Shown here: positions 1-40,680 of the stretch, piece by piece
Position numbering within the stretch: the first letter of the stretch is position 1
Layout: the number at the start of each line of letters is the position of its first letter
Assembly (NCBI GenBank): GCA_943349825.1
Contig: CALQZQ010000008.1
Location: forward strand, 1-40,680
Direction: 5' to 3'
Length of the DNA stretch: 40,680 nucleotides
Source: Candidatus Peribacteria bacterium
GTDB taxonomy: Bacteria > Patescibacteriota > Gracilibacteria > UBA1369 > 2-02-FULL-48-14
Notes under the pieces: model-generated
What the model saw: the letters and a program-made list of their open reading frames with translations, nothing else
Database searches by the model: none
What the model was told of the DNA's origin: nothing
Translations under genes and position numbers: made by a program

Positions 1-1
1 C

Positions 2-295
2 AAGACCGCCGAATTCGACATCATGTACAACAAGGGAATTTCCAAAGAAGGAGACATCCTCGATCTCGCTGCCAAGTACGAACTCGTCCGCAAAGCCGGC
101 GCCTTCTACAGCTACGGCGAAACCAAGCTGGGTCAAGGTCGTGAAAACAGCAAAATGTACCTTCAGGACGATCAAAAATTGCTCGCCGAATTGGAAAAGA
201 AAATCCGTGAAAAATTCAATAAGGCCGAAGTCGCCGCTCCCGTTGGCATTGAGGCTGAAGAAGAAATGGAAGAAGAACTAGAACCCCACGCATGA
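2..295 (+). CDS. recA: RecA recombinase, C-terminal fragment
   Basis: The reading frame is open from the first bases of the window, so only the last ~97 residues are present. It encodes the end of the RecA core (KTAEFDIMYNKGISKEGDIL, then a Leu/Ala helix and YSYGETKLGQGRENSK) and an acidic tail ending EEEMEEELEPHA. RecA forms ATP-dependent filaments on single-stranded DNA for homologous recombination and repair. The acidic tail is the usual autoregulatory C-terminus. It is followed by recX, the classic partner. The ATPase motifs lie upstream, outside the window. Confidence 0.95.
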   Translation, partial: KTAEFDIMYNKGISKEGDILDLAAKYELVRKAGAFYSYGETKLGQGRENSKMYLQDDQKLLAELEKKIREKFNKAEVAAPVGIEAEEEMEEELEPHA

Positions 296-301
296 AGCGC
301 A

Positions 302-354
302 GCGCAATGCGCATAAAAAACAACTGCAGCGCAGTTAACATTTGTTCATTGCGC
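302..354. repeat. nested inverted repeats between recA and recX
   Basis: An outer 8-bp stem GCGCAATG (302-309) / CATTGCGC (347-354) encloses an inner hairpin AACTGC-AGC-GCAGTT (322-336). There is no T tract, so it is not a classical intrinsic terminator. In E. coli a hairpin between recA and recX limits read-through into recX; a similar damping role here is inference. Confidence 0.5.
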
Positions 355-374
355 AACTACACTCCACCTTACTT

Positions 375-842
375 ATGGAAGACCCCCTCTATCGTCACCT
401 CATGGATTACGCGATGCGAACGCTGGCGCGGAGAGCGCACACGGTCCATGAGCTGCGCGGCAAACTGAAAAAAAGGCCCCATCATTCAAGCGAGCTTGAA
501 GACAAAGTCATAAACCGTCTCCTCGAGCTCAAACTCTTGGATGATGAGGCCTACGTTCGCCGTCACCTCGAAGCGGCGGCCAATTATAAGCACGAAGGTT
601 ATCTCAAGGTAGCCAGCAAACTCACCCATAAGGGCATTCCACTCGCAGACACCAAAAGCGCGTGGTCTGCCCTCGAGCTTCCCGAGCGCGACATCGCTCG
701 CACGGCCCTGCTCAAAGCGGCCAAACGCTTCGCGAACGTGCCTCCTGAAAAACTCTATCAGAAGAAAGTCCAATTCCTGGCCGCCCGCGGCTTCGACCCA
801 TCTGTGATCTTTGAACTTGCGAAAGAGAGAGAATCTCAGTAG
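375..842 (+). CDS. recX: RecX family regulatory protein
   Basis: A 155-residue protein made of basic three-helix repeats, with the RecX-like stretch RTLARRAHTVHELRGKL near the start, then LDDEAYVRRHLE and a C-terminal YQKKVQFLAARGFD block. RecX binds RecA filaments and usually inhibits their extension. It lies 79 bp after recA on the same strand, the standard order. I chose the ATG at 375. An in-frame TTG at 342 would add 11 residues (FIAQLHSTLL...) that are not RecX-like. No clear ribosome binding site precedes either start. Confidence 0.88.
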   Translation: MEDPLYRHLMDYAMRTLARRAHTVHELRGKLKKRPHHSSELEDKVINRLLELKLLDDEAYVRRHLEAAANYKHEGYLKVASKLTHKGIPLADTKSAWSALELPERDIARTALLKAAKRFANVPPEKLYQKKVQFLAARGFDPSVIFELAKERESQ

Positions 843-849
843 AATCACC

Positions 850-880
850 TTGTTAGAATCGGATTTTGATAGGCTAGAAT
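850..880 (+). promoter_or_regulatory. possible nusA promoter
   Basis: A TAGAAT -10 box (875-880, in GGCTAGAAT) lies 60 bp before the nusA ATG. The best -35 is TTGTTA (850-855) with a long 19-nt gap. The same CTAGAAT core occurs before two other genes in this window (37362-37370 and 39782-39790). Confidence 0.35.
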
Positions 881-940
881 CAACGATTCTGGCCCGTTTA
901 CTTATCAGGCACTTCAGTGCCCACCTAAAAACTCTACCTT

Positions 941-2194
941 ATGCACCAGCAATTCATGGCCGCCGTCCGTCAGCTCTGCAACGAGAAAAACCTTCCCGAA
1001 GACATCATCATGGACATCGTGAAGGCGGCTCTCCGCACCGCTTACCGTAAGGACTACGGCAACAAGGAACAGAACATCGAAGTCGACATCGATCCCAAGA
1101 CCGAAAACGTCACGATCTACATCGTGAAAAAGGTGATGGATAAGATCGAAGACGAAGATGGAGAAATCCTTCTGGAAGACGCTCGCAAGCTCAACAAAAG
1201 CATCAAACTCGACGAAGAAATCCGCATGGAAGTGACGCCTATGTCCTACGGCCGCATCGCCGCTCAAGCCGCCAAACAAGTCATCATCCAGCGCATTCAG
1301 GAAGCGGAACGTGACTACATGTACGAGACCTTCAAAGACCGCGAAAACGAACTCGTGAACGCGCTCATCCACCGTGTGGATGGCAACCAAGTTTACGTGG
1401 AAATGGGTGGAGTCACTGCCTTACTCCCTGCTCGCGAACAGATTGCTTCCGAGCAATACTACGGCGGTCAGCGCATCAAGCTCTACCTCGACAAAGTGGT
1501 CAAAACCACCAAAGGTCCTCAACTCCTCATTTCTCGCACGCATCCCAAGCTCGTGGAGAAGCTCATGGAGCTGGAAATCCCCGAAGTGAAGGCCGGAACC
1601 GTACTCATCAAAGGAGTCGCTCGTGAACCTGGAGTCCGCTGTAAAGTCGCCGTCGCCTCCAAAGATCCTCAAGTGGATCCCATTGGAGCCTGTGTCGGTC
1701 AAAACGGAGTTCGTGTGCACAACGTCACTCAAGAACTTGCCGGAGAACGCATCGACATCATCCCCTGGAGCGAAGATCAGGCCAAATTCATCATGGAATC
1801 CCTGAAGCCTGCCAAGATTTCCCGAGTGGAGCTCGATCAAGGTCAGCACCTCGCTAAAGTTTACGTGACTCAAGATCAACGTGCTCTCGCCATCGGTAAG
1901 AGTGGACAAAACGTCCGCCTTGCGTCTCACTTAACAGGTTGGGAAGTGGACATCCTCGATACAGACGAACCTGCAGGAGGAGCCGCAGCCGCTTCCGCCG
2001 CACCTGCTGAAGTCAAAATCCTGATGGTCAGCGACCTAGACATCCCTGAAGACGTGAAAGAAAAACTCATGGCCGTCAGCCTGGAACAGGTCGGTCAGCT
2101 CATGGGACTCTCTGCTAAAGACTTCATGCAAGTGGAAGGCATTTCCAAGGAAGAAGCCGACCAAATCGTGAAGGCTGTCTCAAAATCGAAATAG
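941..2194 (+). CDS. nusA: transcription termination/antitermination factor NusA
   Basis: A 417-residue NusA. Domains in order: the N-terminal RNA-polymerase-binding domain (about 1-125, with LRTAYRKDYG), an S1 RNA-binding domain (about 128-190, VYVEMGGVTALLP), two KH domains (about 220-345, with VGQNGVRVHNV and AIGKSGQNVRLAS) and a C-terminal helix-hairpin-helix region (about 357-417, ending GISKEEADQIVKAV). NusA modulates pausing, termination and antitermination. The first KH core GQNG and second GKSG loops are intact. It has one short C-terminal repeat region, so it is compact. It is followed directly by an intrinsic terminator, so it appears to end its transcription unit. Confidence 0.95.
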   Translation: MHQQFMAAVRQLCNEKNLPEDIIMDIVKAALRTAYRKDYGNKEQNIEVDIDPKTENVTIYIVKKVMDKIEDEDGEILLEDARKLNKSIKLDEEIRMEVTPMSYGRIAAQAAKQVIIQRIQEAERDYMYETFKDRENELVNALIHRVDGNQVYVEMGGVTALLPAREQIASEQYYGGQRIKLYLDKVVKTTKGPQLLISRTHPKLVEKLMELEIPEVKAGTVLIKGVAREPGVRCKVAVASKDPQVDPIGACVGQNGVRVHNVTQELAGERIDIIPWSEDQAKFIMESLKPAKISRVELDQGQHLAKVYVTQDQRALAIGKSGQNVRLASHLTGWEVDILDTDEPAGGAAAASAAPAEVKILMVSDLDIPEDVKEKLMAVSLEQVGQLMGLSAKDFMQVEGISKEEADQIVKAVSKSK

Positions 2195-2218
2195 CTCCCC
2201 TCAAAATCGCAGCATAAG

Positions 2219-2241
2219 CCCCTTCTCCGGAAGGGGTTTTT
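2219..2241 (+). terminator. intrinsic terminator after nusA
   Basis: A perfect 7-bp stem CCCCTTC / GAAGGGG with a TCCG loop is followed directly by TTTTT. It lies 24 bp past the nusA stop. Confidence 0.9.
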
Positions 2242-2242
2242 A

Positions 2243-2251
2243 TGATATAAT
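2243..2251 (+). promoter_or_regulatory. extended -10 promoter for the LysE-type gene
   Basis: TGATATAAT is a consensus TATAAT (2246-2251) preceded by TG at the right place. It sits immediately after the nusA terminator and 22 bp before the next ATG. The would-be -35 region falls inside the terminator hairpin, so recognition probably depends on the extended -10. Confidence 0.6.
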
Positions 2252-2273
2252 TCATAGATAAAACAAACATCAA

Positions 2274-2942
2274 ATGGATCTCTTCTCCGCCTCAGCGTTC
2301 TGGTTCGGCTTCAGCCAAGGCTTCGTAATAGGGCCAATCTCGCTGTTTGCGATCCGCGAAGGGCTCAACCCCAAACGTGGTTTTTGGTTCCAACTGCAGG
2401 TCATTTTAGGGGCAACTTTGGTGGACGTGGCTTACATCATGTTGGCCATCTACGGCGTGGCCGGATTTATAGACAACAATTTGGTGCAACTCGTGATGTG
2501 GGCTCTCGCCGCTTACCTGCTCCTGACCATGGGAGTGAATACCTACCACGAACGTACGAGCAAAATGTCTTTTGAACACCTACACCGTCACAAGACTCAA
2601 TTTTTAAGAACCGATTTCTTCAGAGCCATCCTCATGAATCTTGTAAATCCGGTGGCAGTAGTTTTCGCGGTACTTGTTTTTGGCAGCATGTACGGAGACT
2701 ACGCCGAGCTCCTTTCCCCCTTTGGATTTGCCATGAACGTCACGGCAGGAGGCTTACTGACGGCACTTTTGATTGCCCTGTTGACCCTCGCCGTGCGCCA
2801 TGTCTTCCACCAGTGGATGCTACAAAAAATGCTCAAAGCGGGTTCACTGATGCTCGTTGGCTACGGACTCTGGTTCCTGTGGAAAGCCGCCGAGCACGTT
2901 CCCGAACTCAGTGTCAGTTTGATTAACTTTTTGAATCCATGA
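2274..2942 (+). CDS. LysE/RhtB family exporter-like membrane protein
   Basis: A 222-residue integral membrane protein with about six hydrophobic segments. The N-terminus has the LysE-superfamily signature: FSQGFVIGPISLFAIREG followed by GFWFQLQVILGATLVDVAY. A second conserved part is FRAILMNLVNPVAVVF. This family exports amino acids or related small molecules; the substrate cannot be told from sequence. The stop overlaps the start of the next gene in an ATGA junction (2939-2942), so the two are translationally coupled, though a link between an exporter and a pilus-type ATPase is not obvious. Confidence 0.85.
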   Translation: MDLFSASAFWFGFSQGFVIGPISLFAIREGLNPKRGFWFQLQVILGATLVDVAYIMLAIYGVAGFIDNNLVQLVMWALAAYLLLTMGVNTYHERTSKMSFEHLHRHKTQFLRTDFFRAILMNLVNPVAVVFAVLVFGSMYGDYAELLSPFGFAMNVTAGGLLTALLIALLTLAVRHVFHQWMLQKMLKAGSLMLVGYGLWFLWKAAEHVPELSVSLINFLNP

Positions 2943-4714
2943 GCGACATTTTCGCTACATCTCAGGTTCAAACCGACTCCCACGTGGCCATGGCCGCCGC
3001 AACGGGCGGTACACCGCTGACGTCCATCAACCGCCAATTTGAAGAAAAAGCGGCGATGGAAAGTGCTCAGAAAATGGGCATGAGTTACATCGATATCGGC
3101 AACGTGCACGTGAACCCCGATCACCTCAAAGTCATCACGGCCCTGGAAGCCGCCGAAGCCCTCGTGATTCCGTTCTTCAAAGTCGGCAAAAAAATCCGCC
3201 TCGCCATCGCGCATCCCACCAGCCCCAAGACTCAAGAGCTCATCAAAAAACTCAAAGCCGATGGTTACGCCATCAATGTGAACCTCGCTTCCGAAAGCGG
3301 CATTCGCGTCGCCATGGGTGCTTACAAAAACATCGACGCTCCGCAGCCTTTGCAAACTGAAAACATCGTGGACGAAAGCAAAATTCAGTCCTACCAATCC
3401 GAAATTGAAAACCTCTCTGCGCTGCGTGAAAAACTCCAAAGCGCCACCTCCGAAGAAGCGCTGAACATCTTGTCTGTGGGTGCGCTCAAAACCGGCGCCT
3501 CAGACATCCACTACCAGCCCGAAGAAAAACGCGTCATCGTTCGCTTCCGTATCGACGGCGTGCTCCAGCAAGTCCTCGAACTCGATCCTGCCACTTACGC
3601 CTACCTCGCCAACCAACTCAAATACAAAGCCGGCATGCGCCTCAACGTGACCAACGTGCCGCAAGACGGACGCTACCTCTTCATTGTGAACGAACGCAAA
3701 ATCGACGTTCGTGTTTCCTCCATTCCCACCGAATACGGCGAAAGTTTCGTCTGTCGTCTCCTCGATTCCAAGAAGAAAAATCTCAAATTCGAAGACCTCG
3801 GTTTCGACGGCCGCAACTTGGACATCCTCCACGCCGCCCTGCAAATCGACAACGGCATGATTCTGGTCACCGGCCCCACGGGGTCCGGTAAAACCACCAC
3901 GCTCTACTCGATGCTCAGCGACTTCAATCAGCCCGAAAACAAAATCATCACGCTGGAAGATCCTATTGAGTATCACCTCACCGGAATCACTCAAAGTCAG
4001 ATCAACGAAAAACGCGGTTATTCATTTGGATCCGGCCTCCGCGCCATACTTCGCCAAGATCCCGACATCGTGATGCTCGGAGAAATCCGCGATCTCGACA
4101 CCGCCGAAACCGCCGCTCAAGCCGCGCTCACCGGTCACATCTTGCTGTCCACGCTGCACACCAACAGCGCCATCGAAACGGTGCCCCGCCTCATCAACAT
4201 CGGTCTCAAGCCTTTCATGGTAGCCCCCGCACTCGGCGTGGTCATCGCTCAACGCCTCGTGCGCAAAGTCTGCTCGTTCTGCGCGGAACAAAAACCCGTG
4301 CAAGAAAGCGATCGCAAAACACTCGAGAAAGCCATCGCGCAAATCCATTCTGTGAATCCCGCCCTCGCCCTTTCCGTTCCCGCCACACTCCCCATCGGCG
4401 CCGGTTGTGAAAAGTGCAGCCGCACAGGCTTCCTCGGTCAGTCGTCCATCGCCGAAATGTTCACCAACTCCGACGAACTCAAAGAAGGCATCCTCGCCGA
4501 AAAAGGCACCACCGAACTCTTCAAAATCGTCCGCAAACAAGGCATGCTCACCATGGGTGAAGACGGCATCCTCAAAGTCCTCCGCGGCGAAACCACCCTC
4601 TCCGAAGTCGGCCGCGTCACCGAATTTGCCCTCTCCGAAGTCGCCGCCACAGTGGGCGATGCGTGGGTCACTACTGCGGAGCAGTCTGCCCCCAACAATC
4701 CGGAAACTAAATAA
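2939..4714 (+). CDS. type IV pilus/type II secretion assembly ATPase (PilB/GspE-like)
   Basis: A 591-residue hexameric-ATPase family protein. An MshEN-type N-terminal domain (about 35-140, MGMSYIDIGNVHVNPDHL) precedes the secretion ATPase core with Walker A GPTGSGKTTT (about 312-321), an Asp box, PDIVMLGEIRD (about 374-384) and the His box GHILLSTLHTNSA. Two CxxC pairs (about 444-447 and 490-493, CSFC and CEKC) form the zinc module typical of PilB/GspE rather than the retraction ATPase PilT. It would power pseudopilin assembly on the cytoplasmic side. No pilC, pilin or pilT is in the window. Its 3' end overlaps the convergent S51 peptidase gene by 8 bp. Confidence 0.92.
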   Translation: MSDIFATSQVQTDSHVAMAAATGGTPLTSINRQFEEKAAMESAQKMGMSYIDIGNVHVNPDHLKVITALEAAEALVIPFFKVGKKIRLAIAHPTSPKTQELIKKLKADGYAINVNLASESGIRVAMGAYKNIDAPQPLQTENIVDESKIQSYQSEIENLSALREKLQSATSEEALNILSVGALKTGASDIHYQPEEKRVIVRFRIDGVLQQVLELDPATYAYLANQLKYKAGMRLNVTNVPQDGRYLFIVNERKIDVRVSSIPTEYGESFVCRLLDSKKKNLKFEDLGFDGRNLDILHAALQIDNGMILVTGPTGSGKTTTLYSMLSDFNQPENKIITLEDPIEYHLTGITQSQINEKRGYSFGSGLRAILRQDPDIVMLGEIRDLDTAETAAQAALTGHILLSTLHTNSAIETVPRLINIGLKPFMVAPALGVVIAQRLVRKVCSFCAEQKPVQESDRKTLEKAIAQIHSVNPALALSVPATLPIGAGCEKCSRTGFLGQSSIAEMFTNSDELKEGILAEKGTTELFKIVRKQGMLTMGEDGILKVLRGETTLSEVGRVTEFALSEVAATVGDAWVTTAEQSAPNNPETK

Positions 4715-5444
4715 ACGTCCCCACTCGCGCCAGCGTTTTTTCCTGGTACTTCCCTTTCTCGTACCAAACCTCGCTGATCTCCGGCTTACCAATCACACGG
4801 TAACTCTTGTCTTGAAAAATCACCGCGCAGCCATCGGGAATTCCAAAACATTTTCCTCTTGAACGCTGCATCACTTCTTTCATGCCCTTCGTGCGGTACT
4901 TACAATCTTCCCTTTCACTTCCAAAATGAGGATTGTGAATGCCCTTCAAAATTCCGAGGCCCCGCACTTTGATGTATTTGGTTTCTTTCGCATCGTAAAA
5001 ATGAAGACTGTCGCTGATTCCATATTCAAACCAACAAATGGAGCCGGCACTAACCCCACACAAAATTTTCCCGTCGGCATAAGCCCGCCTCAGCATTTTA
5101 TCCACCCCGAGTCGTCGCCACTTTTTCATCATCTTCAAAGTGTTCCCACCGCCCACATAAATCACGTCCGCCCAGTCCAGCTTGGCTTGAACTTCTTTGA
5201 GTGTCGGCTTTTCTTGAATCAAGCGCAGCACATCCGTAGAACAACCGAGCTTGTCCCGATAGTTCTTAAGCCAAGCCTCCACATACCCCACCGAGTCCGA
5301 GCTGGCCGTAGGAATAAAAAGCACCTTCGGCGTCTTCTTCCCCGCCAAATCCACAATGGCCCGATCGATCGCCAGTGGCGTCCCAAACGTATGGGCCTTC
5401 ACGTCTTCATCCTCATAACCGCCAATGGCAACTATGGTTTTCAT
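4707..5444 (-). CDS. peptidase S51 family protein (PepE/cyanophycinase-like)
   Basis: A 245-residue cytoplasmic protein. Family marks: the N-terminal IVAIGGYED, the strand-turn VIYVGGGNTLKMMKKW, the nucleophile elbow CGVSAGSICWF (Ser in SAGS) and the downstream GLGILKGIHNPHFGSERE, which supplies the conserved His region. S51 enzymes are serine peptidases; the best-known member, PepE, cleaves Asp-X dipeptides. The exact substrate is unknown. The ATG is preceded by a palindrome-containing module shared with the next gene upstream (5462-5526), suggesting a common regulator. Confidence 0.85.
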   Translation of the reverse strand: MKTIVAIGGYEDEDVKAHTFGTPLAIDRAIVDLAGKKTPKVLFIPTASSDSVGYVEAWLKNYRDKLGCSTDVLRLIQEKPTLKEVQAKLDWADVIYVGGGNTLKMMKKWRRLGVDKMLRRAYADGKILCGVSAGSICWFEYGISDSLHFYDAKETKYIKVRGLGILKGIHNPHFGSEREDCKYRTKGMKEVMQRSRGKCFGIPDGCAVIFQDKSYRVIGKPEISEVWYEKGKYQEKTLARVGTFI

Positions 5445-5461
5445 GGCTCTAGTCTACCAAC

Positions 5462-5526
5462 TGTACACCGAGCAGTACATTCCTGCGCGCGCAAGGATTT
5501 TTACAGGTTAGTCATGTCGCGAAATG
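5462..5526 (-). promoter_or_regulatory. control module upstream of the S51 peptidase, copy 1
   Basis: Read on the minus strand the blocks are CATTTC, ACTAACCTGTAAAAAT (5497-5512), the palindrome TGCGCGCGCA (5484-5493), GAATGTAC and TGTACA (5462-5467). The same blocks in the same order and orientation lie at 5736-5800 before the antitoxin gene. A paired operator/promoter is the simplest reading; -10-like TGTACT sits next to the palindrome. Confidence 0.55.
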
Positions 5527-5548
5527 TGCAGCTCACTGTACATAGTCC

Positions 5549-5734
5549 TCAAAAAAACCTCCCAATCAATTCTTCCCGCTCCACAAACTCTTTGTAGCCT
5601 TGCACAACACCCACCGGATAGCCGCGCTTCACCAGGATGATTTTTTTCGAACCCAAGTCCCTGAGCAGCTCCGGCAACTTGCCACGCGCTTCAGTGAGGC
5701 CAAGGACAATCGTATTTTTGTTGGATTTAAACAT
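5549..5734 (-). CDS. Phd/YefM family antitoxin, apparently orphan
   Basis: A 61-residue protein matching the Phd/YefM DNA-binding fold: GLTEARGKLPELLRDL, then the beta hairpin KKIILVKRGYPVGVVQGYKEF. These proteins bind palindromic operators through the N-terminal part and neutralise a toxin with the C-terminus. No toxin reading frame lies on either side: dprA is upstream and the S51 peptidase downstream. I start at the ATG at 5734 because the 12 residues of a longer frame lie in the conserved control module. It may act as a free-standing regulator. The C-terminal toxin-binding tail is short (FVEREELIGRFF). Confidence 0.75.
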   Translation of the reverse strand: MFKSNKNTIVLGLTEARGKLPELLRDLGSKKIILVKRGYPVGVVQGYKEFVEREELIGRFF

Positions 5735-5735
5735 G

Positions 5736-5800
5736 TGTACAGTTAAGTGTATATTCGTGCCCGGGCACAAATTTTTGCAGGTTAGTTAGAAAGTGAAATG
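5736..5800 (-). promoter_or_regulatory. control module upstream of the Phd-like gene, copy 2
   Basis: On the minus strand: CATTTC, ACTAACCTGCAAAAAT (5771-5786; 15 of 16 identical to copy 1), the 12-bp perfect palindrome GTGCCCGGGCAC (5757-5768), GAATATAC, and TGTACA one base before the ATG. Antitoxins of this family commonly repress their own promoter through palindromes, so this is a candidate autoregulatory site. Confidence 0.6.
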
Positions 5801-5806
5801 CTCGGT

Positions 5807-6661
5807 TCAATGTCCACCCACCACATACCGCTGATCCGGCGCCATCCACACGAGACCCCTCAGTTCTAAATTCGAAAGAGCCTCATAAAGCTCACCAAAC
5901 GAAACGCCACACAGCTCCGCCAACTCGCCCGCATGCCGCGGTTCTTCTCGAACCAAATCCACGAGCCGTTTCTCCAATCCCTCAAAAGCCACCACCACTC
6001 GTGCCACGGACTCCATCTCCAAAACTTCCAGCACATCAGCCGCTGATCGCGCCATATGCGCGCCTTTCCAAAGCAAATCGTTGCAGCCCGCACTCATCAA
6101 ATCCGTTATGCGCCCGGGCACGGCAAAGACCTCCCGATTTTGTTCTAAAGCATGAGTGGCTGTATTGCGCGCGCCCGACTTAAAAGGAGCCTCAACCACA
6201 AGCACTGCTTTACAAAGTCCGGACACAATCCGGTTCCGAATCAAATAATCCACTTTATAACATTCCGCTCCCGCTGCTTTTTCAGACAAGATTACTCCAC
6301 CACCTGCCACAATTTCGCGCGCCAAAGCACGGTGCTTCACCGGCATCAACTCCTGCAAAGGCTGAGCGATCACCGCCGCCGTCACGCCGCCTCCTGCCAG
6401 CGCCCCGCGATGCGCAGCCGCGTCTATCCCAAACGCGAGCCCACTCACCACGCACACGCCCGCGCGCGCCAGTTCGCGCCCCATTTCAAACGCCATCGCC
6501 TCGCCATACGGCGTACAGCGTCGTGTCCCCACCACCGCCACGCAGGTCTTTGCCACAGCACTCACGTGCCCTTCGGCATACAAAATTCCGGGCGGATCAA
6601 AAATCTCGCGCAACAAGGCCGGATAATTTCCATCGGAAAGTTTTATAGTTTTCATACACAT
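5807..6661 (-). CDS. dprA: DNA-processing protein DprA/Smf
   Basis: A 284-residue DprA with the extended Rossmann fold: AVVGTRRCTPYGEA, VVSGLAFGIDAAAHRGAL, VILSEKAAG, YLIRNRIVSGL and REVFAVPGRITDLMSAGCNDL. A winged-helix domain follows (about 225-284). DprA binds incoming single-stranded DNA in natural transformation and loads RecA. With recA, recX and a PilB-like ATPase in the window, this fits DNA uptake, but comEC and comF are not seen here. Two Met codons (6661 and 6655) are possible starts; the longer is used. The start lies about 45 bp from the zur operator on the other side. Confidence 0.93.
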   Translation of the reverse strand: MCMKTIKLSDGNYPALLREIFDPPGILYAEGHVSAVAKTCVAVVGTRRCTPYGEAMAFEMGRELARAGVCVVSGLAFGIDAAAHRGALAGGGVTAAVIAQPLQELMPVKHRALAREIVAGGGVILSEKAAGAECYKVDYLIRNRIVSGLCKAVLVVEAPFKSGARNTATHALEQNREVFAVPGRITDLMSAGCNDLLWKGAHMARSAADVLEVLEMESVARVVVAFEGLEKRLVDLVREEPRHAGELAELCGVSFGELYEALSNLELRGLVWMAPDQRYVVGGH

Positions 6662-6697
6662 AGCCTAACAAAAAACTCCTGACAAAAATCTGACTTA

Positions 6698-6728
6698 GCA
6701 TTGACTAATGCAATGCTCTTGCATTAAG
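6698..6728 (+). promoter_or_regulatory. Fur/Zur-type operator over the zur promoter
   Basis: A perfect inverted repeat TAATGCAA-N5-TTGCATTA (6706-6726) overlaps a second, GCATT-GACT-AATGC (6698-6711). A -35-like TTGACT (6701-6706) is inside, with a weak -10 about 17 nt on. The site lies between dprA and the Fur-family gene. A two-dyad AT-rich operator before a Fur-family gene and a metal ABC transporter indicates autoregulation; metal identity is inferred. Confidence 0.75.
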
Positions 6729-6757
6729 CTCAAATCAAGCTCAGCCAAACTCCGAAC

Positions 6758-7186
6758 ATGCACCTCCTAGAAAAACTCTTACAAGATTGGAAAGCCCGCG
6801 GCCACCGCATGACCAAAACACGCACGGCCTTGTTGAGTCTCTTTATGGAAGAAACAGCTCCGCTCTCCGTAGACGAAATCGAAACGCGCCTCAAAAAGAA
6901 ACGCATTACTGCCAATCCTTCCACGCTCTACCGCGAACTGGATTTTCTAAAAACAGAAAATTTTCTCAGCGAAATTGTGCTCGATGGCCCCAAGCGCCGC
7001 TTTGAATGGAGCCATCGCGAGCACCACCATCATCTCTACTGCGAAAAATGCAAAGGCATCGAAGAGGTAGAAATGGACAACGAGCTTGCCGAACTTCAGC
7101 TCTCGATTCAAAAAAAGAAAGGGTTTAAAATCAGCTCACACACGCTCGAATTTTTCGGACTTTGTAAGAATTGTAAAAACGCATAA
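6758..7186 (+). CDS. zur: Fur-family metalloregulator, probably Zur
   Basis: A 142-residue Fur-superfamily repressor. The N-terminal winged helix includes RMTKTRTALLSLF and ANPSTLYRELDFL. The metal/dimer domain has a His cluster at 86-92 (HREHHHH), C95-x2-C98, H128 and C136-x2-C139; the two CxxC pairs form the structural zinc site. It is followed with no gap by an ABC transporter of the zinc/manganese type, so Zur is the most likely subtype; a manganese or iron role cannot be excluded. A strong inverted repeat operator lies 32-60 bp upstream. Confidence 0.88.
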   Translation: MHLLEKLLQDWKARGHRMTKTRTALLSLFMEETAPLSVDEIETRLKKKRITANPSTLYRELDFLKTENFLSEIVLDGPKRRFEWSHREHHHHLYCEKCKGIEEVEMDNELAELQLSIQKKKGFKISSHTLEFFGLCKNCKNA

Positions 7187-7939
7187 ATGCCCCCAAAAAC
7201 TCTCATCCAGGCCGAGCACGTTTCCGTTATCCGCGACGAGGATGCCATTTTGGACGACGTCAGTTTCAACATTCGTGCTGAAGAATATGTGGGCATTGTG
7301 GGCCCGAATGGCGGAGGAAAAACCACGCTGCTCCTGGCGCTACTCGGACTATTAAAACCCACCAAAGGCCGAGTGCTCATCCACGGCCATGCACCCAATA
7401 GCCCCAAGGCTTTGGAGCGCATCGGTTACGTGCCACAAACCTTCTTGGGCCGCCAATTCACTTTTCCCATCACCGTGGAAGAAGTCGTAGCTACAGGAAT
7501 GATCAGACGCAAATTTTGGGGATTCCTAACGAAAAAAGATTGGGGAAAAGTCGCAGAAATTTTGGAAGAAGTCGGCATGCGCCGTTACCAAAAACGCTCC
7601 TTCCATGAACTCTCCGGCGGCGAACGCCAACGCGTCATCATCGCCCGCGCGCTCGTTTCCGAACCCGAAATTCTTTTCCTGGACGAGCCCCTCAGCGCCG
7701 TCGATCAACCGTCCCAAGCCGAGTTCTACAAGCTCCTCACGCGCCTCAATAAAGAACGCGGTCTCACCATCATGCTGGTCAGCCACGATCTGGAAATGGT
7801 GGCTCGCGAAGCCTCCCGTGTGCTCTGTCTCAACCAAAAACTGCACCTCAATTGCACCACGTCCAAATTGAAAGGAGATGAAAATTGGGCCGATGTTTTT
7901 GGCGATCGTACCAAACCCATTCACCACCACAGTCACTGA
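7187..7939 (+). CDS. znuC: zinc/manganese-type ABC transporter ATP-binding protein
   Basis: A 250-residue ABC ATPase. Walker A GPNGGGKTTLL (about 39-49), Q-loop VPQTF, signature LSGGERQRV (about 142-150) and Walker B ILFLDEPLSAVD are intact. It ends in a His-rich tail (PIHHHSH), common in zinc-linked proteins. The start codon follows the zur stop directly (TAAATG) and the stop overlaps the permease start by one base (TGATG), so the three genes form one operon. It energises metal import from the cytoplasmic face. Confidence 0.9.
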   Translation: MPPKTLIQAEHVSVIRDEDAILDDVSFNIRAEEYVGIVGPNGGGKTTLLLALLGLLKPTKGRVLIHGHAPNSPKALERIGYVPQTFLGRQFTFPITVEEVVATGMIRRKFWGFLTKKDWGKVAEILEEVGMRRYQKRSFHELSGGERQRVIIARALVSEPEILFLDEPLSAVDQPSQAEFYKLLTRLNKERGLTIMLVSHDLEMVAREASRVLCLNQKLHLNCTTSKLKGDENWADVFGDRTKPIHHHSH

Positions 7940-8742
7940 TGATGCATTTTTTTGAATACGGTTTCATGGTCCGCGCCATCCTTGCAGGAACGCTGCTCGG
8001 TTTGGTCGCGCCCACCCTCGGCACCCTCGTGGTCGCACGCCGCTCCAGCCTCATCGCAGACACCCTGGCGCACGCCGCCCTTGCTGGGGTGGGCGTCGGG
8101 GTCATTTTAGGATTCTCGCCCACGTGGGGCGCTGTCATCGTCGCCATCATGGCCGCCGTCGGCATCGAAATGCTCATGAGCCAAACCCGCTTCAACACGG
8201 ATGCCATCATGGCGCTCTTCCTCTCCGGCGGCCTGGCCCTGGCCATCGCCCTCATCACTCTGCAAGGCACCCCCATCAATTTCGAAAATTATCTCTTCGG
8301 TAGCCTCATCACTGTGACCAACGCCGAAGTCTGGCTACTCTTCGCTTCCGGCGCCGCCGTCATCGCCTTCATCGGCGTATTCTGGTGGCCACTCGTTTCC
8401 TTCTCCTTCAGCGAAGAACTCACTGCCACCCGCGGTCTCAACGTGCGCTTCCTCAAATGGACCATCGCCATCCTCACCGGCCTCATGGTCTCTCAATCCC
8501 TCAAAATTGTGGGCGGCTTATTGATCGGCGCCCTCATGGTGATCCCCGTGCTCACCGCCATTCCCCTTTGCAAAAGCTTCCGCTCCACCCTGCGTGTCTC
8601 CATCCTCTTCGCCCTGATCTCCGTCTGGTCCGGCCTCCTCATCTCCTACTTCTACAACATCCCCTCCGGCAGCGCCATCGTCCTCGCCAACGTCGTAGTC
8701 TTCATTTTCGTGTACTTCGTGTCGAGGTTGTCGAATCAGTGA
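7939..8742 (+). CDS. znuB: zinc/manganese-type ABC transporter permease
   Basis: A 267-residue ABC-3 family permease with about eight or nine membrane segments. Family features include GLVAPTLGTLVVARRSSLIADTLAHAALAGVG, where the LIADTLAHAALAGV motif contacts the ATPase, and VGGLLIGALMVIPVLTA near the C-terminus. The start at 7939 gives a one-base overlap with znuC; a longer frame from 7885 would overlap it by 55 bp and is not needed. No solute-binding protein (znuA) follows: the next gene is antisense and overlaps the last 41 bp. Confidence 0.9.
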   Translation: MMHFFEYGFMVRAILAGTLLGLVAPTLGTLVVARRSSLIADTLAHAALAGVGVGVILGFSPTWGAVIVAIMAAVGIEMLMSQTRFNTDAIMALFLSGGLALAIALITLQGTPINFENYLFGSLITVTNAEVWLLFASGAAVIAFIGVFWWPLVSFSFSEELTATRGLNVRFLKWTIAILTGLMVSQSLKIVGGLLIGALMVIPVLTAIPLCKSFRSTLRVSILFALISVWSGLLISYFYNIPSGSAIVLANVVVFIFVYFVSRLSNQ

Positions 8743-9241
8743 CACCAAAGCTACTCCTGATCAGGTGAAGCATGTCTCGAGGTGGGTAAACCTGCCCCAT
8801 CAGCATGGGGCCAACAACTTGGTCGGGTGTCTGGGTATCGACCAAACGACCTATTCCCACGACGGGAGTATGGGGTTCATCGTGGTAGACGCCGTGGATA
8901 CAGGCCTGGACACAGAAACCAGTGAATCCGACTGCAATCCGTACAGGTTCTCCAGCCCCACTCACTTCTAAGGGTCGAGGCAAATAACCCTTCCTTCCAG
9001 CAGCAGTCTCCCTCCACTCCTTTTCACTAATAGGGGCACCAAAAGCCCGTTCTACCACTTTTCTTAAACCCGGACGATCGCGCTCACACATGGGCCCATT
9101 GGCACAAAAAATGAGAGCTTCATTGCAGGTGGTGTCTTCAGGTAAAGGAAGGACTACCGTCCTCCGTTGCTCTTGTGCACTAGCAAGGTCTGGAATAACA
9201 CTGCTGGCCAACTCCAGATCAATTGGGGAAAAAACTTTCAT
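8702..9241 (-). CDS. unknown soluble protein, Cys-rich
   Basis: A 179-residue protein I do not recognise. No signal peptide or membrane segment. It has several cysteines (CNEALIFC, GPMCERD, FCVQACIHG), a His-containing IHGVYHDEPHT stretch and a long basic/charged middle. The 3' end overlaps znuB by 41 bp tail to tail. A promoter candidate precedes it (9259-9287). Codon choice resembles the neighbours, which supports it being real. No function is proposed. Confidence 0.6.
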   Translation of the reverse strand: MKVFSPIDLELASSVIPDLASAQEQRRTVVLPLPEDTTCNEALIFCANGPMCERDRPGLRKVVERAFGAPISEKEWRETAAGRKGYLPRPLEVSGAGEPVRIAVGFTGFCVQACIHGVYHDEPHTPVVGIGRLVDTQTPDQVVGPMLMGQVYPPRDMLHLIRSSFGVTDSTTSTRSTRK

Positions 9242-9258
9242 ACAACAAGTAAGAAGCC

Positions 9259-9287
9259 ACTATAAGTCGGGATCTTTTAAAAGTCTA
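9259..9287 (-). promoter_or_regulatory. candidate promoter for the unknown 179-aa gene
   Basis: On the minus strand a TATAGT -10 (9259-9264) lies 17 nt from TAGACT (9282-9287), a moderate -35. The latter abuts the stop codon of the PurM-like gene. The leader would be about 10 nt. Confidence 0.4.
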
Positions 9288-10415
9288 TTACTTCCCCAAC
9301 ACAAACCCCTCTCCTTTCAACGTTACCCCCAGCGGCCGTACCTCGACCGAACGTCCTTCAGCTTCTTCTACCTGCCCCGCCACACACGCTTTCAAACCCT
9401 GTTCACCCGCAAGCTCCACCACCTTCTCCGCCTCTGCACGCGAGTGCACAAACAGAGCCATCCCCACGCCACAATTGAACGTGCTCAGCATCTGCTCCTT
9501 ACTCATGCCCGACTGCGTCTCCACAAAGTCGAAGACCTCCGGCGCCGGCAACAAGTTCTCAATCACATAACGGAAGGCTCCTTTCGGTCGCATGAGTTTC
9601 TGCCAGCCGTGACCCGTGATCGGTTCCACGTTGGAAGGTCGAATGCCCGCGGCCAGCACGGCCTGCACCAAGGGCGTGTACAAACGCCCCGGCTGATTGA
9701 TCGCTTCCCAATACTCCATCCCGCTCGGCAGCTTGGTGCGATACCCCGCCGGCAACTTGCTGGCCAAGTCTCGCAGCGTCGTGAATCCATTTTCATGTGG
9801 CCCACTACTTTCCACAAACACAATAAAGTCACCCGCGCGCAACTCTCCTGAGTCGATAGCCTGATAACCCGCCGGCACCACGCCAAACAGCGCCCCGGCA
9901 ATGTCCAATTGATTGTCCACAATCTTGGTCTTGAGCTGCGGAGTTTCTCCTGAAAAGTAGACACAACCCACTTGTCGACAACCCTCCACAAACCCGTCCA
10001 AAAATCCTTCCATAAACACCGTCGTGAATACTCGTTCTGGATAGGCGGAAGGCAAATACAAAGACACCAAAATCGTCTGCATCCCGCTGGAAGCGGCGTC
10101 ATTCGTGAGCGTGGACATGGTCTTGAGTCCAATGTTGCGCCAGAACTTCCTCAGCTCTTCTTCGGTCAAATCCTCAGGTCGCGCGTCATCCGCCGTACCC
10201 AGTCCTTCCGGCAGCAAGGTGATGAACAAAGATTCTGCCCCCGCCTTCATGAACGGCTTCAAATCGAGAGCAAACACATTCGCACTCGCTCCAAATTTTT
10301 CGCCCGGCATAAAACCAAACTTCTCGGCAAATTTCACCGTCTTTTTGCTGGCCTGAATGAACGCATTTTTAGCTTGGTCCAGAACGGTGTAATCGATGCG
10401 GTCTACAGGATTCAT
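9288..10415 (-). CDS. PurM-like protein (phosphoribosylformylglycinamidine cyclo-ligase family)
   Basis: A 375-residue protein of the PurM/AIR-synthase superfamily. Matching segments include MSTLTNDAASSGM, FMEGFLDGFVEGCRQVG, FSGETPQL, SSGPHENGFTTLR, PITGHGWQKLMRP and FNCGVGMALFV. In purine synthesis PurM closes the imidazole ring of FGAM using ATP. Several positions differ from classical PurM (for example GHGW where GGG is usual), so it may be a divergent enzyme or a paralogue. Its start overlaps the preceding zinc-ribbon gene by ATGA. No other pur gene is in the window. Confidence 0.8.
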   Translation of the reverse strand: MNPVDRIDYTVLDQAKNAFIQASKKTVKFAEKFGFMPGEKFGASANVFALDLKPFMKAGAESLFITLLPEGLGTADDARPEDLTEEELRKFWRNIGLKTMSTLTNDAASSGMQTILVSLYLPSAYPERVFTTVFMEGFLDGFVEGCRQVGCVYFSGETPQLKTKIVDNQLDIAGALFGVVPAGYQAIDSGELRAGDFIVFVESSGPHENGFTTLRDLASKLPAGYRTKLPSGMEYWEAINQPGRLYTPLVQAVLAAGIRPSNVEPITGHGWQKLMRPKGAFRYVIENLLPAPEVFDFVETQSGMSKEQMLSTFNCGVGMALFVHSRAEAEKVVELAGEQGLKACVAGQVEEAEGRSVEVRPLGVTLKGEGFVLGK

Positions 10416-10612
10416 TTTTTAGGGAGCTTAGCTTGGAAGAAATCGGAAACCGCCTGGCGCGTACCAAAAGACACACGGTCGCTCTTGCAAACGGAACAGC
10501 TGTATTCGTACTTGTTTCCCTTCTTCACTGGGTCTTCCACGATCTTTTTGCAGTCTCGGCAGTAAAACACAATGGGAGCTTCGGCAACTTCGGCGGTGGT
10601 TTCGTCGGTCAT
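10412..10612 (-). CDS. small zinc-ribbon protein
   Basis: A 66-residue protein with an acidic N-terminal tail and two CxxC knuckles (YCRDCKK and SCSVCKSD, about 18-21 and 39-42), then a basic C-terminus. It is probably a zinc ribbon that binds nucleic acid or a protein. It overlaps the downstream PurM-like gene (ATGA) and sits 19 bp after the membrane-protein gene, so it is translated in the same operon. Function unknown. Confidence 0.75.
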   Translation of the reverse strand: MTDETTAEVAEAPIVFYCRDCKKIVEDPVKKGNKYEYSCSVCKSDRVSFGTRQAVSDFFQAKLPKK

Positions 10613-10631
10613 TCGGGCTGGGCTTTAAGAA

Positions 10632-11375
10632 CTAAAAATCCATGGGTTGTTCCCGATCCTGATCCGCAGAGCGGCCGGCCCCATAAGGAGAACCATTGCC
10701 ACTGCCCCACAAATTGGTGCGAGCACGAGTGCTGTAACGATCCTGGGCCTGCATCATTCGGTAACGAGTTTTGGCGTCCAAGGTCAGAGGGTCTACCACT
10801 GCGTTAGCAGTCTCCCCACCATTCGTTTGAGGACTAGGCATTGGGGTAAAAACGGGAGAAACTGTCTTCCGCTCCACTTCCACAGGTTCCACATACGCCT
10901 CCATTTCCACACTCTCCTCACTTTCTTTGCGACGGGTCATCCATCCGGAAATCATCATCGCTCCCACGGCAAAAAATGCAGTCATCATGCCAAAACGCGT
11001 GCCTTTATTGGTCAAATTGAGTCCAAATTGCGGGTGATAGAACACCGAGTTGGCCACGGCCAGCAGAAGCAGAGATTGCGCCCCCAGCAGTAAGGCCACG
11101 CTACCCCCACGTCGTCGCAGATTGAAGAAATTGCGCCCCATCAAAGGGAAGAAAAGATTGAAGAAAGTGATGGCCCCAAAGCCCAAAACCAGCAGCCCTA
11201 CCAAGAACAAAGGCCCCTGGACTCCGAGGAAAGTATCCCCGATGCCGAAGCTGTTGCGTTCGTCGTACCAAGGCAAAACCGTGCTGAGCATGAGCCCCCC
11301 ACTGCTGAACAATATGGCCTTTTTGGAGAAGGGAAGTCGGAGAAAGCCTTGTTTAACTCTTTGAGTTAGCGACAT
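10632..11375 (-). CDS. unknown membrane protein with cytoplasmic or exposed tail
   Basis: A 247-residue protein with about four hydrophobic segments within residues 18-145 (for example GPLFLVGLLVLGFGAITFF and GGSVALLLGAQSLLLLAV). A basic RRRKES-type stop follows, then a 100-residue polar tail rich in Pro, Asn, Gln and Arg without hydrophobic segments. I do not recognise a family. It is first in a probable operon with the zinc-ribbon and PurM-like genes, behind a good promoter (11398-11426). Confidence 0.7.
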   Translation of the reverse strand: MSLTQRVKQGFLRLPFSKKAILFSSGGLMLSTVLPWYDERNSFGIGDTFLGVQGPLFLVGLLVLGFGAITFFNLFFPLMGRNFFNLRRRGGSVALLLGAQSLLLLAVANSVFYHPQFGLNLTNKGTRFGMMTAFFAVGAMMISGWMTRRKESEESVEMEAYVEPVEVERKTVSPVFTPMPSPQTNGGETANAVVDPLTLDAKTRYRMMQAQDRYSTRARTNLWGSGNGSPYGAGRSADQDREQPMDF

Positions 11376-11397
11376 AATGACGAGGAAAATCGTTTAG

Positions 11398-11426
11398 AGT
11401 CTATCCATTTTGACCCTTTATGGCAA
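11398..11426 (-). promoter_or_regulatory. promoter for the membrane protein/zinc ribbon/PurM-like operon
   Basis: On the minus strand TTGCCA (11421-11426) and TAGACT (11398-11403) are exactly 17 nt apart. The -35 overlaps the start codon of the divergent glycosyltransferase gene, so the two starts may interfere. Confidence 0.6.
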
Positions 11427-12496
11427 TAAAAAGCATCGGCATCGACATCCGTGAAGCCACCGCAAAAGGAGCCGGCAAAGGCCGCTACGCCTTGGAGCTC
11501 ACCCGCGCGCTCATCGCCGCTGCACCCCACCTGCATTTTTGCCTCTACACCAAAACTCCCAACCCGCTTTTCCCTTCCAGCGAGCGCCTCCATCAAGTGG
11601 TAATCAAGGGCCGCGGCCCTCTCTGGCACCTCAACCTACGTCGTCACATCCGTCACGAACCCGTAGATTTATTCATCGCACCCACCAGCTACATCTACCC
11701 GGCCATCGCCCCGCGCAAACAAAAAACCGCCGTGGTGGTCCACGATCTCATCACCTTCCTCCATAGTAAAACGCACCCCTGGTTCCCCACCATGGTGGAA
11801 CGCTTCACTCTTCCACGCGCCCTCAAAAAAGCCAGCCTCCTGCTTTGCGTCTCCGAACACACCAAAAAAGACCTGCAACGCCTCTTCCCCGAGGCCAAAG
11901 CCAAGCCCACGCTCATCGTCCCCCCCGCCGTCTCCGAAGAAATCCATCATGTCGATACGCAAAAAATGGACCTCCCTCCGAACTTCCTTCTGGGCGTCGG
12001 CACACTGCTTCCCCGCAAAAACTTCAGCCTCCTCATCGAGGCCTTCAAACGCCTCCATACAAAACATCCCGATCTGCACCTCTGCATCGCCGGAGGAAAA
12101 GCCGCCCACACGGGTGCCCTCTTCGAACCCCTCCCCCCCGAACTACAAGAAAAAATCCACTTCCTTGGCTACGTCAGCACCGCCGAACTCTGCGAACTCT
12201 ACTCTCGCGCCCGCATGCTCGTATTCCCTTCCACTTACGAAGGCTTTGGCATTCCTCCCTTGGAAGCCATGGCCTGCGGCTGTCCGGTCATCGTCTCCGA
12301 CGCCTCTTCCCTTCCCGAAGTCGTGGAAGACGCGGCTCTCACCGTCAACCCTCACCGCCCGGACGAACTCGCCGAAGCCATCGAGCTGCTGCTCCAACCC
12401 AAAGCCGCCAAACTCTATCGCGAAAAAGGCCTTCAACGAGTGAAAGCCTTTTCTTGGAAAAAATCCGCAGAAAAACTCTTGAATCAGTTGCTTTGA
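11420..12496 (+). CDS. glycosyltransferase family 4 protein
   Basis: A 358-residue GT-B fold enzyme. The N-terminal domain has the glycine-rich acceptor loop (AKGAGKGRYALEL). The C-terminal donor-binding domain has GVGTLLPRKNFSLLIEAF, the P-S-TYEGFGIPPLEAMACGCPVI stretch with the EX7E-type glutamates, and SSLPEVVEDAA. GT4 enzymes transfer a sugar from a nucleotide or lipid donor; mannosyltransferase-like members are closest by eye. A second GT4 lies 0.7 kb away on the other strand. Its 3' end overlaps the convergent lipoprotein gene by 13 bp. Confidence 0.88.
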   Translation: MAIKSIGIDIREATAKGAGKGRYALELTRALIAAAPHLHFCLYTKTPNPLFPSSERLHQVVIKGRGPLWHLNLRRHIRHEPVDLFIAPTSYIYPAIAPRKQKTAVVVHDLITFLHSKTHPWFPTMVERFTLPRALKKASLLLCVSEHTKKDLQRLFPEAKAKPTLIVPPAVSEEIHHVDTQKMDLPPNFLLGVGTLLPRKNFSLLIEAFKRLHTKHPDLHLCIAGGKAAHTGALFEPLPPELQEKIHFLGYVSTAELCELYSRARMLVFPSTYEGFGIPPLEAMACGCPVIVSDASSLPEVVEDAALTVNPHRPDELAEAIELLLQPKAAKLYREKGLQRVKAFSWKKSAEKLLNQLL

Positions 12497-13107
12497 GTGA
12501 TGCTTTCCGGACTTACTTTATAGTAAGTGGCGATTTTGCCATCTAGGCTTTGTGCGGCACGCGTACAATCTCGATCTAAAAACATCACCCCGAAGTTAGT
12601 CTCTCCTGCACCAAAGGTTTCTTCATATTCCCAATCGGAGTCCAAATCGTTAGCAGCTCCACCAGAAACATCAAAGTAGCCGTCCAGTTGACCAGGAATC
12701 GAAGTAGCGTCCACAGTAGGAGCGTCCAAAGTTCCTTGCCAAATCTTATCGGTATCCACAGAAGGAAGTTCACCTTCGAATACCAGGCTCACCAATTCTC
12801 CGGAAGACACTCGGTTTTGAAGAGAGTCAGGAGAAACGGCATATTGCCCCTCAGAAACCTGAAAGCTAGCCAGAAAGCCCGCGAGCCTTTCGGTATCATT
12901 GAGTGCTGTAGCGAGTTCAGGGGCGATTTGCTCTACAGGAGCTGGACTGATTTTTGTATCGCCCTCATTCACGAGGTAGCCCTCATCTTGCCACTCTTGC
13001 ATACAAGCAGCAGGAACAATGGGGGTGGGGGTGCTATCACCGTCCTTACAACCGGTAAGTGCACTGAGGAGTAAGGCGGCAGGAACAAAAGGAGATCTTT
13101 CAGACAT
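12484..13107 (-). CDS. unknown lipoprotein
   Basis: A 207-residue exported protein. The N-terminus has a short hydrophobic stretch ending in a lipobox (SALTGC, Cys20), followed by a Thr/Pro-rich linker. The rest is acidic and polar, with no motif I recognise. Two further Cys (near residues 35 and 183) could pair. It lies 40 bp after the minus-strand GT4 gene but has its own strong promoter. A cell-envelope location is inferred from the lipobox. Confidence 0.72.
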   Translation of the reverse strand: MSERSPFVPAALLLSALTGCKDGDSTPTPIVPAACMQEWQDEGYLVNEGDTKISPAPVEQIAPELATALNDTERLAGFLASFQVSEGQYAVSPDSLQNRVSSGELVSLVFEGELPSVDTDKIWQGTLDAPTVDATSIPGQLDGYFDVSGGAANDLDSDWEYEETFGAGETNFGVMFLDRDCTRAAQSLDGKIATYYKVSPESITQSN

Positions 13108-13130
13108 GAGTAGAAAATTTAAGGAAGTTC

Positions 13131-13159
13131 AATTTAACACTATTTCTTTATAGTGTCAA
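13131..13159 (-). promoter_or_regulatory. strong promoter of the lipoprotein gene with dyad in the spacer
   Basis: On the minus strand a consensus -35 TTGACA (13154-13159) is 17 nt from TAAATT (13131-13136). A perfect 7-bp inverted repeat ACACTAT-N6-ATAGTGT (13137-13156) fills the spacer and overlaps the stop codon of the GT4 gene. It looks like an operator placed to block polymerase. Confidence 0.65.
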
Positions 13160-14260
13160 TAGGCGCTCAAACGCCTCCACCATTTTTTCTACATCGTAAT
13201 GCTCCGTCGCAAAACGCTTCCCCGCGGCAGCCAACTTTTTACGAAGCGGCGCGTCTTTCATCAGTCGTTTGATTCCCTTGTCGATTTCCCGGAAATTCGG
13301 CGCCGCCACCCACGCATGTTCGCCGTGCCGAAGGTCCGCGGCAATACCGCACACGTCCGTCACCAGCACCGCCGTTCCCATCATCATCGCCTCCGCGGCC
13401 ACCATGCCAAAAGGATCCATTTCTCGCGAAGGCAAAACCACCAAATCCGCGCGCTTCAAAAGCTCCATGATTTGTCCACGCGGGAGACTCGACAGCAGTC
13501 GAACCGACCCCCCTTTCGCCGCCTTTTCCAGCCGCGCCTGCAGCGGCCCCTGTCCTACTAAAACGAGCCTCATTTCAGGTTTGGAGTGGACAGCGTGGAC
13601 AAGAATGTCCACTCCCTTGTCGACTGTCAAACGCGCCACGCACACCACCGAAAATCCACTGTCCATGAAGGCCACCAACTCGCTAGGCAAGGGCTCCGAT
13701 TTTTCCACCAAAGCCGCACACGGAATCGCCAAAACGTGGGGCACAAAAGGGCGCAAAATTTTCGCCATCGCGTGCGAAGTCACCACCACGGAAACGCGCC
13801 GAGCCAGTCGGCAGTACACGCCCCGCCACGGATTTTTCACGAACCATTTTCCAATGCGCGCGTGCTCCACCCACACCACTTTCATGTTCCAAAAAAGCGC
13901 CCATGGCGTCATCAAAAGTTTCTCCCCAAACGAATGCATGTACACGGTGTTCGCCCCCCATTTTCGTCGTGCCCAGCGCAGCAGCAATCCCGCCCTCACC
14001 CACAGCAACGGACTCAAAAGCGTGAACAAAACCAGCCACACCTTCGTCACCGGAGGCTTCCCCAGCCAGGCCTTGCGCACTTCAAAATGCCGCGCCTTGA
14101 ATTCGCGCAGCAGCACACCGCAGCTCCCCATAAAAAAACTCGCCACACCGCGTTCGTCCAAGGCTTCCATCAGTTCCAGCGTGTGCAATTCCTCTCCCCC
14201 AAACTGGCTTTCATAGGGAAATCGGGTGACAAGAATTCGAGCTTTAGGTACAGTAGGCAC
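13148..14260 (-). CDS. glycosyltransferase family 4 protein
   Basis: A 370-residue GT-B glycosyltransferase. Marks include FPYESQFGGEELHTLEL near the N-terminus, VCVARLTVDKGVDILVHAV, LVLVGQGPLQARLEKAA and the donor-site PSREMDPFGMVAAEAMMMGTAVLVTDVCG. A hydrophobic segment around residues 70-95 (VWLVLFTLLSPLLWVRAGLLL) may touch the membrane. The start codon lies only 5 bp from the divergent nadK start, so each promoter must lie within the other gene. It likely takes part in envelope glycan or S-layer glycosylation, but no direct evidence shows the substrate. Confidence 0.87.
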   Translation of the reverse strand: MPTVPKARILVTRFPYESQFGGEELHTLELMEALDERGVASFFMGSCGVLLREFKARHFEVRKAWLGKPPVTKVWLVLFTLLSPLLWVRAGLLLRWARRKWGANTVYMHSFGEKLLMTPWALFWNMKVVWVEHARIGKWFVKNPWRGVYCRLARRVSVVVTSHAMAKILRPFVPHVLAIPCAALVEKSEPLPSELVAFMDSGFSVVCVARLTVDKGVDILVHAVHSKPEMRLVLVGQGPLQARLEKAAKGGSVRLLSSLPRGQIMELLKRADLVVLPSREMDPFGMVAAEAMMMGTAVLVTDVCGIAADLRHGEHAWVAAPNFREIDKGIKRLMKDAPLRKKLAAAGKRFATEHYDVEKMVEAFERLLTL

Positions 14261-14265
14261 ACCTC

Positions 14266-15183
14266 ATGAAAGCAAAAAAAGCCGCACAATTCCAGACCAT
14301 CGGCCTCCTCGGCCGCGCGAACATGAAGGAGGACGCGCCCTTTCTCAAAGAATTGAAGGCCTATTTTGACAAGAAAAAAGACCTCACCGTAATGTGGGAC
14401 AACAACCTTTCGGAAGTGCTCGGTAAGAAAAACGAAAAACCCCGCCCCACCATTTTGAAGCACGCGCACCTGGTGCTCAGCCTCGGTGGCGACGGCACTC
14501 TCCTCAAACTCGTCCGTGACCTTCCCCTCCGCAAAAACCTCTACGTGCTCGGAGTGAACCTGGGAACCCTCGGTTTCAACACCGAAGTTTTCGAAACCAA
14601 AAAGGTTTTCCCGCTGCTCAATGAAATCCTCTCCGGCCAATACCACACCGACGATCGCCTGCTGCTCCGCGCCACCCTCTATCGCAAAGGGGTCAAAATC
14701 GCCACGCATTTGGCTTTAAACGAGGCGGTGATCAATCAGGGCAACTTTGCTCGTCTCATCGGGCTTTACTGCGAAATAGACCAAAGAAAGATGATTGAGT
14801 TCAAAGCCGACGGCATCATCGTGGCCACCCCCACCGGTTCCACCGGACATTCCCTTTCTGCCGGCGGCCCCATCATCCACCCTCGCATCGACGGATTCGT
14901 CTTCACCCCGATCTGTCCTAGCGAACTCACCGTGCGCCCCATCGTGATCCCCTCAAACCGCCAACTCACCGTGCGCGTGGACACCGAACGCCGTTACGCC
15001 GACAACCAAATCGGCCTCACCATCGACGGCCAAATCATGGTCCCCGTGGAATATGGCGACATCGTCAAAATCCGTGCTTCCCACCGCAAACTCCGCCTCA
15101 TCCGCGCCGCCATCAAATCCAGCGGCGGAGGCAATTACTACAAGCTCCTCCGCGAAAAACTCAGTTGGGGGAAGAAGGCTTAA
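14266..15183 (+). CDS. nadK: NAD kinase
   Basis: A 305-residue NAD kinase. The nucleotide-binding GGDGTLL (74-80), the NE motif LNEAVI, and FKADGIIVATPTGSTGHSLSAGGPIIHP (the second family signature) are all intact, followed by the C-terminal beta-rich part. It phosphorylates NAD to NADP in the cytoplasm. It is divergent from a GT4 gene with a 5-bp gap, and its last 4 bp overlap the convergent small gene. Confidence 0.94.
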   Translation: MKAKKAAQFQTIGLLGRANMKEDAPFLKELKAYFDKKKDLTVMWDNNLSEVLGKKNEKPRPTILKHAHLVLSLGGDGTLLKLVRDLPLRKNLYVLGVNLGTLGFNTEVFETKKVFPLLNEILSGQYHTDDRLLLRATLYRKGVKIATHLALNEAVINQGNFARLIGLYCEIDQRKMIEFKADGIIVATPTGSTGHSLSAGGPIIHPRIDGFVFTPICPSELTVRPIVIPSNRQLTVRVDTERRYADNQIGLTIDGQIMVPVEYGDIVKIRASHRKLRLIRAAIKSSGGGNYYKLLREKLSWGKKA

Positions 15184-15422
15184 TTCATGTCCAAGCCACC
15201 GCGTAAAACACTGGTGACTTTTGCATTCGTATTCATTGAGGCTTCTGCAGCCTTCACTTCGTCTGGAGTAGCAAGTGCCAAAAATGCCGTAAACTGCGGA
15301 CCCAGTTTCTCCCCTGCCCGCTGAGCTCTCAAAGCGTTGGCAAGCATATGAACCCGGTCCGAGGGACCGGCTATTTGGAAGTTTGAACGAGCCTCTTCAT
15401 GACTGCCATCGATGGAAACCAT
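15180..15422 (-). CDS. small unknown protein
   Basis: An 80-residue soluble protein of unknown function, with no signal peptide or membrane segment. It has an alanine-rich helical middle (HMLANALRAQRAGEKLG) and a following FLALATPDEVKAAEASMN helix. It is supported by a very good promoter 22 bp upstream and a tight tail-to-tail junction with nadK. No homologue family comes to mind. Confidence 0.62.
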   Translation of the reverse strand: MVSIDGSHEEARSNFQIAGPSDRVHMLANALRAQRAGEKLGPQFTAFLALATPDEVKAAEASMNTNAKVTSVLRGGLDMN

Positions 15423-15430
15423 ATTTTTTA

Positions 15431-15472
15431 GTGTTATCGTAACATTATAACACCTATGCCGGAGAACCTCAA
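15431..15472 (-). promoter_or_regulatory. promoter with overlapping operator for the 80-aa gene
   Basis: On the minus strand TTGAGG (15467-15472) and a consensus TATAAT (15444-15449) are 17 nt apart. An inverted repeat GTGTTAT-N9-ATAACAC (15431-15453) covers the -10. This fits a repressor-controlled promoter. The -35 overlaps the ppdK stop codon. Confidence 0.7.
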
Positions 15473-18063
15473 TCCCTCAGCGCCGCCTGTGCCGCCGCCA
15501 GTCTGGCGAGCGGAACGCGGTATGGGCTGCAGCTCACGTAGTTGAGTCCGATTTCGTGACAGAACATCACGCTGCGGGGTTCGCCTCCATGTTCGCCACA
15601 AATACCGATTTCCAGCCCGGGTTTCGCCCCTCGGCCCAGTTTCACCGCCATGCGCATGAGTTGGCCCACTCCTTCTTGGTCAATCGTCTCCGTAGGATTT
15701 TCCTCCAAAATGTGATGTTCGGTGTAGTAGGGCAAGAAGGTTCCGGCATCGTCGCGGCTGAGCCCGAAGGTCATCTGCGTGAGGTCGTTGGTTCCAAACG
15801 AGAAGAAGTCCGCATACTTGGCAATCTGATCCGCCACCACGCAAGCGCGTGGAAGCTCGATCATCGTCCCCACACTCCAAGCAAAGTTGAGCGGCGCCAT
15901 TTCGACCGCAATTTTATCGATGAGTTCACGCATGAATTTGAGTTCGTTCACGTGGCCTACCAAGGGGATTTCAATCTCTACAATCGGTTTGAGTCCATCC
16001 ACGGTCACGGCCTTGGCTGCTTCAAAAATCGCACGCACCTGCATTTCATAAATTTCCGGCATGGTGATTCCCAAACGGCATCCACGGTGTCCCAGCATCG
16101 GGTTGAACTCGTGCAGCGCGTCCACGGTCTTTTTAAGGGCCTCAAAATCCACGCCCATCTCCTGAGCCACCGCTTTGATTTTCCCGTCTGTATTGGGCAG
16201 GAATTCATGCAGAGGCGGATCGAGCAGACGCACAGTCACAGGATAGCCGTTCATGGCCTTGAAAATGCCCTTAAAATCTTCACGTTGCACCGGCAGCAAC
16301 TTGGCCAGCGGCTCCTTGCGAGCCTCCGCATCCTTAGAAAGAATCATCTGGCGCACGTACATGATGCGGTCTTCGTCGAAGAACATGTGCTCCGTGCGGC
16401 AAAGCCCAATTCCTTCCGCGCCTAAACGTCGTCCCACTTCAGCATCGAACGGTGTGTCCGCATTGGTGCGAACCTTCATCGTGCGCACTTCGTCGGCCCA
16501 GCTCATCAGTTCATCAAATTCGCCGCTCAAACTCGGTTCCACCGTAGGAGCCGCGCCCAAAATCACTTCTCCGAGTGCCCCGTCCAAACTGAGCACGTCT
16601 CCCGCTCGGTACACTTGTCCTTTAATCATCAAAGTGCCGGCCTTGTCGTCCACCTGCGCGTCCCTACAACCTGCAATACAGGGTTTTCCCATTCCACGAG
16701 CCACCACGGCCGCATGGCTGGTCATTCCCCCCGTCGAGGTCAAAATCCCCTGAGCCGCATGCATTCCATGAATGTCTTCCGGGCTGGTTTCCTTGCGCAC
16801 CAGAATCACTTTCACCCCATCTTCCGCGAGGCGATACGCCTCATCCGCCGTGAACACAATCTGGCCCACCGCAGCCCCCGGTGAAGCCGGTAGACCTTTG
16901 GCGAGCACTTCCTTTTTGAATTTCGGATCGATAGACGGATGCAAGAGCGCATTCAACTGATTGGGGTCTACACGTTTGATGGCTTCATGCTTCGTGATCA
17001 ATCCCTCGTGCATCATTTCCACCGCGATTCGCACCGCCGCTTTAGCCGTGCGCTTTCCATTACGAGTTTGCAGCATGAACAGTCGGCCTTTTTCAATCGT
17101 GAACTCAATGTCCTGCATGTCACGGTAGTGGTTCTCGAGTTGTCGTTGAACCTCATTGAGTTGGTCGAACATCGCGGGCATCGTGTCGTGCAAGGCCGAG
17201 AGTTTTTCCGGCGTACGGATTCCCGCCACCACGTCCTCCCCTTGCGCGTTGCACAAGAACTCTCCAAAAAATTCCTTTTCTCCTGTGGACGGATTACGAG
17301 TGAAGGCCACTCCGGTTCCACAGTCATCTCCCATGTTTCCAAACACCATGGATTGCACATTCACGGCGCTGCCCATGTGATGAGACATTCCATGCAAATT
17401 ACGATACGTGATCGCCCGTTTTCCATTCCAGGATTTGAACACGGCCACAATCGCGAGTTCCATCTGTTGTCGAGGATCTTCCGGGAAAGGCTTTCCACTG
17501 TGTTCGAGCACAATTTGCTTGAATACCCCCACGAGTTTCTTCCAGTCCGCAGCGTCCATATCCGTGTCCAGTTCCACGCCCTTTTCCTTCTTGGCAGACT
17601 CCAAAGCAGCCTCAAAATGATCGTGCGCAATGCCCAGCACCACGTTCCCGAACATGGTCACAAAACGACGGTACGCGTCATAGCAGAAGCGAGGATTATC
17701 GGTTTTTTCTACGAGTCCCTGCACAGTTTCATCGTTGAGCCCCAAGTTCAAAATAGTGTCCATCATTCCCGGCATCGAAACCTTAGCGCCGGAGCGCACA
17801 GAAATCAGCAAGGGGTTCTTGGCATCCCCAAATCCCTTCTTCATCTTGTGCTCGAGCTCCGCCAATTTTTCATCCAACTCGTCGTAGAATCCCTGAGGGA
17901 AATCCTTTTGCTCCAAATAGTAATTACACACCTCCGTGGTGATGGTGAATCCGGGGGGCACGGGCAGACCCAAGTTGGTCATTTCCGCGAGACCGGCACC
18001 TTTCCCACCGAGCAAATCCTTCATGTCTCGGCTGCCTTCATTGAATGCATAGATGTGTTTCAT
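15469..18063 (-). CDS. ppdK: pyruvate, phosphate dikinase
   Basis: An 864-residue PPDK. The N-terminal ATP-grasp domain begins KHIYAFNEGSRDMKDLLGGKGAGLAEM. The central phosphohistidine domain has GGMTSHAAVVARGMGKPC (catalytic His near 450). The C-terminal PEP-binding barrel includes EGIGLCRTEHMFF, LGHRGCRLGI, FFSFGTNDLTQMTFGLSRDD and EIGICGEHGGEP with the catalytic Cys. It interconverts pyruvate + ATP + Pi with PEP + AMP + PPi. The start at 18063 is where family homology begins; an upstream in-frame ATG at 18138 would overlap gdh and add a Cys-rich run with no homology. It follows gdh by 67 bp, probably co-transcribed. Confidence 0.95.
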   Translation of the reverse strand: MKHIYAFNEGSRDMKDLLGGKGAGLAEMTNLGLPVPPGFTITTEVCNYYLEQKDFPQGFYDELDEKLAELEHKMKKGFGDAKNPLLISVRSGAKVSMPGMMDTILNLGLNDETVQGLVEKTDNPRFCYDAYRRFVTMFGNVVLGIAHDHFEAALESAKKEKGVELDTDMDAADWKKLVGVFKQIVLEHSGKPFPEDPRQQMELAIVAVFKSWNGKRAITYRNLHGMSHHMGSAVNVQSMVFGNMGDDCGTGVAFTRNPSTGEKEFFGEFLCNAQGEDVVAGIRTPEKLSALHDTMPAMFDQLNEVQRQLENHYRDMQDIEFTIEKGRLFMLQTRNGKRTAKAAVRIAVEMMHEGLITKHEAIKRVDPNQLNALLHPSIDPKFKKEVLAKGLPASPGAAVGQIVFTADEAYRLAEDGVKVILVRKETSPEDIHGMHAAQGILTSTGGMTSHAAVVARGMGKPCIAGCRDAQVDDKAGTLMIKGQVYRAGDVLSLDGALGEVILGAAPTVEPSLSGEFDELMSWADEVRTMKVRTNADTPFDAEVGRRLGAEGIGLCRTEHMFFDEDRIMYVRQMILSKDAEARKEPLAKLLPVQREDFKGIFKAMNGYPVTVRLLDPPLHEFLPNTDGKIKAVAQEMGVDFEALKKTVDALHEFNPMLGHRGCRLGITMPEIYEMQVRAIFEAAKAVTVDGLKPIVEIEIPLVGHVNELKFMRELIDKIAVEMAPLNFAWSVGTMIELPRACVVADQIAKYADFFSFGTNDLTQMTFGLSRDDAGTFLPYYTEHHILEENPTETIDQEGVGQLMRMAVKLGRGAKPGLEIGICGEHGGEPRSVMFCHEIGLNYVSCSPYRVPLARLAAAQAALRD

Positions 18064-18099
18064 TTGCAGGCCCTTTAGGGCTATTAGAGGAGTAAAAGA

Positions 18100-18134
18100 T
18101 GGACAGGATAGACAGCTTGGACAGCAGTGTCTAC
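18100..18134. repeat. tandem RGACAG words between gdh and ppdK
   Basis: GGACAG, AGACAG and GGACAG recur at exactly 9-bp steps (from 18101, 18110 and 18119; the first as TGGACAGG), followed by the inverted word TGTCTA (18128-18133). Similar TRGACA/TGTCYA words lie in the gaps at 22926-22950 and 23131-23152. A protein-binding site is possible; no function is shown. Confidence 0.45.
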
Positions 18135-19390
18135 TCAATGCCGCGACGCCATTTCAAAGCGTCTGCCAGACGGCGCAACGCAGAAATGAACGCCGCTTCA
18201 CGGTAGGTGCAGTTGTATTTCTTTTGATTCGCAGAAATGTCCATCCAGGCCTTCACCATGATGGGCTTGAGCTTGGCCTGAACTTCCTCCGCGGACCAAT
18301 AGTAATTCGCTTCATTTTGCACGAGTTCAAAGTAGCTCACCGTCACGCCTCCGGCATTCGCCAGAATATCCGGAATCACGGGCACGCCCATCCCTTTCAA
18401 AATTTCATCCGCCTCCGGCGTGACTGGTCCGTTGGCCAACTCCAAAATCATTCTCGCCTTCACGTTCGCTGCATTTTCTTGCGTCACTTGGTTTTCCAAA
18501 GCGGACAGCACCAAAATGTCACAGTCCAGAGCCAGCAGTTCCACATTGCTCACCACGGAGCACGCCGCGCCGCCGATTCCGGCATTGGTGCACAGCGCCA
18601 CCTCGCCTTTCTCCGCCTTGCCGGCCATCACTGTAGGAATGTCGAGTCCCCCGGCGCAGAACACCCCGTTCTTAGAATCGGACACCGCAATCACGCTCAT
18701 GCCCGCTTCCTGAGCGAATTTCGCCATAAAGGAACCGGCATTTCCAAAGCCTTGCACCGCCACGCGGAGTCCCGCAGGGGCCACGCCACGTTCTTTCAAG
18801 TATTCCATGAGCACATGCATTCCACCCATGCTCGTCGCGGTGTCGCGCCCCTCGCTGCCCCCCATGGCCAGCGCCTTTCCGGTGACTACTCCAAGCACGT
18901 TTTCTCCCTTAATTTTTGAGTACTCGTCGGCTATCCAACCCATGATTTGAGCGTTGGTGTAGACATCCGGCGCAGGGATGTCCATTTTAGGTCCAATAAA
19001 CGGAGTAATGGCCCTGGCATATTCTCGAGTCATAGCTTCGAGTTCACGAGGCGAAAGTTTCTTAGAATCGACAATAATTCCTCCCTTACCTCCACCGAGT
19101 GGAATACCCACCACGGCACATTTCATAGTCATCCACGCGGACAGCGCTTTCACTTCGCCCAGGTCCACATCCGGGTGGAAACGAATTCCTCCTTTGTATG
19201 GGCCACGCAGGCTGTTGTGCTGGCAGCGGTATCCTTGAAACACACGCACCGTGCCATCGTCCATTTTCACAGGCACGCTGACTTCCAAAATGCGTTCGTG
19301 ACGGCTGAGCACTTCGCGGGCATTGGCAGAAAGACCCATCAAGTCCGATGCCTTGCGGATTTGAGCGAGGGTATTTTCGAAGAGGGACAT
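18131..19390 (-). CDS. gdhA: glutamate dehydrogenase (Glu/Leu/Phe/Val dehydrogenase family)
   Basis: A 419-residue dehydrogenase. The substrate-binding part has RGPYKGGIRFHPDVDLGEVKALS and MTMKCAVVGIPLGGGKGG (catalytic Lys residues). Then comes the PAPDVYTNAQIMGW segment and the Rossmann domain with VAVQGFGNAGSFMAKF. Size and motifs fit a hexameric glutamate dehydrogenase that interconverts glutamate with 2-oxoglutarate and ammonia. Coenzyme preference cannot be read safely. It is first in a probable unit with ppdK, linking nitrogen and three-carbon metabolism. A clear promoter lies 26 bp upstream. Confidence 0.93.
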   Translation of the reverse strand: MSLFENTLAQIRKASDLMGLSANAREVLSRHERILEVSVPVKMDDGTVRVFQGYRCQHNSLRGPYKGGIRFHPDVDLGEVKALSAWMTMKCAVVGIPLGGGKGGIIVDSKKLSPRELEAMTREYARAITPFIGPKMDIPAPDVYTNAQIMGWIADEYSKIKGENVLGVVTGKALAMGGSEGRDTATSMGGMHVLMEYLKERGVAPAGLRVAVQGFGNAGSFMAKFAQEAGMSVIAVSDSKNGVFCAGGLDIPTVMAGKAEKGEVALCTNAGIGGAACSVVSNVELLALDCDILVLSALENQVTQENAANVKARMILELANGPVTPEADEILKGMGVPVIPDILANAGGVTVSYFELVQNEANYYWSAEEVQAKLKPIMVKAWMDISANQKKYNCTYREAAFISALRRLADALKWRRGIE

Positions 19391-19415
19391 GGCGGTGGGT
19401 TAGAAAATCGCAAAA

Positions 19416-19444
19416 AGTCTATGTCGCGATTAGTCGCTCTGCAA
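19416..19444 (-). promoter_or_regulatory. gdh promoter
   Basis: On the minus strand TTGCAG (19439-19444) and TAGACT (19416-19421) are 17 nt apart, giving a leader of about 20 nt. The -35 lies in the 3' end of the HTH gene. The same TAGACT -10 is seen at 11398-11403. Confidence 0.65.
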
Positions 19445-19957
19445 GCCCATTTTTTTCAAAATCCACGCAAAAATCGACTTTGGCTTCGCCCGCTCCTCAC
19501 GGAGTTCCGCTTGCAGAGCTTCCAAAATATGGATGAGCAGCATTTTCTCACGGTGGCCGTTTTCCAAAAGCTGTCTAAATTCTTCATGTTCCGTCTGTCT
19601 AGACTGCGGCTCCAAAACGTAAAAATCATTTTCCAAATAGGAATCCACATCGGCCTGAGTCACCAGCGCCTCCTCACGCGTGTCTAGTTGACTAGTCAAA
19701 ACCTGCACAGGCGCTTGCTCAAGCCTTTCTTCCGCCACATGGATAGGCGATTGCACAGCCGTTTGTCTAGGCGATTCTTGCACCGAAAGGGAAGGGGCAT
19801 AGGGGATTTGTTCACGATAAATACCATACTGAAAGCCCTGCGCCGTTCGTATCCTTTGAGCCTTCAGATCACCTTTCTTGATCATACGACGAATCGTCTG
19901 GGTAGACTTTCCCAGTAGCTCCGCGACTTCCTGCAATGTCAGTACGTCTTGGCCCAT
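19430..19957 (-). CDS. HTH_17 (MerR/excisionase-like) DNA-binding protein
   Basis: A 175-residue protein. The N-terminus (1-45) is a winged helix-turn-helix of the excisionase/MerR type: LTLQEVAELLGKSTQTIRRMIKKGDLKAQR. A polar Gln/Ser/Pro linker (about 55-110) follows, then a helical, probably coiled-coil C-terminus (EEFRQLLENGHREKMLLIHILEALQAELREE) ending in a basic amphipathic tail. The architecture suggests a dimeric DNA-binding protein. The gene itself and its upstream region contain GACTAGTC palindromes, and a 16-bp palindrome covers its promoter, so autoregulation is likely. The target is unknown. Confidence 0.75.
   Translation of the reverse strand: MGQDVLTLQEVAELLGKSTQTIRRMIKKGDLKAQRIRTAQGFQYGIYREQIPYAPSLSVQESPRQTAVQSPIHVAEERLEQAPVQVLTSQLDTREEALVTQADVDSYLENDFYVLEPQSRQTEHEEFRQLLENGHREKMLLIHILEALQAELREERAKPKSIFAWILKKMGLQSD
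19688..19699. repeat. TTGACTAGTCAA palindrome inside the HTH gene
   Basis: A perfect 12-bp palindrome. It is one of four GACTAGTC copies in 1.3 kb (others 20021-20028, 20128-20135, 21000-21007). It is preceded by TCTAGT four bases before, so two CTAG words are close together. Confidence 0.7.
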
Positions 19958-19966
19958 ATTCCTTTA

Positions 19967-19982
19967 TATACACATGTGTATA
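19967..19982. promoter_or_regulatory. 16-bp palindrome upstream of the HTH gene
   Basis: TATACACATGTGTATA is a perfect palindrome 10 bp before the ATG. It contains a -10-like TATACA; TTTACT lies 17 nt further upstream on the minus strand. A second -10 candidate, TAAAAT (19987-19992), is adjacent. Best read as an autoregulatory operator. Confidence 0.6.
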
Positions 19983-20188
19983 GGCGATTTTAGGCTTACA
20001 GTAAAGCAAAAAGCAAGTTTGACTAGTCAGAGTCACGCAACATATGACTACCCTAATGTTGACTAACCAACACTCGACTAATCAACTAATCAAAATAAAA
20101 ACTTAACCAGAAAAAGTGCATAACTACGACTAGTCAAAAGGGAAGTGGTGACTAGTTGACGAACACGCGGCTACCCACAAAAACTCCC

Positions 20189-20211
20189 TCGCATTTTTCC
20201 CAAAAATGCGA
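20189..20211. repeat. 10-bp perfect hairpin
   Basis: TCGCATTTTT-CCC-AAAAATGCGA. No T tract follows on either strand, so it is not a classical terminator. It sits 10 bp before the next promoter's -35. Confidence 0.6.
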
Positions 20212-20220
20212 AACCGCCTT

Positions 20221-20248
20221 TTGCATCTTTTTCAATCTTTGCTAATAT
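20221..20248 (+). promoter_or_regulatory. promoter of the 183-aa membrane protein, probably leaderless
   Basis: TTGCAT (20221-20226), 16 nt, then TGC-TAATAT (-10 at 20243-20248). The ATG at 20256 begins 8 bp after the -10, about where transcription should start. Confidence 0.6.
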
Positions 20249-20255
20249 CAGATCC

Positions 20256-20807
20256 ATGGAAAACATACGCCTCTCCTGGGACCTCTTCGTACTCGTCTTT
20301 TTCTCCGTAGTGATTGCCTACAGCTTCATTGTAGGTCGCAACCAAACCATCAAAATCATCATCGCCTCCTACATGGCCATCCTCTCGGCCGACGGCCTGG
20401 GGAATCTTTTTGAAAAGTACATTCTTCCCTCGGCGCCCACGCTCCAGGGGGACAATGGCATTCAGGCGCTCGTCCTCATGAAGATTTTCGTTTACGTGCT
20501 CGTCATCGTGCTGCTGGCCATCCGCGGCGGCTTCCGCGTCGACATTCTCCCCGAAAACTCCGCGGTCACGCGCATCCTGGCCAACCTCAGTTTCGGCTTC
20601 CTCAATGCCGGCCTCATGGTCTCCACCTTGCTCGTTTACCTCACGGGCGGCTCCTTCGTGATGGGCACGGTACAAGCCGGCCTCCACACCAATCTTTACA
20701 GCGAATCCCAATTCATCAAAGCCATCGTCGACCACTACGACATCTGGTTTTCTCTGCCCGCCGTTTCCCTGGTACTCGTGAGTTTTTTCCAGCCGGTGGA
20801 AGAATAA
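20256..20807 (+). CDS. unknown integral membrane protein
   Basis: A 183-residue protein with about four membrane segments (about 9-27, 33-50, 70-90, 108-130) and a final hydrophobic stretch near 163-178. It slightly resembles CvpA-type proteins in layout (short helices and an RNQTIKI loop), but I see no firm motif, so no family is assigned. Its promoter appears to place the transcript start on the ATG. tRNA-Lys follows with its own promoter 2 bp after the stop. Confidence 0.7.
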   Translation: MENIRLSWDLFVLVFFSVVIAYSFIVGRNQTIKIIIASYMAILSADGLGNLFEKYILPSAPTLQGDNGIQALVLMKIFVYVLVIVLLAIRGGFRVDILPENSAVTRILANLSFGFLNAGLMVSTLLVYLTGGSFVMGTVQAGLHTNLYSESQFIKAIVDHYDIWFSLPAVSLVLVSFFQPVEE

Positions 20808-20808
20808 C

Positions 20809-20837
20809 TTGCCAGGGGAGGGGACTGTGCCTAAAAT
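20809..20837 (+). promoter_or_regulatory. tRNA-Lys promoter
   Basis: TTGCCA (20809-20814), 17 nt, TAAAAT (20832-20837). Transcription should start about 4 nt before the mature tRNA end. Confidence 0.75.
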
Positions 20838-20847
20838 ACGCCCACGT

Positions 20848-20923
20848 GGGTCAGTAGCTCAGTTGGTAGAGCAACAGCCTTTTAAGCTGATGGTCCCGGG
20901 TTCAAATCCCGGCTGACCCACCA
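20848..20923 (+). tRNA. tRNA-Lys (anticodon TTT)
   Basis: A 76-nt tRNA including an encoded CCA. The acceptor stem GGGTCAG / CTGACCC, D-arm GCTC/GAGC with AGTTGGTA, anticodon loop CTTTTAA and T-arm CCGGG-TTCAAAT-CCCGG fold cleanly. The anticodon TTT reads Lys AAA/AAG. The top pair of the anticodon stem is an A-A mismatch. Confidence 0.97.
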
Positions 20924-20925
20924 CC

Positions 20926-20946
20926 ACTCGCCTCAGGCGAGTCTTT
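20926..20946 (+). terminator. hairpin after tRNA-Lys, weak terminator
   Basis: A perfect 7-bp stem ACTCGCC-TCA-GGCGAGT followed by CTTT. The T run is short, so it may be a processing or partial termination signal; a stronger one lies 27 bp on. Confidence 0.55.
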
Positions 20947-20972
20947 AGTTATCCACAAAACTCGACACAGCC

Positions 20973-20999
20973 GCTTGTCTCACCAGACAGCCTTTTTTT
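20973..20999 (+). terminator. second terminator after tRNA-Lys
   Basis: The stem GC(T)TGTCT / AGACAGC with a CACC loop and one bulged T is followed by seven T. It ends directly at a GACTAGTC palindrome (21000-21007). Confidence 0.65.
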
Positions 21000-21007
21000 G
21001 ACTAGTC
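21000..21007. repeat. GACTAGTC palindrome after the tRNA terminator
   Basis: The fourth perfect copy of the palindrome, in the wider TGACTAGTCA. A related TTGATTAACTAA begins at 21013. Confidence 0.65.
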
Positions 21008-21082
21008 ACCAGGTTGATTAACTAAGCACCGCCTCCCAAAAACGCCCCCGTAGTTTTCCACAAGTGCTCCACAATGCCACGC

Positions 21083-21111
21083 TTGCGTTTGAGAAAATAT
21101 GTTTGTAAAAT
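21083..21111 (+). promoter_or_regulatory. hicBA promoter, probably leaderless
   Basis: TTGCGT (21083-21088), 17 nt, TAAAAT (21106-21111). The ATG at 21118 begins 7 bp after the -10, at the expected start of transcription. Confidence 0.55.
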
Positions 21112-21117
21112 AAAATC

Positions 21118-21366
21118 ATGATACAAGATTTTCTAAACACATACTTGGCAAAAGCAAAGTATGAAATGATCGACGATGGGAAAAACTTTTACGCACAAAT
21201 TTCCTCTCTTCGTGGAGTGTGGGCTACCGGAAAAACCCTTGAAGAATGTAGAGCGAACTTGGTTTCCAGCCTTGAGGGATGGTTGATCTTTCGCTTACGC
21301 AACAAGCTTCCGGTGCCAAACTTTAAAGTCCCGAGCAAAATAGAGTTTCCAAAAACCTATGCCTAA
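21118..21366 (+). CDS. hicB: HicB family antitoxin
   Basis: An 82-residue HicB-type protein with the RNase-H-like core YEMIDDGKNFYAQISSLRGVWATGKTLEECRANLVSSLEGWL. There is no separate DNA-binding domain at the C-terminus, so it is a minimal HicB. It precedes hicA and overlaps it by 8 bp, so antitoxin is made first. HicB blocks the HicA active site. Confidence 0.87.
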   Translation: MIQDFLNTYLAKAKYEMIDDGKNFYAQISSLRGVWATGKTLEECRANLVSSLEGWLIFRLRNKLPVPNFKVPSKIEFPKTYA

Positions 21367-21577
21367 GCTTTCTCCAGTGTCATGGCGTAGCTTTGTTTTT
21401 AAACTCCGCACTCTGGGTTGGGCGGGTCCATATCAGGAAGGGAAGCATCCCTACATGATAAAAAAGAATTTGACCTTAACAATACCCAATCCGCACGCTG
21501 GTGATATCGGTGTGGACTTACTGTTACGCATCCTTCGCCAAGCGGGCATCTCACGGAAAGAATGGTTGAGCGAATAG
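21359..21577 (+). CDS. hicA: HicA family mRNA interferase toxin
   Basis: A 72-residue dsRBD-like toxin. The catalytic His is His30 in EGKHPYMIKK, followed by LTIPNPHAGDIGVDLLLRILRQAGISRKEW, the usual HicA core and helix. It cleaves mRNA and stops growth when free of HicB. It is convergent with dnaJ with a 16-bp gap. Confidence 0.88.
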   Translation: MPKLSPVSWRSFVFKLRTLGWAGPYQEGKHPYMIKKNLTLTIPNPHAGDIGVDLLLRILRQAGISRKEWLSE

Positions 21578-21593
21578 CCACCGTTCAGCTGCT

Positions 21594-22736
21594 CTAGAAA
21601 ATCCCAAAGCCCTTATTCACCTCCAAGCCCGCCTCGGTCGCCAACTGCTCGTAAAGCTCCTTTTCCTTTCGAGTCATTTTTTCCGGCACCTTCACTTGAA
21701 TGGTAACCAAGTGATCACCCATGGCGTCGGACTTCAGCGAGGGAGCTCCTTTGCCCTTCAGGGTGAACTCGGCGCCCGGCTGAGTTCCCGCAGGCACCTT
21801 CAAAGCCACTTTTCCATGAATTGTGTCGATTTTCACACTCGCCCCCAAAACCGCCTGGAGTAGGGGAAGGGTCTCCACAGAAAATATAGTTCGCCCCTCG
21901 CGCGAAAACTTTGGATGAGGGCTCACATGGATGTGCAGGAACAAGTCTCCATATTCTCCGCCAAAAGTTCCGGCCGCCCCGCGTCCTTTCACACGAATCG
22001 TCGTTCCGCCCTCAATCCCCTTAGGAATGGCCACTTCCACTTCTTCAGCCTGCTTCACGCGGGTTTGCCCCTTACACACACTGCACACCTTTTCCGGAAT
22101 TTCTCCGCGCCCTTCACACTTCGAACACACTTGCACGCTGCTGATGCTGCCCAAAAGCGACTGCCGCGTCACCCGCACCTGTCCCTGTCCGTTACACTGC
22201 GAGCACGTGCTGACCTTTGTGCCTGGCTCATTGCCTTTTCCGGAGCAATGCGCACACACCATTGGTTTGGTAACTTCCAGGTGCTTCACCGTACCAAACA
22301 CGGCCTCCTCAAACTTAATCGTGATCTCCGTTTCGATGTCGCGCCCACGCTCCGGACCTTTTTTCCGCGAACCTCCTTGTTGTGACCCGCCAAATCCGTT
22401 GCCTCCAAAGAAACTCTCAAAAATATCAGCGAAATTGCCAAAGTCGTTCGGATTGAAGCCTGGCGCGCCACCTTGACCACCACCTCCACCGCCAAAATCT
22501 TGGCCACCTCCGGCGAAACCGGCCCCCGCAGCGCCATAGCGATCGAAGCCCGCCCGTTTTTGCGGATCGGAAAGCACTTCGTAAGCCTCTTGGACTTCCT
22601 TGAATTGCTTCTCAGCTTCTTTATTGCCCGGGTTTTTGTCGGGGTGGTGCTCCTGCGCTTTCTTTCGATACGCCTTTTTAATATCGGTCTCGTTGGCATC
22701 TTTGGAGACCCCTAATGTGGAATAGTAATCGGCCAT
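21594..22736 (-). CDS. dnaJ: chaperone DnaJ
   Basis: A 380-residue type I DnaJ. The J domain has [24 protein letters not shown] and the HPD motif (EHHPDKN). A Gly/Phe-rich region follows (about 75-115), then the zinc region with four Cys repeats: [24 protein letters not shown] and CSVCKGQT. The last lacks the usual GxG end. The C-terminal substrate-binding domains follow. It stimulates DnaK. I start at the [10 protein letters not shown] Met; an ATG 3 codons earlier is possible. Confidence 0.95.
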
Positions 22737-22776
22737 GCCTAACATCCTAGTGAAAATTGCAATTTAAGCAATAAGT

Positions 22777-22804
22777 AAAATACAACATTTGCTAAAAAGC
22801 ACAA
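22777..22804 (-). promoter_or_regulatory. candidate dnaJ promoter
   Basis: On the minus strand TTGTGC (22799-22804), 16 nt, TATTTT (22777-22782), about 40 bp before the ATG. No CIRCE element is present. Confidence 0.4.
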
Positions 22805-22958
22805 TTCAATCTGGACGCGACCTAAAACCCTCAAAAACCCAGTTTTTAAGCGCGAAAACGCCATTTTTGGAGCAAATTAAACCTGTAAGTGTTTTCACCC
22901 CCTAAGTCCAACCTGTTTCGTCAGAGTAGACAAGCGTGTCCACAGTGTCCATTAAATC

Positions 22959-22987
22959 TTGAAAGATTGGAAAGAGCTGTCTAAACT
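22959..22987 (+). promoter_or_regulatory. tRNA-Glu promoter
   Basis: TTGAAA (22959-22964), 17 nt, TAAACT (22982-22987), ending 9 bp before the mature tRNA. Confidence 0.72.
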
Positions 22988-22996
22988 GCCCAAGTT

Positions 22997-23072
22997 GGTC
23001 CCATCGTCTAGGGGTCTAGGACTCAGGATTCTCATTCCTGTAACAGGGGTTCAAATCCCCTTGGGATCACCA
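22997..23072 (+). tRNA. tRNA-Glu (anticodon CTC)
   Basis: A 76-nt tRNA with encoded CCA. The acceptor stem is GGTCCCA / TGGGATC (one G-T pair), the anticodon stem CAGGA / TCCTG is perfect around loop TTCTCAT, and the T-arm is AGGGG-TTCAAAT-CCCCT. The anticodon CTC reads Glu GAG. Confidence 0.96.
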
Positions 23073-23385
23073 AGACGTTCTGGCCACAATGACGAGCCTG
23101 TCTTGTCAACATGGAACTTGAAACGCCGAGTAGACAGTCGACGTTTGAATAGACAGCGAGCACAAAAATAAAATCTTTCCCTTACTTACGTGTCTTCCTC
23201 TTCTGTTCCTTGAAATCCCGGCCCGCATGCATTAAAGAATGCGGAGAAAAAGTGTTTTAAGACCTGTCCTCGAGTCTTCTTATTTTATATATGGAATCTA
23301 CTGCTTTATTGGTCGAAGCGGTGGGTATTAGTGCTTATTCTGCAGTCGCTTATTCTGACCTTTATTCATTTCTAACTTTAATTCT
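23073..23385 (+). other. long leader region of the S-layer gene
   Basis: 313 bp without a convincing gene. TAGACAG words recur near 23131-23152. A pyrimidine-rich tract (about 23172-23210) runs into TTGAAA (23210-23215), 17 nt, TAAAGA (23233-23238), a weak promoter. CCGCAT...ATGCGG (23223-23244) can pair. The transcript leader could be over 100 nt, as is common for S-layer mRNAs. Confidence 0.45.
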
Positions 23386-26300
23386 ATGGACTTATCTTTC
23401 GTTACTCGAAAGTTACAACGTTCCATGGCTGGTCTGTCCTTGCTCGCAATCCTCGCATCTTTTGCAGGATTCACAGGAACAGCGTTCGCATCCACGTTCT
23501 CAGATGTTTCATCTGATTACTTTGCGGTCGACCAAATTGACTCCCTCTCTAATGATGGAATCATGACTGGTGAAGGCGATGGTTCTCTTTTCAACCCTGA
23601 CGGCGAACTCACTCGTGAGGAAGCTGCCAAGGTACTCGTCGAAGCCTTCGTTGGCTCCGTCGATTCTAGCTACGACGCCGGTTTCTCCGATGTTGTTGCT
23701 GGTCAATGGTACACCGATTACGTCAACACCGCTGCTCTCTACGGTATCTTCTCCGGAATGGGAGATGGTACTTCCTTCGGAGTAGGGGTATCGATCAATC
23801 GTGCTGACTTCGCTAAAGCCGTTATTTCCGCTGCCGGACTTGAATCCGACGGAACCATGGGTAGCGACATGTTCAGCGATGTATCCACATCCGCTTACTA
23901 CGATTCTTTCGTAGGAACCGCTTATGCTTACTCTATCGTTGACGGTACTTCTAGCACCACCTACAGCCCAGGTAACAACGTTACCCGTGGCCAGGCTGCT
24001 AAGATGACCTACAACTCTATGAACCCCGTCTACCGTGGTGAAGCCACTGTAGAGGAAGAAGAAACGGGTAGCGCAGATGCTACGGTAACAGTAGCATTGT
24101 CCGATGACACTGCTGTCGGTGATACGCTGCCTAACGGAGCTACTTCTGTACAACTGGCCTCTTTCGACCTCACGGCTGAAGGAGAAGACAGTGTGCTAGA
24201 TGGCCTCACGGTTCACCAGCATGGAATTTCTAGCGCTAGCACCATGACAGTTTACCTCTACAACGGGGCCGACCGTCTCACTACAGGTACTACATCAAAT
24301 TCCACTACTCACGAATCCGACTTCCGCAACCTCAATCTGGAACTTCCAGAAGGTGAAACTGTAACCGTCACGGTTCGTGCCGACATGGGTACGTTCGCCA
24401 CTACGGGAGAAATTGGTTTCGAAATCGCTTCCGCCGACAAGGTGGATGTCGGTGAGTCATCTGTAGAAGGGGATTTCCCCGCTACGGGAGCTACATTCGA
24501 CGTCTCCACCACGGCAGCTGGTACCATCACCGTTGAAAAGAACGGTAATGTGGACAACGCCGATGTGGGAGAAGACGATGCTTACGTTGGTCAATTCAAA
24601 CTCACAGCTGGTTCAGTCGAAGGTGGATACGTCCAAGAATTGGGCATCTACGTCGCTGGTACTATCAGCACTTCTGATGTTGAAAATTTCCGTCTCTACC
24701 TTTCCGGAGATGACGCTGAACCTATCGCTCAAGTAGACATGGTGGACGACCTCGATGTTGTTCGCTTCGTTGTGGGTGAAGGAGAAGGAGTTATGGAGGA
24801 CTTGAGCGATGGATATCAACTTGCAAAAGGAGATTCCAAGAGCTTCTACGTTCTGGCTGACTTCAACACCGGACGCACAGGTGACACGGTTCAAATGTAT
24901 GTGGACCAAAACACCGACGTCAGTGTAGTAGGTGACCTCTACGGCTACGGAATGACCGTGGTTCGTACCACTTACGATGGAGATACTTGTACCACTAACG
25001 TTGGTGATTGTACTTTCCAAACTCTGCAAGGTGGAGACGTCACGGTGTCCTCCAATGGACCCGCTGCTACCGACATTGCCATCAATGGTAAAGACGTAGC
25101 GCTCCTCAACTTTGTAGTGACTTCCATTACAGATGTGACTTTCGACAACTTCCCAGTTGCCCTCACGGGTTCGGAGGCTGCGACAGACACTACGGAAGGT
25201 CTTTTGAACGGTACAGTTGCTAACTTCACCGATATCAAGATCGTTGACACGGACAGTGGATCTCAGGTCTACTCTTCCGTTGACTCAACTTCCTTGATCA
25301 CGACTAAAGTAGCCAGTGGTGGAACTCTCATCACCGAAGCTGCAGGCGATGCCGCTATCGCTTACTACGTTTGGACCGATGACTGGTTTGTAGACGCAGG
25401 TTCTGAATACAACCTCGCGCTCAAGACGGACATTGCTAACACGTCTACTCTTGATCCGATGACATTGATTGGTTCTCTGCCTTTCGATGGAACCTTCCCT
25501 GCTTTGAAGGATTCCAACAACAAGGCGCTCACCAACTCGAGCGTTCTCGTTCCGAACTCCTCCATCACGGGTAAGACCATGACGGTGCGTGCTCCTTCTT
25601 TGACTCTGTCTTTGGCTTCCACTCCTGCTGGATCCAATACCTACGTGAAAGGACAAACCGATGTTGATTTCACCGGTATCGTCTTTGCATGTGGACAGGC
25701 CACCGACTGTAGGATCACCAGCTTGACCCTTCAAGGTTCGGTTGATGACAACGGTGGGGCTGACAGCTTCAAGAGCGACAACACGACACAAGGTGCTACT
25801 AGATTAAGCTCCTACGTAGGAAGTGTGGCCCTGGTTGACAGTGATGGTGAAACTATCGCTGCCGCTAAGTCCGTCTCATCCTCCACGTCTGTAGTTCAGT
25901 ACACCAACATGGACTGGACGATTGATGCAGGTGACACGGTGATTGCTTACGTCAATGGAAACATCTCCACCGACGCCTTCGCTGGTGGAAATGCAGAAAA
26001 CATCGCTTTCGGTCTCTATACTCCTGCTACCAATGTAACGGTAGAAAACGGTGATGGTAACAGCTTCTCTGCTACCGGAACCGTGAATGGAACCTTCAGT
26101 GGTGTGACTATGACCACACCTAGCACTTACGCTACGACAGTTGCAGGAGGAACTCTCACTGTAGCTACTTCCAGCGCCACTGCTCGTGAAAACATTGCAG
26201 TCGCCGGAACGGATGACGTAGAAGTGTCTAAGTTTGAACTTTCTGCTACTCGCGAAGACTTCGTAGTGAGCAAGCTCTCACTCAATAACCGTCAAAGCGC

Positions 26301-28080
26301 GGCTTCAACCGTTGCTCTCGGTGATTACGATGACAACGTGGTTAGCCTCTCGATCTCCTACACGAATTCAGCGGGAGCCACAGAAACGAAGGACGCCTTC
26401 CTCGTCTCTGGTACCGCTAGTTTCACGGGTCTCGACCTTTACGTGCCAAAGAATGGCACGGCAAACGTTACGGCTTACGCTACTCTCACTGACATAGTCA
26501 CTGCAGATGGCGCAAGCTCTCCTGCCGATGCAGGAACCTTCGTAGACTTGGCTATGGCCTTCGACAACTTCGAAGCCCTGGCTTCGTCCAGCGGAAGTAC
26601 TTACAAGGCTTCAAACCTTGATGCTACCACTGCTAACCTCAGTATCGGTACCATTGCATGGACCGATGGAACCAACCTCGACGTCAACTCAGCAGCCAAC
26701 GTTACGGTACCCGCTGCAGGTAGCGTCTTGAGCCTCACAGTCAATGATAATGCCGACGGTAATGCACCCAACCTCCCTGTTGGAACTTTGCTCTGTCAAA
26801 GTGGCGCTGCCTCTTGTGACTTCGCCACGCAATCCGCGATGGTGGTTACAGCATGGACAGAACAGACCGCTGGATTCACGGATGCAGGCAACATCGGAGA
26901 CACCGTTGCTACATTGGTAATCAACGATGCCGATACAGAGTTCGCGGATGGAGACAACCTTGTCTACTCCTTGCCTGGTACGGGTTACTTCTCGGGAACC
27001 AACCAAATGGTGCTTTACGAAAGTAAACCCACGGTAGTTGTAAGTGCTTCTTCACCTTCCGGAACAGGTTACAACACCGCCGTAAGTGATGACGCCTTCA
27101 TCTTCTCTGTCACTGCTAATGCAAACGAGAAGTTGCAAGTTCGCACAATGCAAGCTCTGGTGGACGACACAGATCCTATTGAAGGAACTGGTAACACTCC
27201 TGAAGAGGCTGACATCACGACAGTGATCACCGCTACTACCAGCAACAACTTTGTGGATGGTACGGCTGGTCTCCTTTGGAGAGATGCCAATGGTGCCGCT
27301 CCTACGGCCAACGACTGTTTCTTGTTCGATAACGGTGCAGGTTTGGCTACCGGCGTAATGGATGATTACGCTTACGTGAGCTTCTGGATCAAGTCCGATC
27401 AAACCGACATTCGTCTCGCTGACTTCGCGTTCATCACGGACACGAACAACGCTTGTGCTGCCGGTACAACCACATACAACCTTGGCTCACTTGCAGGTGT
27501 ATTGGTGGACGGAGCTACTGTTACCGCTACAACGGTAATCAACGCAACGGCTCAACAGTGGCACTTGGTCACCGTGCCGATCGCTCCTACTTCTGCAGCG
27601 ATCTTCGGAGGAATCGCTGTCGCAGATGCCACCCGCTTCGGAGCAAACGAAAACGTTTACTTCGATGCAGTGACTCTTCACAACGAAATGTTGGTGACGG
27701 ACATCACTTCCGATGTCGATTTCAACATGGATGATGCAGCTGCTCAAACGATTTCTCTCACGGAAAGTGGAACAACGGTAGCCACGGGTGCCATTGGATT
27801 CACGAGCGTCAGTACGGCTCACGCCTACTTTGTGCCCAGTTCTGTGAACATCGAAATCGCAGCAGGCGCTACCAAGAGCTACAAGTTTAACTTGAACACC
27901 CAAAACCTATTGGATGAAGACAGTGGAGTGGACGATCCGCTCACGTTCTCCATCGACATGGGAACTTCTAGTGGTGGTACAGTTACAGCTGGAGACTTCT
28001 GGTGGTACGAAACCAATTCTACAGTTCGCTGGTTGGGAGATGTTACTTCCACCACGCTCTCTGGTTCACACAGCTACTAA
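23386..28080 (+). CDS. giant S-layer protein with N-terminal SLH domains
   Basis: A 1564-residue exported protein. A signal peptide ends near residue 36 (TGTAFA|STF). Three SLH repeats follow (about 38-86, 100-150, 162-212), with hallmarks FSDV, LTREEAAKVLV, INRADFAKAV and VTRGQAAKMTY; these anchor proteins to cell-wall polymer. The rest is a long run of Thr/Ser/Asp-rich beta domains. A jelly-roll-like part near 1285-1450 (YVSFWIKSDQTDIRLADFAF and a later WHLVTVPI) resembles lectin/carbohydrate-binding folds. Cysteines are few and mostly in close pairs (about 534/541, 768/774, 1136/1143). Very low basic content, strong terminator and pyrimidine-biased codons suggest high expression. Probably the main surface-lattice protein. 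Confidence 0.9.
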   Translation: MDLSFVTRKLQRSMAGLSLLAILASFAGFTGTAFASTFSDVSSDYFAVDQIDSLSNDGIMTGEGDGSLFNPDGELTREEAAKVLVEAFVGSVDSSYDAGFSDVVAGQWYTDYVNTAALYGIFSGMGDGTSFGVGVSINRADFAKAVISAAGLESDGTMGSDMFSDVSTSAYYDSFVGTAYAYSIVDGTSSTTYSPGNNVTRGQAAKMTYNSMNPVYRGEATVEEEETGSADATVTVALSDDTAVGDTLPNGATSVQLASFDLTAEGEDSVLDGLTVHQHGISSASTMTVYLYNGADRLTTGTTSNSTTHESDFRNLNLELPEGETVTVTVRADMGTFATTGEIGFEIASADKVDVGESSVEGDFPATGATFDVSTTAAGTITVEKNGNVDNADVGEDDAYVGQFKLTAGSVEGGYVQELGIYVAGTISTSDVENFRLYLSGDDAEPIAQVDMVDDLDVVRFVVGEGEGVMEDLSDGYQLAKGDSKSFYVLADFNTGRTGDTVQMYVDQNTDVSVVGDLYGYGMTVVRTTYDGDTCTTNVGDCTFQTLQGGDVTVSSNGPAATDIAINGKDVALLNFVVTSITDVTFDNFPVALTGSEAATDTTEGLLNGTVANFTDIKIVDTDSGSQVYSSVDSTSLITTKVASGGTLITEAAGDAAIAYYVWTDDWFVDAGSEYNLALKTDIANTSTLDPMTLIGSLPFDGTFPALKDSNNKALTNSSVLVPNSSITGKTMTVRAPSLTLSLASTPAGSNTYVKGQTDVDFTGIVFACGQATDCRITSLTLQGSVDDNGGADSFKSDNTTQGATRLSSYVGSVALVDSDGETIAAAKSVSSSTSVVQYTNMDWTIDAGDTVIAYVNGNISTDAFAGGNAENIAFGLYTPATNVTVENGDGNSFSATGTVNGTFSGVTMTTPSTYATTVAGGTLTVATSSATARENIAVAGTDDVEVSKFELSATREDFVVSKLSLNNRQSAASTVALGDYDDNVVSLSISYTNSAGATETKDAFLVSGTASFTGLDLYVPKNGTANVTAYATLTDIVTADGASSPADAGTFVDLAMAFDNFEALASSSGSTYKASNLDATTANLSIGTIAWTDGTNLDVNSAANVTVPAAGSVLSLTVNDNADGNAPNLPVGTLLCQSGAASCDFATQSAMVVTAWTEQTAGFTDAGNIGDTVATLVINDADTEFADGDNLVYSLPGTGYFSGTNQMVLYESKPTVVVSASSPSGTGYNTAVSDDAFIFSVTANANEKLQVRTMQALVDDTDPIEGTGNTPEEADITTVITATTSNNFVDGTAGLLWRDANGAAPTANDCFLFDNGAGLATGVMDDYAYVSFWIKSDQTDIRLADFAFITDTNNACAAGTTTYNLGSLAGVLVDGATVTATTVINATAQQWHLVTVPIAPTSAAIFGGIAVADATRFGANENVYFDAVTLHNEMLVTDITSDVDFNMDDAAAQTISLTESGTTVATGAIGFTSVSTAHAYFVPSSVNIEIAAGATKSYKFNLNTQNLLDEDSGVDDPLTFSIDMGTSSGGTVTAGDFWWYETNSTVRWLGDVTSTTLSGSHSY

Positions 28081-28115
28081 TTTAGTAACTGTTGATCCAA
28101 ATCAAGCAATTGGTT

Positions 28116-28149
28116 AAAAAGACCCCCTCGAAAGAGGGGGTCTTTTTTT
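28116..28149 (+). terminator. strong terminator after the S-layer gene
   Basis: A perfect 9-bp stem GACCCCCTC / GAGGGGGTC with a GAAA tetraloop. An A run precedes it and seven T follow, lengthening the stem. Confidence 0.95.
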
Positions 28150-28162
28150 ATCCCTTTTTTTT

Positions 28163-28171
28163 TGTTACAAT
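28163..28171 (+). promoter_or_regulatory. extended -10 promoter of the TPR lipoprotein
   Basis: TGTTACAAT is TACAAT (28166-28171) with TG one base before it. It lies just past the terminator T tract and 21 bp before the ATG. The -35 window is all T. Confidence 0.55.
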
Positions 28172-28192
28172 CACTGCACTTTACAAAACACC

Positions 28193-28747
28193 ATGAAGAA
28201 AATTTTACCGACTCTAGCGCTTCTTTTATTCCTCACCGCCTGTACCGACAAATGGACAGTCGAGCATCCGGACATGCCTGAAAATCTCAGGACTCAACTT
28301 GAACAAAATATAACCGTGAGTGAGGCCACACTCGCAACGGACCCTAGCAATGTAAAGGCACTTTTTAGCATAGGCTTTGCCTACGATCAACTGGGGGATT
28401 ATCGAAAAGCCATAGAATACTACGAAAAAGTGTTGGAACAGAGTGAAAATGACAACGTCACTTTAAACAATTTGGCCAGCGTCTATGAAAGTGTGGGGGA
28501 GTACGACCAGGCGGCAGAGTACATCAAAAAACTCTATGTTTTAGATCCAACCAGCCCCGAAGTCATCAAAGATACGGTGCGCATCCTTTTGGAAGCAGGC
28601 GATCCCACGCACGCTACTGAAGCGGTGACCAATTTCGTCAATAAGAACAAAGAATCAGGAACAACAGATGCAGCGACCGCTCAAATGATCAGTGATCTGT
28701 TCGTTGAAATCGACAAATATAAAACGGCCCACCCTGAACAACAGTAG
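28193..28747 (+). CDS. TPR-repeat lipoprotein
   Basis: A 184-residue exported lipoprotein with signal peptide and lipobox LTAC (Cys17). Tetratricopeptide repeats span about 50-125: ALFSIGFAYDQLGDYRKAIEYYEKVLE and LNNLASVYESVGEYDQAAEYIKKLY. TPRs make protein contacts. It sits between two SLH-protein genes with terminators on both sides and its own promoter, so it could be an accessory of surface-layer assembly; that is inference from position. Confidence 0.85.
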   Translation: MKKILPTLALLLFLTACTDKWTVEHPDMPENLRTQLEQNITVSEATLATDPSNVKALFSIGFAYDQLGDYRKAIEYYEKVLEQSENDNVTLNNLASVYESVGEYDQAAEYIKKLYVLDPTSPEVIKDTVRILLEAGDPTHATEAVTNFVNKNKESGTTDAATAQMISDLFVEIDKYKTAHPEQQ

Positions 28748-28775
28748 AAAGAAATAAATCTCCAAGAAGTCAAAT

Positions 28776-28812
28776 AAAAACGCCCCTGAAATTTGCAGTC
28801 GGGGGTGTTTTT
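28776..28812 (+). terminator. terminator after the TPR lipoprotein gene
   Basis: A 10-bp stem ACGCCCCTGA / TCGGGGGTGT (two G-T pairs), extended by A-T pairs, with a 9-nt loop and a T tract at 28808-28812. Confidence 0.85.
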
Positions 28813-28821
28813 AGGCATAAT
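28793..28821 (+). promoter_or_regulatory. promoter nested in the terminator
   Basis: TTGCAG (28793-28798) lies in the terminator loop and 3' arm; 17 nt on, CATAAT (28816-28821) follows the T tract. Transcription would start about 28 bp before the ATG at 28856. Confidence 0.55.
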
Positions 28822-28855
28822 CCTAAGCAGCCATTTACTATTTAAGTCCTCCACC

Positions 28856-31222
28856 ATGTCGACATCCACCAGACTATCTGGGGTTCGCACCCTTCTTACC
28901 GCATTTCTTGCGTTGAGCGCTTTCTTTATTTTAGGCACCGCCTCAGTTTCCGCCGCTGCACCAACGGGAACAATGTCGATGCCCAGCCAAAGTATATCTA
29001 CTAGCATAGATACAGCGGGTCCCGCAAACAACACCATCACGGTCACATCTGCCGGCGGAGAAATCACAACCGGAAACGACATTCGCATTCAGATTCCCAC
29101 CGCTGTCAACGCACACTGGGACCCTACTAACCTTAGCGTGAGCTGTACTTGGTCAGCTGCCTCTACATGTGCTGCAAACGTAACACTCTCAGGAGCCAAC
29201 AAGATAATGACTCTTGATGTCACAGGTGCTGGTGTGGGTGCCACGGAAAACGTTCAAATCAGCGGCCTTGCTTTTGTAGGAGATGCCGCATCCGCGGCGG
29301 GATTTTTGCAATGGTCTGTTGACGCTGGAGCCGCCTTCAATAGCGTCGCCTCAACGGCATCCCTGACGGTCAACGCTAGCGATGCAGCTGCCTTCATAGA
29401 TTTGGGGGCCGTGAGCAACGGTACCGGTACTGCAGTACTTGCAGGAGCTACCCAAACTACTACTGTAACACTGAACCTTTCCGTGCCCATGGCCGTTGGC
29501 GATACGGTAACCTTTACAGCACCGGCTCACATGGATGTAGCTGGAATAAGTGGAGGGCAAGCTGCTGGGGGGACATTAAAAGCAGCCAGTACGCTTACTT
29601 GTACTTCAGTGGGGCAGGTAATCACCTGTGTCCTCAGCGTAGGGGCTTCCGCGGCAGCCGCTAACGGTTTAACAATTACACTCACGGGTCTCACAGGAGG
29701 GTATGTAGGGGTCACCGACGTGACTGATCTTGCCATCAATGACACCTCTCTATCCGGAGCGGACATCAACAGCGATACAACGGTAGCCATGACCGATGTT
29801 GTAGTAGGAGCTCTGACCTCTGTCAGCTACTCACCTTCCACCGCAGCTAATACTGCTTTGGCCAACTACACCATTGCTTTCACAACAGTAGGAACAACCA
29901 TGGCGACGAATGCAAAAGCGGTCATTGTATTCCCCGCGGGTTACGACCTCACAGGTATGACCACAACGATCAGTAGCTCTGATTTATCAGGTTTGTCTGG
30001 AACCTGGACACCGGTAGTATCAGGACAAACGGTAACCATCACTCAGTCGGGAGGCGGTACTATTGCTCCTGGTGCCAAAAGCATATTGCTGTACAACGTC
30101 CGCAACCCGGAAGCAACCGGTGCAACCGCAGCTTTTAGCCTCACCACACAAACTTCTGCAGCTGTAAACATCCAAAGGGACACTGCGACCACTGCTTCCA
30201 TCGTAGGAGGAACGGCAACCCAGAAAGTTTTCGGCGATGTAACGGGTATTTCAGTAACGGACGGAGCAAGTGGAGGAGTGACCATTACCTGGACAGATCC
30301 TTCAGGGGATGACTCAAGCAGTGTTCAAATCCTTCGTGGGGTAGCTCCGACCCCAGTCAGCGGAACGGTCTACGCAACGGTAGCCATTGGCACTGAAACT
30401 TACACCGACACCAATCTTGAAGCAGGCGATGTAGTTACCTACCAACTAAGAACAACTGGTGGAGGCGATAACGGAGACTTGAGCGATGAAGTGACCTACA
30501 CGGTAGGTTCCGGCACAACTGACGACACAACTGACGACACAACCGACGACACAACTGACGACACAACTGACGACACAACTGACGACACAACCGACGACAC
30601 AACCGACGACACAACTGACGACACCACGGATGATACGGATACAGACACGACCGCTTCCGAAATGTTCTCCGACGAAATCCCCACTTGGGTGGAAGCGGCT
30701 GTCACTGTTCTGGTCAACGCCGGAGTAGTGGAAGGCTACTCAGACGGAACCTTCGGAGCGGACTACAGCCTGAACCGTGCAGAAGCCGGAGCCATGCTCT
30801 GGCGCGTGCTCATGATGGGTGATCCCGACGGCGCAGAGAGCGCTCCCTTCACGGATGTTGCTTTGAACGAATGGTACACGGATTACGTTTCCGGACTGAA
30901 GGGTCTCGGCATCGTAGCCGGCAACCCGGATGACACCTTCCAGCCTGCTGAAAACATCAACCGTGCCGAATTCCTTGAACTCGCTATGAACACCTACGTT
31001 TACCTCAACACTACCGCTGATGTTAGCGCGGTCAGCATGACTGACGACTTCGCAGACTTAGACACTTCAGCTTGGTACGCTCAAACCGTGAGCGCTGCTG
31101 CTGAATGGGGCTTCGTAGAAGGAAGCGCTTGTGATGGAGGTATGTGCTTCAATGCTGCAGACGACATCTCTCGTGCTGAAGCCAGCCAGATCCTTTACAA
31201 CATGTTTGGAGCAAGCCTCTAG
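28856..31222 (+). CDS. surface protein with C-terminal SLH domains
   Basis: A 788-residue exported protein. A signal peptide ends at VSA|AAP (about residue 34). The body is beta-rich and Thr/Ala-rich. A fibronectin-III-like domain (about 464-550, VTITWTDPSGDDSSSVQILRG) is followed by a (TTDD)10 linker (554-593) and three SLH repeats (about 603-788, with LNRAEAGAMLWR, INRAEFLELAMN and ISRAEASQILYN). The start at 28856 begins the signal peptide; an upstream in-frame start lies in the terminator. Cysteines come in close pairs. It is probably a wall-anchored, surface-exposed partner of the large S-layer protein. Confidence 0.88.
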   Translation: MSTSTRLSGVRTLLTAFLALSAFFILGTASVSAAAPTGTMSMPSQSISTSIDTAGPANNTITVTSAGGEITTGNDIRIQIPTAVNAHWDPTNLSVSCTWSAASTCAANVTLSGANKIMTLDVTGAGVGATENVQISGLAFVGDAASAAGFLQWSVDAGAAFNSVASTASLTVNASDAAAFIDLGAVSNGTGTAVLAGATQTTTVTLNLSVPMAVGDTVTFTAPAHMDVAGISGGQAAGGTLKAASTLTCTSVGQVITCVLSVGASAAAANGLTITLTGLTGGYVGVTDVTDLAINDTSLSGADINSDTTVAMTDVVVGALTSVSYSPSTAANTALANYTIAFTTVGTTMATNAKAVIVFPAGYDLTGMTTTISSSDLSGLSGTWTPVVSGQTVTITQSGGGTIAPGAKSILLYNVRNPEATGATAAFSLTTQTSAAVNIQRDTATTASIVGGTATQKVFGDVTGISVTDGASGGVTITWTDPSGDDSSSVQILRGVAPTPVSGTVYATVAIGTETYTDTNLEAGDVVTYQLRTTGGGDNGDLSDEVTYTVGSGTTDDTTDDTTDDTTDDTTDDTTDDTTDDTTDDTTDDTTDDTDTDTTASEMFSDEIPTWVEAAVTVLVNAGVVEGYSDGTFGADYSLNRAEAGAMLWRVLMMGDPDGAESAPFTDVALNEWYTDYVSGLKGLGIVAGNPDDTFQPAENINRAEFLELAMNTYVYLNTTADVSAVSMTDDFADLDTSAWYAQTVSAAAEWGFVEGSACDGGMCFNAADDISRAEASQILYNMFGASL
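30515..30634 (+). repeat. ten 12-bp tandem repeats encoding (TTDD)10
   Basis: The unit ACAACTGACGAC, with ACAACC variants, repeats nine times nearly exactly, plus one diverged unit (ACCACGGATGAT). The array keeps frame and makes an acidic flexible spacer before the SLH domains. Length could vary between strains by slippage. Confidence 0.95.
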
Positions 31223-31240
31223 TATTAGACACAACAAACG

Positions 31241-31274
31241 AAAAGAGGTGAGCCCACGGGTTCACCTCTTTTTT
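31241..31274. terminator. bidirectional terminator between SLH-protein gene and ahcY
   Basis: An 11-bp stem GAGGTGAGCCC / GGGTTCACCTC (one G-T pair), loop ACG, flanked by AAAA and TTTTTT, so it can work for both convergent units. Confidence 0.92.
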
Positions 31275-31291
31275 GTATCCAATGAAAAGCC

Positions 31292-32518
31292 TCAAGTCCC
31301 CGACTCCCACGACCCCAAATACTTCTTCTGTTTCGCGGTGAGAGTATCGATCTCAAAACCCGTGGCCTCCAATTGCAACTCCGCAATCTGCCTGTCCATT
31401 TCGTCGGGCAAACTGTAGACCTTCTTTGTGAGGGTCTTTTGGTTTTTCACCAAATACTCGCAGGCCAGAGCCTGCCCACAAAAACTCAGGGACATGACTT
31501 CGCTGGGGTGCCCTTCGGCCGCAGCCAGGTTCACCAGGCGGCCTTCGGCCAGCACATAAATGCGGCGCCCGGACGGCAGCAAAAATTCTTCCATAAAGGG
31601 CCGTATGGCGCGTGTTTTCTTCGCAACGCCTCGAAGCCCCTTCACGTCGATTTCGCAGTCGAAATGCCCGCTATTCGCTAAAATGGCGCCCTCTTTCATC
31701 AGACGCATCACGGGCACCGTGAGCACGTCCACATTTCCGGTCACGGTCACGAACAGATCTCCCAGCGGCGCGGCCTCTTTCATGGGCAGCACACGGAAGC
31801 CGTCCATCACCGCTTGCAGCGCACGGAAGGGATCCACTTCAGTCACAATCACATTGGCTCCGTGTCCCCGCAGACGCAGGGCCACGCCCTTTCCACAGGA
31901 GCCATAACCGGCCACCACGGCGGTCTTCCCGGCAATCATCACATTGGTGGCGCGCAGAATTCCGTCGAGCGTGGACTGGCCGGTGCCGTACAAATTGTCC
32001 ATCAAATGTTTCGTTTGATTGTCGTTCACCGCAATCATGGGGAAGGGGAGCACGCCCTCTTTTTCCATGGCACGCAGCCGCTGCACGCCTGTCGTCGTTT
32101 CTTCACAGCCGCCAATAACCTGCGCGGCTTTTTTGCGTTCCCGTGTGGCGAGCGCCGTCACCAAATCACAACCGTCGTCGATCACAATATTCGGGCCAAA
32201 GTCCAAAACCTTTTGCAAATACTCGTAATATTCCTTGGTGGATTCGCCCTTATGGCCATAGACAAACACGTCTTTATCGCTAGCCAGCGCCACAGCCACA
32301 TCATCCTGTGTGGAAAGGGGATTACAGGAACACAAAGCCACTTTCGCCCCACCGTCTCGTAAAGTGCGCACCAAAACGGCAGTCTCCTTGGTGATGTGCA
32401 GCGCGAGCCCAATCTTCAGACCTTTGAAAGGTTTTTCCTTGGCAAAACGTGCACGCACAGACATCAACGCGCCCATGCTGCGCTCCGCCAGTTCCATATT
32501 GAGTTGGCCTTGGTCCAT
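31292..32518 (-). CDS. ahcY: adenosylhomocysteinase
   Basis: A 408-residue SAH hydrolase. Family features: LALHITKETAVLVRTL, NPLSTQDDVAVAL, the VIDDGCDLV segment, EETTTGVQRL, NDNQTKHLMDNLYGTGQS and the NAD-binding loop VAGYGSCGKGVALRLRG, ending KYLGSW. It splits S-adenosylhomocysteine into adenosine and homocysteine. The length is the shorter prokaryotic form. It follows metK in the same direction across a 162-bp near-palindrome; the pair forms the SAM cycle. The start codon lies 2 bp from the palindrome and has no visible ribosome binding site. Confidence 0.94.
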   Translation of the reverse strand: MDQGQLNMELAERSMGALMSVRARFAKEKPFKGLKIGLALHITKETAVLVRTLRDGGAKVALCSCNPLSTQDDVAVALASDKDVFVYGHKGESTKEYYEYLQKVLDFGPNIVIDDGCDLVTALATRERKKAAQVIGGCEETTTGVQRLRAMEKEGVLPFPMIAVNDNQTKHLMDNLYGTGQSTLDGILRATNVMIAGKTAVVAGYGSCGKGVALRLRGHGANVIVTEVDPFRALQAVMDGFRVLPMKEAAPLGDLFVTVTGNVDVLTVPVMRLMKEGAILANSGHFDCEIDVKGLRGVAKKTRAIRPFMEEFLLPSGRRIYVLAEGRLVNLAAAEGHPSEVMSLSFCGQALACEYLVKNQKTLTKKVYSLPDEMDRQIAELQLEATGFEIDTLTAKQKKYLGSWESGT

Positions 32519-32520
32519 AG

Positions 32521-32682
32521 GAGGGTATTTAAAAAGTCATTTTCGAAATGAAAGGTTTAGCATTTTGAGCGAAACAAGGAAGGACGACGAAGGCGTATCG
32601 GTAGAGATACATCGAGGAGGAGTGACGCAGTTGGAGCCAAAATTCTAACATTGTAATAGGAAATGACTTTTTAAATACCCTC
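32521..32682. repeat. 162-bp near-palindromic element between metK and ahcY
   Basis: The ends are 24-bp inverted repeats (32521-32544 and 32659-32682) with 23 of 24 matches, starting GAGGGTATTTAAAAAGTCAT. Inside, a second imperfect inverted pair (32555-32575 and 32630-32649; TTTTGAGC and GGAGCCAAAA) encloses a purine-rich core with a GTATC-GGTAGA-GATAC hairpin (32595-32610). The right end supplies part of the metK stop codon; the left end stops 2 bp before the ahcY ATG. Either a small mobile (MITE-like) element or a structured RNA. It carries no gene. Confidence 0.85.
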
Positions 32683-33812
32683 TAAGCTTTTTTAGAGAGT
32701 GCGTCCGCGCGGTCTGTTTTTTCCCAAGTGAAGTCCGGCAGTTCTCGGCCAAAGTGTCCGTAAACCGCGGTCTGCAAATAAATCGGCCGGAGCAAGTTCA
32801 AGTTCTTAATGATTCCCGCAGGGGTGAGCTCAAACTCTTCACGCACGAGTTCCGCGAGTCGTTCTCCAGAAACGCGGCCCGTTCCAAACGTTTCCACAAA
32901 AATAGACACCGGTTCGGCCACGCCAATGGCATAGGCGATTTGCACTTCACATTTTTTCGCGAGCCCGGCTGCCACCAAATTCTTGGCGATATAACGCGCC
33001 ATGTAGGCTCCGCTGCGATCCACTTTGCTCGGATCCTTTCCAGAAAAACATCCACCTCCGTGGCGACCCATGCCGCCGTAAGTGTCCACAATGATTTTGC
33101 GTCCGGTCAGGCCGCTGTCTCCGGGAGGCCCGCCAATAATAAAGCGTCCCGTAGGATTGATGTGAAACACGGTTTCGTCGGTCAAATACTTTCCACACAC
33201 CGGTCGAATCACGTGCTCCAAAATATCGGCCTTAATCTGGTCTTGTCCCACATGCGGATCGTGTTGAGTGGACAGCACCACCGTGTGCACCGACTCGGGC
33301 TGGCCTGCATCGTTGTAACGCACGGTCACTTGGCTTTTTCCATCCGGCCTCAAATAATCGAGGATTTTTTTCTTGCGCACTTCCGCGAGTCGCGCAGTCA
33401 ATTGGTGGGCCAAAGAAATGGGAAGCGGCATGAGCTCCGGAGTTTCGTCGCACGCAAAACCAAACATCATGCCTTGGTCGCCCGCACCGCCCGTGTCCAC
33501 GCCCAGCGCAATGTCCGCGCTCTGTTCGTCAATGGCGGTGAGCACCGCGCAAGCCTTGGAATCGAAGCCGTAAGCCGCATCGTTGTAACCCGCCTCGGAA
33601 ATCACGCGCCGCGCAATTTCGGGAATGTCCACATACACGGAAGTCCGAATTTCTCCGGCCACCAAAACCAGCCCCGTGGTCACCAGCGTTTCACACGCCA
33701 CGCGGCCTTTGGGGTCGTCTTTCAAAATAGCATCGAGCACTGCGTCGGAAATTTGGTCCGCGAGTTTATCGGGATGCCCTTCGGTAACGGATTCGGAAGT
33801 GAATAAAAACAT
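32682..33812 (-). CDS. metK: S-adenosylmethionine synthetase
   Basis: A 376-residue Met[23 protein letters not shown] at the N-terminus, [16 protein letters not shown], and the P-loop-like [27 protein letters not shown] are intact (Cys replaces the usual Ala in GGGAFSG). It makes SAM from methionine and ATP. It starts 3 bp after the stop of the glycosyltransferase fusion, so it is in an operon with it. Its stop codon lies in the inverted repeat of the following element. Confidence 0.95.
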
Positions 33813-33815
33813 AGG

Positions 33816-35783
33816 CTAGAGACTACAGGATTTAATGAATTGACTCAAGGTCATGAACTCCAGCCCCATGTGCTGCTTCAAAAAGGTCAGTTTTTTAGCC
33901 AATTCTGTAAACGCTTCGCCACTGGGATTTTCGGCCACACTCCATTCAAAAATCAAATAAGGCTCCATGCCATGATGCTTTTGATAACTGCGCAGGCGGT
34001 TCACACTCGCCAAAAAAGAAGCATCGGACATTTCCAAAACCATTTCCATATTCATCTTTACCATGCGTCCATGAGGGATGCCCCATTTCCAAGCAATCGT
34101 GGGATCCGGATCCGCGCTCACCGGCAAAAATTCAAAGCCGGCTTCATGCGCCAAATCCAAGTCCTCTTCGTCGTCCAGATCCAGCGGAGCACGCAGCATG
34201 CGCACGTCTTTGAAACCATTTCCCTCCAAGCGCTCTCGCACGGCGCGCAGCGCTTTTTTGCGTGATGGCAAGCTCACCCATTCGGCTCGCGTCAACTTCA
34301 CTCCCAGTTCGTGGCCGCCTTCATGCAGACTCAGGAGTTCTTCGGAAAAAGGTTCCAGCAAGTCCGATTGAATGAACAAAGTACTGGGCATGCTCCATTG
34401 GGCACAGAACTCGGAGAAACGTTCCAAGAAGGGCAGCAATATACTGTCCTCATGAGGAAGCTCGTGCGCGGATTCTTGTTCCAAATTCACCGTCATGCAA
34501 AAGCGCAGCGGAGCTTTTCCTTTGTAGGGCACCCGCGAAGCCCGCGCCTTAAAAAAAACAAAAGGCAATTTTATCGGCGAAACCAAAACTTCCTTTTGTT
34601 CGATTTGCTGCACCACCTTTCGCTGCATCACACTGTCGTACACGCGCAGCATTTTTTGCACGGTCGTCTCCCACGTGAATTCCTGTGACACCAAATCGTA
34701 ACTGGCCTGGCCCATGCTTTCCAAATGCGGATTGCTGGCAAAATGTTCCAAGTAATAGGCGAGTTCTTCTACATCGTCCGGTTCCACCAAATGTCCATTC
34801 TGATTTTCAAATACCAGTTTACGAAGATCTCCCACGTTGGTCGCGAGCAGCGGCAGTCGCGCGGCACACGCTTCCAAGGCCGCAAAAGGCAGAGCTTCGG
34901 AACGCGAAGGGAGCACAAAAAGATCCGAGGATTTATAGAGCTTCACCAGCGGTTCTCCCGTGATCATTCCATGGAAGCGCAGGTACTTGCTAATGCCAAG
35001 TCGCTCAGCGCGCGCTTCCAGCATTTTTCGATCCGGCCCGTTGCCGGCAAAGTGCAGTTGAAAATCGCGCTGCGACTGAATGAATCCGGTGCCTTCCACC
35101 ACTCGTTTAGCTGCATCCAACAGCAAATCCACGCCCTTAATAGTGTCCAAACGGCCCACGAACAAAACATTAAAACGCTGGGGATCTTTTTCGGCCTCCA
35201 CCGCATCGAATCGTTCGGTATCCACACCGTACGGAATCACCAGCACGGGGTCGTTCACATTGGGAGCCTTCAGAAAACTTTCGGCGATGGAAATTTCCTG
35301 AGAATACTTAGTTTCCAAAAACATCACACGGTGAATGATCTTTCGCAGCGTCCAAGATTTTTGAAACACATTATTGCCATGCACAGTGAGTAGGGTAGGC
35401 ACGCGGGTGAACCACGAAGCCGCTTTCATGGCCACCGCACTCGTAGCGGTGTGCGCATGGTAGGCACGGTAAGTGCGGCCGGCGCTCAGCAGACTGAAAA
35501 AAGTTCCGGCAATAAACCACAGCTGCATGAACACATTCCACGGATGGCTGGAAAACCCCAAACGTTTCACACGAATGGCTTCCATTTCTTCCACGGCGCG
35601 TTCTTCCGGGCTCAACTTTCCATCAATGGCGCGCGTAAAAATGTCGATTTCAAAACCATGCTCATTCGCCAGCGCTTCCGCGAGCTTGGCGCAGTAGACT
35701 TGCTCACCCGTATGCACGGGGAACCACGTGTCCATGATCATGGCGATGCGTGGTTTCCGTCTTTGTATTTTACGAATTTCCAT
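33816..35783 (-). CDS. GT4 glycosyltransferase fused to a degenerate polysaccharide-deacetylase-like domain
   Basis: A 655-residue protein. Residues 1-395 are a GT-B glycosyltransferase (IAMIMDTWFPVHTGEQVYCAKLAEAL, LFVGRLDTIKGVDLLLDAA, PSRSEALPFAALEACAARLPLLATNVG). From about 430 a NodB-like fold follows: FCMTVNLEQES, STLFIQSDLL, LHEGGHELGVKLTRAEW. The catalytic Asp pair of motif 1 and the His-x3/4-His of motif 2 are missing, so it probably binds rather than deacetylates. Start chosen at 35783, one base after the preceding stop. It lies in the DUF1385-metK-ahcY unit. Possible role: synthesis of a wall polymer. Confidence 0.85.
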   Translation of the reverse strand: MEIRKIQRRKPRIAMIMDTWFPVHTGEQVYCAKLAEALANEHGFEIDIFTRAIDGKLSPEERAVEEMEAIRVKRLGFSSHPWNVFMQLWFIAGTFFSLLSAGRTYRAYHAHTATSAVAMKAASWFTRVPTLLTVHGNNVFQKSWTLRKIIHRVMFLETKYSQEISIAESFLKAPNVNDPVLVIPYGVDTERFDAVEAEKDPQRFNVLFVGRLDTIKGVDLLLDAAKRVVEGTGFIQSQRDFQLHFAGNGPDRKMLEARAERLGISKYLRFHGMITGEPLVKLYKSSDLFVLPSRSEALPFAALEACAARLPLLATNVGDLRKLVFENQNGHLVEPDDVEELAYYLEHFASNPHLESMGQASYDLVSQEFTWETTVQKMLRVYDSVMQRKVVQQIEQKEVLVSPIKLPFVFFKARASRVPYKGKAPLRFCMTVNLEQESAHELPHEDSILLPFLERFSEFCAQWSMPSTLFIQSDLLEPFSEELLSLHEGGHELGVKLTRAEWVSLPSRKKALRAVRERLEGNGFKDVRMLRAPLDLDDEEDLDLAHEAGFEFLPVSADPDPTIAWKWGIPHGRMVKMNMEMVLEMSDASFLASVNRLRSYQKHHGMEPYLIFEWSVAENPSGEAFTELAKKLTFLKQHMGLEFMTLSQFIKSCSL

Positions 35784-35784
35784 C

Positions 35785-36723
35785 TCAAGGAACAGGTAAT
35801 TTTTCAATAGCGAGCGACTCTTTCAAAGAATGCAAAGCCACTTCGAGTTGATCATCATCGGGCTCACGCGTGGTGAGTCGTTGCAAGAAAAGTCCGGGAG
35901 CAATCAAGGCGCGCACCACGGCAAAATTCTGGTACTTCGCGCTGAGCTTCAGCACTTCATAACTCGCTCCCGCAATAAAAGGAATCACGGCGATGCGACT
36001 GGCCAGCAAGAGCCAAAAGTTATCATTGGGCGGAACCACCGTATACACCAGCACGCTCGTGAGAATCACTAGAAAAATAAAGCTGGTTCCACAACGAGGA
36101 TGAAAACGTGTTTGCTTCCGCGCATTCGCCACCGTGAGCTCCAGACCTTTTTCGTAAGTCCAAATCGATTTGTGCTCGGCACCGTGGTATTGGAAGACCC
36201 GCGCAATGTCCTTGAGTAAAGAAATCGCGCTGATGTAGACCAAAAAAATGCTGATCTTCGTGAGGCCATCGATGGCATTGAAGAGTAGATAGTGCTCTTT
36301 GACCACCGGCCACGCATTGGAGGCCTGTTCCGCCACCCACAGCGGCAAAAACTTCAGCAGGAACAAAGTCACGCAAAGGGTAAACAGCACGTAGAGCCCG
36401 CCAAAAATAGCAAACAACACGCGCACCCAACCCTTTTGTACTTCCTCTTCTTGCCCCACAAACACGGCATTGGAAAAACTCAGGGAGCGGTAGCCAATCA
36501 TCATGGACTCCACGAGCTGCACCATGCCACGGATGAAAGGCAGCCTTAAAAGTACCCAATGACTGGTCAGACTCACGAATTTTTCTTGTTTCATCTTTAG
36601 CTCACCCTCGGGGCTGCGCACGCTGACCGTGTAAAAATGCGGCGAACGCATCATCACTCCTTCGATCACGGCCTGGCCACCGACGGCAAAATCAATCTGG
36701 GGCTCTAAAGGTTTCATGCGCAT
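35785..36723 (-). CDS. DUF1385 (YqhQ-like) membrane protein
   Basis: A 312-residue membrane protein of the DUF1385 family. The N-terminal FAVGGQAVIEGVMMRSP, the middle YHGAEHKSIWTYEKGLELT and RFHPRCGTSFIFLV are family hallmarks; about five or six membrane segments lie between and after. The biochemical role of the family is not settled. I start at ATG 36723, near the conserved N-terminus, rather than at 36774. One base separates it from the next gene, making it first in the unit with the GT4 fusion, metK and ahcY. Confidence 0.88.
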   Translation of the reverse strand: MRMKPLEPQIDFAVGGQAVIEGVMMRSPHFYTVSVRSPEGELKMKQEKFVSLTSHWVLLRLPFIRGMVQLVESMMIGYRSLSFSNAVFVGQEEEVQKGWVRVLFAIFGGLYVLFTLCVTLFLLKFLPLWVAEQASNAWPVVKEHYLLFNAIDGLTKISIFLVYISAISLLKDIARVFQYHGAEHKSIWTYEKGLELTVANARKQTRFHPRCGTSFIFLVILTSVLVYTVVPPNDNFWLLLASRIAVIPFIAGASYEVLKLSAKYQNFAVVRALIAPGLFLQRLTTREPDDDQLEVALHSLKESLAIEKLPVP

Positions 36724-36880
36724 AGTTTGCCAGAAACCGGGAGAAAAAACCACTGGTATTGGGAGGATGGACAAAAAGGCAAAAAGATCCTAAACTCAGT
36801 ACTTCTAAGTAATAAAATGAGCAAAGACTGGACTCATCCCAAAGGTAGACGGTGCCACCGCTCTTAAATTTGCTACAGAA

Positions 36881-37282
36881 ATGGCAAGAATTAGGGCCAT
36901 GGTAGGGGCCATGCAGCCCGGAGAAAAAGAAGATGTGGACGCTGATGCACTGACTTTTGGACAAGGAGCAGGACTTGACACTCATTTTCAAGTCGCCTTC
37001 ACCTTTGACCAATTGCCACAACTGGAAGCAGAACGGGAACGAGATTTCAGGGGCGCAATCGGTGCTCTGGCAGATGGGTTAAAGGCTCATCCCAAAGGAA
37101 TAAGATTGAAGCCAAACAGTCTTCGTACGCTCACAGAAATCTGTAGCGCCAAGGGTACCGCATTGCCGACGATTCTCGCGTTAGTCCTCAGTCGAACGGT
37201 TTCACAAGAAAACGACATCTTCAGGATCCTCACCGAAGCCGAAGTCAGGACTTTACTGGCGAGAAAAAGGCCGCAAAACTGA
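36881..37282 (+). CDS. unknown soluble protein, possibly frameshifted at its 5' end
   Basis: A 133-residue reading frame from ATG 36881, of unknown family. It has no signal peptide; acidic and basic stretches alternate, ending LTEAEVRTLLARKRPQN. The protein-like residues VDGATALKFATE run in frame before that ATG back to 36845, but a TGA (36818-36820) closes the frame without a start. An ATG at 36817 reads MSKDWTHPK in another frame; dropping one G at 36844-36845 would join them. So the native protein may begin at 36817 with a 1-bp insertion, or really at 36881. Confidence 0.55.
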   Translation: MARIRAMVGAMQPGEKEDVDADALTFGQGAGLDTHFQVAFTFDQLPQLEAERERDFRGAIGALADGLKAHPKGIRLKPNSLRTLTEICSAKGTALPTILALVLSRTVSQENDIFRILTEAEVRTLLARKRPQN

Positions 37283-37300
37283 GGTGAGTATTCGCTCACC
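37283..37300. repeat. GGTGAG/CTCACC hairpin
   Basis: A 6-bp stem with loop TATTCG just after the stop of the unknown gene. No T tract follows, so terminator function is doubtful. Confidence 0.5.
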
Positions 37301-37328
37301 ACAATTGTGCAAAACGAGCCAGTCAAAG

Positions 37329-37370
37329 TGACAAAATGTCAGGGATTTGTCAGGCCGATTTTGCTAGAAT
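37329..37370 (+). promoter_or_regulatory. promoter and dyad before the HNH gene
   Basis: TGACA-AAA-TGTCA (37329-37341) is a perfect dyad; TGTCAGG occurs twice 11 bp apart (37337, 37348). The extended -10 TGCTAGAAT (37362-37370) ends 26 bp before the ATG. One helical turn between repeats suggests a regulator site. Confidence 0.5.
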
Positions 37371-37396
37371 TTAGCCGTTATTTTAACCTGCTAAAC

Positions 37397-38209
37397 ATGA
37401 CTGATGAAAAACTACTGGCCCTGTGTGAAAAATACGGCCGCCGCGCGCTGATCTGGCGGCGCAAATTTACGGGACTCTTGCCGGAAGTAAACCGTCGACG
37501 GCTCTATGAACGCCGCGGCTGCGAAAGCATTTTTGAGTTTGCATACAAGACGGCCGGGCTTTCAGAACAGCAGGTGAGGCGGGCTTTGAACTTGTCTTAT
37601 GAGTTTAGAGACAAACCAACCCTTCATGCACTACTGACAAACGGAAGTGTAGGCATGTCCAAGCTGGCACGAGTGGCTTCCATCGCGACGACAGAAAACG
37701 AAGTCGAGTTGGCCGAAAAAGTGAGGCTTTTACCACAAAAGGCGCTGGAAACTTTAGCGCGCGACGAGCGATTTTTAAAAGAGCAAAATGCCTCACCAAA
37801 GCCATTATTTGAGGAAAAATCTGTGCGTGCGCACACGACTTTCGAACTCTCCGCGGAAGTCCAGACGCAGCTCAACGCACTTCATGCTCAAGGCCAAGAT
37901 GTGAACGCTATCCTCATGGAACTGCTGCAGAAACGTCGCGAAGAAATTGCCCAGAAGAAACAGGAGCTGGCAGGTCAGCCCACCCAATCGCGCCATATTC
38001 CGGCCGCTGCCAAACGACTCCTTCAGGAAGAATTCGGCCAAAAATGCTCCATCCGTACCTGCACTCGCCCTGCCACGGAAATTCATCACACCCAACGCTT
38101 CGCTCTGGCCGGCACGCACGATCCTCACTACTTGGCACCCCTATGTAAAAGTCATCACCAAATTGCCCACACGATCGATCAGAAAGTTCAGCGGCACCTC
38201 AGCGGGTGA
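37397..38209 (+). CDS. HNH endonuclease domain protein
   Basis: A 270-residue protein. A helical N-terminal region (about 1-140) resembles the DUF222-type partner often fused to HNH nucleases. A Lys/Glu-rich helix (about 180-205) follows, then an HNH/ββα-metal fold: C-x4-C (CSIRTC), EIHHTQRFA, HDPHYLAPLCKSHHQIAH. The two central His and Cys-His pairs look intact. I start at ATG 37397, after the promoter; a GTG at 37307 would run through it. Its 3' end overlaps convergent pgeF by 11 bp. Its biological role is unclear: many such proteins are solitary. Confidence 0.82.
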   Translation: MTDEKLLALCEKYGRRALIWRRKFTGLLPEVNRRRLYERRGCESIFEFAYKTAGLSEQQVRRALNLSYEFRDKPTLHALLTNGSVGMSKLARVASIATTENEVELAEKVRLLPQKALETLARDERFLKEQNASPKPLFEEKSVRAHTTFELSAEVQTQLNALHAQGQDVNAILMELLQKRREEIAQKKQELAGQPTQSRHIPAAAKRLLQEEFGQKCSIRTCTRPATEIHHTQRFALAGTHDPHYLAPLCKSHHQIAHTIDQKVQRHLSG

Positions 38210-38822
38210 GTTCAATCCAAGTCCCAAACCGCCGCGCATCATGGTCCCGCCTCCAGGAAAACCATTCCGGTGAACAGCACGTGCAGACGCGCATCCACTC
38301 CACGCGGCCTTCACTCACGCCGGCCTCACGCAGCTGCCTCTCCAAAATCGCCCACAAATCGACATGTTTATCCGCTCGAATCGCCCAGTGATATTTTGCC
38401 GGAATTTCCACTCGCGGGTCACTGAATTCAGAACACTCCACACCGAGAGACGGGCCTATCCCTACTGTCAAGCGCTCGGCCACCGCGCCCAGCTCCACCA
38501 TGCGCGCCACCACCAAGGGCACAATGTCCGCCGTGAGCCCGCGCCAACCCGCATGCACCGCCGCCACCACGCCCGCTTCCTCATCGGCCAAAACCACGGG
38601 GATACAATCCGCGGTTTTAATCAGAAGTCTCACTCCTGGGACCCGCGTCACCATGGCATCCGCCGTAAGCGCCGGTCCCATCGATTCAATCTCTAAAATC
38701 TCGGTCCCATGCACCTGATTCAGCCATTGAACCTGGAAAGGAAGCTCTTCCAGCACGTCGCGCTCCACTTGGAGCACTCCCGCCTCTACCCCCGCACCCA
38801 AAGAAAAAGGCAAAAACCGCAT
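38199..38822 (-). CDS. pgeF: PgeF-like protein (laccase/polyphenol oxidase domain, YfiH family)
   Basis: A 207-residue Cu-oxidase_4 (DUF152) protein with the family signatures QVHGTEI, DAMVTRVPGVRLLIKTADCIPVVL, AAVHAGWRGL, GIGPSLGVECSEF and the C-terminal CTCCSPEWFSWRRD. The three metal ligands, His in VHGT, Cys in TADC and His in VHAGW, are present. E. coli PgeF edits mis-incorporated L-serine in peptidoglycan precursors; others act as purine nucleoside phosphorylases. I start at ATG 38822, where homology begins; 38879 overlaps the divergent promoter. Confidence 0.9.
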   Translation of the reverse strand: MRFLPFSLGAGVEAGVLQVERDVLEELPFQVQWLNQVHGTEILEIESMGPALTADAMVTRVPGVRLLIKTADCIPVVLADEEAGVVAAVHAGWRGLTADIVPLVVARMVELGAVAERLTVGIGPSLGVECSEFSDPRVEIPAKYHWAIRADKHVDLWAILERQLREAGVSEGRVEWMRVCTCCSPEWFSWRRDHDARRFGTWIELTR

Positions 38823-38828
38823 AAGAAA

Positions 38829-38856
38829 TTGCAAATTGTCATTATTATGCCATACT
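38829..38856. promoter_or_regulatory. overlapping divergent promoters of pgeF and the amidohydrolase gene
   Basis: Plus strand: TTGCAA (38829-38834), 16 nt, CATACT (38851-38856) with TG before it. Minus strand: TGG-CATAAT with its -10 at 38844-38849. The two share the same 30 bp, so firing of one should hinder the other. Confidence 0.45.
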
Positions 38857-38880
38857 GAGCGACGTATTCCACCCCACATT

Positions 38881-39792
38881 ATGAAAGCTCTTCAAACCTT
38901 CATTTGGGCCATTATCCCAATTCTCTTATTGGTGCAGGTCAGTCAGGCCACGCCGAGCACGCCGCCCATTTTTGACGTGCACGAATCCATCGAAGGTTTG
39001 TCCGATGTTTTACCACTCCAACAAACCATGCTTGCCTTGAACATCCAGAAGATGGTCCTCCAAGGAATTCCCAAGGACATTCTTTACTACACCAAGAGTA
39101 AAGATATTTCTTTGGCAGACAGCGCCGACAACAATGGCCTTCTCGCTCAAGTGGTGTTTCAGACAAAAACACAAGATACCTTCGGCTTTTTCTGCACCAT
39201 CGATCCCCTAGATCTGGAACGGGTGCAACAAATGCAGGAATGCCTCAGCCAAGGAGCTATGGGAATCAAACTCTACAATGGTTATTCCTACGCGCACGTG
39301 GTTCCGGTAGACGACGCGCGTCTCTCTGATCTCTACGCGGCTCTTTCCGATGCCGGTGGAGTTCTGATGCTCGCCCTCAACAGCGGCGAATACCAGAGTG
39401 AGCTCGAAAATGTGCTCAGCCTCAACCCAGAATTGCCGGTCATTTGCCCTCATTACTGTCTGGCTTCTCAATCCTTGGACCGCCTCACGGACCTCATGAC
39501 TCGCTTCCCCAATCTCTACATCGACACGAGTTTTGGCCAAGAAAGTCTGGCCCGCACGGGCTTTGAAACGCTGAGCCAAAATCACGACGCCTTTGTTCAA
39601 TTTTTCACCACCTTCCAGGATCGCATTCTCTTTGGAACCGACAACGTAGTCACTGCCTACGAAGGCAAGGATCAAGACTACTTGAAAAACCTCTATCAGG
39701 AATACCTCGGGGTACTCACGGACACTCTAGATCTGCCTTACCCGATCCTCCGCAAAGTCCTGTGGCAAAATGCCGCAGATTTGCTAGAATAG
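38881..39792 (+). CDS. exported amidohydrolase-2-like protein
   Basis: A 303-residue protein. A signal peptide (about 1-23, FIWAIIPILLLVQVSQA) is followed by an amidohydrolase_2 TIM barrel: FDVHESIEGL, AMGIKLYNGYSY, ICPHYCLASQSLDRLTDLMTRFPNLYIDTSFG and RILFGTDNV. In this family the first motif is usually DxHxH; here the second His is Ser (DVHES), so metal binding may be altered. A catalytic Asp (GTD) is kept. The substrate is unknown. It is divergent from pgeF and ends 22 bp before the SPFH gene, whose -10 lies in its last codons. Confidence 0.78.
   Translation: MKALQTFIWAIIPILLLVQVSQATPSTPPIFDVHESIEGLSDVLPLQQTMLALNIQKMVLQGIPKDILYYTKSKDISLADSADNNGLLAQVVFQTKTQDTFGFFCTIDPLDLERVQQMQECLSQGAMGIKLYNGYSYAHVVPVDDARLSDLYAALSDAGGVLMLALNSGEYQSELENVLSLNPELPVICPHYCLASQSLDRLTDLMTRFPNLYIDTSFGQESLARTGFETLSQNHDAFVQFFTTFQDRILFGTDNVVTAYEGKDQDYLKNLYQEYLGVLTDTLDLPYPILRKVLWQNAADLLE
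39781..39790 (+). promoter_or_regulatory. extended -10 promoter of the SPFH gene
   Basis: TTGCTAGAAT, identical over 10 bp to the promoter at 37361-37370, lies 24 bp before the ATG and inside the previous gene's end. Confidence 0.55.
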
Positions 39793-39814
39793 GGCCACTT
39801 TTTACCCAAGCTTT

Positions 39815-40573
39815 ATGCCCGTACTGATCTTCATTGTCCTGGTGGTTTTGCTCGTCAGTATCCGTCAGGTCAATCAGTATGAACGTGGCGTGAAGTTCAC
39901 TCTCGGAAAATTCACGAAGATGGTGGACCCGGGTTGGCGCTTGGTGATCCCGATCATCCAATCCATGACAAAAGTGGATCTTCGTTTGCGCGCTGTGGAA
40001 GTGCCCAGCCAAGATTGTTTGACGAAAGACAATATTTCCGTGGCCGTGACCGCCGTTTTGTTCTTCAAGGTAGACGACGCCAGCAAGGCCATCCTCAACA
40101 TTGAAAATTTCTATTACGCCACCAGTCAGCTCGCTCAAACCACCATGCGTAACGTAGTGGGAGAAGTCACCCTGAATGAGCTCCTTTCTCAACGCGAACA
40201 ACAGTCTGAAAAAATCCGCAATGCCGTGGTAGACATGATCAAGGCTTGGGGAGTGAACGTGGTGAATGTGGAGCTCAAGGACATCAACATCCCGGAGGAC
40301 ATGAAGCGCACCATCGGTAAAGTAGCGGAAGCGCAACGTGAACGTGAAGCCACCATCATCAAATCGGAAGGAGAGGTAATCTCTGCCGAAAACTTGAGCA
40401 AAGCCGCCAAAATGCTGTCCTCTCAGCCTGGCGCCTTACACCTACGCACGCTCGATGCCATCAACGATCTTTCTTCCGACAACTCCAACACCACCGTTTG
40501 GATGATCCCCATCGAAACACTCCGTGCTTTGGAAGGCGTGGGCGAATTCATGAAATCCCAAGTCAAGAAATGA
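39815..40573 (+). CDS. SPFH/band-7 (stomatin/slipin-like) protein
   Basis: A 252-residue band-7 protein. A short N-terminal membrane anchor (about 1-17) precedes the SPFH domain with INQYERGV-like QVNQYERGVKFTLGKF, VDLRLRAVEVPSQDCLTKDN, AVTAVLFFKV and TTMRNVVGEVTLNELLSQRE; then an Ala/Glu-rich coiled coil (EAQREREATIIKSEGE). Slipins form membrane scaffold rings, often partnered by a NfeD-type protein, which is not seen here. The stop overlaps the next start (ATGA). Confidence 0.92.
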   Translation: MPVLIFIVLVVLLVSIRQVNQYERGVKFTLGKFTKMVDPGWRLVIPIIQSMTKVDLRLRAVEVPSQDCLTKDNISVAVTAVLFFKVDDASKAILNIENFYYATSQLAQTTMRNVVGEVTLNELLSQREQQSEKIRNAVVDMIKAWGVNVVNVELKDINIPEDMKRTIGKVAEAQREREATIIKSEGEVISAENLSKAAKMLSSQPGALHLRTLDAINDLSSDNSNTTVWMIPIETLRALEGVGEFMKSQVKK

Positions 40574-40680
40574 TCAAAAAATATTGGATCGTCGGGCATC
40601 CACTGTCCTTCTGTTTAACCACGCCCGTAATGAATGGCGCTTTTGAAGAGGAAGGAGTGGACGCGCAGTTCGAAACCCAC
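40570..40680 (+). CDS. shikimate dehydrogenase-like protein, 5' fragment
   Basis: The first 37 residues of a gene that runs off the window. WIVGHPLSFCLTTPVMNGAFEEEGV aligns by eye with the AroE N-terminus (GxPLxxSxSPxxHNxxFxxxG). The substrate-binding Ser-x-Ser is changed to Cys-x-Thr-Thr and the His-Asn to Met-Asn, so it could be a divergent paralogue. ATGA overlap with the SPFH gene. Confidence 0.65.
   Translation, partial: MIKKYWIVGHPLSFCLTTPVMNGAFEEEGVDAQFETH

Follow-up and report, generated by a model that had tools for sequence, protein, structure and literature searches.

Why does one eight-base palindrome, GACTAGTC, recur around a single small gene for an HTH protein, and what would that protein do with it? 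The window, by which we mean the whole stretch analysed, is 40.68 kb long and makes up all of contig C8 of a genome of 1,246,678 bases (12 contigs, 98.8% complete). A first, sequence-only reading had placed four perfect copies within 1.3 kb, and all four were there, at 19690, 20021, 20128 and 21000. That reading had proposed a genome-wide count as a check. In this count they were the only copies (n = 4 in 1,246,678 bases), all inside one 1.3 kb stretch of the window, and the word was confined to the locus rather than evenly common in the genome. By our own arithmetic, the chance of four random copies sharing one 1.32 kb stretch is P ≈ 5e-9; the reversed-letter control word occurred 13 times in the genome, against four for GACTAGTC. 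The cluster of GACTAGTC in the window is thereby confirmed.

The array was also scored with a position-specific motif model, trained on 62 sites taken from other genomes at loci of the homologous gene, with the genome of the window excluded. A second, non-palindromic variant, TGTATAGKCG (reverse CGMCTATACA), occurs in the same arrays within the family. The sites and the surrounding genes are listed below in window coordinates; ranks are those of the motif model in the window.

18131..19390, minus strand: glutamate dehydrogenase, downstream neighbour; family in 33 of 53 loci
19428..19435: weak site GATTAGTC across the HTH stop codon; rank 8, score inside the Markov-control range
19430..19957, minus strand: gene for the HTH protein, 175 aa, from the PF12728 match and the AlphaFold layout
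19597..19604: GTCTAGAC, possible diverged in-gene site; contains CTAG at 19599
19688..19699: in-gene site TTGACTAGTCAA, coding Leu-Thr-Ser-Gln in the linker; rank 1
19740..19776, plus strand: in-gene diverged second-variant pair TGGATAGGCGATT, TGTCTAGGCGATT; spacing conserved in relatives
19977..19986, plus strand: second variant TGTATAGGCG just 5′ of the HTH start; the sole TGTATAGKCG of this genome
20019..20030: site TTGACTAGTCAG, 5′ of the HTH gene; rank 3
20061..20068: diverged site GACTAACC; rank 6, score inside the Markov-control range
20076..20091: adjoining pair GACTAATC (20076) and AACTAATC (20084); ranks 5 and 7
20128..20135: site GACTAGTC; rank 4
20150..20157: near site GACTAGTT; rank 10
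20256..20807, plus strand: gene of the divergent neighbour; the 183-aa product is hydrophobic and, by eye, resembles a membrane protein; family in 39 of 53 loci
20848-20923: tRNA-Lys
21000..21007: site GACTAGTC past tRNA-Lys, ~1.04 kb upstream of the HTH start codon; rank 2
21594..22745, minus strand: dnaJ, neighbour; family in 35 of 53 loci

The eight highest-scoring matches in the 40.68 kb (19690, 21000, 20021, 20128, 20076, 20061, 20084 and 19428, in order of rank) all fell in the array. Three of the window matches (21.8, 19.9 and 18.8) exceeded every one of 30 Markov control sequences, whose best scores had a mean of 12.0 and a maximum of 17.7. The lower matches count through their position in the array alone, since their scores do not exceed all the controls. 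At a score of at least 7, the model gave 10 window matches against 5.4 expected, and a search for the word with one mismatch gave 11 against 8.1, which is uninformative alone. Two of the near copies proposed earlier stood with small shifts, GACTAGTT at 20150 (noted at 20149) and GACTAACC at 20061 (noted at 20059); the one put at 21013 fell, as GATTAACT at 21016 scored 3.8, which is background. GACTAATC at 20076 is a near copy missing from the earlier account. As to the other CTAG words named there, those at 19599 and 19767 were found in GTCTAGAC and GTCTAGGC, and the latter looks like a diverged member of the array because its spacing matches that common to the in-gene sites of relatives. One more CTAG word lies at 19684.

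That the array surrounds a small HTH gene was borne out by a PF12728 (HTH_17) match of 38.1 bits (cut-off 27) in the product of 19430-19957 on the minus strand; TIGR01764 also matched, with 32.5 against a cut-off of 28.8. The AlphaFold model (mean pLDDT 74.9, pTM 0.35, with 83-98 in the HTH and long-helix blocks) predicted a winged HTH at residues ~5-47, a low-confidence linker at ~51-100, a high-confidence helix of 41 residues at 117-157, probably a coiled coil, and a C-terminal helix at 162-169. A Foldseek search of the PDB with this model gave no match at E up to 0.001. With a second structural aligner, the HTH was nearest to BldC (6ama, Z 9.1) and then Pukovnik Xis (4j2n, Z 8.0), followed by RacA (5i44, Z 6.1, rmsd 4.4 over 55 residues) and pSK1 Par (8csh, Z 5.8, rmsd 2.8 over 49), where middling Z scores can reflect just a common arrangement, as the aligner itself cautions. 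All 51 tails compared (G043, which has an internal stop in the frame, and G028 being left out) had Trp among their last 11 residues, with a mean charge of +3.0 and a mean moment of 0.43, compared with 9%, 0.0 and 0.28 for random 11-mers. The moment of the window protein's own tail was 0.22, under the random mean. In the window protein, DUF536 gave no match in the full Pfam table (E up to 5), nor did ParB_N; for the other 21 members the Pfam comparison covered the best 25 of 64 families. The NCBIfam RacA model did not match the window protein at E up to 1 and matched one of 22 members at E 0.062.

Homologues of the HTH protein were found in 52 of 59 Ca. Peregrinibacteria-type genomes, the genome of the window included, as in all our 59-genome counts (homologues, ParB_N and ScpB). 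The raw count was 53; the match in G028 was a different HTH protein and was dropped, and G028 was likewise left out of the word-enrichment test (52 loci) and of the 3 kb site counts. Six of the 59 genomes gave no homologue match and fall outside the test for sites near the gene. Among 192 genomes spread over the phylum, matches at E < 1e-20 occurred in eight, all of the same order, with weaker matches (best 1e-9) elsewhere.

The sequence-only reading had also suggested looking for the word near orthologues, and related words are indeed kept beside the HTH homologues. Among 8-base palindromes with at most one degenerate Y/R pair, GAYTARTC showed the most significant enrichment at distances of up to 600 bases from the gene (71 copies in 74.7 kb near it vs 90 in 771 kb farther away; 27 of 52 loci). 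YYGAYTARTCRR occurred 67 times within 3 kb of the gene where genome totals predict 1.55, and 26 of the 52 genomes had it there; the copies in this range amounted to 9/9 in G002, 7/7 in G003, 9/11 in G004 and 3/3 in the genome of the window. The presence of the word followed the residue at position 25 of the HTH. GAYTARTC lay near the gene in 21 of 26 genomes with Met or Leu at this position and in five of 23 with Ala, four being unclassified (Fisher 4.8e-5, kinship ignored); a laxer classification gave 22/27 and 5/24.

The Ala-type genomes that lack the palindrome had TTGANTANYCAA upstream of the gene in 13 of 20 (20 near in 8.9 kb vs 3 far in 300 kb), a significance that is overstated because the variant was picked post hoc from these sequences. 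These promoter sites comprised one or two diverged copies, and the remaining seven of the 20 had no site of this type. Among the matches listed, TTGANTANYCAA in Ala-type genomes was dispersed over many contigs beyond the gene, which argues against a local array in them, and a search for spaced half-sites there gave weak matches only. Genome totals of YYGAYTARTCRR were 312 vs 101 for the reversed control in 52 genomes, and TTGANTANYCAA exceeded its control in 12 of 13 genomes, with G053 equal (forward counts), both among the matches listed; we gave this excess little weight since a reversed word is a poor control for in-frame words. Judging by these sequence comparisons, we infer a predicted protein-operator pair that is kept in most of the order while its word drifts.

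Within the family of the window's genome (G000-G005), both variants fit the frame GNCTANNC and are concentrated in two zones. Zone 1 consists of the HTH upstream region and the gene, and zone 2 lies 2.3-3.1 kb upstream, before dnaJ. The latter was clear in G002, G003, G004 and G005 (4/6) and was not recognisable in the genome of the window, which has no clear site upstream of dnaJ. Over the six genomes, the array zones held 102 GNCTANNC words vs 7.5 expected, and comparison with the other 116 kb gave 25 vs 2 for GACTAGTC, 24 vs 0 for GCCTATAC and 11 vs 2 for GACTATAC. In the two zones, 12-22 GNCTANNC matches were counted per genome, a range that still contains background and some double-strand counts, against ~1.3 expected. 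By our own count, 34 of the 41 copies of TGTATAGKCG in the six genomes were at the locus (G005 12/14, G003 8/9, G004 7/7, G002 5/8, G001 1/2, G000 1/1). In G005, no GAYTARTC was found within 600 bases of the gene.

Part of the array is coding. The in-gene sites fall in the disordered linker at spacings of 24, 51 and 21 bases or their sums (G000, G003, G004, G005); in the window, TGGATAGGCGATT and TGTCTAGGCGATT are 24 bases apart, with another 51 to the site at 19690, as in relatives. The palindrome is readable solely as NNG AYT ART CNN, because the other frames contain stops. The DNA word encoded 18 of the 23 LTSQ-like peptides in HTH frames and 19 of the 89 in other frames. All frames were called from their earliest possible start, which puts at least four of those 18 peptides (G013, G014, G015, G026), and two of the remaining five (G019, G041), ahead of the likely start; HTH frames restricted to the likely start gave 14/17. 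For SPIQ-type peptides, the second variant was the coding word in 5/5 vs 0/6, with a looser word chosen after looking. The peptides vary as the DNA variants require (LTSQ, LTNQ, LINQ, PTSQ), and the codons track the word. We read this pattern as probable selection on the DNA and not on the peptide. Non-coding DNA had 0.46 sites per kb and coding DNA 0.13, the latter value inflated by frame extension; by our own count, 19 sites at 13 loci lie inside the aligned gene. Taken with the association and the covariation, the codon choice makes it well supported that the array is the target of the HTH protein. The cognate binder with its own array, as suggested by the sequence-only reading, is thus well supported, since the word is not genome-wide and related words stand beside homologues. 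That reading offered two roles, an autoregulatory or a chromosome-organising array, and either may hold.

The neighbourhood and the segregation genes bear on this choice. The frequent neighbours were dnaJ, the membrane-protein-like gene (for the 183-aa product of the window, no Pfam match), glutamate dehydrogenase and a PEP-utilising enzyme. In profile searches, ScpB was found in none of the 59 genomes, although 11 of 14 control genomes were positive, and ParB_N in 11 of 59. When seven of these 11 ParB_N loci were read by eye, the matches in G000, G004 and G016 seemed to run on into DNA methyltransferases, whereas those in G025, G030, G037 and G042 had no methyltransferase part and looked like ParB-type proteins. 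Some genomes thus combine a ParB-like protein with the HTH gene. A location of the array at the replication origin gained little support: the skew of the window is negative throughout, and no GC-skew switch occurs at the array in this contig. A noisy sign change of the skew was seen near the gene in two of seven contigs (G002, G007). In G053, a single contig of 998 kb, no switch appeared in the stretches sampled, and ~440 kb would separate the gene from dnaA on a circular contig.

Our leading reading, to which we assign a probability of about 0.45, is a single-protein DNA-site system, i.e. an autoregulated, centromere-like array and its binder. The HTH protein, as an oligomer joined through its coiled coil, would bind TTGACTAGTCAA and TTCGCCTATACA, which are interleaved, repress its own promoter and build a nucleoprotein cluster on the array. 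The aromatic, basic tail would hold this cluster, most likely at the membrane, and the array would serve as a centromere-like chromosome anchor. Site binding, autorepression, membrane binding and a role in segregation are all inferred here from sequence and predicted structure. Autoregulation by the HTH protein is likely, given the many relatives whose sites directly precede the gene. The organising role is suggested by the architecture of the protein, the in-coding sites, the second array in 4/6 family genomes, the lack of any ScpB match and the restriction of ParB_N to a minority. Binding of the tail to the membrane is our guess from its composition. Several findings count against an anchor: there is no link to the origin, many relatives have just one or two promoter sites, some genomes have ParB-like proteins, and the window protein's own tail is weakly amphipathic. 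The missing DUF536 match, an HTH nearest to BldC and excisionases and the empty Foldseek result weigh on the same side. That an order of the Candidate Phyla Radiation partitions or anchors its chromosome via one small membrane-tethering protein, with the centromere partly in the coding sequence of that protein's own linker, is put forward as a tentative proposal.

A strong rival to the chromosome anchor is plain local autorepression, which we hold to be a real though not a probable alternative. The protein would then use several operators to control its own operon, perhaps with the divergent gene and dnaJ, the in-gene sites would be auxiliary operators or roadblocks, and there would be no chromosome-organising role. 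This agrees with the position of sites right in front of the gene in many relatives, among them 13 of the 20 Ala-type genomes, with an HTH fold like that of transcription factors such as BldC, and with the second site group, which precedes dnaJ and moves with it in G010. A simple repressor sits less well with 12-22 GNCTANNC matches per family genome in place of ~1.3, or with sites at a common spacing in the coding sequence of its gene. Furthermore, among 51 off-locus sites inspected in seven genomes (in G014, 8 of 14 such sites), 46 were in called open frames and not in promoters, by our own count.

The recurrence of dnaJ, which in several families is preceded by sites at some 100-650 bases, would also fit an HspR-like heat-shock regulator that controls dnaJ and senses chaperones via its hydrophobic, basic tail, and the tail is aromatic and basic. 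We consider this improbable: dnaJ was the sole chaperone gene seen beside sites in the neighbourhoods, no other adjoins any of the 51 off-locus sites (seven genomes, by eye), and the genome of the window has no clear dnaJ-proximal site. A heat-shock regulon was given little weight because 46 of the 51 are in frames of genes unrelated to chaperones. Most improbable of all would be a chance cluster, or words retained since the LTSQ/SPIQ peptides matter in the linker. As the word can be read in one frame, conservation of peptide and DNA is tied; still, the higher density of sites in non-coding DNA, peptides that follow the DNA variants and codons that follow the word disfavour the peptide, and chance is excluded in the family by the genome-wide counts.

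BldC and phage excisionases have the closest HTH folds, and the PF12728 and TIGR01764 matches are above cut-off. These short proteins are not known to have such a coiled coil or tail, and BldC recognises direct repeats, whereas the main word of the window is palindromic. RacA has a coiled coil, and its ram sites are scattered widely across a large region around the origin; the sites of the window, in contrast, are packed at the gene. In Bacillus subtilis, RacA combines a MerR-type HTH with chromosome tethering, as far as the accessible part of the literature describes it. The staphylococcal plasmid partition protein pSK1 Par has centromere repeats upstream of its own gene. Its winged HTH fold is comparable to that predicted here, although many regulators share this fold, and Par was absent from the PDB profile hits obtained with the window protein at E up to 1.

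According to the accessible portions of two sources, RocS of Streptococcus pneumoniae is a small protein made up of an N-terminal HTH, a coiled coil and a C-terminal membrane-binding helix, and contributes to segregating the chromosome where neither ParABS nor SMC is essential (PMC11500499, PMC13042908). The accessible portion of the former describes DUF536 as part of RocS and predicted in pSK1 Par, a single-protein partition system that pairs a MerR-type winged HTH with a RocS-like C-terminus (PMC11500499). The predicted HTH, coiled coil and aromatic, basic tail of the window protein resemble RocS and pSK1 Par in layout. It differs from RocS in giving no DUF536 match, in its Trp/Lys-rich tail, in the site array at its own gene and in the phylum; from Par it differs in that Par is plasmid-borne and has a predicted DUF536. 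The HTH system may, by analogy, work like RocS or pSK1 Par, but membership fails on DUF536 in the window protein.

In the literature searched, with most subscription papers outside it, we recognised no published account of this HTH protein, or of its array, for Peregrinibacteria. The HTH protein may help hold or sort the chromosome in cells whose standard segregation proteins were found only in part. Its gene is present in most sampled genomes of one order, and the defined DNA word and protein can be tested in vitro although the organism is uncultured. Should the segregation reading fail, a clean candidate protein-operator pair is left, whose site varies with the recognition helix. The in-gene sites also look like a case in which DNA sites constrain the sequence of a disordered protein linker.

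In related genomes, the sites of the array, which in the own family comprises one zone at the HTH gene with its upstream region and, clearly in four of six genomes, a second upstream of dnaJ, were also found within a glycosyltransferase gene (family c6). Three or four sites each were present in G023, G042 and G052 (L104, L111 and L154), where they possibly form a third array; the window's homologue of that glycosyltransferase (13148-14260) contained zero sites. Visual inspection of the window also revealed a perfect 16-base palindrome, TATACACATGTGTATA, at 19967-19982. This palindrome falls 10-25 bases ahead of the start codon of the HTH gene, where it shares bases with the TGTATAGGCG site.

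Short repeats have been described near the replication origin of Ca. Peribacter riflensis (PMC4736985). In the related genome G053, a single 998 kb contig, GC skew ranged from -0.25 to -0.39 and was negative in 21/21 stretches sampled (L105, L180-L199), with no origin/terminus switch seen among them; both strands carry genes. The uniformly negative skew may reflect one-directional replication. PMC7143001 reports a one-sign pattern like that of G053 for some Microgenomates, and normal skew for complete Peregrinibacteria genomes. Within the own genome, the skew sign was constant inside each contig over the sampled stretches, the contigs being unordered.

By eye, a ParB_N-like domain followed by an apparent DNA methyltransferase was observed in G000, G016 and G004 (L115, L116 and L118); these loci are perhaps mobile.

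A further gene lies shortly past the exact site copy at 21000-21007, beyond tRNA-Lys:

21118-21366: UPF0150 gene, PF21748 match

We take UPF0150 (PF21748) to be a HicB-like family, and a small HicA-like frame was noted by eye after this gene.
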